Source of the DNA: Aminobacter sp. AP02
Lineage (GTDB): Bacteria > Pseudomonadota > Alphaproteobacteria > Rhizobiales > Rhizobiaceae
NCBI RefSeq assembly: GCF_003148805.1
Contig: NZ_QGGX01000009.1
Coordinates: 62,001-126,000 of the forward strand
Length of the DNA stretch: 64,000 nucleotides
Direction of reading: 5' to 3'
The position numbers and the translations under genes are program-made. The stretch's first letter is position 1. Every line of letters starts with the position of its first letter. Positions 1 to 64,000 of the stretch are shown piece by piece. The notes beneath the pieces were generated by a model. That model was not told where the DNA came from and searched no databases. It saw nothing but the letters and a program-made list of their open reading frames with translations.

Positions 1-536
1 AGCTGATGCTTGATGTCGAGGCTGGATACCGGCTCATCGAGAAACAGATAGCGCGGCTGACCATCAAGAACTGGCGCCCAGACCTGGCACAACACCCGGG
101 CAAGCTGCACGCGTTGCTGCTCGCCACCGGACAGTTCCTGGTAGAAGCGCCCGGCAAAACCTTCAAGATCGACACGAGCCAGCGCCCGCTCCGGCAACCG
201 GTCAGCTTCGCCGGAAGGAACTCCAGACCTGCCGCCGGTGACGCCGAGCTTGACGATTTCGCGGACAGTGAACGGAAAAGACAGCGCCGTCGACTGTGGC
301 AACACGGCCCGTATGCTCGCCGCTTCCCACGGCTTCAGAGCGGTCGCATTGCGGCCATTGAGGGAAACATTGCCCGAGTAGTGCAATTCACCGGTCAGTG
401 CCTTCAAGAATGTCGTCTTGCCCGAGCCGTTGGGCCCGACAATTGCCGCCAGTTCGCCCGGCCGCACGGTGAAATCGACATTACTGACGATACGCTTGCT
501 GCCAATCGACACCGAGACTTGGTGCGCTTCGATCAT
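1..536 (-). CDS. hmuV: Haem ABC transporter ATP-binding protein HmuV (C-terminus cut by window edge)
   Basis: ATPase of the haem importer; it powers transfer of haem from HmuT through HmuU across the inner membrane. The reverse strand from an ATG at 536 reads MIEAHQVSVSIG, then Walker A GPNGSGKTT near residue 35, the ABC signature LSGGEQQR, and Walker B FLDEP followed by SSLD. About 178 residues are present; family members are about 260, so the H-loop and C-terminus lie beyond the edge. It starts 30 bases after hmuU stops, in the same orientation, as the last gene of hmuPSTUV. The order and the haem-specific neighbours distinguish it from a siderophore ATPase. The start is preceded by a weak purine-rich GAGAG. 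Confidence 0.93.
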   Translation of the reverse strand, partial: MIEAHQVSVSIGSKRIVSNVDFTVRPGELAAIVGPNGSGKTTFLKALTGELHYSGNVSLNGRNATALKPWEAASIRAVLPQSTALSFPFTVREIVKLGVTGGRSGVPSGEADRLPERALARVDLEGFAGRFYQELSGGEQQRVQLARVLCQVWAPVLDGQPRYLFLDEPVSSLDIKHQ

Positions 537-566
537 CTTTTCTCTCACAATTTGGCGGAAGACGCG

Positions 567-1676
567 TCAAAGATCGACGACGCCACGCTTGCGCAGCAGG
601 ATCCACAGGAAGAACGGCCCGCCAACGGCAGCCGTAACGATGCCGATGGGCAATTCGGCTGGCGCCACAATGGTGCGGCTCACTGCATCGGCAAGCAACA
701 GCAGACAGGCACCCAGCAGTGCCGAGGCCGGCAGCAGGTAGCGGTTGTCCGGCCCGATAGCCAGCCGCAGCAGATGCGGCACCACAATGCCGATGAAACC
801 GATGCCGCCGCTGACGGCTACCGACGCTCCAATCGCTGCCGAGACGGCAACGATCGCCACATATTTCAGCCGCTGGACCGGAACGCCGAGATGGCTTGCC
901 GTCGCCTCGCCAAGCGCGAGCGCGTTGAGCCCCTTGGCCAAGAACGGCGTAGTCGCAAGCGCTATGACGATAATCGGCCCAGCGGCTGCGATCTTCAACC
1001 AGGTTGCGCCGGCAAGCGAACCCAGCTGCCAGAACGTCAGGTCTCGCAGCTGCCTGTCGTCGGCCATGTAGACGAGGATTCCCGTCAGCGCGATGGCCAT
1101 GGCACCGAGCGCGATACCGGCCAGCAACATGGTGGCAATGGAGGTGCGGCCCTGCCGTGTCGCGACATTGTAGAGGATGATCGTTGTGACCAGTCCACCG
1201 CCGAAGGCAGCAAGCGGCAGTGCGTAGCTGCCCAGAAGTGCCGTGAATGGTGCCAGAAACGTACCGCCAAGCACGATCACGGAAACCGCACCGAGCCCGG
1301 CACCGGCCGACACACCGACAAGGCCGGGGTCGGCGAGCGGATTGCGAAACAGGCCCTGCATGACAGCGCCTGATACCGCGAGTGCCGCGCCTACGAGCAC
1401 GCCCAGGATGATGCGGGGCAAGCGAATATCATAGACGATGATGCTGTCGCGCACCGACAGTGCTTCGTTGCCAGGCGTTGCGCCAAACAGCCAATTGCTG
1501 ACGAGACCAAGTGCCGAGGCATCTGAAGCTCCCCAGGTCAGGCTGAACAGCGCGGTGACCGCCAACACCACGGCAAGCGCGCCAATTGCAAGCAACGCGC
1601 GAGCGGAGCGGTCGCCGCTGACATGGCGAACGCCCTCTTCTTCGCCGGTCAGGCCGGCGATCGTTCCATCCACCAC
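567..1676 (-). CDS. hmuU: Haem ABC transporter permease HmuU (FecCD family)
   Basis: Inner-membrane channel of the haem importer, FecCD/BtuC family. The chain is almost wholly hydrophobic with about ten membrane segments, starting around LLAIGALAVVLAVTALFSL. It carries the family landmarks RLPRIILGVLVGAALAVSG, the RNPLADPGLVG loop and GGIGFIGIVVPHLLR near the C-terminus. With the GTG start at 1676 the product is 369 residues, and AAGG lies about 8 bases upstream. An ATG at 1709 in the same frame would add 11 residues and overlap hmuT by 23 bases but has no visible Shine-Dalgarno. The frame stays open further upstream inside hmuT, which is an artefact. Translation is probably coupled to hmuT. 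Confidence 0.93.
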   Translation of the reverse strand: MVDGTIAGLTGEEEGVRHVSGDRSARALLAIGALAVVLAVTALFSLTWGASDASALGLVSNWLFGATPGNEALSVRDSIIVYDIRLPRIILGVLVGAALAVSGAVMQGLFRNPLADPGLVGVSAGAGLGAVSVIVLGGTFLAPFTALLGSYALPLAAFGGGLVTTIILYNVATRQGRTSIATMLLAGIALGAMAIALTGILVYMADDRQLRDLTFWQLGSLAGATWLKIAAAGPIIVIALATTPFLAKGLNALALGEATASHLGVPVQRLKYVAIVAVSAAIGASVAVSGGIGFIGIVVPHLLRLAIGPDNRYLLPASALLGACLLLLADAVSRTIVAPAELPIGIVTAAVGGPFFLWILLRKRGVVDL

Positions 1677-1686
1677 TGTCTCGACC

Positions 1687-2586
1687 TTACTTCTTGACCG
1701 CGTCGCCATAGAGCGAAACGACCAGATCCTTGATCGCGCTGGCCGTGCGCGGGCCAAAGCCAAGCAGGTAGGCACCGTCCATGCGGATGACCTTCTTGGC
1801 CTGGCCGGCCGGTGTCGACGCGATCGCCGGGTGAGCGTAAAGGTCCGCGTCGCCAATGGCGAGTTGACCTTCGCGATCCATCATCAGGATAATGTCGGGT
1901 TTTGCTGTGATCGCCGCCTCGTCGGTGAGCTGCTTGTAGCCGGAGAACCCTTCGACCGCATTGATCCCCCCTGCCATCGTGATGATGCCATCGGCGGCCG
2001 TGCTGCTGCCCGAAGCGAGGATCTTGCCACCCTGCATGCTCAGAATGAACAAGACGCGCTTGCGCTCGGCTTGCGGAATGTCCTTGGTCAGCGCTTCAGC
2101 ATCGCTGAGTTGCTTGTCGATCTCTGCCGCAAGCGTATCGGCCTTGGTGTCAGCTCCGAGCGCCTTGCCAACGACACGAACTTTTTCGACGATCCCCTCG
2201 TGCGTAAAACCCTCGGGAACCGAGATGAAGGGGACGCTCGCCTTTTTGAGCACGTCGAGCGCTTCCTTTGGACCGCTGCCTTCAAGTGCAAGGATCCCGG
2301 ACGGGTTGACCGACAGCACCCCCTCCGGCGACAGCGCCCGCATGTATCCGACATCGGGAAGCTTGAGCGCCGCTTCCGGATAGACGCTGGTCGAATCGCG
2401 GGCAACGAGGGCGCCTTCTTCACCCAGCGCATAGACGATCTCGGTGATCGAGCCGCCAACCGAGGCGACGCGCGAGCGATCGGGCAGAACCGAAACGCCT
2501 TCGATTGCGAGACCTGCGATGGTCGTCGAAAGCAACATCGACAGGCCTAGTGCGCCCGCACGTGCGAGCCTTTGGGGTGCCGGCAT
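1687..2586 (-). CDS. hmuT: Periplasmic haem-binding protein HmuT
   Basis: Periplasmic substrate-binding protein that delivers haem to HmuUV. It has a signal peptide (LARAGALGLSMLLSTTIAG) and a TroA/BtuF-type fold: RVASVGGSITEIVYALG after processing, then STSVYPEA, where the Tyr is the usual axial haem ligand in this family, and KLPDVGYMRALSPEG. Two ATGs compete, at 2592 and 2586. AAGGAG sits 7 bases before the second, giving 299 residues starting MPAPQ, so I chose 2586. It begins 11 bases after hmuS and its end overlaps or abuts hmuU, so the operon is tightly coupled. Confidence 0.93.
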   Translation of the reverse strand: MPAPQRLARAGALGLSMLLSTTIAGLAIEGVSVLPDRSRVASVGGSITEIVYALGEEGALVARDSTSVYPEAALKLPDVGYMRALSPEGVLSVNPSGILALEGSGPKEALDVLKKASVPFISVPEGFTHEGIVEKVRVVGKALGADTKADTLAAEIDKQLSDAEALTKDIPQAERKRVLFILSMQGGKILASGSSTAADGIITMAGGINAVEGFSGYKQLTDEAAITAKPDIILMMDREGQLAIGDADLYAHPAIASTPAGQAKKVIRMDGAYLLGFGPRTASAIKDLVVSLYGDAVKK

Positions 2587-2597
2587 GATCATTCTCC

Positions 2598-3653
2598 TTA
2601 CGCCGCCTGCGGCTGGGATGTGCGCTGCAGGTTCTCGGCGAGATTGCGCCAGCTCTGGCGCTCGCCCTCGCCTTCCTTCCGCTTGCCGAAGAACTGGATG
2701 ATCATCTCGCCATTGGCGTCATAAGCCTCGACCGAGGTGACATGGCCATCCGTGTTGGGTTTGCGTACGGCCCAGAGTTCGTGGACGTGATCGAGACGAA
2801 GATGCAAGTGGAACGTCTCGTCCATCACATTGATCCATGGCCCCATCGGCTTGATATTCTTCACCGGACCGGAGTGGATCTGGATACAGCCGTGATTGCC
2901 GACGAAGCACATGATCGGCTGCTCGCTCTCGGCCGCCTGGTTGAACATGGCCGGCAGCGCATCCTTGTCCAGGGTCCAGGCATAGTCGGTTCCAACCATG
3001 CGCATTGCCTGCTGGCGACCGAGCTTGAGCGAGCGCAGCATGCCAAAGAACTGATGCACATCAGTCATTGTGCTCCAGCGCTGCCGCAGCTCATCGACGC
3101 TGGCAGAGCCGTCGTTGACAGGCTTTTCAGCGACCGCCGCAATGGTAGCGACCATCGGGTCCTGGTTGTCGGTGCCGAGAGATTCGACAAGCTTCTGATA
3201 AGCGTAGAGGTTGGACGACGGGCGCAGATGCACCTTGTGGACCGCGGTGCCGGCGGCGTCGAAGAATTGCAGGCTGCGGCGAATTTCGTCACCGTCGCGC
3301 TTTTCCACGGCAAAACCATGCGCCCAGGCGCTTGGGAAGATGCGAAGATCGATGTTCTCACCAAGCACCATGGCGGCATGCTTGCCAGGGACCACCTTGT
3401 CGTAGACGCCGATCTTTTCGTGCACAGCACTTTCGTTGCGGGTCAGTGCCATGACCTCGCCGACTGCCTCCAGTCCTGCCAACAGATCGTTGACACGCGG
3501 TTCGATGCGAACGACGTGCTCGCCACAATGCGCCGCCACCAGATCCGCTTCGGATATGCCGAGCTGGCTGGCGAGATCGCGCTCGCGCATTTTGGGATTG
3601 TCAGTTCGCGCCCGCCTAATTTCGTTTGGGGTGGGCTTAACGCGCTGGTCCAT
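2598..3653 (-). CDS. hmuS: Haemin-degrading / haem-transport factor HmuS
   Basis: Cytoplasmic haem-handling protein (HemS/ChuX-S/HmuS family) that binds imported haem and in several bacteria degrades or passes it on. From the ATG at 3653 it is 351 residues, the usual family length, starting MDQRVKPTPNEIR. It has the two tandem halves of the family, seen as paired GEVMALTRNESAVHEK / GRQQAMRMVGTDYAW blocks, with HLRLDHVHELWAVRKP near the end. The frame remains open upstream to 3926, but that extension overlaps hmuP and lacks family similarity. AGGTG lies about 7 bases upstream of the chosen start. It lies between hmuP and hmuT in one operon. Confidence 0.92.
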   Translation of the reverse strand: MDQRVKPTPNEIRRARTDNPKMRERDLASQLGISEADLVAAHCGEHVVRIEPRVNDLLAGLEAVGEVMALTRNESAVHEKIGVYDKVVPGKHAAMVLGENIDLRIFPSAWAHGFAVEKRDGDEIRRSLQFFDAAGTAVHKVHLRPSSNLYAYQKLVESLGTDNQDPMVATIAAVAEKPVNDGSASVDELRQRWSTMTDVHQFFGMLRSLKLGRQQAMRMVGTDYAWTLDKDALPAMFNQAAESEQPIMCFVGNHGCIQIHSGPVKNIKPMGPWINVMDETFHLHLRLDHVHELWAVRKPNTDGHVTSVEAYDANGEMIIQFFGKRKEGEGERQSWRNLAENLQRTSQPQAA

Positions 3654-3661
3654 TTGAAAAC

Positions 3662-3693
3662 ACCTATTTGTTGAGAAACCTATTTGTTGAGAA
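3662..3693. repeat. Perfect 16-bp tandem duplication at the hmuP-hmuS junction
   Basis: The unit acctatttgttgagaa occurs twice head to tail, at 3662-3677 and 3678-3693. The right copy encodes the last codons and stop of hmuP. The left copy lies in the hmuP-hmuS spacer just ahead of hmuS. Removing one copy would shorten the spacer by 16 bases without changing HmuP. Confidence 0.95.
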
Positions 3694-3904
3694 TGAGCTT
3701 GCCCTGGCGGGTAATCTTCAGGCGATAGAGCGCACCGCCATGGTCGATGCCGATCTCGAAATCCCCGAGAAACAGCGACTCGCTGGTCAGCGTCCTGACA
3801 GCGAGGGTTCCAGCCATCGGCCGTACCGGCATCTGGCCCTCCGGCCGGCGATAACCGTGGCGAAATTGGCCAGAACGGAAATGGTTCGGATTGTGTGAAT
3901 TCAT
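3680..3904 (-). CDS. hmuP: Haemin uptake protein HmuP
   Basis: Small cytoplasmic protein of the HmuP family, which in Bradyrhizobium and relatives acts with iron regulators to activate the divergent haem receptor gene. The product is 74 residues. The N-terminal part is basic and Gly/His-rich; the conserved core TLTSESLFLGDFEIGIDHGGALYRLKITRQGKLILNK defines the family. The start at 3904 is fixed by AAGGAG about 9-10 bases upstream; longer open frame to 3988 would place that motif inside the coding region. It is the first gene of the leftward operon and faces the receptor gene across a 203-base regulatory gap. Confidence 0.9.
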   Translation of the reverse strand: MNSHNPNHFRSGQFRHGYRRPEGQMPVRPMAGTLAVRTLTSESLFLGDFEIGIDHGGALYRLKITRQGKLILNK

Positions 3905-3976
3905 CGCATTCCACTCCTTCATCCATTCGCCGCGCCGGATCAGTCCGGTCGAGGCCAGAATGGCAAATCTATTAGT

Positions 3977-3991
3977 TGACTCGCACATTCA
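3977..3991. promoter_or_regulatory. Candidate RirA (IRO) box, TGA-N9-TCA
   Basis: The sequence tga-ctcgcacat-tca matches the iron-responsive operator pattern TGA-N9-TCA bound by RirA in rhizobia. It lies in the hmuP/receptor divergent spacer (3905-4107) and overlaps a TTGACT hexamer at 3976-3981 that could be the receptor -35. A second, inverted copy of that heptamer, gagtcaa, is at 4024-4030. Location and pattern fit iron repression of both arms; binding is inferred. Confidence 0.55.
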
Positions 3992-4107
3992 TGTTTACTA
4001 GTCAGTGCAATACCGGACTGATTGAGTCAAGATTTAAGACGTGCCGGGCAGACAAAAAATGCGAGCGAGCGCCAAGCAAGCCAGCAAGGGACATTTGGAG
4101 TTGGGAC

Positions 4108-6273
4108 ATGGGGCTGGTTGCTCGGAACAAGGCTGCTCTGCTGGGCGGAGCGGCGATGGCGGTGCTGTTGGGATTGCAAATTGCGCAAGCGCAGCAAGCA
4201 CAACAGGCGCAACAAGCGCAGACGAATGAACAGGACAAGAAGGGACGCGTAACCGTACTGCAGCGCTTGATCGTCGGCGCGGGCCAGGACAAGGTTGCTA
4301 TCGATACGCCGCAGGCCGTATCCGTCCTCGAACAAGCGGACATCGACCAATTGCAGCCCGAGATGATCGGCGACATCATCCGTGCGATACCGGGGGTCAA
4401 CGTCACCGGCTCAGACAGGCTGCTTGGCCAGAGCTTCAACATCCGCGGCATCGGTGCGCCTGAGAACACCGGCGACGGTGGACGCATCGTCGTCAATGTC
4501 GACGGCGCGCAGAAATTCTACGAACAGTACCGGCTCGGCTCCTTTTTCTCCGAGCCTGAATTGTACAAGCGCGTCGAGGTGCTGCGCGGTCCGGCCTCGT
4601 CCACGCTCTATGGATCCGGCGCACTTGGCGGCGTGATCAATTTCGAAACCAAAGACGCCTCCGACTTCATCGCTGATGGTCAAAACGGCGCCCTGCGTCA
4701 GAAGGTCTCCTGGAACAGCAACGGCAACGGCTACCTGACGTCGACGGTGCTGGCCCAGCGCATGGGCGAAAATGCCGAATTCCTGCTCACCGGCAATTAT
4801 CGCGCCTCAGACGTCTACACCTCGGGCGATGGCAGCGACGTCCTCGGCACGAACTTCAAGGCCTGGTCCGGTCTCGCCAAGGGCACGTTCAATGTTGGAG
4901 AAGAAGGCACTTTGCGGGCCTCCTACCAGCAATGGGATTCCAATCTCGACGACCAGCAGCTATCGCAGACCAGCACGGCCGCCTTCTTTGGTCTGGTGGA
5001 TCGCCACGTCGTCGACAAGACGGCCATCGTTTCTTACGAAAACCCGTTCACCGACAACGACATGGTCGACGTAAAGGTGTCGGCGTCATACTCTAACACC
5101 CATAACGAGCAGCGCAACGCTGACCTGCGCTCGTCATGCAGCCCGGGCTCCTTCGCGGTGGTCTGCGACTCGAACTACGGCTACGAAACCTGGCAGTTCA
5201 ACGCCCAGAACACGATGGAGTGGACCGGCGACAACTGGACGAACCACCTGACGTTGGGTTCCCAGACGACCTATCAGACACGCGTCGCCGAGGCCTTTTT
5301 CAACAACGGTCGGCAGTTCCCTGTCACGTTCCATCCTGAAGGCAAAGATCTCAAGACTGGCGTTTTCGCGCAAAGCGAATTCGTCTACGACGACCGCCTC
5401 ACGATCATACCTGGCGTGCGACTCGACTGGCACAGGTTGACGCCGGATTCGGCACTTAACGCCCTGTCGACCGATGACACCGCCTTCTCGCCCAAGGTGG
5501 CCGCCCTCTACAAGTTCAACGATACATTTTCGGTGTTCGGCTCCATCGCGCATACGGAGCGCTTCCCCACGATCGACGAGGTGTTCTCCACTGCAAGCTC
5601 GTCCTCGACCTTCCTACCGAGCCTTGGCCTGAAGAAAGAGCAGTCGAATAATTTCGAGGCAGGTTTCGCGCTTTCCGGATCCGACATGCTGCAGGCGGGC
5701 GACGCCGGCCAGCTCAAGCTCACGAGCTTCTACAATGATGTGCAGGACCTGATCGCACTCAACCGGCCATTTAGGTCGGGCTTCAACAACAAACCCGGCT
5801 TCATCAACATCGAAGAGGCTCAGATCTACGGCTTCGAAGTCGAGACCGCTTACGATACCGAATACGTTTTTGCCAACGCATCCTATTCCTACGTCGTCGG
5901 CAAGAACAAGCAGACCGATGCCTATCTGACAACGGTCGCACCTCATGAACTGGCATTCACGCTCGGCGGCAAGATGCCGGAACACGACGTAACCTTCGGT
6001 TGGACGGCACGTGTCGTGGCAGCCCCCCAGGATCCTACACGCGACAGCGACACTCCTCCTGTCGGCGATCCAAACTCGACACGCTTCGCAACGGCGTTCA
6101 ACGTCCACGACATCTTCCTGACCTGGAAGCCGCAGGACGGCCAGCTTGCCGGATGGGAAGCCAACGTCGGCGTCGACAACCTGTTCAACCGTCAGTACAA
6201 GGAGTTCCTGATGAACGACGACGCCAAGGGCCGGACGTTCAAGATCTCCCTCTCCAAACAGCTCGGGTGGTAA
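4108..6273 (+). CDS. hmuR: TonB-dependent haem/haemoglobin outer-membrane receptor
   Basis: Outer-membrane receptor importing haem with TonB-ExbBD energy. The ATG at 4108 (GGAG 7 bases upstream) gives 721 residues with a signal peptide ending LQIAQA. A Gln-Ala-rich stretch of AQQ repeats follows, then a TonB-box-like VTVLQRLIVGAG. The plug contains IRAIPGVNVTGSDRLLGQSFNIRGIG and EVLRGPASSTLYGSGALGGVINFETK; the rest is the 22-strand barrel ending in an aromatic residue (QLGW). A variant of the FRAP/NPNL haem-receptor region is visible as ERFPTIDEVF followed by LGLKKEQSNNFEAG. An in-frame extension upstream to 3976 crosses the regulatory region and is not used. It shares its regulatory gap with hmuP, which strongly supports haem as the substrate. 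Confidence 0.92.
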   Translation: MGLVARNKAALLGGAAMAVLLGLQIAQAQQAQQAQQAQTNEQDKKGRVTVLQRLIVGAGQDKVAIDTPQAVSVLEQADIDQLQPEMIGDIIRAIPGVNVTGSDRLLGQSFNIRGIGAPENTGDGGRIVVNVDGAQKFYEQYRLGSFFSEPELYKRVEVLRGPASSTLYGSGALGGVINFETKDASDFIADGQNGALRQKVSWNSNGNGYLTSTVLAQRMGENAEFLLTGNYRASDVYTSGDGSDVLGTNFKAWSGLAKGTFNVGEEGTLRASYQQWDSNLDDQQLSQTSTAAFFGLVDRHVVDKTAIVSYENPFTDNDMVDVKVSASYSNTHNEQRNADLRSSCSPGSFAVVCDSNYGYETWQFNAQNTMEWTGDNWTNHLTLGSQTTYQTRVAEAFFNNGRQFPVTFHPEGKDLKTGVFAQSEFVYDDRLTIIPGVRLDWHRLTPDSALNALSTDDTAFSPKVAALYKFNDTFSVFGSIAHTERFPTIDEVFSTASSSSTFLPSLGLKKEQSNNFEAGFALSGSDMLQAGDAGQLKLTSFYNDVQDLIALNRPFRSGFNNKPGFINIEEAQIYGFEVETAYDTEYVFANASYSYVVGKNKQTDAYLTTVAPHELAFTLGGKMPEHDVTFGWTARVVAAPQDPTRDSDTPPVGDPNSTRFATAFNVHDIFLTWKPQDGQLAGWEANVGVDNLFNRQYKEFLMNDDAKGRTFKISLSKQLGW

Positions 6274-6275
6274 TC

Positions 6276-6716
6276 ATGCGGCTTGGCGTGAATACCAAGC
6301 GCATACTGGTTGCCGTGGCGCTTTTGGCGTCGGCCGGCGCGGCGGGGGCACAAAGTGCCCCGCCGTCCCCTGCCCTGATGCTCGAACTCAATGCGGCGCA
6401 GCCCTCCGACAAGGGCTGTCGCTTCACCTTCGTGGTGACCAACAATCTCGGCGCCGGGCTTACGAAAGCGGCGTTCGAGATTGCTTTGTTCAATGAGGCG
6501 GGCGTCGTCGACCGGTTGACGGTGCTCGACTTCAAGGAACTCCCCGCCGGCAAGACCAAGGTGACCCGCTTCGATCTGCCGGGTGCCGAATGCGCAAAGG
6601 TCAGCCGCGTGCTGATCAACCATGCCACAGATTGCGCTGGCCAGGGCGTCGACCCATCGGCCTGCCTGAAATCGCTGCGTACCGAATCCAAGTCCGGCAT
6701 CGCATTCGGCATCTGA
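6276..6716 (+). CDS. Exported small protein of the haem-receptor operon
   Basis: 146 residues with a clear signal peptide (ILVAVALLASAGAAGAQSA). The mature part contains TFVVTNNLGAGLTKAAFEIALFNEAG and a GKTKVTRFDLPG segment, which look like a small beta-sandwich, plus four cysteines (SDKGC, GAEC, TDC, SAC) that could form two disulfides in the periplasm. The start is 2 bases after the receptor stop codon, so it is almost certainly co-translated with it. I do not recognise a characterised family; a periplasmic accessory to haem uptake is the contextual inference. Confidence 0.8.
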   Translation: MRLGVNTKRILVAVALLASAGAAGAQSAPPSPALMLELNAAQPSDKGCRFTFVVTNNLGAGLTKAAFEIALFNEAGVVDRLTVLDFKELPAGKTKVTRFDLPGAECAKVSRVLINHATDCAGQGVDPSACLKSLRTESKSGIAFGI

Positions 6717-6775
6717 GAGCAACCTTGCCCAGACTCCTATCACCAGGCGCCAGGCGCATCGAAAGGCACAAGCGC

Positions 6776-7030
6776 ATGTTCGGATTGACCAAACTCGACC
6801 AGCTGGCGAAACATCAAGGGGACGGGTTGTTGCCGCAAATGCGCGAGCTTTTCGACCGGTTGGCGGCCATAAATGCGAGCACCAACGTCACCGATCTGGC
6901 CAGCTATCGTGCGCAATCGCCGAACCAGTCCGGCCCAAACCCAACCGTCGCCGGACACAGAACCGACGCCAATGTCGTGTCGCTACGCAGCGCCCAAAGG
7001 ACTACAACAGCGCGACGCAAGACCCGTTGA
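6776..7030 (+). CDS. Small hypothetical protein between receptor and haem monooxygenase
   Basis: 84 residues starting MFGLTKLDQLAKHQGDG. The first half is helical and amphipathic (LLPQMRELFDRLAAINAS); the last third is basic and polar, ending TTTARRKTR. There is no signal peptide or membrane segment. AAAGG lies about 9 bases upstream of the ATG, and the stop is 10 bases before the next gene. It sits in the same direction inside the haem operon, 59 bases after the exported protein. Function is unknown; coding status rests on the ribosome site and its packing in the operon. Confidence 0.5.
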   Translation: MFGLTKLDQLAKHQGDGLLPQMRELFDRLAAINASTNVTDLASYRAQSPNQSGPNPTVAGHRTDANVVSLRSAQRTTTARRKTR

Positions 7031-7040
7031 AAGGAAGACC

Positions 7041-7355
7041 ATGTACATCGCAATGAACCGCTTCAAGGTGCAGAACGGCACTGAAACCGCATTCGAAGAC
7101 ATCTGGAAGAACCGCGATTCTACCCTCAACGAAATGAAGGGTTTCCGCGAGTTCCACCTGTTGCGTGGCCCCGTCAACGAGGCGGAAGGCTATACGCTCT
7201 ACGCCTCGCACACGACATGGGAGAGCTATGACGATTTCAGCGCCTGGACCAAGTCGGAAAACTTCCGCGCCGCGCACAAGAATGCCGGCTCGTCCAAGGC
7301 CTCCTACGTCGGGCATCCACAGTTCGAGGGCTTTTCCGTCGTCGAAGGCGCCTGA
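7041..7355 (+). CDS. hmuQ: Haem-degrading monooxygenase, IsdG/HmuQ type
   Basis: Small cytosolic haem-oxygenase-like enzyme of the antibiotic-biosynthesis-monooxygenase fold that opens haem and frees iron. It has 104 residues starting MYIAMNRFKV, preceded by AAGGAAG. The IsdG catalytic triad pattern is visible: Asn6, Trp69 and His79, with the same 10-residue W-to-H spacing as IsdG Asn7/Trp67/His77. FREFHLLRGP is the typical second strand. It sits in the haem receptor operon just ahead of a VOC gene. Bradyrhizobium HmuQ/HmuD and Brucella BhuQ are the named relatives; which of those names fits best cannot be decided here. Confidence 0.85.
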   Translation: MYIAMNRFKVQNGTETAFEDIWKNRDSTLNEMKGFREFHLLRGPVNEAEGYTLYASHTTWESYDDFSAWTKSENFRAAHKNAGSSKASYVGHPQFEGFSVVEGA

Positions 7356-7360
7356 GCATC

Positions 7361-7720
7361 ATGATGGATTTCGCGCGCAGCATTCCGGTTTTGCCCACGC
7401 CCGATATAGGCGAAAGCCGCGACTTCTATCGCGATAAACTCGGCTTCGCCGTCGTGGGAGAAATGGACGACTATCTGATCGTCCGCCGCAACGAGATCGA
7501 GATCCATTTCTGGAAGTCCGACGACCGCAAGCTGCCGGAAGTCTCGTCTTGCTATATCAGGGGTGGCGAGGTGCCGGCGCTGCACGCCGAATTCTCAGCA
7601 CGCAATGTCGAGAAGCTGAGCCCCTTCACCGTGCGCCCGTGGAACATGAAGGAATTCTATGTCCACGATCCGCATGGCAATCTGCTGCGCTTTGGCTGCG
7701 CGCCAGAAGAAATCGAATAA
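7361..7720 (+). CDS. VOC-family (glyoxalase/bleomycin-resistance) protein
   Basis: 119 residues of the vicinal oxygen chelate fold: RSIPVLPTPDIGESRDFYRDKLGF at the start and FYVHDPHGNLLRFG at the end, with the paired beta-alpha-beta-beta-beta modules in between. Metal-ligand candidates are the His of IEIHFWKS and the Glu/Asp near the C-terminus. It starts 5 bases after the haem monooxygenase stop, so it is coupled to it and is the last gene of the operon, just before a strong terminator. Its substrate is unknown. Position suggests a role linked to haem breakdown products or oxidative damage, which is inference. Confidence 0.8.
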   Translation: MMDFARSIPVLPTPDIGESRDFYRDKLGFAVVGEMDDYLIVRRNEIEIHFWKSDDRKLPEVSSCYIRGGEVPALHAEFSARNVEKLSPFTVRPWNMKEFYVHDPHGNLLRFGCAPEEIE

Positions 7721-7721
7721 T

Positions 7722-7751
7722 GGGCAGGCTTCGGCCTGCCCCTTTTCTTTT
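7722..7751 (+). terminator. Rho-independent terminator of the haem receptor operon
   Basis: An 8-bp perfect stem gggcaggc/gcctgccc (7722-7729 and 7734-7741) with a stable TTCG tetraloop, followed by the T-rich run at 7743-7751. It lies 2 bases after the VOC gene stop. The reverse strand has no T-run, so putA reading in from the right is not obviously served. Confidence 0.9.
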
Positions 7752-7756
7752 CACGT

Positions 7757-10700
7757 TCAGGCCGATGCCAACAGGCTGGCGTTGCCGCCTGCCGCTGTCG
7801 TGTCGACGCAGACGGCGCGTTCGTGGGCATAAGCAGCGGGGTAGATCACTTCGCTGACCAGAGGCACGATCGGGCCCTTGCGCTCGGCAACCACCTTGCG
7901 GACGATACGCATGCTTTCCTCGGTCCCGGAGTAGGCCACGACATCGACTGCCAGCGAACGCGCTTCGACCGGGTCGGGGCGACCGTCGATCGCAGCGATC
8001 GGCAGGCCTTTGCCAAGCAGCGCGTGCACCGCAGCCGGTGCGCCCGGCGCAACCGCCAGAACCGCATTGCCGGCGGCAAGCGCCTGGATCGCCTGGGCAA
8101 GCAGGGTCTCCGCGTCGGGCCCAAGGCAAAGCACGCGGCCACGCGGGTTGAGCGAAAGCGTGTTGGCCTCGCCCGTCGGACCAGGCAGATCGACCTGACC
8201 GAAGTCGATGCTTGCCGCAGCCGCAATCGACTGCGCGCCCTTGCCACGCAGATGCTTGCGCAGAATGGCAATGCGGTCCGGCCGTGTTGCCCATTCGCCG
8301 GCGTCGACGAGGTTGTCGACGAGTTCGGTTGCCGTCACCTTGCGGCCTTCCGGCAGAACGGTGCCTGCTTCGGGCGCCTTGCGGAAACGGCGGAGATAGT
8401 GGGGCCCACCAGCTTTGGGGCCGGTGCCCGAAAGCCCCTCGCCACCAAACGGCTGCGAGCCGACAACGGCGCCAATCTGGTTGCGGTTAACGTAGATGTT
8501 GCCGGCATGAATGCCGTCAACGATGTGCTGGACGCGACCTTCGATACGGGTGTGCAGGCCGAATGTCAGGCCATAGCCCTTGCGGTTGATCGCCGAAATG
8601 ACGCTGTCGAGTTCGTCCGCCTCGAAGGTTGCGACATGCAGCACGGGGCCAAACACCTCGCGCTCCATCTCCTCGATTCCCTTCACCTTGAAGACATGCG
8701 GAGCAACGAAGCGGCCATCGGCCGGAGCGTCCAGTTTGGCAATGAGCTTGCCCTTGGCTTCCATCTTGGCGCAGTAGTCGCGGATCGAGGTTTGCGCCTC
8801 CTCGTCGATGACGGGGCCGACATCGGTCGACAGCTGCCACGGATCGCCGATGCTGAGCGCATCCATCGCCCCCTTCAGCATCTCGACCATCTTCTTTTCG
8901 ACGTCGGTCTGGACGTAAAGCACGCGCAACGCCGAGCAGCGCTGGCCGGCACTCTGGAACGACGATGCCAGCACGTCGCGGATCGCCTGCTCGGGCAGTG
9001 CGGTGGAATCGACGATCATTGCATTGAGACCACCGGTCTCGGCGATCAGCATCGCGTCGGGCGCGGCGGTCTCTGCAAGCTGCTTTTCGATCAGTTTGGC
9101 GACCTCGGTCGAACCGGTGAAGCAGACACCGGCGATGCGCGGATCGGCTGTCAGCGGCGCGCCGACCGTCGGGCCGTCGCCGGGCAGAAGCTGGATCACG
9201 TCTTCAGGCACGCCGGCCTCGCGCATCAGTGCAACCGCACGCGCGGCGATCAGCGGTGTCTGTTCGGCCGGCTTTGCGATCACTGAATTGCCGGTTACGA
9301 GGGCTGCGGCGATCTGGCCGGTGAAGATTGCGAGTGGAAAATTCCACGGCGATATGCACACGATCGCGCCGCGCGCCGCTGTGCCAGCTTCAGCCTTGTC
9401 GGCCTCGGCTGCGTAGTAGCGCAGGAAGTCGACGGCCTCGCGGACCTCCGCCACCCCATCAGACAGCGATTTGCCCGCTTCGCGGGTCGCGAGGGCGAAG
9501 AACTCGGCGGCGTTCGCCTCATAAAGATCGGCGGTGCGGCGCAGGATTGCGGCGCGTTCGGCAACGGGCTTTGCTGCCCAGGCTGGCTGCGCCTCGATGG
9601 CGAAACGAACAGCTGTCGACACCTGCTTGGCGGCGGCTTCGGTAACCGTTCCGACGACATCGCCAGGCTTGGCCGGATTGACCACCTTGCGCGACGCGCC
9701 ATAGCCGGCGGCACGAGTGATCGGCTTTGCCGCCCACCTGTCAGGGCCTTTGAACTCGGCCTTGGCCTTGTCGAGTGCGGCGAGCGTCACCGGATCTGTG
9801 ATATCCCAGCCCTTGGCGTTCTTGCGGCCAGCGCCGAAGATTGCGGCAGGTGCCGGGATTGACGGATTGGTGGCCGGGCCCTGCATTTCCACGGTCTCAA
9901 GCGGGTCGCGAGCGATGGCTTCAGGCGCAACGTCCTCGTCGGTCAGCTGGTGCACGAACGACGAATTTGCACCGTTTTCGAGCAGGCGACGAACCAGATA
10001 TGCGAGCAGGTCGGAATGCGCACCGACCGGCGCGTAGATGCGGCAGCGCGTGCCCTCTGCCTTGCGAACCGTCTCATGCAGCGCTTCGCCCATGCCGTGC
10101 AGGCGCTGGAACTCGAACGACGTGCGGTCCTTGGCCATCGAAAGGATGGCGGCCACCGTATGTGCGTTGTGGGTAGCAAACTGCGGATAGATGCGATCGG
10201 TCATCGACAGAAGCTTGCGGGCGCAAGCCATGTACGAGACGTCGGTGTTGGCCTTGCGCGTGAACACCGGATAGCCCGGCAGGCCAAGCGTCTGAGCACG
10301 CTTGATCTCGGTGTCCCAGTAGGCGCCCTTGACCAGGCGCACCATGATGTTGCGGTCGAGCTTGTTGGCGACCGCATAGAGCCAATCAATGACGAAGGCC
10401 GTGCGTGGGCCATAGGCTTGGACGACGACACCAAAGCCATTCCACCCGGCGAGCTGCGGGTCTGCCAGCACGCGTTCGATGACATCGAGCGACAGGTCGA
10501 GGCGATCGGCTTCTTCGGCATCGATGTTGAGGCCCATGCGGGCGCGCTTGGCGGCAACGCACAGCGACAGCAGGCGCTCCGCCATCACGGGCAGCATCTC
10601 GTCCTTGTGCGAAACTTCGTAGCGCGGATGAAGCGCTGACAACTTGACCGAAATGCCGTGGTTGTAGCGGATATCGGGACCGTTGGTGCCATTGTCGAGC

Positions 10701-11362
10701 GAGGAAATCGCCTCGGCATAAGCGCGGTGATAGCGCAACGCGTCAGTTTCCGTCCGGGCGGCTTCGCCCAGCATGTCGAAGGAATAGAGATAGCCCTTCT
10801 GGATCATCGAACGGCCGCGCTTGACGGCTTCAGTGATCGTGCGGCCGAGCACGAACTGCTCGCCCATTTCGCGCATCGCGGCAGCGACCGCCGTGCGGAT
10901 AACCGGCTCGCCCAAGCGGCGCACCATCGAGCGCAGTGTGCGCTCGATCGAGCCCTCGCCCTCGTCGAGCACGCGGCCAGTCAGCATCAGCGCCCAGGTC
11001 GACGCATTGACGAAGATCGAGCTCGAACCGCCCGAATGCGACGACCAGTCGTGCGGGGCGATCTTGTCGCGGATCAGGTCGTCCATGGTTTCAGTGTCGG
11101 GAACACGCAGCAGCGCCTCGGCCAGGCACATCAGGGCCACGCCTTCCTTTGTCGAAAGGCCATAGGCGGAGAGGAAGACTTCCATCAGGCGCGGGTCGGT
11201 CGAGCCGCGCACAGCACGCACAAGATCTGCGGCGCGTGCCGAAATCGCCTTACGGTCCTCGGCAGAAAGGGCAGCGGTCGCCGACAGCCTCTTCAAGGCT
11301 TCGGCTTCATCTGGGAGGTAGTTGGCGCGGATTTCCTGGCGGATGGGGTCGAGCGCGGACAT
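7757..11362 (-). CDS. putA: Bifunctional proline dehydrogenase / P5C dehydrogenase PutA
   Basis: Oxidises proline to glutamate in two steps, passing electrons to quinone. From the ATG at 11362 (AGGAA upstream) it has 1201 residues. The N-terminus starts MSALDPIRQEIRAN and lacks the ribbon-helix-helix DNA-binding domain of E. coli PutA. The FAD proline dehydrogenase barrel spans roughly residues 140-450. The aldehyde dehydrogenase domain follows, with SPWNFPLAIFTGQ, FTGSTEVAKLI, ETGGLNAMIV and catalytic Cys in GQRCSALR. A C-terminal ALDH-superfamily-like extension of about 170 residues closes the chain. The lack of an RHH domain and the divergent Lrp-type gene point to external control by PutR. 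Confidence 0.96.
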   Translation of the reverse strand: MSALDPIRQEIRANYLPDEAEALKRLSATAALSAEDRKAISARAADLVRAVRGSTDPRLMEVFLSAYGLSTKEGVALMCLAEALLRVPDTETMDDLIRDKIAPHDWSSHSGGSSSIFVNASTWALMLTGRVLDEGEGSIERTLRSMVRRLGEPVIRTAVAAAMREMGEQFVLGRTITEAVKRGRSMIQKGYLYSFDMLGEAARTETDALRYHRAYAEAISSLDNGTNGPDIRYNHGISVKLSALHPRYEVSHKDEMLPVMAERLLSLCVAAKRARMGLNIDAEEADRLDLSLDVIERVLADPQLAGWNGFGVVVQAYGPRTAFVIDWLYAVANKLDRNIMVRLVKGAYWDTEIKRAQTLGLPGYPVFTRKANTDVSYMACARKLLSMTDRIYPQFATHNAHTVAAILSMAKDRTSFEFQRLHGMGEALHETVRKAEGTRCRIYAPVGAHSDLLAYLVRRLLENGANSSFVHQLTDEDVAPEAIARDPLETVEMQGPATNPSIPAPAAIFGAGRKNAKGWDITDPVTLAALDKAKAEFKGPDRWAAKPITRAAGYGASRKVVNPAKPGDVVGTVTEAAAKQVSTAVRFAIEAQPAWAAKPVAERAAILRRTADLYEANAAEFFALATREAGKSLSDGVAEVREAVDFLRYYAAEADKAEAGTAARGAIVCISPWNFPLAIFTGQIAAALVTGNSVIAKPAEQTPLIAARAVALMREAGVPEDVIQLLPGDGPTVGAPLTADPRIAGVCFTGSTEVAKLIEKQLAETAAPDAMLIAETGGLNAMIVDSTALPEQAIRDVLASSFQSAGQRCSALRVLYVQTDVEKKMVEMLKGAMDALSIGDPWQLSTDVGPVIDEEAQTSIRDYCAKMEAKGKLIAKLDAPADGRFVAPHVFKVKGIEEMEREVFGPVLHVATFEADELDSVISAINRKGYGLTFGLHTRIEGRVQHIVDGIHAGNIYVNRNQIGAVVGSQPFGGEGLSGTGPKAGGPHYLRRFRKAPEAGTVLPEGRKVTATELVDNLVDAGEWATRPDRIAILRKHLRGKGAQSIAAAASIDFGQVDLPGPTGEANTLSLNPRGRVLCLGPDAETLLAQAIQALAAGNAVLAVAPGAPAAVHALLGKGLPIAAIDGRPDPVEARSLAVDVVAYSGTEESMRIVRKVVAERKGPIVPLVSEVIYPAAYAHERAVCVDTTAAGGNASLLASA

Positions 11363-11532
11363 GGCGTTCCTGTAGAGCGGGTTAAGGCATCGCCCGGCAG
11401 GAAACTCGCTGCCGAGCCTTTTGTCGAAAACTACCACATCGCCCTGCAACCGAGCGATCCAAAGAATTCGACTTGCCAGTTCAAAACGTCTACGATTGGC
11501 GCATCCTTTTTACCGAATGAGCCACCAATTTC
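11363..11532. promoter_or_regulatory. putA-putR divergent regulatory gap
   Basis: 170 bases separate the two divergent starts. Lrp/AsnC regulators usually bind and wrap such gaps, controlling both their own gene and the target. I see A/T-rich patches (aaaactacc, ccaaagaattcg, cctttttacc) of the kind such proteins favour, but no single convincing dyad. Confidence 0.45.
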
Positions 11533-11985
11533 ATGCCAGAAGACCATTTGGACCGCATTGACCGCAACATAATGTTCGCCCTTTCGCGCGACGGCCGCTT
11601 GTCCATGGCTGAGCTTGCCACAAAGGTCGGACTTTCCAAGACCCCTGTCCAGGCGAGGGTCAAGCGATTGGAGAAAGATGGCTACATCAAGGGCTATCAG
11701 GCGATCATCGACAGCGAGCGCATGGGCGAAGGCCATGTCGCCTTTGTTCAGGTCAAGCTGTCGGACACCCGATCTGCAGCCCTCGACGAATTCAACCGCG
11801 CAGTGCACGCCGTGCGCGAGATCGAGCAATGCCACATGATGGCAGCGAGTTTCGACTACCTGCTCAAGGTGCGCACCAAGGATATCGCCGCCTACCGACG
11901 CGTACTCGGAGAGCGCATTTCGGCCCTGCCCCATGTCGCCCAGACCTCGACATTCGTGGCTATGGAGACGGTCAAGGACCGCTGA
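11533..11985 (+). CDS. putR: Lrp/AsnC-family regulator PutR of proline catabolism
   Basis: 150 residues. An N-terminal winged helix (DRIDRNIMFALSRDGRLSMAELATKVGLSKTPVQARVKRLEKDGYI) is followed by a RAM effector domain (GHVAFVQVKLSD, VREIEQCHMMAASFDYLLKVRTKDI). Divergence from an RHH-less putA is the usual alphaproteobacterial arrangement for PutR, which activates putA when proline is present. The end lies 2 bases from the stop of the convergent di-haem peroxidase gene, leaving no room for a terminator between them. Confidence 0.9.
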   Translation: MPEDHLDRIDRNIMFALSRDGRLSMAELATKVGLSKTPVQARVKRLEKDGYIKGYQAIIDSERMGEGHVAFVQVKLSDTRSAALDEFNRAVHAVREIEQCHMMAASFDYLLKVRTKDIAAYRRVLGERISALPHVAQTSTFVAMETVKDR

Positions 11986-11987
11986 GA

Positions 11988-13196
11988 CTAATCCGACAAC
12001 GTCTTCAGGAACGCGACCAACTCCGCGCGCTCGCGATCGGACAGTGCCACCGGGTGGATTTCGGATACGCCCTCAACAGGGGCCGGCGCCTTGGCGTAGT
12101 GATCGAGAACCTGCTCCAACGTGGCAAACTGACCGGCATGCATATAGGGCGGCCGGTCCGCAACGCCCCGCAGCGAGGGGGTCTTGTAGGCGCGAACCAG
12201 CTCCGGCGCGCTCTTTTGCATGAATTTGAGCTCGCCACAGGCTTCGTCACCGCCATCGCGAAATTTGCCGAAACAATTGAACGGATCGGCGAGCACCTCG
12301 TTCAAGACCGCGGTTCGTCCCCGATCCGCAGGCAGACCGGGAACAGGCGGCACACCCGTGTTATGGAAGTGATTGTCGGTGAAACGCGGACCCGTGTGGC
12401 AGGTCGAACAATTGGCCCGACCGATGAAAAGCCTGAGACCCGCCTGCTCCTCCTCCGACAGGGCATTATCCCCGGCAGGTGTGCTGCCTTTGGCAACAGC
12501 ATCCGCAAAGCGGTCGAAACGCGTTTGGCCATGGCTGATCGAACGCTCGAAGGCGGCAATCGCCTTGCCTATATCGGCAAAGACGAGGTTCACATCTCGG
12601 CGTTGCTGCTCGGTCATCGCGTGCCAGGCCGTTTGCTCGGCTGGCGTGCCGAACGGTCCCGCGTTCGGCGGCACTGCGGACAGGTCGGGCAGCGGCCTGA
12701 AAATGCGCTCATAGCGTTCGCCGAAACGGCGCTTGAGATAGTGAACGTAAGCCGCGCGATTGCCGGCATGTTCGAGCGGATTTTCGAGAGGTGTCAGCGC
12801 CTGTGCCCACAGGCTATCGCGCCGGCCATCCCAAAAAAAGAACGGATCGCGCGCAACGCCCGCCAATGGCATGGTACGCCGGTTGGTCTCAGCCACGCCC
12901 ACGCCGCGCGGAAGGTCGTCCTGGAATTGACGGTCGATCTTGTGGCAGGTGCCGCACGCCACATTGCCATCTCGGCTCATGCCCGTGTCGAAAAACAGCG
13001 TCGCGCCTAGAGCAGCAGCGCCCGGATCGTCGGCAAAACGATTGGTCGGATCGGGCGGCAGCGGCGCGAGTGCTGAAAGCGACATCGAGGCGATGGTGCG
13101 CTTTTCCGCCTCCGTAAACTCCGGCTGGCTGCAGCCTGCCAATGTGGCCGCTAGCGATACGGCGATTGCGACACAGTTGATAAGGCTGCGCTTCAT
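11988..13196 (-). CDS. Di-haem cytochrome c peroxidase / MauG-family lipoprotein
   Basis: 402-residue exported di-haem protein. The signal peptide ends in a lipobox (TLAGC, Cys22), so it should be lipid-anchored in the periplasm. Two c-haem motifs are present, CGTCH at 81-85 and CSTCH in the second half. AETNRRTMPLAGVARDPFFFWDGRRDSLWAQA and YKTPSLRGVADRPPYMHAGQFATLEQVLDHY are typical of the CcpA/MauG superfamily. It may reduce peroxide or oxidise a protein partner; the sequence does not decide. It is transcribed with the small membrane protein immediately upstream, with a 4-base gap. Confidence 0.88.
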   Translation of the reverse strand: MKRSLINCVAIAVSLAATLAGCSQPEFTEAEKRTIASMSLSALAPLPPDPTNRFADDPGAAALGATLFFDTGMSRDGNVACGTCHKIDRQFQDDLPRGVGVAETNRRTMPLAGVARDPFFFWDGRRDSLWAQALTPLENPLEHAGNRAAYVHYLKRRFGERYERIFRPLPDLSAVPPNAGPFGTPAEQTAWHAMTEQQRRDVNLVFADIGKAIAAFERSISHGQTRFDRFADAVAKGSTPAGDNALSEEEQAGLRLFIGRANCSTCHTGPRFTDNHFHNTGVPPVPGLPADRGRTAVLNEVLADPFNCFGKFRDGGDEACGELKFMQKSAPELVRAYKTPSLRGVADRPPYMHAGQFATLEQVLDHYAKAPAPVEGVSEIHPVALSDRERAELVAFLKTLSD

Positions 13197-13200
13197 AACC

Positions 13201-13641
13201 TCACATCACAAGATTGAAGGTCGCCTGGTCGGCCCCCACCGGCGACGAGATGCCGAGTTTCAACTGCCACCAGCCACTCATCGAGAATTTCACGCCTTCG
13301 ATGCGGTACCGGCCGCCACCAAGATACGCGGTCGCCTCGGGGCTGGTCGGCAAACCATGCGCATGCTCGGGCATGCCGCCGCCAACGATGATCTTGGCGT
13401 CCTCGACCGGGGCGCCTTTCCGCGTCTTGAGGGTCACCAGCCAGGAATGGAGCTCACCTTGCCTGATGTCGCCCATCTCGGGCGCGATAGCGACCGTGAA
13501 CACACCCTTGGCTGAGGCCTTCGAGCGCGCAAGATCCGGCCCGGGTGTCGCCGGCGCGGTCAGATAGACCACTGCCAACACGCCCACCGCCAATGCAACG
13601 AGGCCGACAGCTCCGCCGATCATGCGCCATGGTGATGCCAA
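13201..13641 (-). CDS. FixH/YtkA-like single-pass membrane protein
   Basis: 146 residues: one N-terminal membrane helix (MIGGAVGLVALAVGVLAVVYLTA) and a periplasmic immunoglobulin-like domain with GMPEHAHGLPTSPEA, a His/Met-bearing loop that resembles metal-binding YtkA/FixH domains, and a C-terminal GWWQLKLGI strand. A TTG at 13641 is the likely start: GGAGG lies 5 bases upstream, whereas the first ATG (13623) is about 23 bases from it. It is the first gene of a two-gene unit with the di-haem peroxidase, so a role in electron transfer or metal supply to that enzyme is plausible. Confidence 0.75.
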   Translation of the reverse strand: MASPWRMIGGAVGLVALAVGVLAVVYLTAPATPGPDLARSKASAKGVFTVAIAPEMGDIRQGELHSWLVTLKTRKGAPVEDAKIIVGGGMPEHAHGLPTSPEATAYLGGGRYRIEGVKFSMSGWWQLKLGISSPVGADQATFNLVM

Positions 13642-13840
13642 TTGGACCTCCTCGACCCTGCTAACAACGAATGCACCCTGCTCCGCCTTCCCAACGTGCT
13701 GGTTGATCGATCGCCAACATGGCGCGGCCTACCGAGGAAAGCCATTCCGGGAGCGAAAGACCATGCAGCACCAAGCGCTCAAAATGCTGCTGAAACAGCT
13801 GTTTGACTGACTTTTCGGACTCTTCTTATGAAGAGCTCGA

Positions 13841-13875
13841 CGAAGAGAACGCGCGGCACCGGAAATGCCGCGCGT
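13841..13875 (-). terminator. Likely terminator of the gabD-like gene
   Basis: A perfect 10-bp stem acgcgcggca/tgccgcgcgt (13849-13858 and 13866-13875) with a 7-base loop. On the minus strand it is followed by ttctcttc. The T-run is interrupted, so strength is uncertain. It lies about 28 bases after the gabD stop. The rest of 13642-13902 shows only a possible 15-codon frame at 13763-13810 and nothing else. Confidence 0.65.
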
Positions 13876-13902
13876 TGTCATCCAGTGGCGATCGGTTGGA
13901 CG

Positions 13903-15360
13903 CTAGAGGCCCAGGCCGCCGATGCAGACATATTTGGTATCGAGATAGTCCTCGATACCCTGGTGCCCACCTTCGCGCCCGAGGCCGGATTCCTTGACGC
14001 CACCGAACGGCGCTTCAGGCGTGGTGATCAGGCCTTCGTTGACGCCGACCATCCCGTACTTCAGCCCTTCCATGACCCGGAACGCACGGCCGAGATTGCC
14101 GGTATAGAAGTAGGATGCGAGGCCGAACTCGGTGTTGTTGGCAAGCGCGATGGCCTCTTCCTCGGTCTCGAATCGGAAGACAGGTGCGACAGGCCCGAAG
14201 ATTTCTTCCTTCATGAACTTCATTTCAGGCGTGGCATTGGCAATCACCGTCGGCTGGAAGAACGAGCCGCCGAGCGCATGGCGCTTGCCGCCGGCGACAA
14301 CCTTGCCACCCTTGGCTGTAGCGTCGGAGATGAACTCCTCGACCTTTTCGACAGCCTTTTCGTCAATCAGTGGTCCCTGCTGCACACCCTCATCGAGACC
14401 CGAACCGACCTTGAGCTTGCTTGAAGCGACAGCGAACCTCTCGACAAACCTGTCGTAGATGCCGGCCTGCACGAAGAAGCGATTGGTGCAAACGCAGGTC
14501 TGGCCGGAATTGCGGTATTTCGCAGTGATCGATCCTTCGACCGCGCGGTCGAGGTCGGCGTCGTCGAAGACGATGAACGGCGCGTTGCCACCGAGTTCCA
14601 TCGACACCTTCTTGACCGTCGATGCCGACTTTTCGATCAGCAGCTTGCCGACTTCGGTCGAGCCGGTGAAGGTGATCTTCTTGACCAGCGGATTGGCGCA
14701 GATTTCGTCGCCGATCTCGCCGGCCGAGCCGGTCAAAACGTTGACCACGCCCTTGGGGAAGCCGACTTCCTCGCACAGCGCGCCCCAGGCCAGGCCCGAG
14801 TATGGCGTCTGCGAGGCAGGCTTGACGACAGCCGTGCAGCCAGCGGCGAGTGCCGGCCCGAGCTTGCGCGACAGCATTGAGGACGGGAAGTTCCACGGCG
14901 TGATTGCGGCGATGACTCCGACCGGTTCCTTGGTGACGAGAATGCGGCGATCGGCCCAGGGCGATGGCACGACATCACCGTACGTGCGGCGCGCTTCCTC
15001 GGCAAACCACAGTACATAGGCGGCCGACGAGCCGATCTCACCCTTGGACTCGGTCAGCGACTTGCCCTGCTCAATGGTGAGCAACTCTGCCAGCGCGTCC
15101 TGATTGTCCATGATGGCGTCATGGAGCTTGCGCAGCAACTTGGAGCGCTCCAGAGCGGAGGTCTTGCGATAGGTCTTGAACGCCTCATTGGCGGCCTCGA
15201 TGGCGCGGCGCGTTTCGGCCGCGCCGGAGCGCGGCACGGTGCCTATCTTGAGCCCTGTCGCCGGATTGATCACATCGATGGTCTTGCCGGAATCTGCCTG
15301 CACCCACTCGCCGTTGATGAGATTGGCCTGCCGCATGAAATGGCTGGTTTTCTGAAGCAT
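13903..15360 (-). CDS. gabD: NAD(P)-dependent succinate/glutarate-semialdehyde dehydrogenase
   Basis: Oxidises succinate semialdehyde (or glutarate semialdehyde) to the diacid at the end of GABA or lysine breakdown. The ATG at 15360 has GGAGG 7 bases upstream and gives 485 residues, the normal GabD length; the frame open to 15447 is not needed. Motifs: TPWNFPSSMLSRKLGPALAAG, FTGSTEVGKLL, catalytic Glu in MELGGNAPFIV, catalytic Cys in NSGQTCVCTNR, and EIFGPVAPVFRF. GabD and DavD cannot be separated from the sequence alone. It stands alone between a terminator and the AEC permease. Confidence 0.88.
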   Translation of the reverse strand: MLQKTSHFMRQANLINGEWVQADSGKTIDVINPATGLKIGTVPRSGAAETRRAIEAANEAFKTYRKTSALERSKLLRKLHDAIMDNQDALAELLTIEQGKSLTESKGEIGSSAAYVLWFAEEARRTYGDVVPSPWADRRILVTKEPVGVIAAITPWNFPSSMLSRKLGPALAAGCTAVVKPASQTPYSGLAWGALCEEVGFPKGVVNVLTGSAGEIGDEICANPLVKKITFTGSTEVGKLLIEKSASTVKKVSMELGGNAPFIVFDDADLDRAVEGSITAKYRNSGQTCVCTNRFFVQAGIYDRFVERFAVASSKLKVGSGLDEGVQQGPLIDEKAVEKVEEFISDATAKGGKVVAGGKRHALGGSFFQPTVIANATPEMKFMKEEIFGPVAPVFRFETEEEAIALANNTEFGLASYFYTGNLGRAFRVMEGLKYGMVGVNEGLITTPEAPFGGVKESGLGREGGHQGIEDYLDTKYVCIGGLGL

Positions 15361-15516
15361 GGCTTCGCCTCCTGTTGTGGCGTCTGCGGGACGCGGACTG
15401 ATGGTGATGTCATCGAAGGACCGTCCGGCAGAACGTCCGATCCGCACAGCAAAATTTGTAACGTGCCGCTGGGGCAGCGATCAACCGAATTATGGCACAG
15501 ATGCGTTGGTCCAGGG

Positions 15517-16467
15517 TCAACCAAACACCATGGTCGCGACCATCAGCCAGAACGCGGTCGTCACCACGGCACAAGCCGTGGCAATCGTCATCTGATTGGA
15601 TGCCAGTGCCTGGCCGGTGCCGAACTGGATGGCGATCAGGTAGGAATTGACGCCGGAGGGAAGGCTGGCTGCCGCCACCGCGACCTTTGCCGGGAGCGGT
15701 GGCAGGCCAAGGAGCCAGGCAAACAGCAATGCCACGGCCGGCATCAGGAACAATTTAAGCACCGAAAGCGCCAAAGCCGGCTTGATGTTGCCTGATATGC
15801 CGAATTTCCTGAGCCCGAGACCCATCGCAAACAAGGCGATCGGTCCGGCGATGTTTGCGAGCGCGTCGACGAAGCGATTGGCGAGCGCCGGCAGCGGCAG
15901 CCCGGTTGCGCGCCAGGCGAGGCCGGCCAGGATACCGATGATCAACGGGTTGGTCAGGATCTTGCGAAGGAAATCACGAATGATCTCAATCGGATGCACT
16001 GGCTCGCTGCGGCGCGGCCCGAACAGTTGGAACAGAATGATCGAGGCCATCATCATCGTTGGCAGGTGCACCGAGATGATGAGCGACAGGATCTCAAACC
16101 CTTCCTGCCCAAAGACGCCGAGCATGAAGGGAATGCCAAGCAGCACGAGATTGGAAAAGGCAGAGGAAACACCCCCGACAACCCCCGCTTGACCGTCGCG
16201 CCCGAACAAACGCGTAGTCACCAGGTGCCCCACAGTCCAGGCCACGATCACGGCGGCGAAATAGGTGGCCCACAGCGCCCATGGCGTGGTGCCGTGAAAA
16301 TCGGCCCCGATCATGGTGCGGAACAACAGCAGCGGCAGCGCCACGCCGATGGCGAATTCGGAAAGCGCGTCCCCGGTCTCGGTACGCATGTAGCCGGTGA
16401 CGCCGGACAGATACCCCAAAGCCACGAGTCCGAAGACGAAAAGCACGGTTTCAACGAGTGGTGACAT
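15517..16467 (-). CDS. AEC-family (auxin efflux carrier-like) permease
   Basis: 316-residue integral membrane protein with about ten membrane segments in two inverted halves, typical of AEC carriers: LVETVLFVFGLVALGYLSG at the start, then SSAFSNLVLLGIPFMLGVFG and ASLPSGVNSYLIAIQFG. Bacterial members move small organic acids such as malate or malonate, or are of unknown substrate. The ATG at 16467 gives the usual length; the frame continues to 16521 but that part is not family-like. It runs in the same direction as gabD but 156 bases ahead of it. Confidence 0.85.
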   Translation of the reverse strand: MSPLVETVLFVFGLVALGYLSGVTGYMRTETGDALSEFAIGVALPLLLFRTMIGADFHGTTPWALWATYFAAVIVAWTVGHLVTTRLFGRDGQAGVVGGVSSAFSNLVLLGIPFMLGVFGQEGFEILSLIISVHLPTMMMASIILFQLFGPRRSEPVHPIEIIRDFLRKILTNPLIIGILAGLAWRATGLPLPALANRFVDALANIAGPIALFAMGLGLRKFGISGNIKPALALSVLKLFLMPAVALLFAWLLGLPPLPAKVAVAAASLPSGVNSYLIAIQFGTGQALASNQMTIATACAVVTTAFWLMVATMVFG

Positions 16468-16637
16468 TGGCGCTCTGGGGAAAGGGAGAATCGGCGTGCC
16501 GAAGCATTGCCCCGTGTGCAACCTCGATCAAGCCAGGATCCGACGGGATCGGACGCCGGCGAACATCATTCGCCGTCACCTTGCCTTTCAATCGACTTTG
16601 GCATCCCTATATCCGCATCGCCGGTTTGGGACCATTC

Positions 16638-17183
16638 ATGCTCAGAATTACCATTGCAATCATGCTGTTGTTAGGCGCACTTCCCGCCCAAGCCACCGAA
16701 GCCGGATGGGCGCTGCTGCGCAATGGCGGTCATGTCGTACTGCTGCGCAATGCCATGACCACCGGTGCCGTCGAGCCACCCAACTTCGACATCGACAAAT
16801 GCGCGACCCAGCTCAATCTGTCCGATCGCGGCCGCCAGCAGGCGCGCAAGATCGGCGCGCTGTTTGCCGCACGCGCGGCGCCCGTCGAGCGCATCCTGGC
16901 AAGCCGCTACTGTCGCACTCTGGAAACCGCTCGCCTCGCCTTCGACGACCAGAAGGTCGAGCCGATGGCGGCACTGGACAAGCCTACGGAAGCCACCGCC
17001 GAGGCCGATGTCGCGGCCGTCATGGACATCATTCGCAACTATTCCGGTTCCGACAACATCGTGTTGGTGACCCACCTCGAGAACATCCAGGCGCTGACCG
17101 GCGCGACGGCGCGCGAAGGCGAAGCGCTGATCGTTGGCCTGCAAGGAGAAAGGCTGCATGTGCTCGGCCGCATCGTCTTCTAG
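16638..17183 (+). CDS. Exported histidine-phosphatase-fold protein lacking the catalytic His
   Basis: 181 residues with a signal peptide (MLRITIAIMLLLGALPAQA). The fold is that of the phosphoglycerate-mutase-like family: GGHVVLLRNA, NLSDRGRQQARKIGALFAA, ASRYCRTLETARLAF and VLVTHLENIQALTG. The invariant RHG/RHA motif reads R37-N38-A39, so the nucleophilic histidine is replaced by Asn; the second active-site His (VTH) and the SRYCRT arginine remain. It is therefore probably a binding protein or a pseudo-enzyme in the periplasm. The frame is open upstream to 16458, overlapping the divergent permease, but the signal peptide marks the start. Confidence 0.8.
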   Translation: MLRITIAIMLLLGALPAQATEAGWALLRNGGHVVLLRNAMTTGAVEPPNFDIDKCATQLNLSDRGRQQARKIGALFAARAAPVERILASRYCRTLETARLAFDDQKVEPMAALDKPTEATAEADVAAVMDIIRNYSGSDNIVLVTHLENIQALTGATAREGEALIVGLQGERLHVLGRIVF

Positions 17184-17345
17184 GGCGCACTTCACCTACT
17201 TTCCCCAAGGTGCGGTGCCGCCCCTCGCCGCGAAGGCGCAGGATTTGGCCTTTTCCTGTCTGGAAAAACCGATTAGACAGCCCCTCAAAACTATGTGCGT
17301 AGAATCTGTCCTGGATTCATGATCGCCCTCATCAAAGGAAAAACC

Positions 17346-17627
17346 GTGTCCACGACCTTCGAGAAAGTCGCCAAGATCATTGCCGAGACCAGCGAGATCG
17401 ACATCGACACCATTACGCCCGAGAGCCACACCATCGACGATCTGGGCATCGACAGCCTCGATTTCCTGGACATCGTCTTTGCGATCGACAAGGAATTCGG
17501 CATCAAGGTGCCGCTCGAGAAGTGGACGCAGGAAGTCAACGACGGCAAGGCCTCGACTGACGAATACTTCGTCATGAAGAACCTTTGCGCCAAGATCGAC
17601 GCGCTCGTCGCGGCAAAGAACGCCTGA
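17346..17627 (+). CDS. acpXL: Very-long-chain-fatty-acid acyl carrier protein AcpXL
   Basis: Dedicated acyl carrier protein on which the 27-hydroxyoctacosanoyl chain of rhizobial lipid A is built. 93 residues from a GTG at 17346 with AAAGGA 6 bases upstream. The phosphopantetheine serine is Ser37 in [20 protein letters not shown]. The length and the [11 protein letters not shown]...[14 protein letters not shown] tail separate AcpXL from the 78-residue housekeeping AcpP. An upstream ATG at 17319 is in frame but has no ribosome site. First gene of the VLCFA operon. Confidence 0.94.
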
Positions 17628-17644
17628 GAACGCTGAAGCCACCC

Positions 17645-18832
17645 ATGGCCAATCGCGACGTCGTCATCACAGGCATCGGCCTCGTCTCCTCCCTTGGAGA
17701 AGGCGGCGCTGCCCATTGGGACAAGCTGACCGCACCGGGCACAACCCCGGTGATCGATGCCGAACGCTTCCCCCCCTATGCCATCCATCCCCTGCCGCAG
17801 ATCGACTGGAGCCTGCAGATCGCCAAGCGCGGCGACCAGCGCCAGATGGAAACCTGGCAGCGGCTGGGCACCTATACAGCGGGCATGGCGCTCGATGACG
17901 CCGGCATCAAGGGCAATGACGAACTCAGCGCGACCATGGACATGGTCGTGGCGGCAGGCGGCGGCGAGCGTGACGAAGCGGTCGACGCCGGTGTGCTGGC
18001 GGCATCTGAAAACCGCACCGACCGCGATGTGCTGCTCAACGAAAAGCTGACCACTGAACTCAGGCCGACGCTGTTTCTGGCGCAGCTTTCCAACCTGCTC
18101 GCCGGCAACATCTCGATCGTCCACAAGGTCACCGGCTCTTCCCGCACCTTCATGGGCGAGGAAGGTGCAGGCGTTTCGGCCATTGAGACCGCGGTCGCGC
18201 GTATCCGCTCCGGCCAGTCGACGCATGTGCTGGTTGGCGGCGCGTTCCAGACCGAACATTCCGACATGCTGCTCGGCTACGAACTGGCCGGCTACCTGCA
18301 TCGCGGGCCGTGGAAGCCGGTGTGGCAGCGCCAGGGCTCGGAAGGCGGCGGCGTCGTCACCGGATCGGGCGGTGCATTCCTCGTGCTCGAATCGCGCGAC
18401 CATGCCGAAGCCCGTGGCCAGAAGATCTATGCCACGCTCAGCCCGGTGCTTTCCAGCCGCGCCAGGCGCCGCAACGGCGGGCTCGAAGCGGGTATCGCCG
18501 AATTGCTGGCTAAGACCGATTTGCCCGATGGCGAGTTGCTGGCGGTCTCGGGAGCCTCGGGCGCCCATGCCGCAACCGCAGCTGAAAAGGCCGCCTTCGA
18601 CGCCAATCCGGCGATCGCGGCCCGCGCCCTTTCGTCGCTGACCGGGCACATGAAGGAAGCGCAGTTTCCGTTCGCCGTGGCGCTCGCAGCGCTCGCCGTC
18701 GACCGTGGCGCCGGCTACCCGGCCTTCGAACAAGGCGAGAAGATTTTCGCTGGCAAGCCGGAGAATGTTCTGGCAACGGCGGTCGGCTATCACCAATTCG
18801 AAGGCATGGCGCTCGTTTCCGCGCCGCGCTGA
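17645..18832 (+). CDS. fabF2XL: Beta-ketoacyl-ACP synthase-like protein FabF2XL (chain-length-factor-like)
   Basis: Thiolase-fold ketosynthase homologue of 395 residues in the lipid A VLCFA pathway. It aligns with the following FabF1XL, but the catalytic triad is mostly lost. The position of Cys173 is Glu173 (MGEEGAGVSAI), the first His is replaced around SGASGAHAAT, and only the second His (LTGHMKEAQ) remains. This resembles the KS-beta or chain-length factor of type II polyketide synthases, which pairs with an active KS-alpha. It starts 17 bases after acpXL, where fabZXL is expected in many rhizobia. A heterodimer with FabF1XL is inferred. Confidence 0.88.
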   Translation: MANRDVVITGIGLVSSLGEGGAAHWDKLTAPGTTPVIDAERFPPYAIHPLPQIDWSLQIAKRGDQRQMETWQRLGTYTAGMALDDAGIKGNDELSATMDMVVAAGGGERDEAVDAGVLAASENRTDRDVLLNEKLTTELRPTLFLAQLSNLLAGNISIVHKVTGSSRTFMGEEGAGVSAIETAVARIRSGQSTHVLVGGAFQTEHSDMLLGYELAGYLHRGPWKPVWQRQGSEGGGVVTGSGGAFLVLESRDHAEARGQKIYATLSPVLSSRARRRNGGLEAGIAELLAKTDLPDGELLAVSGASGAHAATAAEKAAFDANPAIAARALSSLTGHMKEAQFPFAVALAALAVDRGAGYPAFEQGEKIFAGKPENVLATAVGYHQFEGMALVSAPR

Positions 18833-18850
18833 AGGGTGTCAGGACAAAAC

Positions 18851-20122
18851 ATGGCCAATCTTAAGGATCATCTCGGCAGGCCCGTCGTTGCCGTAACCGG
18901 CATCGGTGTCGTCACCTCGCTTGGTGTCGGCAAGGCCGATAATTGGGCAGCACTGACATCAGGCAAGTCAGGCATCCATCCGATCACCCGCTTCCCCATT
19001 GACCTGCTCAACACCAAAATCTCTGGTATGGTCGATTTCCTGCCGTCGAGCACAAAGGGCGCCAGCGCGCTGACCTACGAACTCGCCGAGACGGCGGCAC
19101 AGGAAGCAGTCGAGGAAGCCGGTTTTGCCTCCGACGATTTCGATGGCCCGCTGTTCCTCGCCTCCCCGCCAGTCGAACTCGATTGGCGCGACCGCTTCGC
19201 GCTTTATGCCGGCGACGACGAAGGCTCGGCCTCCGAACGCCTGCTGAAAGTAGCGCGCAGCCAGAACTCGCTCGACATGTTCGACACCTCGCAGTTCGGC
19301 TCGATCGCCGACCGCCTCGCCGACCGGTTCGGCACGCGCGGCCTGCCAATCACAACCTCGACCGCTTGCGCATCGGGCGCCACCGCCATCCAGCTCGGCG
19401 TCGAGGCCATTCGTCGCGGCGAATGCGACCGTGCGCTGTCGATCGGCGCCGACGGTTCGGCGACCGCCGAGGCACTGATCCGGTTTTCGCTGCTGTCAGC
19501 GCTGTCGACCAACAACGATGTGCCCGAAAAGGCCTCCAAGCCTTTCTCCAAGGACCGCGACGGCTTCGTGCTTGCGGAAGGTTCGGCAGCCCTAGTGCTC
19601 GAATCCCTGGAAAGCGCGCTTGCCCGTGGTGCCGAAGTTCTCGGCATCCTGCGCGGCTGCGGCGAAAAGGCCGACGACTTCCACCGCACGCGCTCCAAGC
19701 CAGACGGCTCGCCGGCGATCGCCGCTGTGAAGGCAGCGCTGGCCGATGCGGGTCTGGCCGAGGACGAGATCGACTACGTCAACGCCCACGGCACCTCGAC
19801 GCCCGAGAACGACAAGATGGAGCATCTGTCGCTTTCGACCGTGTTCGGCGAGCGCATCCGCAAGATTCCGGTGTCATCGAACAAGTCGATGATCGGCCAC
19901 ACGCTGTCTGCGGCAGGTGCCATCGAGGCCGCGTTCTCGCTGATGACCATGCGCGAGGGCGTCATTCCCCCGACGATCAACTACGACAATCCCGATCCTT
20001 CGATCGAGCTCGACGTGGTGCCGAATGTGAAGCGCAAGGCAGAGGTTCGCACAGTGCTTTCCAATTCTTTCGGCTTCGGCGGCCAGAACACCTGCCTTGT
20101 CATGGCGCGGGAACCGGTCTAA
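18851..20122 (+). CDS. fabF1XL: Beta-ketoacyl-ACP synthase FabF1XL
   Basis: Catalytic condensing enzyme of VLCFA elongation, 423 residues. It has the intact Cys-His-His triad: Cys173 in TSTACASGATAI, His313 in NAHGTSTPEND, and His350 in NKSMIGHTLSAAG, plus the C-terminal NSFGFGGQN. The ATG at 18851 has AGGA six bases upstream; a GTG five codons earlier is possible. The gap to fabF2XL is 18 bases, so the two are made together. Rhizobial VLCFA loci carry this pair in the same order. Confidence 0.93.
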   Translation: MANLKDHLGRPVVAVTGIGVVTSLGVGKADNWAALTSGKSGIHPITRFPIDLLNTKISGMVDFLPSSTKGASALTYELAETAAQEAVEEAGFASDDFDGPLFLASPPVELDWRDRFALYAGDDEGSASERLLKVARSQNSLDMFDTSQFGSIADRLADRFGTRGLPITTSTACASGATAIQLGVEAIRRGECDRALSIGADGSATAEALIRFSLLSALSTNNDVPEKASKPFSKDRDGFVLAEGSAALVLESLESALARGAEVLGILRGCGEKADDFHRTRSKPDGSPAIAAVKAALADAGLAEDEIDYVNAHGTSTPENDKMEHLSLSTVFGERIRKIPVSSNKSMIGHTLSAAGAIEAAFSLMTMREGVIPPTINYDNPDPSIELDVVPNVKRKAEVRTVLSNSFGFGGQNTCLVMAREPV

Positions 20123-20204
20123 GCGACCCTTTCAACGTTCTGGGTGCATGACCTCGAAATCGGAAACGGTTGTCGTGGTTCCATGCGCCGATTAGAGGTG
20201 CTTT

Positions 20205-20232
20205 CGCGTCCCTTGCAGATGAAAGGGACGCG
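20205..20232 (+). other. Strong hairpin between fabF1XL and adh2XL
   Basis: Perfect 10-bp stem cgcgtccctt/aagggacgcg with an 8-base loop, in the 142-base gap inside the VLCFA operon. No T-run follows, so it is not a standard terminator; it may stabilise the upstream mRNA or mark a processing site. Confidence 0.6.
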
Positions 20233-20264
20233 CATCATCGTAGATACAAGGACTTAGCGACATC

Positions 20265-21293
20265 ATGCGCGCATTGCAGCTCGTCGAGGACCGCCGGCTC
20301 GAGCAGGTGGACATCGCCCCGCCCCCGCCTCCCGGCCTTGGCGAAGTCACGCTGCGCATCAAGGCCGTGGCGCTCAACCACATCGACGTCTGGGGCTGGC
20401 GCGGCATGGCATTCGCCAAGCGCAAGTTGCCGCTCATTGTCGGCGCGGAAGCCTCCGGCGAAGTCGACGAAGTCGGCCCCGGCGTGACCGGCCTTGCGCC
20501 CGGTCAGCTCGTATCGATCTACGGCGCCCGCACCTGCGGCCTGTGCCGCCCTTGCCGCGAAGGCCGCGACAATCTGTGCGAGCACGTCTCCGGCGTGCAC
20601 GGCTTCCATCTCGACGGCTTCGCCCAGGAAAAGATCAACCTGCCGGCGCGCCTGCTTGTTCCGGCACCTCCCGGCGTCGACGCCATCGGAGCTGCGGTTG
20701 CTCCCGTTACCTTCGGCACCGTCGAACACATGCTGTTCGACAACGCCAAGCTTGAGCCGGGCGAGACGATCCTGATTCATGCCGGCGGTTCGGGCATCGG
20801 CTCGGCGGCGATCCAGCTCGCCAAGAAGTTGGGCTGCACCGTCATTACGACTGTCGGTTCCAACGACAAGATCGAAAAGGCCAAGGCGCTTGGCGCCGAT
20901 CATGTCATCAACTACCGCGAAGACCGCTTCGAAGGCGTCGTGCGCAAGCTGACGAAAAAGAAGGGTGTCGACGTGGTGTTCGAACATGTCGGCAAGGACA
21001 CGTGGGCAGGCTCCATGTTCAGCCTCAAGCGTGGTGGCCGCCTCGTCACCTGCGGCTCGACATCTGGCGTTTCGACCGAAATCAACCTGATGATGCTGTT
21101 CCAGCAACAGCTCAAGCTGCTTGGCTCCTTTGGCTGCCGCATGGAAAACATGGCCGACGCCATGCAGAAGATGGCCGCCGGACTTGTCAAGCCGATCATC
21201 GACACCGAAGTCGACTTCAGCTCCATCGACACCGCGCTGAAGCGGATGGAAGGTCGCGACGTGTTCGGCAAGATCATCCTCCGCATCGACTGA
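20265..21293 (+). CDS. adh2XL: Zinc-type alcohol dehydrogenase family protein Adh2XL
   Basis: Medium-chain dehydrogenase/reductase of 342 residues found in rhizobial VLCFA loci, proposed to reduce or oxidise the long acyl chain during lipid A biosynthesis. The GroES-like domain carries ALNHIDVWGWRG and the structural-zinc cysteines CGLCRPCREGRDNLC; the nucleotide-binding domain has IHAGGSGIGSAAIQLAKKLG. It resembles quinone-oxidoreductase/crotonyl-CoA-reductase-like members. It is separated from fabF1XL by 142 bases with a hairpin and from lpxXL by 13 bases. Confidence 0.88.
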   Translation: MRALQLVEDRRLEQVDIAPPPPPGLGEVTLRIKAVALNHIDVWGWRGMAFAKRKLPLIVGAEASGEVDEVGPGVTGLAPGQLVSIYGARTCGLCRPCREGRDNLCEHVSGVHGFHLDGFAQEKINLPARLLVPAPPGVDAIGAAVAPVTFGTVEHMLFDNAKLEPGETILIHAGGSGIGSAAIQLAKKLGCTVITTVGSNDKIEKAKALGADHVINYREDRFEGVVRKLTKKKGVDVVFEHVGKDTWAGSMFSLKRGGRLVTCGSTSGVSTEINLMMLFQQQLKLLGSFGCRMENMADAMQKMAAGLVKPIIDTEVDFSSIDTALKRMEGRDVFGKIILRID

Positions 21294-21306
21294 GGATTTT
21301 CCCGAA

Positions 21307-22305
21307 TTGCCCCGCAAGAAGGCCAGCAAGATTCCCAACCCCACGGTCATGAAGATCATGGGGCGCCTGCGCATGCTCAACTATTGGCTGGTCGCCCAGG
21401 TTGCACTGGTGGCGCTCAAGCTGCTGCGCCTGCTGCCGGTCGACAAAGGACTGAACTTCGCCGATCGCGCCGCGCGCACCGTCGGCCCCTGGTTCGGCCG
21501 TCACCGGGTCGCACTGACCAACTTGCGCAACGCCTATCCCGAGAAAACCGACGCCGAAATCGAAGCCATCGCCCTCGACATGTGGGGCAATATGGGCCGG
21601 CTCGGCGCTGAATACATCTTCCTTGAGCAGATCTTCGATTACGATCCGCAGGCAACCACGCCCGGCCGCATCGAGGTTTCCGGTATCGACCACTTCGTCA
21701 AGATCGCTGGAGAGGACAGGCCGCACATCGTCTTCACCGCACACCTTGGCAATTTCGAACTGCTGCCGATCGCTGCCGCCACATTCGGCATGAAGATCAC
21801 CGCGCTGTTTCGCCCGCCGAACAACCCCTACCTCGCCGAATACATCTTCTCGACGCGCAGCTCGAACATGGGCGACCTGTTGGCATCGCAACGTGGCGCG
21901 TCCTTTGCACTGGCAGGTATTCTCGACCGGGGCGGCAATGTCGGCGTGCTCGTCGACCAGAAGTTCAACCGCGGCCTGCGCACGACATTTTTCGGCCGCG
22001 AATGCGAGACCAATCCGGTGCTTGCCATGCTCGCGCGCCACTACGAGTGCGACGTCTACCCGGCCCACTGCGTCAGGCTGCCCGGCAACCGCTATCGGCT
22101 GTCGGTGGAAGAGAAGCTGACGCTGCCGCGCCGTGAAGACGGTACCGTGGACGTTCAGGCGACCACCCAGATGCTCAACGACACGGTGGAGCGCTGGATC
22201 CGCGAAGACCCCGGCCAGTGGATGTGGTTCCACAAGCGTTGGAACCTGTCCCATGGCAGGCGCCGCAAGGTCAACGCCGCCGGCAAGCTGGCCGCCGATT
22301 CCTGA
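21307..22305 (+). CDS. lpxXL: Lipid A very-long-chain acyltransferase LpxXL
   Basis: Inner-membrane lysophospholipid-acyltransferase-superfamily enzyme that moves the C28 acyl group from AcpXL to lipid A. 332 residues from TTG 21307; MKIMGRLRMLNYWLVAQ at 21349 is a credible shorter start. A membrane anchor near residues 25-45 is followed by the HX4E catalytic pair, His146 and Glu151 in TAHLGNFELLP, then VGVLVDQKFNRGL. Last gene of the VLCFA operon; only 8 bases separate its stop from the convergent soeC stop, with no terminator visible. Confidence 0.92.
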   Translation: MPRKKASKIPNPTVMKIMGRLRMLNYWLVAQVALVALKLLRLLPVDKGLNFADRAARTVGPWFGRHRVALTNLRNAYPEKTDAEIEAIALDMWGNMGRLGAEYIFLEQIFDYDPQATTPGRIEVSGIDHFVKIAGEDRPHIVFTAHLGNFELLPIAAATFGMKITALFRPPNNPYLAEYIFSTRSSNMGDLLASQRGASFALAGILDRGGNVGVLVDQKFNRGLRTTFFGRECETNPVLAMLARHYECDVYPAHCVRLPGNRYRLSVEEKLTLPRREDGTVDVQATTQMLNDTVERWIREDPGQWMWFHKRWNLSHGRRRKVNAAGKLAADS

Positions 22306-22313
22306 GATCGTCC

Positions 22314-23231
22314 TCAGTCGCCGTAGTAATTCATCACCGCATGACGGGCTTCGGCGAAGAACAGCCAGCGCTCGACTACCAGGCCGCATGCGTAGAGCAA
22401 GACCGCCAACACGGCGGCCAGCATAGCGGTCGTGCTGCCGCCGAGAATAACAACCAGCATCAGCGCGACCGGCACCACCCCGCCCAGCAGGATTGCCATT
22501 TTCGAGAGCTTCAGCGCGTGCTTGCGGGCAATCTTGAAACCCATTTCGCGCGTCAGGTAGTTGTCGTTCATATGCGGCCGCTCAAACAGCCTGACATGGC
22601 CGATGTTTCCGAGACCGGTTGCACTCTCAGGCGTTGACAGCGGCACCAGCGTGCGCAGCCGCTTCCACCAGGCGCTTTTCGCTGCCCACGCAGCAATGAC
22701 CGCAACAAGCGCAAGTACCGCACATAAATCGCTGCTACTTCCAGAGATAACGGCAACGACGGTCGAGAGCAGCAGCCCGCCTGCAGCCGAGAAAAGCAGG
22801 TAGCAAATTGGTGTAAGTCCGGTGTTCCAGGCCTGGATCGAGCGCAGCGAAGCGTAGATCATAGCCGTGCAATAAACGGTGGCACCGCACATGACGGCGC
22901 CAACCAGCCCAACAACGGGCAGGTAACGCCCCTCGATCACCGCGAACCATGCCGATATCGTCAACGGCACGAAGGTCGCCATGGCCATAACGCCTTCGCG
23001 CGACAGCCAGCTTGAGCGCCATTGCGACAGTGCCCTCCAGGCGCGCTGCGGATTGCCGAGATGCAGCGTGGAAGACAACAGCCCGCCTGCGATCATCACA
23101 AGCGCAGCGACATGCGCGAGTTTCGCCGACAACGTCGATGCGTCAAGCAGGCCAAGCCCGAGCACTGCTGCAAGGCCATAGCCGAGTCCCGAAAGCGTGG
23201 TGAACAAAATGATGGAAGGAGCAGGATGCAT
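22314..23231 (-). CDS. soeC: DmsC-type membrane anchor of the molybdoenzyme, probable SoeC
   Basis: 305-residue membrane subunit with about eight helices, DmsC family (LFTTLSGLGYGLAAVLGLGLLD, GGLLSSTLHLGNPQRAWRALSQWRSSWLSREGV). It anchors the catalytic and iron-sulfur subunits and exchanges electrons with the quinone pool. It starts 3 bases after the iron-sulfur subunit, third in the order A-B-C used by sulfite dehydrogenase SoeABC. The DMSO-reductase reading of the family is less likely because the catalytic subunit lacks a Tat signal. Confidence 0.8.
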   Translation of the reverse strand: MHPAPSIILFTTLSGLGYGLAAVLGLGLLDASTLSAKLAHVAALVMIAGGLLSSTLHLGNPQRAWRALSQWRSSWLSREGVMAMATFVPLTISAWFAVIEGRYLPVVGLVGAVMCGATVYCTAMIYASLRSIQAWNTGLTPICYLLFSAAGGLLLSTVVAVISGSSSDLCAVLALVAVIAAWAAKSAWWKRLRTLVPLSTPESATGLGNIGHVRLFERPHMNDNYLTREMGFKIARKHALKLSKMAILLGGVVPVALMLVVILGGSTTAMLAAVLAVLLYACGLVVERWLFFAEARHAVMNYYGD

Positions 23232-23234
23232 ATT

Positions 23235-24002
23235 TCAGATTCGGTCCAGCATGCCGTCGAGCCAGGCAAAGAAGCCCTTGGCACCGTCAGTGTTTTCAGC
23301 GAGCACCGCCGAGCCGGCACTCGCAGCTAATGGCTTGCGCGGCCGCGGAGGCAGGTACTTGTTAGTTGGGCGCGTGCCCTGCTCCGGCATGAGATCGTAG
23401 CCGCCGCGCTCAGCCACCATGCGCGAGACATCTGAAGTCGGATCGCCGAGGTCGCCATAGTGCCGGGCATTGGCGGGGCACGTGCGGACGCAGGACGGAA
23501 CGCGGTCGATTTCCTTCAGCGTCTCGTTGTAGATGCGGTCGACGCACAGCGTGCATTTCTTCATCACGCCGGCGGCAAGGTCCATCTCGCGCGCACCGTA
23601 AGCGCAGGACCAGGCGCACAGCCCGCAGCCGATGCATTTGCTCTCGTCGACCAGCACGATGCCGTCTTCGGCGCGCTTGTAGGAAGCGCCCGTAGGACAG
23701 ACGGTGACACACGGCGCATCCTCGCAATGCAGGCAGGATTTCGGGAAATGCACGATGCGCGCGTCGCCCGCCTCGCCAATTACCTGACCGCCTTCAGGCA
23801 CGACCTCGAAGGTGTGGATCCGGTTGAGGAAGGTACCGGAGACATCAGCGCCATAGGGTTGCTGGTCGGACAGCGCGGCACCATAGCCTCCGGTATTCCA
23901 TTCCTTGCAGCTGATGACGCAGGCATGACAACCGACGCAAACGTCGAGGTCGATCACAAGCCCGAGCTTCTTCGGTGTCGGCAGCGAAGGCAGGCTGGTC
24001 AT
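23235..24002 (-). CDS. soeB: 4Fe-4S ferredoxin subunit of the molybdoenzyme, probable SoeB
   Basis: 255-residue electron-transfer subunit with four [4Fe-4S] cysteine groups: C22-x2-C25-x2-C28-x3-C32 in VCVGCHACVISCKEW, then CLHCEDAPCVTVCPTG, CIGCGLCAWSCAYG, and CTLCVDRI with CVRTCPANA. The ATG at 24002 overlaps the soeA stop as ATGA and has GGAG upstream, so the two are translationally coupled. It relays electrons from the SoeA Mo centre to SoeC. There is no signal peptide, in keeping with a cytoplasm-facing complex. Confidence 0.85.
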   Translation of the reverse strand: MTSLPSLPTPKKLGLVIDLDVCVGCHACVISCKEWNTGGYGAALSDQQPYGADVSGTFLNRIHTFEVVPEGGQVIGEAGDARIVHFPKSCLHCEDAPCVTVCPTGASYKRAEDGIVLVDESKCIGCGLCAWSCAYGAREMDLAAGVMKKCTLCVDRIYNETLKEIDRVPSCVRTCPANARHYGDLGDPTSDVSRMVAERGGYDLMPEQGTRPTNKYLPPRPRKPLAASAGSAVLAENTDGAKGFFAWLDGMLDRI

Positions 24003-26848
24003 TTCGCCCACTCCTGGCCGTATCGCAATTCTTCGACATGGGGCAGCGCTTCGCCAGGCTGTGCAACAGCGGGGAAATGCGGCTCGCTGACAACAGCCGG
24101 CTCGGCCTTCTCGATACGCACGCGCAGGTCATACCAGGCAGCCTGGCCGGTGATCGGATCGGAATTCGACCAGCGCATTCCGTCGCCCTTGGGCGGTAGA
24201 AGTTCGTGGATCAAGTGATTCATCAGAAAGCCTTTTTTGGCTTCGGGTGCATCCTCGTCGAGCGCCCAGGCGCCTTCGCGTTTCCCGATCGCGTTCCAGG
24301 TCCAGATGGTGCTGGAATTGACCGCCTCCATGCGCGCTATCTCGACTTTGATGCGCCCATGGTGCGAAATCACCCAGACCCAGTCACCGTCGACAAGCCC
24401 GATCTCGTCACAGATCGGCCCCGGCACATAGAGCGGGTTCTTGGTATGGATCTGCCTGAGCCAGGCGTTCATCGAGCCCCAGGAGTGGTACATCGCTGCC
24501 GGGCGCTGGGTGATGGCGTGATAGGGATATTCCTCGCGGCTGACGGCCGCTTCCTCGAACGGTCGATACCACATCGGCAGCGGGTCGAAGGTGGCGAGGA
24601 TGCGCTCGCGATGCGTCTCAGGCGCCACCGGCTCGCGCCGTCCCTCGGCCGAAAGCCGGAATTTCTGCAGCGATTCCTGATAGAGCTGGAATGTCACCGG
24701 CTTAGGCTCGTCGAAAAAGCCCATGCGCACGGCAAAATCCTGGTAGGCCTTGTTGGCGTGCTTGAAGAACTGCGCTTCGAGCGGAATATGCGCCGAAAAG
24801 AACGAGCCGTTTTCGATATAGCGCTTGAGCTGGTCTGGGTTGGCCGCGCCGCGACCCGTGCGAGTGCCATCGCTGCCGCGGAAACCTGCTAGCGGGCCGA
24901 TGCCGGGCCTGCGTTCGTGGCGAACGATGTAGTCGGCATAGTCTTTGTAGAGCGCCTTGCCATGATTGTCGGCGAAGCCCGGCAGCCGTAGCCTCGCACC
25001 GAGATCCAGCAGCACGCTCTGGAAGCCGCGCACGTCGCGGTCGGGCTCGACTACGGGCCAGCGGATGGCATCCTGGACCGCGTCCGGCTCGGAAATCGGC
25101 CGGTCGAGCAGCGAGATGCAGTCGTGACGTTCGAGATAAGTTGTGTCCGGCAGCACGAGGTCGGCATATGCCACCATCTCGGAGGAATAGGCATCGGAAT
25201 AGATGATCTTGGGGATGCGGTACTCGCCAGTAGCCGGGTCCTTGTCTTCCAGCATCTTGATGACGCCGGCCGTGTTCATCGACGAGTTCCAGGCCATGTT
25301 GGCCATGTAGAGGAACATCAGGTCGATCGAATACGGGTCGCCGGCATGCGCGTTGGCGATCACCATGTGCATCAGCCCGTGGGCCGAAATCGGCGCATCC
25401 CAGGAAAACGCCTTGTCGATGCGCATCGGCTGGCCTTGGGCGTCGATCAGCAGGTCCTCCGGTCCTCTGGGAAAACCGAGATGCGGGCCCGAAAGCGGCT
25501 TGTTGGATCCAAAGTGCTCAGCCTTGCCGTGCGGCGTCGGATGCGCCTCGACAGGTTTGGGGTATGGCGGCTCGAAGCGGAAGGCACCGGGGCAATCGAC
25601 AGCACCAATTAGCACTTGCAGCATGTGCAGGGCGCGCGCCGTCTGGAACCCGTTGGAGTGAGCCGAAAGCCCGCGCATGGCGTGAAACGACACAGGCCGC
25701 CCGACGAATGCCTCGTGGCGCTCGCCGTTCATGTCGGTCCAGGGCTGGTCGATCCTGATTGCCTCTTCGAAGGCTACACGCGCGATCTCGGCGGCGAGGC
25801 CGCGGATCACGTCGGCGGATACACCTGTCTCCTGGGCAACTGCCTCAGGTGCATATTGGGGGTCGAGATACTTTTCGGCGAGCAACTGGAATGCCGGTAC
25901 GGCGAAGCGGCCATCCGGCAACTCGACACGGCCTGAAAGTGCTGGGCGCGCGCCTTTCGTTCCGAGAGGCACGACATGTTCGGTCACGGTTTCGAAGACC
26001 TGCGGCTTTCCGTTTTCATCGCGCGCGAAAAGCCCGTGCTCGGCGGAGCCCGGCGCATCGACAACCAGCCAGGTCGCATTGGAATAGCGCACGATGTAGT
26101 CCACATCGATCTTTCGCGCCTTGAGCAGTTCGTGCACGACCGCGAGGATCAGCAGGCCATCGGTTCCCGGACGTATGCCGATCCAGTTGTCGGCGACGGA
26201 CGAATAGCCGGTGCGCACCGGATTGACCGACACGAAGCGAGCGCCGCGCTTCTTGAGCTTCGAGATGCCGATCTTGATCGGGTTGGAATCGTGATCCTCG
26301 GCAACGCCGAACATCACGAACAGCTTTGTCCGGTCCCAATCGGGCGCACCGAACTCCCAGAACGCGCCGCCGATCGTCATGATGCCACCGGCCGCCATGT
26401 TGACGGAGCAAAAGCCGCCATGCGCCGCATAGTTAGGCGTGCCGAACTGCTGCGCCCAGAAGCCGGTCAGCGACTGCGACTGGTCGCGCCCGGTGAAAAA
26501 GGCAAGCTTCTTCGGATCGGCCTGACGGACGCCGTCGAGCCAGCCGGTGGCGAGCGCCAGCGCCTCGTCCCAGGAAATCTCCTTGAATTCGCCCGAACCG
26601 CGCGGCCCGGTCCTGAGCAGCGGGGCCTTGAGCCGTGCTGGGGCGTAATGCTGCATGATGCCGGCCGAGCCCTTGGCGCACAGGACGCCGCGATTGACTG
26701 GGTGGTCGCGGTTGCCTTCGATGTAGCGGACCTTGCCGTCCTTGATGTGGACATCGATGCCGCAGCGGCACGCGCACATGTAGCAGGTGGTCTTGCGGAC
26801 CTCGTCGGATACCGGCTCCGAAAGCGCTACCTGCGGTTCTGACTTCAT
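23999..26848 (-). CDS. soeA: Molybdopterin oxidoreductase, probable sulfite dehydrogenase SoeA
   Basis: 949-residue catalytic subunit of the DMSO-reductase superfamily binding bis-MGD and one [4Fe-4S]. The FS0 cysteines are C22, C25, C29 and C57 (CYMCACRC...LCAKG). Cys147 in GGFCSVN is the likely Mo ligand. Other landmarks are FVSVNPVRTGYSS, LVLPDTTYLERHD and the C-terminal MGD-binding NSDPITGQAAWYD. There is no Tat signal, so the active site is cytoplasmic. Length, gene order and lack of export match SoeA, which oxidises sulfite to sulfate and feeds the quinone pool; substrate assignment is from family resemblance only. A TauE/SafE-type sulfite exporter homologue is about 11 kb away. Confidence 0.75.
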   Translation of the reverse strand: MKSEPQVALSEPVSDEVRKTTCYMCACRCGIDVHIKDGKVRYIEGNRDHPVNRGVLCAKGSAGIMQHYAPARLKAPLLRTGPRGSGEFKEISWDEALALATGWLDGVRQADPKKLAFFTGRDQSQSLTGFWAQQFGTPNYAAHGGFCSVNMAAGGIMTIGGAFWEFGAPDWDRTKLFVMFGVAEDHDSNPIKIGISKLKKRGARFVSVNPVRTGYSSVADNWIGIRPGTDGLLILAVVHELLKARKIDVDYIVRYSNATWLVVDAPGSAEHGLFARDENGKPQVFETVTEHVVPLGTKGARPALSGRVELPDGRFAVPAFQLLAEKYLDPQYAPEAVAQETGVSADVIRGLAAEIARVAFEEAIRIDQPWTDMNGERHEAFVGRPVSFHAMRGLSAHSNGFQTARALHMLQVLIGAVDCPGAFRFEPPYPKPVEAHPTPHGKAEHFGSNKPLSGPHLGFPRGPEDLLIDAQGQPMRIDKAFSWDAPISAHGLMHMVIANAHAGDPYSIDLMFLYMANMAWNSSMNTAGVIKMLEDKDPATGEYRIPKIIYSDAYSSEMVAYADLVLPDTTYLERHDCISLLDRPISEPDAVQDAIRWPVVEPDRDVRGFQSVLLDLGARLRLPGFADNHGKALYKDYADYIVRHERRPGIGPLAGFRGSDGTRTGRGAANPDQLKRYIENGSFFSAHIPLEAQFFKHANKAYQDFAVRMGFFDEPKPVTFQLYQESLQKFRLSAEGRREPVAPETHRERILATFDPLPMWYRPFEEAAVSREEYPYHAITQRPAAMYHSWGSMNAWLRQIHTKNPLYVPGPICDEIGLVDGDWVWVISHHGRIKVEIARMEAVNSSTIWTWNAIGKREGAWALDEDAPEAKKGFLMNHLIHELLPPKGDGMRWSNSDPITGQAAWYDLRVRIEKAEPAVVSEPHFPAVAQPGEALPHVEELRYGQEWAK

Positions 26849-27316
26849 CCGGCGAACTCCCTGAGGACGAGTCCTACCGAGGCACCGGCTGAAAGGAAAT
26901 GCCCTGAATTGGCAGTCTACGGCAAAATTTATCTATGCATGGAAAGGAACTTGGTTCGAACGGCTAAGGTGCCACCAGATGTAGAAAAACCGGGGAATCC
27001 CCACTCCCCGGTTTTTCCTATGCCCGTCACCCCGTCTAACAATTCAGATCAGCAACAAAATAGCTGGGCGGTTTGCCATATGCGGCACTCAAGCCAGCGG
27101 TATGAAACTGCCATCAACAAGCCTGGGTACATTAGCAGCGGCTTTAGTCTCCGGGTATGATTTACAACCCTTCCTGCTGCTTGCGAGCCGCGTTTCACCG
27201 CTGAAGTGATACAAATCCGCAACAGAATTGCCGTTGCGTCACTTGAAAAGCGGAAATGAGGAAGCGATCGCGACCAAAAGCACACTCGGCGAGCAAGTGG
27301 ATGAGTGACCGCCCTG
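26849..27316. other. 468-base gap with one strong hairpin and no convincing gene
   Basis: The left end is the soeA promoter region. The only open frame (26909-27160, plus) has no ribosome site and no protein-like composition. The rest, 27017-27316, shows no clear ORF, repeat or RNA motif beyond the terminator listed separately. Confidence 0.6.
26985..27016. terminator. Bidirectional terminator hairpin in the soeA-ldt gap
   Basis: Stem aaaaaccgggga (26985-26996) pairs perfectly with tccccggttttt (27005-27016) across an 8-base loop. T-runs exist on both strands, so it works in either direction. No annotated gene ends close by: the L,D-transpeptidase stop is 300 bases to the right, and soeA starts to the left. 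It may end a long 3' tail or a small RNA. Confidence 0.85.
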
Positions 27317-27733
27317 CTATTTAGTGACCACGATTCGCGTCTTGCTAGGTCCAACTTCCTTGACCAGCGCGTAGAATGCGGCGGCGTTGGCGATCCGCAA
27401 CCGTACGCAACCATGCGATGCCGGGCGGCCGAGCTGCTTGACTGCGCCGGTGCCGTGGATCGCGTAGCCACCATAGTAGAAGACCGAATAGGGCATCGGC
27501 GAGTTTTCGTATTTGCTCGAGTACCACATTCGGCTGAGCCGCTTGGGCCGCCAACTGCCGCGCGGCGTGACGTATCCTCTGCGTGCCGTCGATACCGGCC
27601 ACTGGTGGAGCACGCGACCGACGGTCATGGTCTGCGTCGAGACGTTGATCCTTGCGACAAGGGCATCGGCGAATGCTGCGGAGGGGACACGGGCGAAGGC
27701 CAATGTCGCGGCGATGAAGAGCGCTTTGTGCAT
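27317..27733 (-). CDS. L,D-transpeptidase (YkuD domain), exported
   Basis: 138-residue exported peptidoglycan cross-linking enzyme. The signal peptide ends near SAAFA; the YkuD domain follows with YAIHGTG (His93) and the catalytic signature SHGCVRL (Cys109). Such enzymes make 3-3 cross-links, or attach outer-membrane proteins to peptidoglycan, using the Cys nucleophile. The basic stretch RRGYVTPRGSWRPKRLSRMWYSS is the usual substrate loop. It stands alone, with its promoter region shared with the divergent amine oxidase operon. Confidence 0.9.
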   Translation of the reverse strand: MHKALFIAATLAFARVPSAAFADALVARINVSTQTMTVGRVLHQWPVSTARRGYVTPRGSWRPKRLSRMWYSSKYENSPMPYSVFYYGGYAIHGTGAVKQLGRPASHGCVRLRIANAAAFYALVKEVGPSKTRIVVTK

Positions 27734-27924
27734 TCTTTCCTACACTCCCCAATGAGGAAACCTATGCCCGCCCAAATCAGGATGGGATCATGAAAAGATG
27801 CACGGCTGGTAAATTGAACGTGTAAGCTTAAACCCGCGCGCATACACCACCTGTGATGGAAACGGCATTTCGCCGGCTTCAAAGTGGCCCAAACCACCTC
27901 CCCGCGTCCTCCGCTCTGGCCCAG

Positions 27925-27952
27925 TTGACTTGCCCCCTCTCGGGCATAGGTT
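27925..27952 (+). promoter_or_regulatory. Candidate sigma70-type promoter of the amine oxidase operon
   Basis: TTGACT (27925-27930), a 16-base spacer and TAGGTT (27947-27952), about 90 bases before the oxidase start. The remaining part of the 307-base gap 27734-28040 shows no gene. Confidence 0.45.
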
Positions 27953-28040
27953 AGCTCGTGCAGCTGGAGCTACGTTCCATGGTGCTCCAGAGCGACAACG
28001 TGCGGCCGTGAGCGGACCGTCGCCCGGAGGATCGAAAATC

Positions 28041-29642
28041 ATGCAACAATCCCAGTATTTTACCGGTATGAGCAGGCGAAACCTGCTGTCGTTGATCGGC
28101 CTGACGGCCGGTACAGCGGCGATGTATCAGGCGATGACCAGCCTCGGTCTCGCGGTTGAGTCAGGCTACAAGGGGCCGGTCAAGCTAGAGGGTGACCCAA
28201 AGGGCGCAACCGTGCTGATCTTGGGTGCGGGCCTGGCTGGCATGACGGCCGCACTCGAGCTTCGCCAGGTCGGCTACAAGGTAAAGATCCTCGAATACAA
28301 CAAGAGGTCAGGTGGGCGAAACTGGACGCTGCGCGGCGGCGACACCTACACCGAGCTTGGTGGGGCGACGCAGAAGTGCGAATTCGATGAAGGCCTCTAC
28401 ATCAATCCCGGCCCGTGGCGCATTCCCTACCATCATAACGGCCTATTGGCCTATTGCCGTCGCCTCGGTGTCACCCTCGAGCCATTCCAGCAGCTTAACC
28501 ACAACGCCTTTTTGCATTCGTCCAAGGCGTTCGGCGGCAAGCCGCAGCGTGTCCGCGACATCAAGATCGACTTCCAGGGCCATGTCTCGGAATTGCTGGC
28601 CAAGATTGCCCACACCGGCAAGCTCGAAGGCGGCGTCACCAAGGAAGACCAGGAGATGTTGGTCGAGGCGCTGCGCTCCTGGGGCGCGCTCGACAAGGAC
28701 TATGCCTATACCAAGAGTGTCGCGACCTCTGAATTCCGCGGCTTTGCCCAGGACCCCGGTGGCGGCCTGGGCGGCGCGCCAGTTCCGAGCGAGCCTATCG
28801 CGCTTGCCGACATCTTGAGTTCAGGCCTGTGGGGTAGCCTCGCCAATTTCTCGCTCTATGAGTTCCAGACGACCATGTTCCAACCGGTCGGCGGCATCGA
28901 CATGATCGGCAAGGCATTCACCAAGGAAGTCGGCGACCTCATCACCTACAATTCCAAGGTCTCCAAGATCCATCAGGACGACAAGGGTGTCACCGTCACC
29001 TATGAGGACGTGACCAATCCCGGCGCAATGAAGGAAGAGAAAGCCGACTGGTGCATCTGCACCATCCCGCTGACCATTCTCAGCCAGATTGAGATCAATG
29101 TCGGCGCCCCGATGCAGGCTGCGATCGAGGCCGTGCCATACGCCTCATCGGTAAAGGTCGGCCTGCAATTCAAGCGCCGTTTCTGGGAGCAGGACGAACT
29201 GATCTTTGGCGGTGTCAGCTATACGGACCTGCCAATCACCCAGATTTCGTATCCGAGCACCAGTTTCAACACCAACGGCAAGGGCGTATTGCTCGGCGCC
29301 TACACCTGGAACGGTCCGCACTCCTACGAGTTCACCTCAATGGTACCGGAAGAGCGCGTCAGGCGCGCCGTCGAATATGGCACGATGATCCATCCGCAAT
29401 ACAAGGACGAGTTCGAGAACGGCATCTCGATGGCCTGGCACCGCTCGCCCTTCACGCTTGGCTGCGCCGGCGACTGGACCGAGGAAGCACGCAAGGAGCA
29501 CTACGACAATCTCTGCCAGATCGATGGCCGCATCGTGCTCGCTGGCGAGCACGCCTCTTACATCCCTGCGTGGATGGAGGGCGCGATCCTGTCGTCGCTC
29601 GATGCGATCACCAGGCTGCATCAGCGCGTCGTGACGGGATGA
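28041..29642 (+). CDS. Tat-exported FAD-dependent amine oxidase/dehydrogenase
   Basis: 533-residue flavin amine oxidase (MAO/L-amino-acid-oxidase superfamily) that converts an amine to an imine. A twin-arginine motif, SRRNLLSLIG at 11-20, indicates folded export to the periplasm. FAD binding is seen in LILGAGLAGMTAALEL (GxGxxG at 62-67), then RSGGRNWTLRGG, and the C-terminal AGEHASYIPAWMEGAILSS. GGAGG lies 10 bases before the ATG at 28041; the frame open to 27930 has no support. The next genes encode a secreted cytochrome c and a secreted RidA, so electrons may go to cytochrome c rather than O2, as with NicA2 and CycN in Pseudomonas. The substrate is unknown. Confidence 0.85.
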   Translation: MQQSQYFTGMSRRNLLSLIGLTAGTAAMYQAMTSLGLAVESGYKGPVKLEGDPKGATVLILGAGLAGMTAALELRQVGYKVKILEYNKRSGGRNWTLRGGDTYTELGGATQKCEFDEGLYINPGPWRIPYHHNGLLAYCRRLGVTLEPFQQLNHNAFLHSSKAFGGKPQRVRDIKIDFQGHVSELLAKIAHTGKLEGGVTKEDQEMLVEALRSWGALDKDYAYTKSVATSEFRGFAQDPGGGLGGAPVPSEPIALADILSSGLWGSLANFSLYEFQTTMFQPVGGIDMIGKAFTKEVGDLITYNSKVSKIHQDDKGVTVTYEDVTNPGAMKEEKADWCICTIPLTILSQIEINVGAPMQAAIEAVPYASSVKVGLQFKRRFWEQDELIFGGVSYTDLPITQISYPSTSFNTNGKGVLLGAYTWNGPHSYEFTSMVPEERVRRAVEYGTMIHPQYKDEFENGISMAWHRSPFTLGCAGDWTEEARKEHYDNLCQIDGRIVLAGEHASYIPAWMEGAILSSLDAITRLHQRVVTG

Positions 29643-29692
29643 CGGAGATGTCCGTCCATCCCTCAACCCTCGTTATCGCAAGGCATGTCGAC

Positions 29693-30106
29693 ATGACCCA
29701 GCAATCCAAGCGTTCACTCGGCCTCATCGCCGCCACAGCGTTCTTCACTGCATACTCGGCCGCCGGAGCCCTCGCAGACTCGGCGGGCGCGACCTTCAGC
29801 GACGGTGACAAGTTTTCTGAAAAGACAGGCCAGGAACTTTATACCAACGTCTGCCAGGCCTGCCACATGGACAAGGGACAAGGTGCGGTTGGCGCCGGCA
29901 AGTACCCGGCACTCGCCAAGAACGCGAACCTGGAATCCGGAGGCTATCCCATCTACGTCATCGTGCATGGCCAAAAAGGCATGCCCCCGGTCGGCAGTAT
30001 GATGAGCGACGACCAGGTGGCCGCGGTCGTGAATTATGTCCGGACCAATTTCGGCAACGACTACAAGGATGCGGTGACGGCGGAAGACGTCGCCGGCGCA
30101 CGCTGA
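29693..30106 (+). CDS. Secreted mono-haem cytochrome c
   Basis: 137 residues with a signal peptide ending AAGALA and one c-haem site, CQACH at 54-58; KGMPPVGSMMSDDQV supplies the axial Met. It is a small class I cytochrome c. ATGs at 29639 (overlapping the oxidase stop as ATGA) and 29648 are also in frame, but 29693 puts the start directly on the signal peptide, with AAGG 9 bases ahead. Its position directly behind the flavoenzyme makes it the likely electron acceptor, passing electrons on to a terminal oxidase. Confidence 0.86.
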   Translation: MTQQSKRSLGLIAATAFFTAYSAAGALADSAGATFSDGDKFSEKTGQELYTNVCQACHMDKGQGAVGAGKYPALAKNANLESGGYPIYVIVHGQKGMPPVGSMMSDDQVAAVVNYVRTNFGNDYKDAVTAEDVAGAR

Positions 30107-30230
30107 CACATCCTCGTCGAATGGCAATGATGCACGAATCCAACGGCTTGGAGCGATTGCCCTAAGCACCGTCGCGGCCGGCACTTGCTGCCGGCCGCAC
30201 CAATCCCATGCGGCAAAGAAGGAGTAGAAG

Positions 30231-30731
30231 ATGACAAAGATGCGGATCGGCGCCGCCACGCTTGTGGCCGGCCTTTTCGTCACCTGCAGCGCGATGGCCC
30301 AAGACGTCGTGCGCCACAGGATTCCGAATTCCGACTTCCCGATAGCCCAGGCCGTCGAAGTGCCGGCTGGCAAGACGACTGTCTATGTCAGCGGCGCAGT
30401 ACCTTCGGTCATCGACGAGAAGGCTGAAAAAGGCAGCATCGCAGCCTATGGCAACACCAAGACCCAGACGGAAACGGTGTTCAAGTCCATCGAAAAGACA
30501 CTCGACGGTCTCGGCCTCAAGATGGGTGACGTGATCAAGATGCAGGTCTTCCTCGTTGGCGACCCTGAAAAGGGCGGCAAGATGGATTTTGCCGGCTTCA
30601 TGGAGGGCTACGTCAAGTTCTTCGGCACCAAGGAGCAGCCCAACCTGCCGTCGCGTTCGGTGATGCAGGTTGCCGCCCTTGCCGCTCCGGGCTGGCTGGT
30701 CGAAATCGAAGTCACCGCCGTTCGCCCCTGA
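30231..30731 (+). CDS. Exported RidA-family imine deaminase
   Basis: 166 residues. The N-terminus MRIGAATLVAGLFVTCSAMAQ is a signal peptide cut after AMA, unusual for RidA, which normally works in the cytosol. The mature part is a full YjgF/YER057c domain, with VYVSGAVPS, QTETVFKSIEKTLDGLGLKMGDVIKMQVFL and the catalytic Arg142 in LPSRSVMQVAAL (equivalent to Arg105 of E. coli RidA). It should hydrolyse reactive imines or enamines to ketone and ammonia. AAGGAG sits ideally before the ATG. With the Tat amine oxidase upstream it fits release of ammonia in the periplasm. Confidence 0.88.
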   Translation: MTKMRIGAATLVAGLFVTCSAMAQDVVRHRIPNSDFPIAQAVEVPAGKTTVYVSGAVPSVIDEKAEKGSIAAYGNTKTQTETVFKSIEKTLDGLGLKMGDVIKMQVFLVGDPEKGGKMDFAGFMEGYVKFFGTKEQPNLPSRSVMQVAALAAPGWLVEIEVTAVRP

Positions 30732-30845
30732 TCGGATCGGGTCTCGCAGGCTGCCCGAAAGCGGACGGCCTGCGCGCTCGACACGGATGGACGGATGCGC
30801 AAGACTGGCGGTCGATCCGGGGCAGAAGTGAATCGTGTCCACCGC

Positions 30846-32126
30846 ATGTATGACAAGCTTTTCAAGACCATAGACGACCGGCGTGAAGAACTGGCCGAAC
30901 TGACGGCACAGCTGATCCGCTTTCCGACCATCAATCCGCCTGGAGATGCCTATCGTCCTTGCGCCGAATTCCTCGGTGAGCGGCTGGCCAAGCGCGGTTT
31001 CGGCATTGAATACATACGCGCCGAGGGCACGCCTGGCGACACGGACCGCTATCCGCGTATCAACGTCGTCGCCCGTTTCGATGGCAGGTCGCGGGGCCAG
31101 ACTGTGCATTTCAACTCACACATAGATGTCGTGGAGGCGGGCGAAGGCTGGTCGGTCGATCCGTTTGCCGGCATCATCCGCGACGGTCGTGTCTATGGCC
31201 GTGGCGCTTGCGACATGAAAGGCGGACTCGCCGCCTCGATCATTGCCGCCGAAGCCTTCATGGACGTGAACCCCGACTTTCCCGGTGCCATCGAGATTTC
31301 TGGCACAGTCGACGAAGAATCCGGCGGTTTCGGCGGCGTCGCCTATCTCGCAGGCAAGGGCTATTTCTCGAAACCCAAGGTCGACCACGTCATCATCCCC
31401 GAACCACTCAACAAGGATCGCATCTGCCTTGGCCATCGTGGCGTCTGGTGGGCCGAGATCGAAACCAAGGGCGAGATCGCACACGGCTCGATGCCCTTCC
31501 TCGGCGATTGCGCGGTGCGCCACATGGGCGCGGTGCTGGAGGCCTTCGAGCGAGAGTTGTTTCCCGCACTCGACCGCAAGACGACGCGGATGCCGGTCGT
31601 GCCTGAGGGTGCGCGGCGATCGACCATGAACATCAATTCGATCCATGGCGGACAGACCGACGATTTCCGCCCGGGTCTGCCCTCGCCCAACGTGCCCGAT
31701 TCGTGCCGGCTGACCATCGACCGTCGCTTCTTGCTCGAAGAAAACATCGTTGACGTGAAGGGCGAGGTGACCAGCATTCTCGAGCGCCTGAAGCGCGAGC
31801 GCAAGAAATTCGACTACGAGATTCACGACATCATGGAGGTGCAGCCGTTGATGACCGAGCGCGATGCGCCGGTAGCGTCTGCAGTCGCCAAGGGCATTCG
31901 CGAGATTTTCGGCAAGGAGCCGGAATATGTCATCTCGCCCGGAACCTACGACCAGAAACATGTCGCCCGAATAGGCCATTTGTACGATTGTATCGCTTAC
32001 GGCCCAGGTATTCTCGACCTCGCCCACCGGCCTGACGAGTGGGTTGGCATCGACGACATGGTGCAATCGGCAAAGGTCATGGCAATCGGCCTCGACATAT
32101 TGCTGCGCGGCCAGTTCAACGGCTGA
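30846..32126 (+). CDS. M20-family amidohydrolase (ArgE/DapE/acetylornithine deacetylase-like)
   Basis: 426-residue cytosolic metallohydrolase. Metal-binding residues are visible: His92-x-Asp94 in FNSHIDVVEAGEGW, the bridging Asp in YGRGACDMKGG, the catalytic Glu pair in TVDEESGG, and a late His in ILDLAHRPDEW. It cleaves an N-acyl or peptide bond; the ArgE/DapE group covers succinyl-diaminopimelate, N-acetyl and dipeptide substrates. The frame is open to an upstream ATG at 30795 (443 residues); I prefer 30846 from family length. Lying between the amine module and a peptide importer, it probably acts on the imported compound. Confidence 0.83.
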   Translation: MYDKLFKTIDDRREELAELTAQLIRFPTINPPGDAYRPCAEFLGERLAKRGFGIEYIRAEGTPGDTDRYPRINVVARFDGRSRGQTVHFNSHIDVVEAGEGWSVDPFAGIIRDGRVYGRGACDMKGGLAASIIAAEAFMDVNPDFPGAIEISGTVDEESGGFGGVAYLAGKGYFSKPKVDHVIIPEPLNKDRICLGHRGVWWAEIETKGEIAHGSMPFLGDCAVRHMGAVLEAFERELFPALDRKTTRMPVVPEGARRSTMNINSIHGGQTDDFRPGLPSPNVPDSCRLTIDRRFLLEENIVDVKGEVTSILERLKRERKKFDYEIHDIMEVQPLMTERDAPVASAVAKGIREIFGKEPEYVISPGTYDQKHVARIGHLYDCIAYGPGILDLAHRPDEWVGIDDMVQSAKVMAIGLDILLRGQFNG

Positions 32127-32263
32127 ACGGACAAGCAACGCTAGCTCGACCGGTTAGGAAATTCATTTCGGCAGCACCGCTGCAGTTGCAACAAACTTGA
32201 TTTACTCGGCCGGAAAATAGCGCTTCTATCCGGCACGTCGAAGTTGAGCGGGGAGAGTTGAGA

Positions 32264-33745
32264 ATGAAGCATTGGAAAACCGTCGTGACGGCCGCGGCAT
32301 TTGCCTTGGCATCCAGCACCGCCGCAATGGCCGCCCGCACCGACCTGGTGCTCGGCATGCCACTTGAACCGCCTCATCTCGACCCGACAGCAGGTGCGGC
32401 AGCCGCCATCGACGAAGTGCTTTATGCCAATGTCTTCGAGGGCCTGACCCGCATCGGCTCGCGCGGCGAGGTGCTACCTGATCTCGCCGAGAGCTGGACC
32501 ATTTCCGACGACGGCAAGGTCTATACGTTCAAGCTGCACACCGGCGTGAAATTCCACGACGGCAGCGACTTTGACGCTTCGGACGTGAAGTTCTCGCTCG
32601 ACCGCGCTCGCGGCGAAAACTCGGTCAATGCGCAAAAGGGCCTGTTTGCGGCGATCGACACCGTGGAGGTCGTCGACCCAAGCACCGTCAAGGTGACGCT
32701 GAAGAACCCGCTCGGCTCGTTCCTGTACAATCTCGGCTGGGGCGACGCGGTGATCGTGGCGCCCGATAGCGCCGACACCAACAAGGAAAAGCCCATCGGC
32801 ACCGGCCCGTTCAAGTTCCAGAACTGGGCCAAGGGCTCGTCGATCACGCTGGTCAAGGCCGATGGTTACTGGGGCGATCCTATCGCGCTCGACAAGGCCG
32901 AATTCCGCATCATCCCGGATGCGGCCGCAGCGATCCCTGCTTTGCTGTCCGGCGACGTGCAGGCGCTGCCCAATTTCGCGCTCGGCGATGCGCTCGCCCA
33001 GGTCAAGGCCGACCCGCGCTTCAAGGTCGTCATCGGCACGACCGAAGGCGAAACGGTGCTCGCCACCAACAACAAGCGCCCGCCCTTCGACAAACTCAAG
33101 GTGCGTCAGGCAATCGCGCATGCCATCGACCGCAAGGCGCTCATCGATGGCGCCACTGGCGGCCTCGGCACGCCGATCGGCTCGCATTTTGCCCCACATA
33201 ACCCGGCCTATGTCGACTTGACCGGTACTTATCCGCATGACCTCGCCAAGGCCAAGGAACTGCTCAAGGAAGCGGGCCTTCCCGACGGCTTCAAGGCTAC
33301 GTTGAAACTGCCGCCGGTCGGCTATGCCCGCCAGGGCGGCGAGATCATCGCCTCGCAGCTGCGCGAGATTGGCGTCGACCTGCAGATCATTCCTGTCGAG
33401 TGGGCCGATTGGCTCAAGCAGGTGTTCACCGACAAGGACTACGACCTGTCGATCGTCTCGCACACCGAGCCCAACGACATCGATATCTACGCTCGCAAGG
33501 ACTATTACTTCAATTACGACAACCCCGCCTTCAACAAGGTTATCGACGAGCTCAACCTGACCTCGGACGAGACGAAGCGTACCGAGCTTTACAAGCAGGC
33601 TCAGACGATTCTTGCCGACGACGCCGTCAATGGCTTCCTCTTCGAGCTGCCTAAGGTTGGCATCTGGGACGCCAAGGTCGAGGGTCTGTGGGAGAATTCG
33701 CCCATCCAGGCCAATGACCTGACCAAGGTGAAGTGGGCTGATTGA
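32264..33745 (+). CDS. Peptide-type ABC transporter substrate-binding protein (SBP_bac_5)
   Basis: 493-residue periplasmic binding protein of the DppA/OppA class. The signal peptide ends SSTAAMA; mature sequence begins around RTDLVLGMPLEPPHLDP, with ANVFEGLTRIGSRGEVLPDLAESW and the KKPPFDKLKVRQAIAHAIDRKAL-type segment near the middle. The ATG at 32264 has GGGAG upstream; a TTG two codons earlier is ignored. It heads a four-gene importer, starting 137 bases after the M20 gene. The ligand could be a peptide, an acylated amino acid or another amine conjugate. Confidence 0.9.
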   Translation: MKHWKTVVTAAAFALASSTAAMAARTDLVLGMPLEPPHLDPTAGAAAAIDEVLYANVFEGLTRIGSRGEVLPDLAESWTISDDGKVYTFKLHTGVKFHDGSDFDASDVKFSLDRARGENSVNAQKGLFAAIDTVEVVDPSTVKVTLKNPLGSFLYNLGWGDAVIVAPDSADTNKEKPIGTGPFKFQNWAKGSSITLVKADGYWGDPIALDKAEFRIIPDAAAAIPALLSGDVQALPNFALGDALAQVKADPRFKVVIGTTEGETVLATNNKRPPFDKLKVRQAIAHAIDRKALIDGATGGLGTPIGSHFAPHNPAYVDLTGTYPHDLAKAKELLKEAGLPDGFKATLKLPPVGYARQGGEIIASQLREIGVDLQIIPVEWADWLKQVFTDKDYDLSIVSHTEPNDIDIYARKDYYFNYDNPAFNKVIDELNLTSDETKRTELYKQAQTILADDAVNGFLFELPKVGIWDAKVEGLWENSPIQANDLTKVKWAD

Positions 33746-33888
33746 GACTTAGGCACTCGCGATTTCGGCATGATCCCTTACGCAAATAAGGTGCGCTTCA
33801 CGCGGCCGTGCAAGAGTTCTGTGAACTGCGCTGCTCCGCAACTCTCGCAAGCTTTCGGAGCGGCATTTTCTCGGGCAGTTTGCGATTG

Positions 33889-34836
33889 ATGACAGCCTAC
33901 TTGCTCAAACGCCTGCTGATCGGAATGGTGACCCTGGGCGTCGCTTCCGTCGTAGTGTTCTTGATGCTTGAGGTTGTCCCAGGCGATCCGGCGCGGCTGA
34001 TGCTGGGCATGAATGCCAGCGACGCTCAGGTCGAGCTCTTGCGCGACCAGATGGGCCTCAATCAGCCGTTGGTCGTGCGCTATCTCACCTGGGCCGGCGG
34101 TTTGCTGTCACTCGACTTCGGCAAGTCCTACACCTACTCCGTGCCTGTGATCGACCTGATCAAGGAGCGCCTGGTCGTTTCCTTTCCGCTCGCCATCATT
34201 GCGCTCACCCTGTCCACGCTGATCGCCATTCCTGTTGGGCTGTTTGCCGCCGCACGTCGCGGCAAGGCCGCAGACACGGCCGCCATGGCCGTGGCACAGG
34301 TCGGAGTGGCAATGCCGAACTTCTGGTTCGCGCTGCTGCTCGTCTATGTCTTCGCCGTCTGGCTCAGACTGGTACCCGCGGGCGGCTTTCCCGGCTGGGG
34401 CAATGGCGTCTGGCCGGCGTTGAAGGCTCTGATCCTGCCGGCAATGGCCCTTGCCTTGCCGCAGGCTGCCATTCTGGCTCGCGTCACACGTGCCGCCTTG
34501 ATCGAGGTTCTGAGCGAAGACTATATCCGTACCGCCCGCGCCAAGGGCATGCCGATGCGCGCGGTGCTGTGGCGGCATGCGCTGCGCAACGCCATGATCC
34601 CGGTGCTCACCATCATGGGTCTGCAGTTCGCCTTCCTGCTCGCCGGCACCATCATCATCGAAAACGTCTTCTACCTGCCCGGCCTCGGCCGGCTGGTCTT
34701 CCAGGCGATCACCCAACGCGACCTGATCGTGGTTGAAAGCGTGGTGATGCTGCTCGTGGCAGCCGTGGTCGTGGTCAACCTGCTCGTCGACCTCTCATAC
34801 GCGGTGGTCGATCCACGTCTGAGGACGCGGCAATGA
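33889..34836 (+). CDS. Peptide ABC transporter permease (DppB-like)
   Basis: 315-residue inner-membrane permease. Six helices are apparent, starting MTAYLLKRLLIGMVTLGVASVVVFLML and continuing EVVPGDPARLMLG; the EAA loop reads DYIRTARAKGMPMRAVLWRHALRNAMIPVLT. The frame is open from 33808, but the DppB family begins at MTAYLLKR, so 33889 is used. It overlaps the next permease by the ATGA at 34833-34836. Confidence 0.92.
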   Translation: MTAYLLKRLLIGMVTLGVASVVVFLMLEVVPGDPARLMLGMNASDAQVELLRDQMGLNQPLVVRYLTWAGGLLSLDFGKSYTYSVPVIDLIKERLVVSFPLAIIALTLSTLIAIPVGLFAAARRGKAADTAAMAVAQVGVAMPNFWFALLLVYVFAVWLRLVPAGGFPGWGNGVWPALKALILPAMALALPQAAILARVTRAALIEVLSEDYIRTARAKGMPMRAVLWRHALRNAMIPVLTIMGLQFAFLLAGTIIIENVFYLPGLGRLVFQAITQRDLIVVESVVMLLVAAVVVVNLLVDLSYAVVDPRLRTRQ

Positions 34837-35702
34837 GCGATGCTGCCCCGCACCGCGAAGAGACCTTCGGCGACCTCGTCGGCCGGGCACTTGCCAACCG
34901 CTCCTTCGTCATCGGCCTGTTCATCACCCTGGTCGTTGCGGGCATGGCGCTGGTATCGTTCTTCTGGACGCCCTTTGACGTTACCAGGCTGATCGTTGCA
35001 GACCGGATGCAACCGCCATCCGCAGCGCATTGGTTCGGCACCGACCATTTCGGCCGCGACGTGCTGTCGATGATCATGCTCGGCGCCCGCAATTCGATCG
35101 CCGTCGCCTTGGTTGCAGTTGTCATCGGCATGGGCATCGGGGTGCCGCTCGGCTGTTGGGCCGCGGCGCGCGGTGGGTGGATCGATGAGGCGCTGATGCG
35201 CTTCAACGACGTTGTCTTTGCCTTTCCCGCACTCCTCTCCGCGATCATGATCACCGCGGTCTTTGGCCCGAGCGCGGTCAATGCCATCATAGCCATCGGC
35301 ATCTTCAACATCCCGGTCTTTGCGCGTGTCGCTCGTGCCGGAGCACTGTCGATCTGGCCGCGCGAATACATTTTGGCCGCGCGTGCCGCCGGCAAGAACA
35401 AGACGCGCATCACCATCGAGCACATCCTTCCCAACATCGCCAACCTGCTGCTGGTGCAAGGAACCATCCAGTTCGCGCTCGGCATCCTCGCCGAAGCCGC
35501 CCTGTCTTATGTCGGGCTTGGCACGCAGCCGCCAATGCCGAGCTGGGGGCGCATGCTGTTCGACGCGCAGACGCTGATGATGGTGGCGCCTTGGCTCGCC
35601 CTCTTCCCCGGTTGCGCGATACTGCTCACCGTCTTGGGCCTCAATCTGCTTGGCGACGGCATCTCAGACATCTTCGATCCGCGTGCGAGGCGGCGGATAT
35701 GA
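34833..35702 (+). CDS. Peptide ABC transporter permease (DppC-like)
   Basis: 289-residue second permease of the importer. A hydrophilic start (MSDAAPHREETFGDLV) precedes the first helix; HWFGTDHFGRDVLSMIMLGARNSI is the family hallmark and the EAA loop is EYILAARAAGKNKTRITIEHILPNI. It overlaps both neighbours by 4 bases, so all three membrane and ATPase genes are translationally coupled. Confidence 0.93.
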   Translation: MSDAAPHREETFGDLVGRALANRSFVIGLFITLVVAGMALVSFFWTPFDVTRLIVADRMQPPSAAHWFGTDHFGRDVLSMIMLGARNSIAVALVAVVIGMGIGVPLGCWAAARGGWIDEALMRFNDVVFAFPALLSAIMITAVFGPSAVNAIIAIGIFNIPVFARVARAGALSIWPREYILAARAAGKNKTRITIEHILPNIANLLLVQGTIQFALGILAEAALSYVGLGTQPPMPSWGRMLFDAQTLMMVAPWLALFPGCAILLTVLGLNLLGDGISDIFDPRARRRI

Positions 35703-37324
35703 GCCTGCTTGCGATCGAAAAACTGTCGTTGAAGATTGGCAGCTTGCCGATCCTGAGGGATATCGACCTGTCGATCGCACCAGGCGAGGTCCTGGGCCTA
35801 GTCGGCGAATCCGGCTCAGGCAAATCGATGACCGCACTTGCCATCATGCAGCTTGCCCCTGCATCCGCGCGGGCCAAGGGCCGCATCACATTCGACGGCA
35901 CTGACATCCTGGGCGCATCAGAACAGCAGATGTGCGCGCTGCGTGGCGACGACATCGGAATGATCTTCCAGGAGCCGATGACCGCGCTGAATCCGGTCAA
36001 GACCATTGGCGAGCAGGTTGCCGAGGGCATCCGTTGGCATACGAGGGCCAGCCGCGCCGAGGCGGAGGAGCGCGCGAAAAAGATACTCGACCGCGTCGGC
36101 CTGCCGGAGCAGAAGTTCGCGCTGTCGCGCTATCCGCACGAGCTGTCAGGAGGCCAGCGCCAGCGCGTGGCGATCGCCATTGCCTGCGCGCTGAAACCCA
36201 AGCTTCTGATCGCTGACGAGCCGACGACGGCGCTCGACGTCGTATTGCAGGCGCAAATCCTCGACCTGCTGAAAGAATTGGTCAGCGAAAACAAGATGAG
36301 CCTGCTGTTCATCTCGCATGATCTGGCCGTGGTCACGGACATGGCAGACAGGATCACCATCCTGCGCCAGGGCACAGTCATAGCGACAGGCGACACCGCG
36401 CAGACCCTGTCGGAAGCCAACCATCCCTACACGCGCCAGCTCGCTCTTGCCTCCACCCACGTGCCGGCGCGGGTGAAGCCGCATGTGGACAATACAGGCG
36501 CTGACAACCTGCTCGAAGTGTCCAACATCACGCGAGAATATCCTGGCCGGCGCAGGTCGCTATTTTCCAGGTCAGAACCGGTACGTGCGGTGGACAACGT
36601 TTCACTGACCATGAAGCCTGGCGCATCAGTGGCACTCGTCGGGCGCTCCGGATGTGGAAAATCCACCCTCGCACGCATGATCCTGGCGCTCGACACGCCG
36701 ACGTCGGGTGCGATCAAGTTCCGCGGCATGAGCATCACTGGGCGCAGCGAGGCCGACCTGAAGCCAGCCCGCCGCAACATGCAGGTGGTGTTTCAGGATC
36801 CCTATGGGTCGTTCGATCCGCGACATACGGTGGAGCGGCTGGTCGCAGAACCGCTGCACCTGCTGGAACGGCGTCCCGACCGCAAGGAGCGCCGCAACAT
36901 GGTGGCGCGCGCACTGCACGAAGTCGGCCTCAGCCGCTCCGACATGGAGAAGTATCCGCACGAATTCTCCGGCGGCCAGCGCCAGCGCCTTTCCATCGCT
37001 CGCGCGATCATCACACGGCCCAAGCTGATTGTTGCCGACGAGCCGGTGTCGGCGCTCGACGTGTCGATCCGCGCCCAGATCCTCGACCTGTTCGCCGAAC
37101 TCAACCACAAGCTAGGCGTCGCCTATCTGTTCATCACCCATGACCTGACGGTCGCCCGCGCCATCACCGACGACGTGCTGATCATGCATGAAGGTAGGAT
37201 TGTCGAACGTGGCAAGACTGCCCAGGTGCTCGACCAGCCAACGTCGGAAGCCGCGCAAGCACTGGTGTCGGCCGCACCAGACTTGCACCGAGCGATTGCC
37301 CGGCGGCTGCAGGAGCAAGGGTAG
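35699..37324 (+). CDS. Fused dual peptide ABC transporter ATPase (DppD-DppF type)
   Basis: 541 residues holding two complete ATPase domains, as in GsiA/YejF. First domain: Walker A GESGSGKSM, signature LSGGQRQRVAIA, Walker B LLIADEPTTALD. Second domain, from about residue 270: Walker A GRSGCGKST, signature FSGGQRQRLSIA, Walker B LIVADEPVSALD. The stretch PHELSGGQR and PHEFSGGQR are the peptide-importer form of the signature. The start at 35699 overlaps the DppC-like stop. This completes the importer, so no other ATPase is needed. Confidence 0.94.
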   Translation: MSLLAIEKLSLKIGSLPILRDIDLSIAPGEVLGLVGESGSGKSMTALAIMQLAPASARAKGRITFDGTDILGASEQQMCALRGDDIGMIFQEPMTALNPVKTIGEQVAEGIRWHTRASRAEAEERAKKILDRVGLPEQKFALSRYPHELSGGQRQRVAIAIACALKPKLLIADEPTTALDVVLQAQILDLLKELVSENKMSLLFISHDLAVVTDMADRITILRQGTVIATGDTAQTLSEANHPYTRQLALASTHVPARVKPHVDNTGADNLLEVSNITREYPGRRRSLFSRSEPVRAVDNVSLTMKPGASVALVGRSGCGKSTLARMILALDTPTSGAIKFRGMSITGRSEADLKPARRNMQVVFQDPYGSFDPRHTVERLVAEPLHLLERRPDRKERRNMVARALHEVGLSRSDMEKYPHEFSGGQRQRLSIARAIITRPKLIVADEPVSALDVSIRAQILDLFAELNHKLGVAYLFITHDLTVARAITDDVLIMHEGRIVERGKTAQVLDQPTSEAAQALVSAAPDLHRAIARRLQEQG

Positions 37325-37342
37325 ATAGCCGGCTAGCCGGGA

Positions 37343-37774
37343 TTACGTCGCCGGCTTCACCACATCGACCGGGCTGATGCCAAGGAGATCGAGCGTTCGG
37401 CGCAACAGCTTGACTTCGTTCTCCGCCAGATGCGCGTCGGCCTTTGCGATATCGGCCATGTGGCGCGCGAGCTGCTTGCGCCGCTCGATATCGAGGCCGT
37501 GAAACATCGCAATCGCCTGCGAGCCGTTGGTCTCGTAACCGAACTCATTGAGGTAGTCGACAACGGCATCGATGCTACCGTCGGCGATACCGAACGCTTC
37601 GGTGCAGATCCGGCGAAACACCGCCATCTCGCTTTCGGTCGCTGCGCCATCAGCAAGGATCATGCGGAACAGCAGCAGAAGCTCCGCCGACAGTACCGGA
37701 TCGTCGGCGACCTTGCGCACGCCGGGGTCGCCCTCGAACATGTTGCGAATCTGGGCCAGCAATCCTGTCGCCAT
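37343..37774 (-). CDS. TerB-family protein
   Basis: 143-residue all-helical cytosolic protein of the TerB/tellurite-resistance superfamily: LLLLFRMILADGAATESEMAVFRRIC and HMADIAKADAHLAENEVKLLRRTLDLLGI, with paired acidic metal-binding sites (DGAATESE, DAHLAENE). AAGGG lies a few bases before ATG 37774; in-frame ATGs further up lack one. Stand-alone members are common and often not about tellurite. It converges on the transporter operon with an 18-base gap. Confidence 0.82.
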   Translation of the reverse strand: MATGLLAQIRNMFEGDPGVRKVADDPVLSAELLLLFRMILADGAATESEMAVFRRICTEAFGIADGSIDAVVDYLNEFGYETNGSQAIAMFHGLDIERRKQLARHMADIAKADAHLAENEVKLLRRTLDLLGISPVDVVKPAT

Positions 37775-37941
37775 GCGAATCCCTTCCATCGAACTACCTG
37801 CTGTTTCCGATATAGAACAAAGTTGGGCGAAAAACACTTGGCCCAACGGCTAAGCCGCAGCTGATGCGGCGGCGCTATTGCGCAAGCCAGATCACTGTGG
37901 TCGAAGGCGGCGACCCCCCTCCAGCGTGAAGCTCGGCACCA

Positions 37942-38727
37942 ATGTTCGACATTGCCACAGAGACCCTTCTCTTCCTCATTGCCGCTGCGTTCATCGCTGG
38001 CTTCATCGATTCCATTGCCGGTGGCGGCGGGCTGATCACCATTCCCGCATTGCTGTTGGCTGGTCTTCCGCCGGTGGAAGCGCTTGGCACCAACAAGCTG
38101 CAATCGCTGTTTGGCTCGGGCTCGGCCACCATCAGCTATGCCGCCAAGGGGCATGTCGACGTCAGGAAACAATTGCCTGCCGCCGTCATGTCCTGCATCG
38201 GCTCTGCATTTGGTGCATTGCTGGCAACCGTCCTGCCGATTGAAATCCTGCGCACATTCCTGCCTTTCCTGCTGGTCGCTATCGCGCTCTATTTCGCCTT
38301 CAAGCCCAACATGGACGACGTCAACCGCACCGAACGGCTGTCGCCTTTCCTTTTCGGGATGACGGTAGTGCCGCTGATTGGCTTTTACGACGGCGTATTC
38401 GGCCCCGGCACCGGCTCGTTCTTCATGCTCGCTTTCGTCGCTTTGGCCGGCTACGGCGTGCTCAAGGCCACCGCGCACACCAAGCTGCTGAACTTTGCCT
38501 CCAACATCGGTGCGTTTGGCGTTTTCGCGCTGGTTGGCGCCATGTCGTGGAAGATCGGCATCATCATGGGCATCGCCCAATTCCTCGGAGCCCGGCTCGG
38601 TGCCCACATGGCGATGCGCAACGGCGCCAGGCTGATCAAGCCACTCCTGGTCTGTACCTGCGTCGCACTTGCCATCCGCCTGCTCATCGACCCTACCAAC
38701 CCGCTGCGGGTGATGATGGGTTTCTGA
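37942..38727 (+). CDS. TauE/SafE (TSUP) family membrane exporter
   Basis: 261-residue membrane protein with seven to eight helices and the duplicated family motif: FIAGFIDSIAGGGGLITIPALLLAGLPPVEALGTNKLQS in the first half and GFYDGVFGPGTGSFFMLAF with AHTKLLNFASNIGAF in the second. TSUP proteins move sulfite, sulfonates, or other organic anions. Sulfite is tempting given SoeABC in the same window, but the two are not neighbours. Confidence 0.87.
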   Translation: MFDIATETLLFLIAAAFIAGFIDSIAGGGGLITIPALLLAGLPPVEALGTNKLQSLFGSGSATISYAAKGHVDVRKQLPAAVMSCIGSAFGALLATVLPIEILRTFLPFLLVAIALYFAFKPNMDDVNRTERLSPFLFGMTVVPLIGFYDGVFGPGTGSFFMLAFVALAGYGVLKATAHTKLLNFASNIGAFGVFALVGAMSWKIGIIMGIAQFLGARLGAHMAMRNGARLIKPLLVCTCVALAIRLLIDPTNPLRVMMGF

Positions 38728-38789
38728 CCCGGTTTTGACCGTCATTCGCGACGCTGGTAACGTCCGGTTGCCTCAGCGGAGCCAGGACA

Positions 38790-39620
38790 ATGGCAAGCGG
38801 CCAACTTTCTGCGGAAACATCGGCTGATCTCGCGGCGCAGTTCGAGATGGTGCGGCGTGCTCCGTCACCGCTGCTGGCAGGCGTCGTCACCGATCTCATC
38901 GGTTTTCGCGAACTTGTTTCCGTCTACAGCCGCCAGACTGAAGCCGCCTCGCTGACTGTCCCTCTGGTCATCAGCTTTGGCGAACCATTCGCCATCGGCC
39001 TGAGCCGGACGCCCGGCGACAACGACCGCTTCGCAAGCTTCGCCTCCGGCCTGCACGCCGGACCGGTGGTCATCGATTCCTTCGGCAGATCCTGCTGCGT
39101 CCAGGTCAATTTCACCCCGCTTGGCGCTCGCCGCTTCTTCGGCATGCCTATGAGCGCGCTGGCCGATCGCATGGTGCCGTTCGACGAGCTGCTTGGGGCC
39201 TCAGGCCACCGATTGCGCGAAAGGCTCGGCGAGCAAACCAACTGGCATGCACGCCTGGATATTGCCGAGTGCTTCATCATCGAGCGCCTGACGAAGGCAG
39301 CTTCCGTATCTGCCGAAGTCGGCTGGGCGCTGGAGAAGATAATCGCTAGCGGCGGCCGCAGCCGTATTGCCCCCATCGCTGCTGAGATCGGCTGGAGCAG
39401 AAAACACCTCGCCACGCGCTTCGCCGATCAGGTCGGCGTCGGCCCAAAGGCGATTGCACGCATCGTCAGGTTCAATCGCGCCGCAAGCCTTTCGAAGCTG
39501 GCCAGTCGCGCAGGCTGGGCCGATCTTGCGGCCGAGTGCGGCTATGCCGATCAGGCGCATCTCGTTCGCGAGTTTCGCGAACTCGCAGGCGCTACGCCGA
39601 CGGAGCTTCGCCTCGGCTGA
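38790..39620 (+). CDS. AraC-family transcriptional regulator
   Basis: 276 residues with the C-terminal double helix-turn-helix: RIAPIAAEIGWSRKHLATRFADQVGVGPKAIARIVRFNRA and LASRAGWADLAAECGYADQAHLVREFRELAGATPTEL. The N-terminal sensor half starts with MASGQLSAETSADLAAQFEMV and contains SGLHAGPVVIDSFG, a DUF6597/AraC-like ligand domain. It lies 81 bases before a VOC gene in the same direction, a pairing common for AraC sensors of toxic small molecules. Confidence 0.88.
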   Translation: MASGQLSAETSADLAAQFEMVRRAPSPLLAGVVTDLIGFRELVSVYSRQTEAASLTVPLVISFGEPFAIGLSRTPGDNDRFASFASGLHAGPVVIDSFGRSCCVQVNFTPLGARRFFGMPMSALADRMVPFDELLGASGHRLRERLGEQTNWHARLDIAECFIIERLTKAASVSAEVGWALEKIIASGGRSRIAPIAAEIGWSRKHLATRFADQVGVGPKAIARIVRFNRAASLSKLASRAGWADLAAECGYADQAHLVREFRELAGATPTELRLG

Positions 39621-39701
39621 GCCGGTAGCATTTGTTCAATACGGCCAAACGGCACTCGGCCACAGTGGGGTATCGTTCAACCGGCACAAAGGAGGCGCCA
39701 G

Positions 39702-40121
39702 ATGCCCGCTCTCGAAGCTCCACGCATATTCCCGACACTGCGCTACAACAACGCCGCCAACATGATCGACTGGCTGGGCGAGGCGTTCGGCTTTTCCGTC
39801 CATGCCAAATACATGAACGGTGCGGATGTCGGCCATGCCGAACTCGCCTTGGGGTCGTCACTGATCATGATCGGCTCGGCGCGCCCCGACGACTACGGCG
39901 CCATCGTCGGCGAACCCGGCCAGAATGGCGGCAAGTCGCTCTATGTGGCCGTCGAAGACGTCGACGCAGTCCACGCCCGCGCCAAAAATGCCGGCGCTGT
40001 CATCGTCCAGCAACTCACCGACCGAGACTACGGCAGCCGCGAGTTCGTCTGCCGCGATACCGAAGGCAATGTCTGGTGCTTCGGCACCTATTGGCCGAAG
40101 GCCGGCGAACCAGCAGCCTGA
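39702..40121 (+). CDS. VOC-family protein (PhnB/glyoxalase-like)
   Basis: 139 residues of the vicinal oxygen chelate superfamily: IFPTLRYNNAANMIDWLGEAFGF at the start and SREFVCRDTEGNVWCFGTYWP at the end, as in the glyoxalase-like PhnB group. Metal-ligand conservation is incomplete, so it may bind rather than convert a compound. AAAGGAGG lies just upstream of the ATG. Its partner is the AraC regulator in front; it converges on cobQ with a 6-base gap. Confidence 0.83.
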   Translation: MPALEAPRIFPTLRYNNAANMIDWLGEAFGFSVHAKYMNGADVGHAELALGSSLIMIGSARPDDYGAIVGEPGQNGGKSLYVAVEDVDAVHARAKNAGAVIVQQLTDRDYGSREFVCRDTEGNVWCFGTYWPKAGEPAA

Positions 40122-40127
40122 CGGGCT

Positions 40128-41597
40128 TCAGCGCGCGGCGGCGAAAATCGCGTCGCAGTCGAGATGCCGTTCGAGATGTTCGGCGATCTCGTCCAGGGCG
40201 CGTTCGACTTCGGCGCGATAGTCGATGCCTCCCCCCCTGATGCCAAGGCTTTCGAGGAACCGCCCACGAAAGCCGTCGGCACCAAACAGGCCGTGCAGAT
40301 AGGTTCCGAATACCTTACCGTCCGCAGAGGTCGCGCCGTCATCGACGCCGTTGATGACAGCTGTGGGCCGCGTGCAATCGGCACCCGTCGTCCGGCCAAG
40401 ATGGATTTCGTATCCCGACAATGGCTCGCCATAGCGCACCGACCGCGCCTCGACGTTGCGAACCGTCTTTTCCGGCTCCATCACCGTCTCGATATCAAGC
40501 ATGCCGAGGCCCTCGGCCTCCTTGACGTTGCCCTCGATGCCTAGCGGGTCATGCACAACGCGACCGAGCATCTGGTAGCCGCCGCAGATGCCGACGATAT
40601 GGCCTCCGCGCCGGCGATGCGCGTCGAGATCGCGGTCCCAGCCGTTTTCGCGGAAATGCATCAGGTCGCCGATTGTCGACTTCGAACCGGGAATGACAAC
40701 TATCCCAGCGTCGTCGGGCAGCCGCTGCCCGGGAGGCACGAACACCACCTCGACCTGGGGTTCGGCGCGTAGCGGGTCGAGATCGTCGAAATTGGCGATG
40801 CGGCCGAGCATGGGCACCGCGACCTTGAGCGCGCGTTTCTCGCCCCCCGCCAACCGCTCGAGGATCACCGAATCCTCCGACGGCAGAAGTGCTGCCGCCT
40901 TGAGCCACGGCACGACGCCAAAACAGCGCCAGCCGGTGAAACGTTCTATGGCCGTGATGCCGTCGTCGAACAGGCTGGCATCCCCACGGAACTTGTTGAT
41001 GAGGTAGCCGACGATCATGCGCCGGTCTTCTTCCGGCAGGATCAAGTGCGTGCCGGCGACCGATGCGATCACTCCGCCCCGGTCGATGTCGCCGACCAGG
41101 ATCACCGGCACGTCGGCGCGGGTGGCAAAGCCCATATTGGCGATATCGCGCGGACGTAGATTGATTTCGGCGGGCGAGCCCGCGCCCTCGACGATGATGA
41201 GATCGGCCCCCTCGCCGAGCTTGGTCCACGATTCGAGCACAGCCCCCATCAGTTTCGGCTTCAGCGACTGATAGTCACGCGCCTTGGCGTGGCCATAGAC
41301 CTTGCCCTGCACAACGACCTGGCTGCCGATATCGCTTTGCGGCTTGAGCAGCACCGGGTTCATGTGGATCGACGGCTTCACTCCGCAGGCAATCGCCTGC
41401 AGCCACTGCGCACGGCCGATCTCGCCGCCGCCCGGCTCGCCAGGAGTGTCGGCAACGGCGGCATTGTTCGACATGTTCTGCGGCTTGAATGGCCTCACTT
41501 GCAGTCCGCGATTGCGCGCCGCGCGGCACAGCCCCGCCACCAGAACCGTCTTGCCGACGTCGGAGCCGGTGCCCTGGAGCATGATCGCCTTGGCCAT
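40128..41597 (-). CDS. cobQ: Cobyric acid synthase CobQ
   Basis: ATP- and glutamine-dependent amidation of adenosylcobyrinic diamide at four side chains in B12 synthesis. 489 residues from ATG 41597. The N-terminal DTBS-like domain has QGTGSDVGKTVLVAGLCRAA and RPFKPQNMSNNAAV; the glutaminase domain has the nucleophile Cys in VGICGGYQMLG and the catalytic His in GTYLHGLF. An in-frame ATG at 41615 overlaps the upstream gene and is less likely. It starts 4 bases after the cupin gene, so both are in one unit, and it stands apart from any other cob gene here. Confidence 0.95.
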   Translation of the reverse strand: MAKAIMLQGTGSDVGKTVLVAGLCRAARNRGLQVRPFKPQNMSNNAAVADTPGEPGGGEIGRAQWLQAIACGVKPSIHMNPVLLKPQSDIGSQVVVQGKVYGHAKARDYQSLKPKLMGAVLESWTKLGEGADLIIVEGAGSPAEINLRPRDIANMGFATRADVPVILVGDIDRGGVIASVAGTHLILPEEDRRMIVGYLINKFRGDASLFDDGITAIERFTGWRCFGVVPWLKAAALLPSEDSVILERLAGGEKRALKVAVPMLGRIANFDDLDPLRAEPQVEVVFVPPGQRLPDDAGIVVIPGSKSTIGDLMHFRENGWDRDLDAHRRRGGHIVGICGGYQMLGRVVHDPLGIEGNVKEAEGLGMLDIETVMEPEKTVRNVEARSVRYGEPLSGYEIHLGRTTGADCTRPTAVINGVDDGATSADGKVFGTYLHGLFGADGFRGRFLESLGIRGGGIDYRAEVERALDEIAEHLERHLDCDAIFAAAR

Positions 41598-41601
41598 CGG
41601 C

Positions 41602-42219
41602 TCAGCCCCTTCCATCGGTGACGGTCCCGGTCACCGTCGACTTGGCGGCAAGCGGTCCGCCGCGCCAGAGATAGAGCGCCAGCAGCGGCTCGCTGCCAGT
41701 ATGCATGGCGTGATTCATGTTGGAAGCGTGGTGGATAACCTCGCCGCCCCTCCTCTCGCGAAAAGGCGTGTCGCCCATGCGCCATTCCGTGCCGCCGGTC
41801 AGGGGGATGTAGACCTCTTCCGCGACATGGTGATGGTCGGGATACTCTATGCCCGGACCGAGAACGAGAAAACCGGCCGCGACCTTCTCGTTCATATAGT
41901 GCCCACGCGTGCCGAACAGCTCCACCCAGCCGTAATTGTCGAGGAAATGCTGGCCGAAATCGGCGGCGGTGTAGGTCTGCCCCCAGTGCAGGACGTCGGC
42001 GCAACTGGCCAGGAGTTCGACCGCCCTACGCTCCGCAGGAGCGACCATTTCGGCAAGACGCCCCATCTGCGAAAGGCAAGCCAGGGATTTCGGCTCCAAC
42101 GTCCGCGCGGGCATCGCCCAGTCGATGTCACCGAGAAATTCACCTACAGGTGAAACCGAACCGGCCATCTGGAGATAGCTCCGGAAGGCTCCCAGCAGCT
42201 CATCAAATTTTGTCGCCAC
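41602..42219 (-). CDS. Cupin of the DMSP-lyase superfamily (DddL/DddQ-like)
   Basis: 205 residues from a GTG at 42219. The C-terminal cupin has GPGIEYPDHHHVAEEVYIPLTGG, giving Tyr126, His131, Glu135 and Tyr137 in the same spacing as the Zn ligands and catalytic tyrosines of DddQ, plus a second His cluster VIHHASNMNHAMH. The family converts dimethylsulfoniopropionate to acrylate and dimethyl sulfide, but many homologues in land bacteria are untested. It is the first gene of a unit with cobQ (4-base gap), divergent from an acyl-CoA dehydrogenase. The substrate is inferred from motifs only. Confidence 0.72.
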   Translation of the reverse strand: MATKFDELLGAFRSYLQMAGSVSPVGEFLGDIDWAMPARTLEPKSLACLSQMGRLAEMVAPAERRAVELLASCADVLHWGQTYTAADFGQHFLDNYGWVELFGTRGHYMNEKVAAGFLVLGPGIEYPDHHHVAEEVYIPLTGGTEWRMGDTPFRERRGGEVIHHASNMNHAMHTGSEPLLALYLWRGGPLAAKSTVTGTVTDGRG

Positions 42220-42337
42220 GTCGCTTCTCGCCCATGCATTTACGCACAGCCGCTCTGTTGAAGGTCGGGTTGCGCGGCTGCATCATTGGTCTAGATTGAA
42301 CGCCGCGCATAGCCAAAAAAACGACAGGGAGGCCGAC

Positions 42338-43507
42338 ATGGACGCCGCAATCGATGCGACCGCCGGTCAATTCGAACTCAACGAAGACCAGCTGGCCATT
42401 CGCGAAATGGCGGGCAGTTTCGCCGCCGAACGCGTGGCACCTCATGCGCTCGAATGGGACAAGGCCAAGCATTTTCCCGATAACGTGATCCGTGAGACCG
42501 GCCCGCTTGGCTTCGGCGGGCTCTACGTCAAGGAAGACGTCGGCGGCTCCGCTCTCACTCGCCTCGACGCCGTGCTCGTCTTCGAGCAGCTTTCGCAGGC
42601 CTGCCCGGGCTTTTCGTCGTTCATTTCGATCCACAACATGGTGGCATCGATGATCGACCGCTTTGGCAACGCCGAGCAGCGCCAGCGTTTCCTGCCCAAG
42701 CTCACCTCGATGGAATGGCTGGCCAGCTATTGCCTGACCGAACCTGGCTCGGGCTCGGATGCGGCAGCGCTGCGCACCCGCGCGGTGCTTGACGGCGACC
42801 ACTATGTCATCAACGGCGCCAAGCAGTTCATTTCAGGCGCCGGCGACAGCGACATCTATGCCGTCATGGTGCGTACCGGTGCCGACGGCCCCAAGGGCAT
42901 CTCAACGCTGGTGGTGCCAAAGGGCACGCCCGGCCTGTCGTTCGGTGCCAACGAGCACAAGATGGGCTGGCACATGCAGTCGACGCGGCAGGTGATCTTC
43001 ACCGATTGCCGGGTGCCGGTTGAAAACCGCCTTTCCGACGAAGGTGCCGGCTTTGGCATCGCCATGGCCGGCCTCGATGGCGGCCGCCTCAACATCGCCG
43101 CCTGCTCGCTTGGCGGCGCGCAATCCGCGCTCGACAAGGCTCTCGCTTACACTGCCGAACGCAAGGCCTTCGGCCAGACCATCGATCGTTTCCAGGCCCT
43201 GCAGTTCCGTCTCGCCGATATGGAAACCGAACTCCAGGCGTCCCGGCTGTTCCTCTATGCGGCAGCCTCGAAACTCGACCACAAGGCGCACGATGCCTCA
43301 AAATGGTCGGCCATGGCCAAGCGTTTTGTCACCGACACCGGATTCAACGTCGCCAACGAGGCGCTGCAGTTGCTTGGCGGCTATGGTTACCTGCACGACT
43401 ACGGGATCGAGAAGCTGGTGCGCGACCTGCGCGTCCACCAGATCCTCGAAGGCACCAACGAGATCATGCGCGTCATCATCGCGCGGCACATGATTGGAAG
43501 GCAGTGA
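42338..43507 (+). CDS. Acyl-CoA dehydrogenase (isobutyryl-CoA dehydrogenase-like)
   Basis: 389-residue flavoenzyme that introduces an alpha-beta double bond into an acyl-CoA. Motifs: CLTEPGSGSDAAALRTRA, the FAD/CoA stretch ISGAGDSDIYAVMVRTG, the catalytic Glu in QILEGTNEIMRVIIARHMIG, and ALQLLGGYGYLHDYGIEKLVRDLRVHQ. GGAGG is 6 bases before ATG 42338. The following gene is 3-hydroxyisobutyrate dehydrogenase, so valine breakdown is the likely pathway. Relation to the divergent cupin gene (acrylate is also a short acyl product) is open. Confidence 0.88.
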   Translation: MDAAIDATAGQFELNEDQLAIREMAGSFAAERVAPHALEWDKAKHFPDNVIRETGPLGFGGLYVKEDVGGSALTRLDAVLVFEQLSQACPGFSSFISIHNMVASMIDRFGNAEQRQRFLPKLTSMEWLASYCLTEPGSGSDAAALRTRAVLDGDHYVINGAKQFISGAGDSDIYAVMVRTGADGPKGISTLVVPKGTPGLSFGANEHKMGWHMQSTRQVIFTDCRVPVENRLSDEGAGFGIAMAGLDGGRLNIAACSLGGAQSALDKALAYTAERKAFGQTIDRFQALQFRLADMETELQASRLFLYAAASKLDHKAHDASKWSAMAKRFVTDTGFNVANEALQLLGGYGYLHDYGIEKLVRDLRVHQILEGTNEIMRVIIARHMIGRQ

Positions 43508-43512
43508 GGATT

Positions 43513-43643
43513 GGGCAGTAGGGGAATAAGGCAGTAGGGCAGTAAAATTGCAACAAGCCGCACACAGGGCGCGCTTGCAGACACCTACTGCCCTACTGCC
43601 CTACTGCCTTATTGCCTTACTCCCTTATTGCCCTACTCCCCTA
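43513..43643. repeat. Inverted arrays of an 8-bp repeat (CCTACTGC-type)
   Basis: The right arm 43584-43643 contains about seven and a half degenerate copies of the octamer C(C/T)TA(C/T)T(G/C)C. The left arm 43513-43544 contains the reverse complement (gggcagta, aaggcagta and similar), so the two arms can pair. The loop of about 40 bases lies between. It fills the gap between the acyl-CoA dehydrogenase and mmsB genes. Confidence 0.92.
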
Positions 43644-43676
43644 GCACCCGATCCACCCACCGGAGGAACATCAATC

Positions 43677-44561
43677 ATGACCACAGTCGCCTTCATTGGT
43701 CTGGGCAACATGGGCAACCCCATGGCCGCCAACCTCGTCAAGGCCGGCCATGCCGTGCACGGCTTCGACCTCATGCCGGAGCATCTCGAAACTGCGCGCT
43801 CCAACGGCGTCACCGTCATGGCCAACGCCATAGCAGCCGCCAAGGACGCCGATGTCGTGATCACCATGCTGCCTGCGGGCAAGCATGTGCTTTCGGTCTA
43901 TGAAGACATCGCGCCAAAGGTGAAGAAGGGCGCATTGCTGATCGATTCCTCGACCATCGACGTCGATTCGGCCCGCAAGGCGCATGCCATTGCCGCCGCG
44001 CACGGCCTGCTGTCGGTTGATGCGCCGGTATCAGGCGGAACCGGTGGTGCGGCGGCCGGCACGCTGACCTTCATGGCAGGCGGCGCGCAGGCGGCTTTCG
44101 AGAAGGCAGAACCAGTGCTCCAGCCTATGGCTGGGCGCATCGTCCATTGCGGCGACGCTGGCGCCGGCCAGGCCGCCAAGATCTGCAACAACATGATCCT
44201 CGGCATCTCGATGATCGGCGTTGCCGAGGCCTTTGTGCTCGCGGAAAAGCTCGGCCTGTCGCACCAGGCGCTGTTCGACGTGGCTTCGACCTCGTCGGGC
44301 CAGTGCTGGTCGCTGACCTCCTATTGCCCAGTGCCCGGCCCCGTTCCCAACTCGCCAGCCAACCGCGACTATCAGCCGGGCTTCGCCGCAGCCCTCATGC
44401 TCAAGGATCTCAAGCTGTCACAAGAAGCAGCGCAGCAGGCAGGGGCAGTCACCCCGCTCGGCGCCGAGGCAACCCAGCTCTATGCGCTCTATTCGGCGCT
44501 CGGCCACGGCGGCACCGATTTCTCCGGCATCATCAAGTTTCTGCGCGGCCAGCCGGCCTGA
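43677..44561 (+). CDS. mmsB: 3-hydroxyisobutyrate dehydrogenase
   Basis: 294-residue NAD-dependent enzyme of the beta-hydroxyacid dehydrogenase family, oxidising 3-hydroxyisobutyrate to methylmalonate semialdehyde in valine breakdown. N-terminal VAFIGLGNMGNPMAANLVKAGH binds NAD; DAPVSGGTGGAAAGTL holds substrate-binding residues; the catalytic Lys is in GAGQAAKICNNM. GGAGG lies upstream of ATG 43677. It follows the acyl-CoA dehydrogenase across the repeat array. Confidence 0.92.
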   Translation: MTTVAFIGLGNMGNPMAANLVKAGHAVHGFDLMPEHLETARSNGVTVMANAIAAAKDADVVITMLPAGKHVLSVYEDIAPKVKKGALLIDSSTIDVDSARKAHAIAAAHGLLSVDAPVSGGTGGAAAGTLTFMAGGAQAAFEKAEPVLQPMAGRIVHCGDAGAGQAAKICNNMILGISMIGVAEAFVLAEKLGLSHQALFDVASTSSGQCWSLTSYCPVPGPVPNSPANRDYQPGFAAALMLKDLKLSQEAAQQAGAVTPLGAEATQLYALYSALGHGGTDFSGIIKFLRGQPA

Positions 44562-44645
44562 TCATTCCAAAAAAGTTCAAAATTTAGGTTTGATTAAGCT
44601 CTCGCTAACCACGCGGTAACGATGTCCAGCTAAAAAGGTTTGCAA

Positions 44646-44780
44646 GGGCGGTCTTCGCAGCCGCCTCGAGCTCCGGATCAGGTCTTGCGTACCGGAGCTG
44701 TAACCTTCGCAGGTCAAGCGTCGCGAAGGGCCATGCGTTCAAGTGGCAAAGCCGCGTTCCCGTCAGGGGCGCGGTTTTTG
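44646..44780 (+). ncRNA. Candidate structured small RNA with terminator
   Basis: Four successive hairpins: ggcgg/ccgcc (44647-44651, 44661-44665); agctccgg/ccggagct (44669-44676, 44692-44699); ccttcgc/gcgaagg (44704-44710, 44723-44729); and a terminator stem at 44752-44774 followed by ttttt. It lies 85 bases past mmsB and has no credible ORF. I match it to no known family. The alternative is a folded 3' end of the mmsB message. Confidence 0.42.
44752..44779 (+). terminator. Rho-independent terminator downstream of mmsB
   Basis: Stem ccgcg-(tt)-ccc pairs with ggg-g-cgcgg around a gtca loop and is followed by ttttt at 44775-44779. It ends either the mmsB transcript or the candidate RNA ahead of it. 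The phasin-like gene comes in from the other strand 15 bases later. Confidence 0.78.
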
Positions 44781-44794
44781 CGTTTAGCAATCGC

Positions 44795-45166
44795 TTACCT
44801 ATCGGATTTTGTCGCCAGGCGGCGGAAATTTGCCCGAACGCGTTTGCTCGCCGGCCGCATCGCTGCAGCAACCGACTTCTGCGCCGCAACCCCGTTCAGC
44901 ACCGAAGGCGTACGCCCCGACAGCACTTCGGGCCAGAACTGCATGACAGACTGGAAATACGACATCTGCGCTGCGACAACGCCCTCGGCCATCGCCGCGG
45001 TCTTTTCGGTGACGGCAGCCAGGCTTTCGCCACGCAACATCCCGCCCTTGCTTGCCTCAGTGGCCATCATTGGCAAGCGCATAGCCATGACCATGGGCGC
45101 CAACATCAGGTTGCCAGCAACAACGGTGGATTGGCGCGACGCGCGCACCAGTCGACGGTTTTTCAT
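44795..45166 (-). CDS. Phasin-like small protein
   Basis: 123 residues, rich in Ala/Met and helical, with AVTEKTAAMAEGVVAAQMSYFQSVMQFWPEVLSG resembling the helical core of small rhizobial phasins, which coat polyhydroxyalkanoate granules. The N-terminus is basic and hydrophobic (LVRASRQSTVVAGNLMLAPMVMAMRLPMMA), the C-terminus basic. There is no signal peptide cleavage site. It is a single gene. The phasin assignment rests on composition and a partial motif. Confidence 0.6.
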   Translation of the reverse strand: MKNRRLVRASRQSTVVAGNLMLAPMVMAMRLPMMATEASKGGMLRGESLAAVTEKTAAMAEGVVAAQMSYFQSVMQFWPEVLSGRTPSVLNGVAAQKSVAAAMRPASKRVRANFRRLATKSDR

Positions 45167-45282
45167 TCTGCTTGCTCCAGCATGGCCTCAGCAGCCCGGC
45201 GAAGGCTGCTTTCCGGCAACAGCCCCAATTATTGTGCAATGCACAATACGCTCATGGCTTGTCATGAACAAGCTGATACGGC

Positions 45283-45693
45283 TCAGACTTTCGGTTCGAA
45301 CTGCGCGTCCACAGGCGGTCGCAGGCCATTGGCAAGGCGGTTTGTCTCGTTGGCCATCCCGACGACGGCAAGCAATTCCATCAGCTGTGCTTCGCTCATG
45401 CCCTTGCCGCGCGCTGCGGCCGTGTGGGAATACGTGCAGTACTCGCAGCCATTGGTCGCAGAAACGGCGATGTAGATCAGTTCCTTGGTGAGAGAATTGA
45501 GCGCACCTGGCGCCATGACCTCGCGTACCGACTCCCAGGTGCGCTTGAGCAGTGCCGGGTCGTGCGCCAGAACTTTCCAGAAGTTGTTGATCCAGTCAGT
45601 CTTCCTGATGGCCATGATGTCGTCATAGATCGCGCGGACAGCCTCGCTTGCATGATCGTATTCGATCAATGGCACTATCGGATTCCCGCTCAT
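45283..45693 (-). CDS. Carboxymuconolactone decarboxylase / AhpD-like protein
   Basis: 136 residues, all-helical AhpD-like fold with the redox pair in GCEYCTYSHTAAARGKGMSEAQL (C-x2-C followed by His), typical of peroxidase-linked AhpD-family proteins. The ATG at 45693 has AAGGAGG with 5-base spacing; a GTG one codon earlier is possible. It lies downstream of the aminotransferase in the same direction, but a strong terminator stands between them. Confidence 0.84.
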   Translation of the reverse strand: MSGNPIVPLIEYDHASEAVRAIYDDIMAIRKTDWINNFWKVLAHDPALLKRTWESVREVMAPGALNSLTKELIYIAVSATNGCEYCTYSHTAAARGKGMSEAQLMELLAVVGMANETNRLANGLRPPVDAQFEPKV

Positions 45694-45718
45694 CACGTCC
45701 TCCTTCGGGAAAGAAGAA

Positions 45719-45744
45719 GGCCGGGCAGGATGCCCTGCCCGGCC
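45719..45744 (-). terminator. Rho-independent terminator after the aminotransferase gene
   Basis: A 10-bp perfect stem ggccgggcag/ctgcccggcc with a 6-base loop. Read on the minus strand it is followed by ttcttctttc. It lies 6 bases past the aminotransferase stop and about 25 bases before the AhpD-like start. Confidence 0.85.
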
Positions 45745-45749
45745 TGATA

Positions 45750-47129
45750 TCAGCCCTTCCTAAGGTCGCGCTCAGCCAGGTCGAGTGCCTTCAGGATGCG
45801 ATCGAATGCCATGTCGATGGTGGCGCGCGTCCAGATCAGCGGCGGCGACAGGATCATCGAGTCGCCTGTGGCGCGCAGCATCATGCCGTTGGCAATGGCG
45901 TGGTCGCGTACAACAACCGCAGCGCTGCCCATCGGCGAGAAGCGTTCCTTGGTCGCCTTGTCCTTGACGATCTCGATCGCCCCCATCAGGCCAACCGAGC
46001 GCACTTCGCCGACGAGGCCATGGCCGGCAATGCGTTCCTTAAGCATCTGCGCGAAGTACGGGCCGGTGTCGGTCTTAACCCGTTCGACCAAGCCTTCACG
46101 CTCAATGATCTCGAGGTTCTTGAGCGCCACCGCACAGGCCACCGGATGCCCCGAATAGGTGTAGCCGTGATAAAACTCGCCGCCCTTGTCGACCAGCGTC
46201 GCAGCGATCCGGTCGCCAACCAGAAGTGCTGACAGCGGCTGGTAGCCCGACGTCAGTGCCTTGGCGGTGGTGATCGTGTCGGCCTCGATGCCAAAAGTCT
46301 GGGCGGCGAACCACTCGCCAGTGCGGCCGTAGCCGGTGATGACTTCATCGAGCATCAGCAGCACGTCATGTTTGCGGCAGATGCGCCGCACTTCCGGCCA
46401 ATAGCTAGCCGGCGGGATCTTCACCCCGCCTGCGCCCATGATCGGCTCGCCGATGAAGGCTGCGACATTGTCCGCCCCTGCCTCGAGGATCGCATCTTCG
46501 ACTGCCTTAGCGGCGCGCAGGCCAAAATCGTGATCGCTTTCCCCAGGCAACGCCAGCTCATAAGCGTAAGGCATCATGACGTGGACGATGTTTGGTACCG
46601 CACCGCCAAGCTGGTGGTGCATACCATCCATGCCGCCTAGCGACGTGCCGGCAACCGTCGAGCCGTGATAGGCCATCTGGCGCGAAATGATGCGGTTTTT
46701 CTGTGGCTTGCCTTCGAGCGCCCAGTAATGACGCACGAGCCTGAGGGCGGTGTCGTTCGATTCCGAACCCGACGAGCCGTAAAACACCTGGTTGATGTTC
46801 TTGGGTGCCAGTTCGGCGAGCTTTTTCGATAGCAGTACCGGTGTCGGCGTCGAACATTTGAAGAATGAATTGTAATAAGGCAGTTGCTTCATCTGGGCGT
46901 AAGCAGCCTCTGCCAATTCTTTGCGGCCGTAGCCGACATTCACACACCATAGCCCGGCCATACCGTCCAGCAGCTCGCCGCCTTCCGAATCGTAGATGAA
47001 GGGGCCTTCCGCGCGGGTGATCATGCGCGAGCCGATTTCGCGCAACTCCTTGTGGTCGGTAAAGGGATGGAGATGGTGCGCGGCGTCGATCTGCTGAAGC
47101 TGCTCCAGCGAATAGTTCTGATAAGTCAT
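45750..47129 (-). CDS. Class III PLP-dependent aminotransferase (putrescine/omega-amino acid type)
   Basis: 459 residues of the class III (omega) aminotransferase family, which moves amino groups from diamines or omega-amino acids to pyruvate or 2-oxoglutarate. Motifs: FYGSSGSESNDTALRLVRHYW, HGSTVAGTSLGG, LMLDEVITGYGRTGEWFA and the PLP lysine in TITTAKALTSGYQPLSA. It most resembles the SpuC/putrescine-pyruvate group, but beta-alanine or taurine aminotransferases look similar. No partner gene decides the substrate. Confidence 0.85.
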   Translation of the reverse strand: MTYQNYSLEQLQQIDAAHHLHPFTDHKELREIGSRMITRAEGPFIYDSEGGELLDGMAGLWCVNVGYGRKELAEAAYAQMKQLPYYNSFFKCSTPTPVLLSKKLAELAPKNINQVFYGSSGSESNDTALRLVRHYWALEGKPQKNRIISRQMAYHGSTVAGTSLGGMDGMHHQLGGAVPNIVHVMMPYAYELALPGESDHDFGLRAAKAVEDAILEAGADNVAAFIGEPIMGAGGVKIPPASYWPEVRRICRKHDVLLMLDEVITGYGRTGEWFAAQTFGIEADTITTAKALTSGYQPLSALLVGDRIAATLVDKGGEFYHGYTYSGHPVACAVALKNLEIIEREGLVERVKTDTGPYFAQMLKERIAGHGLVGEVRSVGLMGAIEIVKDKATKERFSPMGSAAVVVRDHAIANGMMLRATGDSMILSPPLIWTRATIDMAFDRILKALDLAERDLRKG

Positions 47130-47449
47130 AAGCTTGTGCCTCTATCTTGAATCAATCCGGCAATTGCCGGGGCGGATTCGAGATCAGGCGGGCGGCGAAT
47201 AGCCAATGCGCGCGCACAGCCGCAAAAGCTCCGTATGGCGCGTCCGCGGGGACGGCGTCGAAACTGCGCTGGGCAACCGAACATGGGCAACGAATGCGCA
47301 CATGACGGCACTCTAACCCAGTGCACCGAGAATTCACAAGCGCTGGGAATTTACTCTTTCGGCAATGGTCGCTGGAATAGAGCGACCCCAAAAAGCGTTG
47401 ACTGCGCGTGTGGCCGGCATTTAACGGCCAAGCCCAGGGAGCGATCATC
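47130..47449. promoter_or_regulatory. 320-base divergent gap between aminotransferase and COG4315 gene
   Basis: It holds the promoter regions for both neighbours. No ORF with a ribosome site is present; antisense frames are continuations of neighbours' shadows. A palindromic ccggcaattgccgg lies at 47157-47170 near the aminotransferase start and could be an operator. Confidence 0.5.
47398..47425 (+). promoter_or_regulatory. Sigma70-type promoter of the COG4315 gene
   Basis: TTGACT (47398-47403), 16-base spacer, TTTAAC (47420-47425), 25 bases before the start codon. Confidence 0.6.
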
Positions 47450-47827
47450 ATGAAAACCATACTGTCAGCATTTGCCATCCTGCTTGCAAGTTCAGCCCTC
47501 TCCTTCGCCGCGGAGCCGGCCAAAGTCATGGAAGGCGCCGGCGGCAAGATGTACACCGACGCCAAGGGGATGACGCTGTACACTTACGACAAGGACAGCG
47601 CCGGTAAATCTGCCTGCAACGGCGATTGCGCCACCAATTGGCCGCCCCTGATGGCCGCTGCGGATGCCAAGGACGAAGGCGAATGGACTGTCGTCACCCG
47701 CGACGACGGCTCCAAGATGTGGGCCTATGAAGGCAAGCCGCTCTATACGTTCATTCAGGACAAGAAAGCCGGCGACGTGACCGGCGAAGGAAAAGGCGGC
47801 GTCTGGCACGTGGCCAAGGCCGATTGA
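47450..47827 (+). CDS. Secreted COG4315 (lipoprotein-15 repeat) protein
   Basis: 125-residue exported protein. A signal peptide (MKTILSAFAILLASSALSFA) precedes two imperfect repeats of the COG4315/PF03640 unit: KMYTDAKGMTLYTYDKDSAG...CNGDCATNWPP and KMWAYEGKPLYTFIQDKKAGD...GVWHVAKAD. Cys pairs in the first repeat may form a disulfide. Function in the periplasm is unknown; homologues are common and often stress-induced. GGGAG lies ahead of the ATG. Confidence 0.88.
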   Translation: MKTILSAFAILLASSALSFAAEPAKVMEGAGGKMYTDAKGMTLYTYDKDSAGKSACNGDCATNWPPLMAAADAKDEGEWTVVTRDDGSKMWAYEGKPLYTFIQDKKAGDVTGEGKGGVWHVAKAD

Positions 47828-47886
47828 CCTGCCGTCTGCTGCGCGATGACCGACATGGCTCGTCGCGCAGCCCGCCTTGGTCTTGA

Positions 47887-49062
47887 TCAGCCAGCCTTCC
47901 GCCGTACCGCGGCACGATACAAGGCGAACGCAACCAGCAAGACATTGAGGCTGGCCAGAACTGCAGGTAGCCCGATCGGCCCGAAATTCTGCATCACCAG
48001 TCCCGAGGCCGGCGGTCCGACGATGCCGCCCATGCCCCACATCAGCGCGAATGCGGCGTTGCCGGCAACGAGCAGGCTGCCGCTGAAGCGGTTGCCAAGT
48101 TCGACCAGCGCCATGGTGTAGACGCCATAGCCGACGGCTCCCATCACCACCAGTGCCGGCCAGATGAACCGCGTTTCGATCAGCAGCGGCAACAGCACGG
48201 CGCAGATCGCGGTCGCGGCAGCGCAAAAGAGGATCATGGTTCGCCCACCGACACGCTCGGCCATCAGCCCGAGCGGGATCTGCAGCAAGATGTTTCCCAT
48301 CGAAAGCGCCGTCAGCATTGCCGCAAGCACCGCTTCGGGCAGCCCGTGTGCCGCACCAAAGACCGGCAGCAACGAGTAAGTGCTCTGCTGGTTGGCCGCC
48401 GACACCAGCACGGCAAACAGAAGCGCCGGGGCGAGCGCCGCAAAACCGAGCACGCCGGCCTTGGACTCTCCGTCATCCTCGAAGCCTGACAAGTCCGACA
48501 TGATGCGCAGGACAACCGCACAGGCAAGGAAGCCGACGATCGCCACCAGGAACGGTGTCCAGCCGGCCGTGCCGACAAAGGTCAGCACCAGCGGGCCGCT
48601 GGCATAGCCAATGCCCATCAAGGTGTTGAATACGCCCATCACCCGTCCGCGCCTGGACGGCGGCGCCATCGACAGCGCCCACACCTCGCCGAGGATGTAG
48701 AGCGGGTTGATGACGACGCCGATCATGAAGCGCACGACGAACCAGGCGACCCAGTCCTGCATGTAGCCGATCAGCAGGAAGCAGATCGCTGCCGCAATCG
48801 AGCAGAGGACGGCCAGGGTGCGCCCACTAAACAGCCGCACAGCCGCAGGCACGAACGGTGCGGATGCGATAAGGCCCATGGGCATCATCGCCGCCGACAG
48901 GCCGATCATTGCCGGCGACATGCCCTGTTTCTGCATCAGCAGCGAAAAAAGCGGATAACTCAGCCCTTGTGCCGCACCGAACATCGCCAATGCGGCAGTG
49001 ACGCCGATGAGCGGCGCCCATCTGAGCGGCGGCTCGACGGCGGTGGAGGCAGGAGAGGTCAA
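47887..49062 (-). CDS. MFS transporter
   Basis: 391-residue, 12-helix major facilitator carrier: VTAALAMFGAAQGLSYPLFSLLMQKQG, RLFSGRTLAVLCSIAAAICFLL, and PPSRRGRVMGVFNTLMGIGYASGP between helices. It resembles the YcaD/CynX-type drug and anion groups. The start is a TTG at 49062 (MTSPASTAVEPPLRW); no in-frame ATG lies near, and the ribosome site is poor, so translation may be low. Divergent from the methyltransferase operon. Confidence 0.85.
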   Translation of the reverse strand: MTSPASTAVEPPLRWAPLIGVTAALAMFGAAQGLSYPLFSLLMQKQGMSPAMIGLSAAMMPMGLIASAPFVPAAVRLFSGRTLAVLCSIAAAICFLLIGYMQDWVAWFVVRFMIGVVINPLYILGEVWALSMAPPSRRGRVMGVFNTLMGIGYASGPLVLTFVGTAGWTPFLVAIVGFLACAVVLRIMSDLSGFEDDGESKAGVLGFAALAPALLFAVLVSAANQQSTYSLLPVFGAAHGLPEAVLAAMLTALSMGNILLQIPLGLMAERVGGRTMILFCAAATAICAVLLPLLIETRFIWPALVVMGAVGYGVYTMALVELGNRFSGSLLVAGNAAFALMWGMGGIVGPPASGLVMQNFGPIGLPAVLASLNVLLVAFALYRAAVRRKAG

Positions 49063-49084
49063 GGTTGGTCACCACGAGAATCGA

Positions 49085-49241
49085 ATGCCGGCGATACTAC
49101 AGGTGCACCGCCGCTTGGCCGATGCCTCACCACGACGGAGAACGTCGGTCCAGTCCCATCGGTGATGTCGTTTCCCTCGCGCTACTGGTCGCCGCCTCCG
49201 CAATGAGGCGCACCGCCCCAGTCCATTATGCCGGCGATACT
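49085..49241. repeat. 14-bp direct repeat pair ahead of the MttB-like operon
   Basis: atgccggcgatact occurs at 49085-49098 and again at 49228-49241, 143 bases apart, the second 22 bases before the methyltransferase start. Candidate regulator sites; no function shown. Confidence 0.8.
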
Positions 49242-49262
49242 GAAGCTTGCCGTGAGGATTCC

Positions 49263-50840
49263 ATGACCGTGGCCCTGCAAACAGCCGAACAGGCTCCCGC
49301 CTCCGATCGCGCTCGCCGCGGTGGCCGTGCCGGCAAGCGCGCCGGCGGCTCGCAGGCGTTCGAACAGCCGCCGTTCCGGCAGCTGAAGATTCCGTTTGCA
49401 CCGACAAGGCTGATTTCCGAAGACGAACTGGAATCGATCCACCTGGCATCGCTGCGGGTGCTGAAAGAGATTGGCGTCGACGTCCTGCACGACGAGGCGC
49501 GGCGCATCATGAAGGCGCATGGCGCCGATGTGCGTGACGGTTCGGAACGCGTGCGCTTCGATGCCGAAATGATCCTCGAGCTGATTTCACATGCGCCGGC
49601 CGAATTCACCCTGCATGCCCGCAATCCCGCGCACAATGTGCGTTTCGGCGGCAACAACCTCGTGCTGTCGCAGATGGCGTCGGCCCCCAACTGCTCCGAC
49701 CTCGACCGTGGCCGTCGCCCTGGCAACCAGGCCGACTACCGCAATTTTCTCAAGCTCGCCCAGATGCACAACATTCTGAACACCACGGGCGGCTATCCGG
49801 TCGAGCCGGTGGATATCCATCCCTCGATCCGCCACCTCGAATGCATCCGCGACCTCGCCACCCTCACCGACAAGGTGTTCCACATCTATTCGCTCGGCAA
49901 GGAGCGCAACGTCGATGGCATCGAGATCACCCGCATCGCTCGCGGCATTTCCCGCGAACAGATGATGGAGGAACCCTCGGTCTACACCATCATCAACACC
50001 AACTCGCCGCTCAAACTCGACGTGCCGATGATGGAAGGCATCATCCAGATGTCGTCGATGGGCCAGGTGGTGATCGTCACCCCGTTCACGCTGTCCGGCG
50101 CCATGGCGCCCGTCACCATCGCCGGCGCGCTTGTGCAGCAGAACGCTGAAGCGCTCTCGGGCCTCGCCTTCACCCAGATGGTCAAGAAGGGCGCACCGGT
50201 CGGGTATGGCGGCTTCACCTCCAATGTCGACATGAAGTCAGGTGCGCCGGCCTTCGGCACGCCAGAATACATGAAGGCGCAGCTGATCGGCGGCCAACTC
50301 GCCCGCCGCTACAACATCCCCTATCGCACCTCGAATGTATGCGCCGCCAACGCGGTCGACGCACAGGCTGCCTATGAAAGCGTGTTTTCGCTGTGGGGTG
50401 CTATCCAGGGCGGCGCCAATTTCATTCTTCACGGCGCAGGCTGGCTCGAAGGAGGGCTGCGCTGCTCCTACGAGAAGATGATCCTCGACATCGACCTGTT
50501 GCAGATGGTGGCCGAGTTCCTGACGCCGCTCGACCTGTCGGAAGAGGCGCTCGCGATCGACGCCATTCGCGACGTCGGCCCCGGCGGGCACTTCTTCGGC
50601 ACCCAGCACACCCAGGATCGCTACAAGAACGCCTTCTACTCCCCGATCATTTCCGACTGGCGGAATTTTGAGACATGGGCCGAGGCGGGCAGTCCCACAG
50701 CTGTTGAAAAAGCCAATCGCGTCTGGAAGGAGCGCCTCGCCACCTATGAGGAGCCGTGGATGGACCCAGCCATTCGCGAAGAGCTCAACGCCTTTGTCGA
50801 CAAGCGCAAGGCCGAGGGCGGCGCGCCGACCGACTTCTGA
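49263..50840 (+). CDS. MttB-family methyltransferase without pyrrolysine
   Basis: 525-residue member of the trimethylamine methyltransferase superfamily (COG5598), which moves a methyl group from a quaternary or tertiary amine to a corrinoid protein or another acceptor. The chain is open through the position of the amber pyrrolysine codon of archaeal MttB, so it belongs to the non-Pyl group that includes MtgB (glycine betaine). Motifs include GVDVLHDEARRIMKAHGADV, VLSQMASAPNCSDLDRGRRPG and GGHFFGTQHTQDRYKNAFYSP. GAGG lies 5 bases before ATG 49263. It heads a run with a Rid protein and a dimethylglycine-type dehydrogenase. No corrinoid protein is in the window, so its methyl acceptor is unclear. 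Confidence 0.87.
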   Translation: MTVALQTAEQAPASDRARRGGRAGKRAGGSQAFEQPPFRQLKIPFAPTRLISEDELESIHLASLRVLKEIGVDVLHDEARRIMKAHGADVRDGSERVRFDAEMILELISHAPAEFTLHARNPAHNVRFGGNNLVLSQMASAPNCSDLDRGRRPGNQADYRNFLKLAQMHNILNTTGGYPVEPVDIHPSIRHLECIRDLATLTDKVFHIYSLGKERNVDGIEITRIARGISREQMMEEPSVYTIINTNSPLKLDVPMMEGIIQMSSMGQVVIVTPFTLSGAMAPVTIAGALVQQNAEALSGLAFTQMVKKGAPVGYGGFTSNVDMKSGAPAFGTPEYMKAQLIGGQLARRYNIPYRTSNVCAANAVDAQAAYESVFSLWGAIQGGANFILHGAGWLEGGLRCSYEKMILDIDLLQMVAEFLTPLDLSEEALAIDAIRDVGPGGHFFGTQHTQDRYKNAFYSPIISDWRNFETWAEAGSPTAVEKANRVWKERLATYEEPWMDPAIREELNAFVDKRKAEGGAPTDF

Positions 50841-50851
50841 GGAAATTTCCC

Positions 50852-51235
50852 ATGCACAAACGAGAGATCAGCTCGCGCGACGCTCCGACTGTCACCACCG
50901 GATACGCGCAGGCGATCGAGGTGACCAATCATTCTAGAACACTCTTCATCAGCGGCCAGATTCCGGTGGCAAAGGACGGGTCCGTTCCCGCCGATTTCGA
51001 AAGCCAGTGTCGACTGGCGTGGAAGAACGTCGAGGCACAGCTGCACACTGCCGGCATGAACCTCGACAATCTGGTCAAGGTGACGACCTTCCTGTCTGAC
51101 CGCGCCTTCAACCTCGACAACAGGCGCATTCGCAACGAGGTGATCGGCGAACGCAAGATCGCCCTTACAGTCATCATTACGGGCATTTTCGACGAATCCT
51201 GGCTGTTGGAGATCGAAGCCATCGCGGCGGCATGA
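50852..51235 (+). CDS. Rid-family protein lacking the RidA arginine
   Basis: 127-residue cytosolic YjgF/Rid domain: TLFISGQIPVAKDG, CRLAWKNVEAQLHTAGMNLDNLVKVTTFLS and LLEIEAIAAA. The position of RidA Arg105 falls in ERKIALTVIITG and is not Arg, so classical imine deaminase activity is doubtful; it belongs to one of the Rid1-Rid7 groups. It starts 11 bases after the methyltransferase and 51 bases before the dehydrogenase, both on the same strand. Confidence 0.87.
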   Translation: MHKREISSRDAPTVTTGYAQAIEVTNHSRTLFISGQIPVAKDGSVPADFESQCRLAWKNVEAQLHTAGMNLDNLVKVTTFLSDRAFNLDNRRIRNEVIGERKIALTVIITGIFDESWLLEIEAIAAA

Positions 51236-51286
51236 CCTGCCTCTCCGCCACCCTGATTCATTTTACGCGCAATTGGACATAACCTC

Positions 51287-53860
51287 ATGAAATCCCATGT
51301 GAAAGCAGTTGTCATCGGCGGCGGCGTGGTGGGCTGCTCCGTCCTCTATCACCTCGCCCGCGCCGGCTGGACCGACGTCATGCTGATCGAGCGCTCGGAG
51401 CTGACTGCCGGGTCGTCTTGGCATGCCGCTGGCGGCTTCCACACGCTCAACGGCGACCCGAATGTCGCGAAACTTCAGGCCTACACGGTGCAGCTCTACA
51501 AAGAGCTGGAGGAGATTTCCGGCCAGTCCTGCTCGCTGCACCTGACCGGCGGCGTCATGCTTGCCGACAGCCCCGAGCGCATGGACTTCCTGCGCCTGGC
51601 GCATGCCAAGGGCCGCTATCTCGGCATGGACACCGAGCTGATCACGCCGTCCGAAGCCAAGAAGATGTTCCCGCTGATGGACGAAAAGCACTTCGTCGGC
51701 GCCATGTGGGACCCGGTCGAAGGCCATCTCGACCCTTCCGGCACCACGCACGCCTATGCCAAGGCGGCGAAGAAGCTCGGCGCCGAAATCGTGCTGCGCA
51801 ATCCCGTCAAGGAACTGACGCAGGATGCCGACGGCACCTGGAACGTTATCACTGAGCAGGGGACCGTCAGGGCCGAGCACGTCGTCAACTGCGGTGGCCT
51901 GTGGGCACGCGAGGTCGGTCGCATGGTCGGCGTCGAGCTGCCGGTGCTCGCCATGGAACACATGTACCTGCTGACCGAACCGATGCCGGAGGTCGAGGCC
52001 TTCAACAAGGAAACCGGCCGCGAGATGATCGGCGTGCTCGATTTCAAGGGCGAGATCTACACGCGCCAGGAGCGCAACGGCATACTGCTCGGCACCTACG
52101 AGAAGGCCTGCAAGCCGTGGTCGCCGGTCAACACGCCCTGGGATTTCGGCCACGAATTGCTGGCGCCCGACCTCGACCGCATAGCGCCCTCGCTCGAGAT
52201 CGGCTTCCAGCACTTCCCCGGCATCGCCAACGCCGGCATCAAGCAGGTCATCAACGGCCCCTTCACCTTCGCTCCCGACGGCAACCCGCTGGTTGGCCCT
52301 GTCCAGGGCCTGACCAATTTCTGGTGCGCCTGCGCTGTCATGGCCGGCTTCAGCCAGGGCGGCGGCGTCGGCCTCGCGCTGTCGAACTGGATGGTCCATG
52401 GCGATCCCGGCTTCGACGTCTGGGGCATGGACGTTGCTCGTTGGGGCGAATGGGCAAGCCTGCGCTATACCAACGCCAAGGTGCGCGAGAACTACTCGCG
52501 CCGCTTCTCGATCCGCTTCCCCAACGAAGAGCTCCCGGCCGCCAGGCCGGCGCAGACGACGCCGCTCTATGACACCATGGTCGCCAATAACGCCGTCATG
52601 GGCGACAGCTGGGGCCTGGAAACGCCGCTGTGGTTCGCGCCAAAGGGGACGGAGGCAAAGGACATCGTCTCCTTCCACCGTTCCAACGATTTCGAGCACA
52701 TCGGCAACGAAGTTCGTGCGACGCGCGAACGCGTTGGCGTCACCGAGATCGCCAACTTCGCAAAATACGAAGTATCAGGCCCTGCTGTGGAGGATTTCCT
52801 CAACCGGCTGATGACCAACCGCATGCCGAAGAAGGGCCGCATCGTGCTGACGCCGATGCTGAACGAGTTCGGGCGGCTCATCGGCGACTTCACCATTGCC
52901 AAGACCGGTGACGACAAGTTCATGATCTGGGGCTCGTCGGCGGCTCAGAAATACCACATGCGCTGGTTCGAAAAGCACCTGCCCAAGGACGGTTCGGTGC
53001 GCATCCACCGCTTCGACCAGACGCTCGTCGGCCTCTCCATCGCCGGTCCGAAATCGCAGGAACTGCTCGCCAAGCTTGTCGACGTTGACGTGTCGAGCAA
53101 GGCTTTCCGCTTCATGGACTTCCGCGAGATGGCCGTCGGCGGCGCGCCCTGCATGGTCAACCGCATCACCTACACCGGCGATCTCGGCTACGAGATCTGG
53201 ATGGCGCCGGCCTACCAGCGCCTGGTCTACAGGGCAATCAAGGAGGCAGGAGAGGAGTTCGGCATCATCGACTTCGGAATGCGCGCCCTGCTCTCCATGC
53301 GTCTCGAAAAGAACTTCCCTACCTGGTTCCGCGAGTTGCGGCCGATATACGGCCCGTTCGAAGGTGCGATGGACCGCTTCATCAAGCTCGAGAAGAACGA
53401 CTTCATCGGCCGCGAGGCAGCGGCCAAGGAGCATGCCGAGGGGCCGAAGCTGCGCCGCGTCTCCTTCTATGTCGACGCGCTCGACGCCGACGTGATGGGC
53501 GACGAGCCGATCTGGGCCAAGGTCGGCGCCAACGATTTCGGCACGATCGAAAAGCCGCATGGCTACGGTGCGCCGCGCTTTGACGATACCGGCAAGGAAG
53601 TGCGCGGTTCCGACGCTGCCACCGGCGCATCCGCCGTGCGCGGCATCGTCGATGGCGACTGGCGCGTGGTCGGCTGGGTGACTTCGGGCGGCTACGCGCA
53701 CTACGTCCAGAAGTCGATGGCGCAGGGCTATGTGCCGGCGGCACTTGCCGAGAACGAAGCCGACGGCCTGTTCGAGATCGAAATCCTCGGCAAACGCCGC
53801 CCTGCCCGCATCAACGTCGAGCCGCCGTTTGATCCCAGCGGCGAAAAGATGCGGGGGTAA
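51287..53860 (+). CDS. Dimethylglycine/sarcosine dehydrogenase-type FAD-GcvT enzyme
   Basis: 857 residues. The N-terminal FAD-dependent DAO domain (VVIGGGVVGCSVLYHLARAG; TAGSSWHAAGG, whose His is the covalent FAD site in DMGDH) spans about 1-400. The GcvT aminomethyltransferase half (FAKYEVSGPAVEDFLNRLMTNRMPKKGRIVLTPMLNEFGRLIGDFTI; YTGDLGYEIWM; GMRALLSMRLEKNFPTWFRELRPI) takes the released one-carbon unit to tetrahydrofolate. The length fits dimethylglycine or sarcosine dehydrogenase. With the MttB-like gene it suggests stepwise demethylation of a methylated glycine. It is the last gene before the RIME-like element. Confidence 0.88.
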   Translation: MKSHVKAVVIGGGVVGCSVLYHLARAGWTDVMLIERSELTAGSSWHAAGGFHTLNGDPNVAKLQAYTVQLYKELEEISGQSCSLHLTGGVMLADSPERMDFLRLAHAKGRYLGMDTELITPSEAKKMFPLMDEKHFVGAMWDPVEGHLDPSGTTHAYAKAAKKLGAEIVLRNPVKELTQDADGTWNVITEQGTVRAEHVVNCGGLWAREVGRMVGVELPVLAMEHMYLLTEPMPEVEAFNKETGREMIGVLDFKGEIYTRQERNGILLGTYEKACKPWSPVNTPWDFGHELLAPDLDRIAPSLEIGFQHFPGIANAGIKQVINGPFTFAPDGNPLVGPVQGLTNFWCACAVMAGFSQGGGVGLALSNWMVHGDPGFDVWGMDVARWGEWASLRYTNAKVRENYSRRFSIRFPNEELPAARPAQTTPLYDTMVANNAVMGDSWGLETPLWFAPKGTEAKDIVSFHRSNDFEHIGNEVRATRERVGVTEIANFAKYEVSGPAVEDFLNRLMTNRMPKKGRIVLTPMLNEFGRLIGDFTIAKTGDDKFMIWGSSAAQKYHMRWFEKHLPKDGSVRIHRFDQTLVGLSIAGPKSQELLAKLVDVDVSSKAFRFMDFREMAVGGAPCMVNRITYTGDLGYEIWMAPAYQRLVYRAIKEAGEEFGIIDFGMRALLSMRLEKNFPTWFRELRPIYGPFEGAMDRFIKLEKNDFIGREAAAKEHAEGPKLRRVSFYVDALDADVMGDEPIWAKVGANDFGTIEKPHGYGAPRFDDTGKEVRGSDAATGASAVRGIVDGDWRVVGWVTSGGYAHYVQKSMAQGYVPAALAENEADGLFEIEILGKRRPARINVEPPFDPSGEKMRG

Positions 53861-53891
53861 TGACCACGCGTTGCCCTCGATGATCGGCAAT

Positions 53892-54099
53892 CACCCCCGT
53901 TCCGTCGCGCTGCGCGCGCCACCTCTCCCCCTGCCCGGGGGAGTGGAAAGGCGCTTCGTTCCGCTCGGCCGATTGGTTGGCAACCTGGCAGAGCACCCTC
54001 AACATGGAAATGGCGGACGCGACGGCTGCGGCAAGTCTTCCTCTCCCCCGTCGAACGGGGGAGAGGTGGTTTGCGCAGCAAACCGGAGCGGGGGTCGAC
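53892..54099. repeat. RIME-like intergenic element with imperfect inverted ends
   Basis: About 210 bases with imperfect inverted arms. The left arm 53892-53943 reads acccccgttccg...ccacctctcccc followed by the hairpin cccc-ctgcccgggggag. The right arm 54040-54099 reads cctctccccc-gtcgaac-gggggagaggtgg...ggagcgggggt. The cctctccccc...gggggagaggtgg palindrome is common in rhizobial intergenic elements. No ORF of its own. Confidence 0.72.
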
Positions 54100-54118
54100 C
54101 ATTCCACGGTGACCTTCG

Positions 54119-55468
54119 ATGACCACTGGCACCAATTTCGGCCGCCACCGCAAGATCATGCCGTTCGAGCCTGGCTCGGTGGAGCAACTCCGCGAACAGG
54201 CCAGAGAGAAGGCTGCCGGGCTCAACAGCAACGTGCTCGGCTACGGCGGGCAAGCCGAGTCCGAGTGGGCTGCAGCCGGCATCGCAGCACCCGATCTGCC
54301 CGCCATGCGCACATATCGCCTCGCGCGCATCCGCACCGAGCTCCGTCGGCGCGGCTATGCAGGGGCCTTGCTCTACGACCCCGTCAACATCCGCTACGCC
54401 ACCGACAGCACCAACATGCAGCTGTGGGTTGCGCACAATCCGACGCGCCACTGTTTCGTCGCCACCGATGGACCGGTGGTGCTGTTCGACTATTTTTCCT
54501 GCGAACACCTCTCCGACCACTCCGGCGTCGTTGAGGAGGTCCGTCCGGCTGTGTCGTGGATGTATCTCTACAGCGGTGAACTGACCGCCTTGAAGGTCGA
54601 GCGCTGGGCGCGGGGCATCGCCGACGTGGTGCGCGAGCATGGCGGCGGCAAGAGCCGTATTGCCGTCGACCACCTCGACCATGAAGGCGTCGACGCCCTT
54701 GCCCGGCTCGGCATCTCGGTCGGCAATGGCGAGGCGGTGATGGAGAACGCCCGCCTGATCAAGTCGCCGGACGAAATCTTGTGCATGCGCCGCGCCATCG
54801 TTGCCTGCGAGGCGGCGATGGGCGAGATGGAGGCTGCACTTCGCCCGGGCATCTCCGAAAACGAGCTCTGGGCCGAACTGCACCGCGGAAACATTGCTCG
54901 TGGCGGCGAATGGATCGAGACCAGGCTTTTGTCGTCGGGACCGCGCACCAATCCGTGGTTCCAGGAATGCTCTTCGCGGACAATCGAAGCCGGCGATCTC
55001 GTTGCCTTCGACACCGACCTCATCGGCCCCCACGGCTTCTGCGCCGACCTGTCGCGCACCTGGCTGTGCGGCGACGGCGCGCCGACGGACGAGCAGCGCG
55101 AACTCTACCGCATCGCCGCCGACCAGATTACCCACAACACGGCCTTGCTCAAACCCGGCGTCGGCTTCCGCGAACTGGCCGAACGCTCGGCGGTGCCGCC
55201 ACCCGACTGCTTTCCAGCACGTTATGGCGTGCTCTATCATGGCGTCGGCCTCGCCGACGAGTACCCTACCCTGCCCCACGTCTCGGACTGGACCGCGGAC
55301 ACGCCCGACGGCGTGCTGGAACCCGGGATGGTCGTCTGTGTCGAAAGCTACATCGGCCGCCTTGGCGGGCACGAGGGCGTGAAGATCGAGGAGCAGATCC
55401 TGATAACCGAAACCGGCAACGAGCAGCTGTCCAGCTACCCGCTCGACAGGCGCCTGCTCGGCCAATGA
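54119..55468 (+). CDS. dddP: DMSP lyase DddP (M24 metallopeptidase fold)
   Basis: 449 residues of the creatinase/M24 fold. YDPVNIRYATDSTNMQLWVAHNP, RGGEWIETRLLSSGPRTNPWFQEC and FDTDLIGPHGFCADLSRTW are hallmarks of DddP, which cleaves dimethylsulfoniopropionate to acrylate and DMS. The metal ligands and catalytic Asp recalled for Ruegeria DddP (D295, D297, D307, H371, E406, E421; D377) all appear here at a constant +3 offset: D298, D300, D310, H374, E409, E424 and D380. No signal peptide, so it is cytosolic. It lies behind the dimethylglycine-type dehydrogenase across the repeat element and ends in a strong terminator. Confidence 0.85.
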   Translation: MTTGTNFGRHRKIMPFEPGSVEQLREQAREKAAGLNSNVLGYGGQAESEWAAAGIAAPDLPAMRTYRLARIRTELRRRGYAGALLYDPVNIRYATDSTNMQLWVAHNPTRHCFVATDGPVVLFDYFSCEHLSDHSGVVEEVRPAVSWMYLYSGELTALKVERWARGIADVVREHGGGKSRIAVDHLDHEGVDALARLGISVGNGEAVMENARLIKSPDEILCMRRAIVACEAAMGEMEAALRPGISENELWAELHRGNIARGGEWIETRLLSSGPRTNPWFQECSSRTIEAGDLVAFDTDLIGPHGFCADLSRTWLCGDGAPTDEQRELYRIAADQITHNTALLKPGVGFRELAERSAVPPPDCFPARYGVLYHGVGLADEYPTLPHVSDWTADTPDGVLEPGMVVCVESYIGRLGGHEGVKIEEQILITETGNEQLSSYPLDRRLLGQ

Positions 55469-55497
55469 AAAACGCCGGGGCGAGCCCCGGCGTTTTT
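55468..55497. terminator. Bidirectional terminator between dddP and the BASS carrier
   Basis: A near-perfect stem aaaaacgccggggc/gccccggcgttttt (55468-55481 and 55484-55497) with T-runs on both strands, between two convergent genes. The left arm overlaps the dddP stop codon. Confidence 0.93.
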
Positions 55498-55517
55498 CCA
55501 ATAGATCAGACTGAGGA

Positions 55518-56480
55518 TCAGGCCTTCTGCGAGGCAGTCTTGGCCGTGGCCTCGTCGTCGGTTATCCGCGAAAAATAGTTCGCTACGAGCGCGCCCGAGA
55601 TGTTGTGCCAGACGCTGAACACAGCGCTCGGCACCGCAGCCAGCGGCGAGAAATGCGCGTTGGCGAGCGCGGCACCCAGGCCGCTGTTCTGCATTCCGAC
55701 CTCGATGGCGATCGCCTTGCGCTTGGCAAGCGACAGCCCAGCGGCGCGCGCCGCGAAATAGCCGAGCAGCAAGCCAAGTCCGTTGTGCAGGACCACGACA
55801 GCAAAGATCATCAGTCCGGACTGCGCGATGTTGGCCTTGTTCACTGCAACGACAGCCGAGACAATCAGGACGATGCCGGCGACGCTGACCAGCGGCAACA
55901 TCGGCTCGGCGCCCTTGACCAGCTTCGGCGCCAGCTTCTGCAGGACGAAGCCGAGCGCCAGCGGCACGAGGATTACCTTCACGATCGACAGGAACATGCT
56001 CATGGCGTCGACCGGCAGGTACTGGCTGGCAAACATCCACGCCAGGAACGGCGTCATGATCGGCGCGAGCAGCGTGGTCACGCTGGTGCAGGCGACCGAC
56101 AGGGCGACATCGCCCTTGCCGAGATAGGTCATGACGTTGCTGGCCGTGCCGCCCGGGCAGCAACCCACGAGGATGACGCCTGCCGCGACCTCCGGCGACA
56201 TCGGGATCAGGCGGGTGAGCAGCACGGCAAGCAGCGGCATGATGAGGAACTGACCGGCAACGCCAATAGTGACATCGAACGGACGGCGCGCCACTTCGGC
56301 GAAATCCTTGGCCGAAATCGTCAGGCCCATGCCGAACATGATGATGCCGAGCAGCACCACGATCCATGGGGCAAAGATGCTGAAGGTCGACGGCAGCACG
56401 AAGCCTAGCACGGCAAACACGATCACCCAGATGGCGAAACTGCGACCGACGAAATTGGAAAATGCAGCAATGGTTTTCAC
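55518..56480 (-). CDS. Bile acid:sodium symporter (BASS) family carrier
   Basis: 320-residue membrane protein with about ten helices. IIMFGMGLTISAKDF, VGCCPGGTASNVMTYLGKGDVALSVACTSVTTLLAPIMTPFL and EVGMQNSGLGAALA are BASS-family hallmarks (the last two form the sodium and substrate sites). Bacterial BASS members import organic acids such as pantoate, not only bile acids. A GTG at 56480 with AAGGA upstream gives the normal length; the frame open to 56606 is not family-like. It faces dddP across a bidirectional terminator. Confidence 0.86.
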   Translation of the reverse strand: MKTIAAFSNFVGRSFAIWVIVFAVLGFVLPSTFSIFAPWIVVLLGIIMFGMGLTISAKDFAEVARRPFDVTIGVAGQFLIMPLLAVLLTRLIPMSPEVAAGVILVGCCPGGTASNVMTYLGKGDVALSVACTSVTTLLAPIMTPFLAWMFASQYLPVDAMSMFLSIVKVILVPLALGFVLQKLAPKLVKGAEPMLPLVSVAGIVLIVSAVVAVNKANIAQSGLMIFAVVVLHNGLGLLLGYFAARAAGLSLAKRKAIAIEVGMQNSGLGAALANAHFSPLAAVPSAVFSVWHNISGALVANYFSRITDDEATAKTASQKA

Positions 56481-56646
56481 GACAGGTCCTTGGGAGGATT
56501 CTTCTTGGGGAGGACTCTCGTCGGCAAACGCGACAGAAAGTTGCGCGCTTGTCTCGCCAATTAACGAATTGGCAACCCCAAACCACCCGTTGCGACCTTT
56601 TTGCAATGACGCAACGTCATGAATTCAGTGATATCACTAGTGAGCC

Positions 56647-57456
56647 TTAAGGACTTGTCGGCGTCGTCGCACCCTGTCGGGGCATGCCCGTCATCGGCGA
56701 GGAAAGTGCCGTGATATAGGGCAAGCCCTTGCGCTTGCCGGTCCAGCCGACCACCAGCACGCCCTTTGCAGCCGGCTCGAAACGTTGCGCCAGTGCCCAG
56801 CTCTGACAATCGATGGTGGCAACATCGGCACGGCCTTCCGCGATCGCGACGATCGATGCGCGATGGCCACCGCTTTCGATCCGTTCGGGAAAAAGCCGCA
56901 GCCCTTCGCCCATCGCGGCAAGATCGCGCGAAATGCCGATGAAGCCGGACATCGAATCGCGACTGTTGAAGGCGAACCGCTTGCCGCCGATCAGATCGAG
57001 CGGGATGAGTGGCGCATCGCCCTCTGGCGCGTGCGCATGGTCCGCGGTGACTACCCCGCGCCGGATGACAATGGCGCTTGAATAGAGTTCTCCCCGGCCG
57101 CCTTCAATGCCGTCATAACTTGGCTGGCCGATCACCCTGACATGAGCCGCCAGGCCTGTGGTTTCCATAGGACCCCAGCAGGTCTGGCCGAACAACAGCT
57201 TGGGGTGCCGCCACAACGTCGGCAAATCGAACTCGTCCGGCGGCAGCGTCGCTGGATCGGGTGCAATGACGCTGCCGGATGCATCGCGGATGCCGCCAGC
57301 AACGGGCGGCATGTCGCCGTTGCGCCTGACAAGGCTTTCGGGCGCGTCCAAGCCTGATTTGCGGATCGCCGTTCGCAGCTTGGCCCATTGCGCATCGACC
57401 TCGCCGCGCAATTCGGGCCAGTCATACATCGGCAATGCGGCGATGAAGTCGGTCAT
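56647..57456 (-). CDS. PhnD-like substrate-binding protein without signal peptide
   Basis: 269 residues resembling the PhnD group of phosphate/phosphonate-type binding proteins: CWGPMETTGLAAHVRVIGQPSYDG, SSAIVIRRGVVTAD, FAFNSRDSMSGFIGISRDLAAMG and GRADVATIDCQSWALAQRF. The N-terminus MTDFIAALPMYDWPELRG is not a signal peptide and no lipobox is seen, so it may stay in the cytoplasm. There is no permease or ATPase beside it. It may be cotranscribed with the desaturase 47 bases upstream. Ligand unknown. Confidence 0.75.
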   Translation of the reverse strand: MTDFIAALPMYDWPELRGEVDAQWAKLRTAIRKSGLDAPESLVRRNGDMPPVAGGIRDASGSVIAPDPATLPPDEFDLPTLWRHPKLLFGQTCWGPMETTGLAAHVRVIGQPSYDGIEGGRGELYSSAIVIRRGVVTADHAHAPEGDAPLIPLDLIGGKRFAFNSRDSMSGFIGISRDLAAMGEGLRLFPERIESGGHRASIVAIAEGRADVATIDCQSWALAQRFEPAAKGVLVVGWTGKRKGLPYITALSSPMTGMPRQGATTPTSP

Positions 57457-57503
57457 GATGTCATTTCAGGCTTGAATGCAGCAACTGGCAAGCGAAGGGA
57501 GAA

Positions 57504-58514
57504 CTATTCCTTCGGCGGCTCCGCGGGCACAGGAGAAGTGCCAAGCCCGTTGACGTTGCGTGCCCTGACGCGCGGCACAAATGCCCTGCCCTGTTCTGGC
57601 GCACGGCGCAGTGCGGGATGGCAGACCGGTTCCTTGGCGCGGAATGCGTAGGCTTTGATCAAGGCGAAATAATTCGGGTAGGCGTAGCCCTTGTTCATCC
57701 TGAGCCACTCCTCGCGCCGGGAGCGAAACAGCGCCGGCAGCTTGTACCAGGCAACCGTCGGGCTCTTGTGATGCACGAAATGCAGGTTGTTGTTGAGGAA
57801 CAGCAGCGACAAAGGCGAACGTTCGACGATCACCGTGCGCCCCTCCGGGTGCTCGGACCACTGATGCTCGGCAAAGGTCCGGATCGAAATCAGCGACTGG
57901 CCGAGCCAGACCGGAACCAGGATGTAGAGCCAGAGGGGAATACCGAAGCCAAGCTGGACGATCGGCACGATCACCAAGAGGCCGGCGCCATGCAACAGCC
58001 ATGCCTTGCGGATCGCCTTGTCGCCGCCGATGACAGCCTTGGCATCGTCGATGAAGAAACCGACGCAAGCAAGTAGCGGCCCCAGCACGAAGCGACCTGC
58101 CATGGTGTTGTTGATCCGCAGCAAGAGCTTCATCGCCTCCGGCAGATCATTATGCTGCCACAGCGCGCGATAATAGCTTTCGGGATCGTCGAACGGATCG
58201 GTCAGGCGCTCGTCGGCGTGATGGCGCAGATGGATGGTCTTGAAGCGGCGGTATGGCCAGACAAGACCGATCGGCAATGAAACCAGCGCCTCGTTGATGC
58301 TCGCGTCGCGGGTCGGATGGCCATGCAGGACCTCGTGCACCAGCGACGACTGCAGCGCCACCGTCAGTGCCATCAAGGCAAGGGCAATCAACGGATAGTC
58401 CGGCCAGAGCAACATGCCGGACACGAACCAGGCACCGTAGCAGGCGAAAATGAGAAACACCGTCGGCCATTCGACCGCCGTGGTCGTAGCGCGTTTGTTT
58501 CCCCTCTTTGCCAT
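57504..58514 (-). CDS. Membrane fatty acid desaturase
   Basis: 336-residue membrane desaturase with the three histidine boxes that hold the di-iron centre: HEVLHGH, HLRHHADE and LHFVHHKSP. Four helices flank them (FLIFACYGAWFVSGMLLWPDYPLIALALMAL). It introduces a double bond into a lipid acyl chain. ATG 58514 (MAKRGNK) is preferred; an ATG at 58562 would add 16 residues without a ribosome site. Divergent from an XRE regulator that probably controls it through the dyad at 58610-58660. Confidence 0.87.
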   Translation of the reverse strand: MAKRGNKRATTTAVEWPTVFLIFACYGAWFVSGMLLWPDYPLIALALMALTVALQSSLVHEVLHGHPTRDASINEALVSLPIGLVWPYRRFKTIHLRHHADERLTDPFDDPESYYRALWQHNDLPEAMKLLLRINNTMAGRFVLGPLLACVGFFIDDAKAVIGGDKAIRKAWLLHGAGLLVIVPIVQLGFGIPLWLYILVPVWLGQSLISIRTFAEHQWSEHPEGRTVIVERSPLSLLFLNNNLHFVHHKSPTVAWYKLPALFRSRREEWLRMNKGYAYPNYFALIKAYAFRAKEPVCHPALRRAPEQGRAFVPRVRARNVNGLGTSPVPAEPPKE

Positions 58515-58609
58515 GCTCTGCCTGCTGTCCTTCGATGCCTGGAACTCGATGATTCCTGACATAATGCTGTCAGTAGGCTTGCGTTTCTGCAACGAGACAA
58601 TGCGCACAG

Positions 58610-58660
58610 ATTGTTTACATTGCGCTTCTTAATCCGCAAATGTTATGTTTAGTGAACAAT
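58610..58660. promoter_or_regulatory. Candidate operator between desaturase and XRE regulator
   Basis: attgtttac (58610-58618) and gtgaacaat (58652-58660) form an inverted pair with one mismatch, 33 bases apart, in the divergent gap. A plausible two-site operator for the regulator. Confidence 0.4.
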
Positions 58661-58733
58661 TGGCGACGTAGAACTATCTTGGGTGAACCGGGAACCAGAC
58701 GTTCGCAAAAACCATTCCCCCTTTGGACAGGAC

Positions 58734-59591
58734 ATGGACAAGCGCGATTTATCCGAAGTGTTCAGGGAGCGTCTCAAGGCGCTGTTGCAACGCTCAGGCC
58801 TCAACCAGTCGGCGTTTGCCACATCGGTCGGCATCGACCGTTCGGCGCTATCGCAATTGCTGTCGGGGGCAACGATCCGCCTGCCGCGCGCCGAAACGCT
58901 GCTGACGATCGCCACCGCCCATAAGGTGTCGCTCGATTGGCTGCTCGGCCTCAGCCAGGACGAAGGCGTGACAGGCGAAATCCGCGAGAGCCTGGAGATC
59001 GAAGAGGCATCCGGCGGCTTCGAACGCACGCTGATTGCCAAATGGCATGCCGAGGCCGCCGGCACCAAGATTCGCTACGTGCCCGCAGGCATTCCCGATC
59101 TTCTGCGCACCGAAGCGCTGATCGACTACGAAGCCAACATCTCCAACAAAAACCGCGAGATCCAGGCCGGCGAGACGCAGTACCGCATCGACTACAACCG
59201 CAGACCCGAGACCGACATGGAGGTCTGCATGCCGCGCCATACCCTCGAGATTTTCGCGCGTGGGCTCGGCGTATGGTCTGGTTTTCCCGACACCGACCGC
59301 AAGCAGCAGCTGCGCCACATGGCCGACCTGCTCGACGACCTCTACCCGACATTCCGGCTGTTTCTCTATGACGGGCGCATGCGCTATTCCGTGCCCTATA
59401 CGATCTTCGGCCATTCCCGCGCCGCGATCTATGTCGGCGACATGTATCTCGTGCTCTACGCCACCGAGCCGATCCGGACGCTGACCCGGCATTTCGACAA
59501 CCTCATCCGTGCGGCCGACATCAACGCGCATGAGACGGCTGCGTTTGCGAGACGACTGGCAGTCGCGTCGTTTCCGGCCGGCTGGACCTAA
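58734..59591 (+). CDS. XRE-family transcriptional regulator with C-terminal sensor domain
   Basis: 285 residues. The N-terminal Cro/CI helix-turn-helix (RLKALLQRSGLNQSAFATSVGIDRSALSQLLSGATIRLPRAETLLTIA) is followed by a domain of about 190 residues with FPDTDRKQQLRHMADLLDDLYPTFRLFLYDGRMRYSVPYTIFGHSRAAIYVG, a sensor part seen in lipid- or stress-linked XRE proteins. GTG 58683 would extend it; ATG 58734 is chosen. Divergent from the desaturase and ahead of the DUF1989 gene. Confidence 0.83.
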   Translation: MDKRDLSEVFRERLKALLQRSGLNQSAFATSVGIDRSALSQLLSGATIRLPRAETLLTIATAHKVSLDWLLGLSQDEGVTGEIRESLEIEEASGGFERTLIAKWHAEAAGTKIRYVPAGIPDLLRTEALIDYEANISNKNREIQAGETQYRIDYNRRPETDMEVCMPRHTLEIFARGLGVWSGFPDTDRKQQLRHMADLLDDLYPTFRLFLYDGRMRYSVPYTIFGHSRAAIYVGDMYLVLYATEPIRTLTRHFDNLIRAADINAHETAAFARRLAVASFPAGWT

Positions 59592-59651
59592 TCGCCAGGT
59601 TGAATTTGGCGTTCCAATGCGCCAGCGTGCACGCGCATTCCGAGGAAAACC

Positions 59652-60251
59652 GTGACAAGCCAGTATCGTATAGTGGTGCCAGCACAGTCTGGACGCTCCA
59701 TCCGCGTCTCACGCGGCGACCTTGTTCGCATCATCGACCCCAAGGGCCAGCAGGTCGCCGACCTCTGGGCGTTCACCACCGACATGCGGGATTGGCTGAG
59801 CACGTCGAATACCCGCGACATCGGCGAGCGCCTGTTTCCGAAGGTCGGCGAGCACTTCTACGGAACGACAGGAGAGCCATTGCTGACGCTTGTCGAGGAT
59901 GCCTCGCCGGGCCCGCACGACATGCTCTATCCCGCCTGCAATCATGCGCTTTATGTGCGCGCCGGGTTTCAGGATCATCCCAATTGCCAGGACAATTTGC
60001 ACGCCGCCCTCGCTTCCGAAGGCCTTGCCCTGCCTTTCACGCCTGATCCGGTCGACCTGTTTCAAAACTCGCTTCCGCAGCCGGACGGCCGCATCGACGT
60101 GTTTGCCTCGATCAACCCGCCCGGCGGCAACGTCACTCTGCGCGCCGAACGGGACCTTGTGCTGGTCGTCACCGCATGTTCAGTCGACCACTATCCCACA
60201 AATGGCGGTATCTGTACGGAGATCGAGGTCGAGGTCACAACCGCGCGGTAG
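59652..60251 (+). CDS. DUF1989 (urea-carboxylase-associated) family protein
   Basis: 199 residues of the DUF1989 family, members of which accompany urea carboxylase or ethylammeline/aminomethyl metabolism. RIVVPAQSGRSIRVSRGDLVRIIDPKGQQVADLWAF, DMLYPACNHALYV and CSVDHYPTNGGICTEIEVEV are typical; the Cys residues suggest a metal or catalytic site. GTG start with GAGGA upstream. No urea carboxylase nearby, so the role is open. Confidence 0.85.
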   Translation: MTSQYRIVVPAQSGRSIRVSRGDLVRIIDPKGQQVADLWAFTTDMRDWLSTSNTRDIGERLFPKVGEHFYGTTGEPLLTLVEDASPGPHDMLYPACNHALYVRAGFQDHPNCQDNLHAALASEGLALPFTPDPVDLFQNSLPQPDGRIDVFASINPPGGNVTLRAERDLVLVVTACSVDHYPTNGGICTEIEVEVTTAR

Positions 60252-60280
60252 CGCCGTTCCTCGAATGCAATCATTGACTG

Positions 60281-60302
60281 GATATAAAGACTTCTTTATA
60301 TC
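60281..60302. promoter_or_regulatory. Palindromic operator before the betaine-homocysteine methyltransferase gene
   Basis: Two 10-bp arms, gatataaaga and tcttatatc-type partner (60281-60290 and 60293-60302), flank a 2-base centre. It lies about 34 bases before the start codon. The shape fits ArsR-family regulators that sense S-adenosylmethionine or S-adenosylhomocysteine in alphaproteobacteria (SamR/SahR); this is inferred from pattern and gene function. Confidence 0.6.
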
Positions 60303-60335
60303 ACCTTCCACTCTCCAGATATGAAAGTCGCTGCG

Positions 60336-61355
60336 ATGACGACCAATCCGATCGATGCCCTGCTGGCCGAAAAGGGTGTGCTGCTTGCCGATGGCGCAAC
60401 CGGCACCAATCTGTTCGCCATGGGCCTCGAAGCCGGCGAAGCGCCCGAGCTGTGGAACGAAAGCGCGCCGGAAAAGATCACGGCTCTGCACCAGAAGTTC
60501 GTCGAGGCCGGCGCCGACATCATCCTCACCAACTCGTTCGGCGGCACCCGTCACCGGCTCAAGCTCCACCACGCCCAGGACCGCGTGCACGCGCTCAACA
60601 AGCGTGCCGCCGAAATCGCGCGCGCCGTCGCCGACAAGGCCGATCGCCGCGTCATCGTCGCCGGCTCCGTCGGCCCGACCGGCGAGCTTCTGGTTCCGCT
60701 TGGCGCCATGACCTACGACGAGGCTGTCGACGCTTTTGCCGAACAGATCGAAGGCCTCAAGGCTGGCGGTGCTGAAGTCGCCTGGATCGAAACCATGTCG
60801 GCGCCGGACGAAATCCGCGCCGCCGCCGAGGCCGCCATTCGTGTTGGCCTGCCCTACACCTACACCGGCTCGTTCGACACCGCCGGACGTACCATGATGG
60901 GCCTGCTGCCCAAGGACATCCACGGCGTCGTCGACGGCCTTGCCGAAAATCCGCTCGGTGTTGGCGCCAATTGCGGCGTCGGCGCATCCGATATCCTTGC
61001 CTCGCTGCTCGACATGAGCGAAGCCAAGCCGGATGCCACCATCATCATCAAGGGGAATTGCGGCATCCCGGAATTCCGCGGCACCGAGATTCACTATTCG
61101 GGCACGCCTGAACTGATGTCAGACTATGTCCGCCTTGCGGTCGACGGCGGCGCGAAGATCATCGGTGGCTGCTGCGGCACCTCGTTCGAACATCTGGCGG
61201 CTATGCGCAAGGCGCTCGACGCCCACAAGAAGGATGTACGCCCGACGGTCGAGGCAATTGTCGAGCGCATCGGTCCGATGCGCAACAAGCTTGCGGCTCC
61301 GAACACCGCCGAAAGCAGCGAAGGCCGTCGCGAACGTCGTCGTGGCCGCGCCTGA
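60336..61355 (+). CDS. bmt: Betaine-homocysteine S-methyltransferase
   Basis: 339-residue zinc methyltransferase that moves a methyl group from glycine betaine (or S-methylmethionine) to homocysteine, giving methionine. The barrel has LLADGATGTNLFAMGLE, TNSFGGTRHRLKLHH and the zinc cysteines in KGNCGIPEF and GGCCGTSFEH. Rhizobial Bmt is the closest type. An in-frame ATG at 60321 would add five residues. It follows a clean palindrome and ends in a bidirectional terminator. It would yield dimethylglycine from betaine, the substrate class of the dehydrogenase at 51287. Confidence 0.88.
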   Translation: MTTNPIDALLAEKGVLLADGATGTNLFAMGLEAGEAPELWNESAPEKITALHQKFVEAGADIILTNSFGGTRHRLKLHHAQDRVHALNKRAAEIARAVADKADRRVIVAGSVGPTGELLVPLGAMTYDEAVDAFAEQIEGLKAGGAEVAWIETMSAPDEIRAAAEAAIRVGLPYTYTGSFDTAGRTMMGLLPKDIHGVVDGLAENPLGVGANCGVGASDILASLLDMSEAKPDATIIIKGNCGIPEFRGTEIHYSGTPELMSDYVRLAVDGGAKIIGGCCGTSFEHLAAMRKALDAHKKDVRPTVEAIVERIGPMRNKLAAPNTAESSEGRRERRRGRA

Positions 61356-61392
61356 CGGGGCTTTTGCTTACACACTCTGACGAGCAACAAGG

Positions 61393-61424
61393 AAAAGCTC
61401 CCCTAAGATAGCGGGAGCTTTTTT
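61393..61424. terminator. Bidirectional terminator between bmt and padR
   Basis: Stem aaaagctccc/gggagctttt (61393-61402 and 61413-61422) with a T-run to 61424 and the matching A-run at left; between the convergent genes. Confidence 0.9.
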
Positions 61425-61443
61425 ACGGGCGTTGCCAGCCGAC

Positions 61444-62034
61444 CTACAGGTCTTCGAGGTCGCGCCGCGCCTTCTTGAGAATTTCTCGGGCTTTTTCGGC
61501 CTGAGCCGCATTGAATGAACCGCCGCGCAGGCGGGTAAACAGTGCGAATTTCAAAGCCCTGAACTCTTCGCCTATTGCAACGCCGCCCACTTGCGCCGAA
61601 GCCTCGTCGATCTGCGCGTTAATCTTTTCGAGCTCGTCCGCATGCTCGGCCAGATAGGCCTGCCCCTGCCCGGTGATCGAATAGAGACGTTTGTTGCCAT
61701 TGGCGACCGACGCGACGAGATCCGCCTCCTCCAGCATCTGCAGCATAGGATAAATCGCACCCGGGCTCGGGCTGTAAGCGCCCTGGAACTTGGCTTCCAG
61801 TGCCTTGATGATGTCGTAGCCATGGCGCGGCTCCTCGGCGATCAGGCCGAGCACGACCAGGCGCAGCGCGCCGGGATCGAACATGCGCGGCCCGCGACCG
61901 CCAAAAGGCCCACCGCGATGCCGTCCAAACGGACCGCCTCGGCCATGGCGTCCGCCTGCCCTGCTGCTGTCGTCGGACTGTCCGGACATCGACCAGCCAC
62001 CGCCGCAGCGATTGTTGAAATGTGGGGTGAACAT
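61444..62034 (-). CDS. PadR-family transcriptional regulator
   Basis: 196 residues. The winged-helix domain starts near GALRLVVLGLIAEEPRHGYDIIKALEAKFQGAYSPSPGAIYPMLQMLEEADLV, followed by the C-terminal dimerisation helices. The N-terminus is unusually long and Gly/Arg/His-rich (GRHGRGGPFGRHRGGPFGGRG), which may be flexible or metal-binding. ATG 62034 has AGG with 7-base spacing. The palindrome 47 bases upstream of the start suggests autoregulation. No target gene is visible. Confidence 0.85.
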   Translation of the reverse strand: MFTPHFNNRCGGGWSMSGQSDDSSRAGGRHGRGGPFGRHRGGPFGGRGPRMFDPGALRLVVLGLIAEEPRHGYDIIKALEAKFQGAYSPSPGAIYPMLQMLEEADLVASVANGNKRLYSITGQGQAYLAEHADELEKINAQIDEASAQVGGVAIGEEFRALKFALFTRLRGGSFNAAQAEKAREILKKARRDLEDL

Positions 62035-62070
62035 GTGAGTACCTCTCCAGGATTGTTGCTTCATGCATCC

Positions 62071-62094
62071 ATATCTATTCAAAGATATATCTTT
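62071..62094. promoter_or_regulatory. Candidate PadR operator
   Basis: aaagatatatcttt (62081-62094) is a perfect 14-bp palindrome; atatct at 62071-62076 pairs with agatat inside it as an overlapping second dyad. It lies in the padR promoter region. Confidence 0.5.
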
Positions 62095-62145
62095 TGCAAG
62101 ATACAACGTAATAATTTTCTCCGGGGCCTCCCACGGGGAATGCGA

Positions 62146-62177
62146 AAAGGCCGGCAAGGTTTCCCTCGCCGGCCTTT
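62146..62177 (-). terminator. Terminator after the small hypothetical gene
   Basis: Stem aaaggccggc/gccggccttt (62146-62155 and 62168-62177) with a 12-base loop. On the minus strand a T-run follows. It lies 47 bases past the stop of the gene at 62225. Confidence 0.8.
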
Positions 62178-62224
62178 ATCCGATGGTGCATGATCGAGGC
62201 GATCAGGCCGCCCCAGCCCCCCTG

Positions 62225-62644
62225 TTATTCGTTGTTTTCAGCGTAGATTGCGCGCGCTGACCTGAAGTCGGTTCCCGAACCTTCCGCCCGTTGCAACATC
62301 ACTACCGCGTCCGACGTTCCAACATCGGAAAGCAGTTCCAGAGCATGGCGGAAGCGTTCGTTGTTGAGCGCCGACAAGGCAGTCCGGTGGGCATCTTCGA
62401 CATCCTTGTCGACCTTGCGTGATCCACTGGCCTCGGCTTCCGCTACGCTGGAGATCGCAAAGAACTGCGCCGGCTTGGTCTGCACGTGGACATAGCTGCT
62501 GCGCGCAACCGGTTCCTGCAGCGAGGCGGCGGTGACAGATGTCTGTTGCGGCTTCGGCTCAACCCGGCCCTCTACAACCGGCACCAGCCTGTCGCTCAGG
62601 CGGACAACCTGACTATAGCTGGCGCCCGGACCGCCAATCAACAT
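62225..62644 (-). CDS. Hypothetical protein
   Basis: 139 residues, no recognised family. The N-terminal half is polar with YSQVVRLSDRLVPVVEGRVEPKPQQTSVTAASL; the C-terminal half is helical and repeat-like, DKDVEDAHRTALSALNNERFRHALELLSDVGTSDAVVMLQRAEGSG. No signal peptide or membrane segment. AAGGGG lies 6-7 bases before the ATG, and a rho-independent terminator follows the stop, so it is likely a real single-gene unit. Confidence 0.65.
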   Translation of the reverse strand: MLIGGPGASYSQVVRLSDRLVPVVEGRVEPKPQQTSVTAASLQEPVARSSYVHVQTKPAQFFAISSVAEAEASGSRKVDKDVEDAHRTALSALNNERFRHALELLSDVGTSDAVVMLQRAEGSGTDFRSARAIYAENNE

Positions 62645-62838
62645 TCACTTCCCCTTGCGCAATTCACCCGACTTTAGCGTGGAAGGGTTGTGAAGCCCTT
62701 TCAATAAAAAATGGCATTTGATCGGAATTCCCGATAATACCTTAGAAACACTATGTTTTTCGGCTTTGCCATCGAGATGGCAAGTGCACGGCACCAGCCA
62801 TCTCGCAAGCTTGAAGTCTTAGCGAGATATCGACTCGG

Positions 62839-64000
62839 CTAGCGCTTTGCATCCTCGAGCGCCGAAGCCAGACGCACCAGCGAAAGGAATTCGGCCCGGT
62901 ATCCGAACGGATCGCTGCCCCGCGCAGCTGTCGCGATCTCGGTGATCTTGTCGAAGCCGAATTTCGCCGTCGTATCCTCATTGCGCAGCTTTTGGCCAAA
63001 TGCCGCGACCGCGATCGAGAAGCGCTGGTCGGTACCGGCGCCATCAAAGCTTGCCACCTCGTTTGCCTTGGTCACAGGCGTGGACATCAGTTTGCTCGTG
63101 TCGTCGTCGGGTGCCTTGTAGCGGATCTTGACGAAGGCATACTCGTCGGCGTTCGAGACGCCACCGTTGCCGGCGGTTGCCTCCCCGTAGCGCAGGTCAT
63201 CGATCTGCTGCGGTGCCCCCTTGGGCGTGATCTCGTAGATCGCCGTCACCGAGTGACCCGAACCGATCTCGCCCGCGTCGACACGGTCGTTGTTGAAATC
63301 CTCGCGGTTGAGCGCACGTGTTTCGTAGCCGATCAGGCGATATTCCGAGACCGCCTGCGGGTTGAACTCGACCTGGATCTTCACATCCTTGGCGATGGTG
63401 AACAGCGTCGAGGAAGCGTCCTCGACCAGTACCTTCTCCGCCTCGGCCAAGGTGTCGATATAGGCAGCCGTGCCATTGCCGTTCTGGGCGATGGTCTGCA
63501 TCATCTGGTCGTTGAGGTTGCCGCGTCCGAAGCCGAACACCGACAGGAACACACCAGATTTGCGCTTCTCCTCTATCAGTCGCTTCAGATCCTCGTCGTC
63601 GCTCTGACCGACGTTGAAGTCACCATCGGTCGCCAGCATCACCCTGTTGACGCCGTCCTTGACGAAGGATTTCTGCGCCAGCCTGTAGGCCTCGCGGATA
63701 CCCGCCTCGCCCGCCGTCGAGCCACCTGGTGTCAACGTGTCGATCGCCTGCAGGATCTTTGTGCGGTCCGATGCCTTGGTCGGTTCCAGCACAGTCCCGG
63801 CATCACCTGCATAAGTGACGATCGAGACGGTATCATCGGGGCTCAGCTTGTTGACCAGGAGCCGGAATGCCGAGCGCAACAGCGGCAGTTTGTCCGGCTC
63901 GTCCATCGAGCCGGAAACGTCGATCAGGAAGACCAGGTTGGCCTTGGGCTGTTCGACCGGCTTGACCTCGTAACCTTTTATGGCGACGTGCATCAGCTTG
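62839..64000 (-). CDS. von Willebrand factor A domain protein, YfbK family (N-terminus beyond window)
   Basis: The visible part has 387 residues and is open to the right edge, where KLMHVAIKGYEVKPVEQPKANLVFLIDVSGSMDEPDKLPLL begins the VWA domain. The MIDAS metal site is complete: DVSGSM, the Thr in GGSTAGEAG, and the Asp in LATDGDFN. A C-terminal domain (YRLIGYETRALNREDFNNDRVDAGEIGSGHSVTAIYEI) matches the YfbK group, exported or lipoprotein VWA proteins of unknown function. The full-length protein normally has a further 200 or more residues at the front, outside the window. The gene runs towards the hypothetical gene. Confidence 0.85.
   Translation of the reverse strand, partial: KLMHVAIKGYEVKPVEQPKANLVFLIDVSGSMDEPDKLPLLRSAFRLLVNKLSPDDTVSIVTYAGDAGTVLEPTKASDRTKILQAIDTLTPGGSTAGEAGIREAYRLAQKSFVKDGVNRVMLATDGDFNVGQSDDEDLKRLIEEKRKSGVFLSVFGFGRGNLNDQMMQTIAQNGNGTAAYIDTLAEAEKVLVEDASSTLFTIAKDVKIQVEFNPQAVSEYRLIGYETRALNREDFNNDRVDAGEIGSGHSVTAIYEITPKGAPQQIDDLRYGEATAGNGGVSNADEYAFVKIRYKAPDDDTSKLMSTPVTKANEVASFDGAGTDQRFSIAVAAFGQKLRNEDTTAKFGFDKITEIATAARGSDPFGYRAEFLSLVRLASALEDAKR

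Follow-up and report, generated by a model that had tools for sequence, protein, structure and literature searches.

What does the flavoenzyme encoded within segment 28041–37324 of the window oxidize, to what does it pass electrons, and do the genes that follow it belong to the same pathway? By the window we mean the whole 64,000-nt stretch of DNA from Aminobacter sp. AP02, a soil bacterium, analyzed here. A reading of the open reading frames combined with a Pfam domain search found eight genes across this segment, all open and all on one strand (+), confirming the gene set named in a sequence-only reading of the same DNA (oxidase, cytochrome c, signal-bearing Rid, M20, ABC importer). The genes and two promoter-like blocks are as follows:

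27925..27950, +, promoter-like block TTGAC[TA]-N14-GGCATAGG upstream of the oxidase, conserved among cassette loci
28041..29642, +, LAO: FAD-dependent L-amino-acid oxidase/dehydrogenase with Tat signal, 533 aa (Pfam Amino_oxidase, 6e-54)
29693..30106, +, secreted monohaem cytochrome c (with the longer start, Pfam Cytochrome_CBB3, 9e-13; Cytochrom_C, 2e-10)
30231..30731, +, Rid3-type imine/enamine deaminase with Sec-type signal peptide (PF01042, 9e-20)
30777..30804, +, promoter-like block CTCGAC-N-AAGA in the Rid–M20 gap, conserved among cassette loci
30849..32126, +, M20 family deacylase/peptidase (PRK13013 family), separate module (NF009558, 759 bits; cut-off 428)
32264..33745, +, SBP_bac_5 solute-binding protein (SBP) of a peptide-type importer, separate module (PF00496, 2e-90)
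33889..34836, +, importer permease 1, DppB/OppB type (PF00528, PF19300)
34833..35702, +, importer permease 2, DppC/OppC type (PF00528, 2e-32)
35699..37324, +, ABC ATPase with two fused domains, DppD–DppF type (PF00005 in two stretches, 4e-68)

We conclude, with a probability of roughly 0.78, that 28041–30731 is a self-contained periplasmic L-amino-acid oxidation cassette, orthologous to lao–cccA–ridA, lying ahead of an independent M20–importer module. The cassette most likely oxidizes amino acids outside the inner membrane and delivers the electrons to the cytochrome. The Tat-exported flavoenzyme would take hydride from an L-amino acid, leaving a 2-imino acid; the co-encoded cytochrome c, not O2, would be the main acceptor of its electrons; and the co-exported Rid3 would speed hydrolysis of the 2-imino acid to a 2-oxo acid and ammonium. 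This three-gene type is already described in the available text of PMC5053998, contrary to the sequence-only reading, which knew of no described pathway of this kind.

The M20–importer module shares orientation and site with the cassette but probably not its pathway. The competing account is one eight-gene pathway, in which a conjugated amino acid or a peptide enters through the importer, the M20 enzyme releases the amino acid, and oxidation by the periplasmic enzymes follows. Conservation speaks for this: the eight-gene order and strand are shared by 10 of 10 congeneric genomes and by four from Mesorhizobium, and other lineages also have M20-type genes or importers near the oxidase. In 16 loci (Bradyrhizobium, Tardiphaga, and related ones) the oxidase is followed by a different M20 (34%–44% identity), with a signal-like start visible on 14, and importers lie near the oxidase in Ketogulonicigenium, Microvirga, and L075. 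Against it, the module also occupies this site where the cassette is missing. At E ≤ 1e-150, 78 of 151 relatives have a match to the SBP, and 11 of the 78 have the cassette at that site. We analyzed 20 regions from the 67 SBP-match genomes without a known cassette there, chosen mostly by highest identity, so that the cassette's absence from these 20 is partly by selection. The M20 gene stands ahead of the SBP gene in 16 of these empty-site regions and not in the other four; it is split into three matches in L177 and lies distant from the SBP gene in L172, L173, and L174. The SBP, both permeases, and the ATPase are present together in 18 of the 20 (no ATPase match was found in L186, and neither permeases nor an adjacent ATPase in L187). 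Cassette and module are both present but apart in genome G078. Mesorhizobium xinjiangense (L088) has the oxidase, and a search of that genome at E ≤ 1e-60 gave no M20 of the window type, an empty answer that alone is not conclusive. With no visible signal peptide, the window M20 (start better placed at 30849) would form its product in a different compartment from the oxidase. Searches of solved structures indicated no single substrate for the SBP (peptide, opine-type, haem, and nickel binders) and likewise none for the M20.

The Rid–M20 gap (∼120 nt) also has a conserved promoter-like block of its own. The pattern CTCGAC-N-AAGA, defined post hoc, occurs in this gap at 13 of 14 cassette loci, whereas shuffles that preserve base composition only gave a mean of 0.06; in the form CTCGAC-N-A[AG] it is found at 13/14 cassette loci and 0/16 empty-site regions. 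A second block before M20, CTTG-N-TCAA, has the opposite distribution (12/16 empty-site regions vs. 1/14 cassette loci). Before the oxidase, TTGAC[TA]-N14-GGCATAGG, a pattern picked after viewing the alignment, is present at 13 of 14 cassette loci (not L086) and nowhere else in the loci sampled. A consensus scan was uninformative, with two promoter-like and eight terminator-like sites where shuffled sequences averaged 2.4 and 7.2. Cassette and module may form separate transcription units, as the block in the gap suggests. Because other genomes carry the M20–importer module by itself at this site, the eight-gene pathway is not our main reading, and we regard it as unlikely; the coupling of the two halves that had been proposed from the letters does not find support.

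A scan of genome contigs gave 589 confirmed matches, of which the best 80 were kept, a sample that leans to close relatives. In 79 of these 80 loci the oxidase and cytochrome share a strand; in the exception, L121, a cytochrome was not found after the oxidase. At 47% identity or more, 110 of 111 loci have the cytochrome adjoining the oxidase, compared with two of 14 below 47%. The tree and these counts leave out L049 (truncated oxidase of 413 aa, with cytochrome and Rid not nearby), whose inclusion gives 110 of 112, and L046, a duplicate of L086, was kept out of the tree but counted among the 125 loci. The LAOs of the window and of Gluconacetobacter diazotrophicus PAL5 both fall inside the 111-row cytochrome clade (SH-aLRT 100) of a quick LG tree with flagged long branches, used only for this clade and for the scatter of the full gene set (three changes, at least two forced). 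A Metabacillus locus (L034) has oxidase and Rid without the cytochrome. The linkage exceeds chance and is kept across many Proteobacteria. Export signals, called by motif and a crude rule without SignalP, are present on all three cassette proteins: the oxidase has a twin-arginine start (SRRNLL), and beside it lies a Sec-signal cytochrome, with its start better placed at 29693 and its haem motif, CQACH, at 29852–29866. Signals and linkage together favor the earlier proposal of a putative flavin dehydrogenase, a cytochrome c, and a Rid working together, all three exported.

Alternatively, the enzyme could be an ordinary O2-using L-amino-acid oxidase (LAAO) that makes periplasmic H2O2, serving as an antimicrobial or to scavenge nitrogen; the cytochrome would then be a peroxide or redox bystander. 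The nearest characterized relative of the window LAO, the Rhodococcus opacus LAAO (PDB 2jae), is an O2-using oxidase, and Lys 372, presumably the flavin-water Lys of the family, is present in all 125 homologs, so no examined residue forbids O2 use. The near-constant adjacency of the cytochrome within the clade argues the other way, as do two published systems. Among NicA2-like flavoenzymes, a Tat signal and an adjacent Sec-signal CytC accompanied cytochrome use in most of those tested (Akram et al. 2025; PMC12224317, in its available text), and in clades 2 and 3 these signs go with slow reaction with O2 and fast reaction with CytC. Clade 1 pairs reacted modestly with their own CytC and one tested enzyme reacted alike with O2 and CytC, so the genetic signs are not infallible (PMC12224317). 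In G. diazotrophicus, mutants in cytochrome c maturation (ccm) made 5% of the IAA (earlier work cited in the available text of PMC5053998). On balance, we consider an O2-using enzyme with a bystander cytochrome quite improbable.

As to substrate, sequence (by PDB comparison), fold, and carboxylate-binding residues concur in placing the LAO on the LAAO branch. Its fold is nearer to LAAOs than to amine oxidases. The carboxylate-binding Arg, R127, is kept in 125 of 125 homologs, as is W511, and the carboxylate-binding Tyr, Y421, in 123 (F in two). We take R127 and Y421 to be the equivalents of R. opacus Arg84 and Tyr371, an equivalence read off alignments, with the Tyr clearest in the second. NicA2-named entries were absent from the best 60 of 102 PDB sequence matches and from the 50 fold matches listed, and against NCBIfam nothing scored above cut-off among the matches listed (25 of 39). 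The enzyme might instead be a NicA2-like dehydrogenase whose substrate is an amine other than an amino acid (an alkaloid or a biogenic amine). It would then share the Tat flavoenzyme and cytochrome logic of NicA2–CycN and fit the name "flavin monoamine oxidase family protein" carried by 22 of the 38 matching plasmid records, but this reading runs against all three lines of evidence and is very improbable; the "amine" substrate proposed earlier likewise lacks support.

The third protein of the cassette starts with MTKMRIGAATLVAGLFVTCSAMA-QD, read without SignalP as a Sec-type signal. Its nearest PDB chains, PSPTO3006 (3e-39) and PFL1385 (1e-35), are Rid3 proteins and active deaminases according to the available text of PMC5619798. 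The Rid3 signature, in which the catalytic Arg and Glu are kept and Ile replaces RidA Tyr17 (PMC4433059), is found here as Arg142, Glu158, and Ile38, with equivalence to RidA positions taken from our own alignment reading. Among 78 homologs, Arg and Glu are present in 77 and Ile in 76, the remainder lying outside match coverage. The crude rule finds a signal peptide on 45 of 46 Rids from genome-contig loci having at least 1.3 kb downstream; as a control, it flags four of 19 other Rid genes of the window's own genome, three of the four judged false. The neighborhood survey suggested earlier upheld the oxidase–cytochrome pair but the Rid only in part, with a Rid within −2.5 to +3.5 kb of the oxidase in 46 of 79 loci with at least 1.3 kb downstream (from the best 80 of 589). 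Its absence near the oxidase in the other 33 indicates that Rid is helpful, not essential. The in vivo substrates of the Rid3 subfamily were called unknown in 2015 (PMC4433059), and the cassette offers a natural setting for it.

At least 589 places in one species-genome collection encode a relative. We think it somewhat likely that such loci represent widespread true L-amino-acid dehydrogenases on the LAAO branch, with an exported enzyme, a dedicated cytochrome c, and an exported Rid3; cytochrome use would then have arisen independently of the NicA2 clades, the Rid3s of these cassettes would be exported imine hydrolases, and periplasmic amino acids would be respired directly. If the enzyme is a cytochrome-coupled L-amino-acid dehydrogenase, the name "flavin monoamine oxidase" misleads on both substrate and acceptor, and a bacterial route to auxin, from tryptophan to indolepyruvate, would begin in the periplasm, with its electrons going to the respiratory chain.

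The cassette can be set beside three known systems. With the NicA2/Pnao–CycN type it shares a Tat flavoenzyme and an adjacent Sec-signal monohaem CytC. The enzymes of PMC12224317 came from a NicA2-centered search, whereas the window enzyme is of the LAAO branch and has a Rid; the available main text of that report has no occurrence of "L-amino acid," "amino acid oxidase," "LAAO," or "RidA." Chlamydomonas LAO1, with LAO2/RidA, likewise pairs an extracytoplasmic LAAO with a partner Rid (PMC10805672): LAO1 is periplasmic and deaminates amino acids outside the cell membrane, turning tryptophan into IAA. It is described there as producing H2O2, and the available text mentions no cytochrome of the alga, whereas the window has one. 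Closest is lao–cccA–ridA (GDI2456–GDI2455–GDI2454) of G. diazotrophicus PAL5 (PMC5053998, as available), a sugarcane bacterium; six published RT-qPCR primers match our PAL5 locus (L191) exactly. There, two lao Tn5 mutants lose IAA and up to 95% of indoles, with the roles of cytochrome and Rid unproven owing to Tn5 polarity, according to the authors. The auxin role is known for the PAL5 cluster, and an M20 or SBP match was not found in the 14-kb PAL5 stretch, whereas the window has both. The three genes themselves are common to both, in identical order on one strand, with identities of 58% for LAO (520 aa), 48% for the cytochrome, and 52% for Rid; in both, LAO is 533 aa long with a Tat signal, and Rid has a signal-like start.

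The gene set proposed in the sequence-only reading is borne out by the window. Eight open genes share the plus strand, and the products of the first three carry export signals (a flavoenzyme of LAAO type with a twin-arginine start, a single-haem cytochrome c and a Rid). A signal peptide was looked for in the sequence of the M20 hydrolase that follows and none was seen; genes 5–8 make up a full importer of the peptide type, whose ATPase is a fusion of two domains. The features are as follows.

28041 to 37324, plus strand: the eight genes, with the oxidase–cytochrome–Rid cassette at 28041 to 30731
23235 to 26848, minus strand: genes for a large molybdopterin-type oxidoreductase and an Fe-S subunit (by reading only), pointing away from the cassette; the large oxidoreductase gene belongs to the conserved flank
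50756 to 51235: a second Rid-domain ORF (contig coordinates C9:112879-113229)

The organism's own genome (5.6 Mb, 72 contigs) holds one match of the oxidase and 20 Rid-domain matches.

The oxidase was found in 14 of 151 relatives (E ≤ 1e-30), including 10 of 10 of the genus and one truncated copy, and, across the class, in 19 of 385 genomes (E ≤ 1e-60). A scan of genome contigs confirmed at least 589 of 597 stretches, from which the best 80 were taken for linkage counts. The cytochrome was adjacent to and co-directional with the oxidase in 79 of these 80, a single locus (L121) being without it; of the 79 loci whose sequence extends far enough, 46 had a Rid gene near the oxidase. When loci of every source are pooled (125), the cytochrome was present in 110/111 at ≥47% identity versus 2/14 below 47%, and so belongs with a single LAAO-branch clade (SH-aLRT 100), with Rid common but optional.

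Arrangements varied. A Deinococcus variant has the cytochrome upstream of the oxidase and no Rid within 6 kb. A Metabacillus plasmid (L034, 5977–9240) carries an LAAO-type gene, then a Rid gene, with its own tatA and tatC; no cytochrome was found within 6 kb of the LAAO-type gene. On a Dinoroseobacter shibae plasmid (L030, 884–8054), oxidase and cytochrome are preceded by coxB, ctaD and a gene for oxidase assembly, neighbors that hint at the terminal acceptor. In plasmids of Rhizobium and Mesorhizobium strains isolated from root nodules (L024, L025, L026), the pair is surrounded by transposases or recombinases, the Rid match being split in L024 and missing from L025 and L026.

The cassette and the M20–importer half, which had been read as one possible coupled system, are separate modules. 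Matches to the importer's solute-binding protein (E ≤ 1e-150) occurred in 78 of 151 relatives, far above the oxidase count. Among 20 importer regions without the cassette, fetched from 67 possible, M20 preceded the importer in 16, M20 and the window's YkuD left neighbor were both present in 13, and TerB or TSUP was kept on the right in 13; these regions are the window's site, unoccupied. The cassette occupies it in 10/10 genomes of the genus and in four of Mesorhizobium. Three changes (gain or loss) are required to place the full set on the tree, at least two of them forced by starred branches, and one genome (G078) has both modules apart from each other. The second half is likely transcribed separately or additionally, since a promoter-like block in the Rid–M20 gap is conserved in 13/14 cassette loci and a different such block precedes M20 in 12/16 empty-site genomes.

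Some coupling is hinted at by 16 loci from Bradyrhizobium, Tardiphaga and related genomes, where another kind of M20 gene comes after the cytochrome or Rid. By reading, its start is signal-like in 14 of the 16 (none in the part seen of L100 and L102), and at such loci the oxidase could draw its substrate from a periplasmic peptidase. The window's M20 appears cytoplasmic, and therefore this logic is not directly transferable to it. In Bradyrhizobium L104 (12524–14053), the M20 hydrolase after the cassette, unlike the window's, has a Sec-type signal by reading, as in L099, L105, L106, L108, L113, L117, L118 and L140.

The closest solved relatives of the window's Rid are PSPTO3006 and PFL1385, described as Rid3 proteins that deaminate a broad range of imines (PMC5619798). 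Retention of Arg and Glu together with Ile in place of Tyr17, the mark of Rid3 (PMC4433059), was found in 76 to 77 of 78 Rid homologs. A crude signal-peptide rule was positive for 45/46 cassette Rids (genome-contig loci with 1.3 kb or more of downstream sequence, from the best 80 of at least 589), in support of the signal-bearing Rid proposed earlier; among other Rid genes of the own genome it flagged 4/19, three of them false by inspection. Another Rid gene there (L199, contig C5 near 77860) has an apparently genuine signal peptide. Rid3 genes are at times clustered with amine oxidases (PMC4433059); the words "signal," "secreted" and "cytochrome" have zero occurrences in that paper's main text.

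By homology, the oxidase's FAD would oxidize an L-amino acid in the periplasm. Linkage and the NicA2 analogy suggest that the reduced flavin would hand its two electrons one after the other to two cytochrome molecules, the scheme put forward for NicA2-type enzymes (PMC12224317). Rid, again by homology, would hydrolyze the imino acid, and the 2-oxo acid and ammonium would then be taken up or lost. The analogy for the cytochrome as acceptor goes only so far: the clade 2 and 3 enzymes of that study favored their own CytC, but clade 1 enzymes were only modestly reactive with theirs, and one enzyme was equally reactive with O2 and CytC.

The cassette is of a known type, and the earlier reading, which knew of no described pathway with this combination, is not supported on that point: lao-cccA-ridA has been published for G. 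diazotrophicus PAL5 (Rodrigues et al. 2016; PMC5053998). Two Tn5 lao mutants of PAL5 lost auxin and most indoles, and in earlier work cited therein auxin fell to 5% in cytochrome c maturation mutants. Matching one published primer located the PAL5-type locus in 2 of 347 genomes of its family; in one (G781) all six primers match, with amplicons of 152, 220 and 214 bases, equal to the printed sizes. The LAO, cytochrome and Rid of this locus are 58%, 48% and 52% identical to those of the window, and the PAL5 Rid, like the window's, begins with a signal-like stretch. The system is real and well conserved, and its outline is already published.
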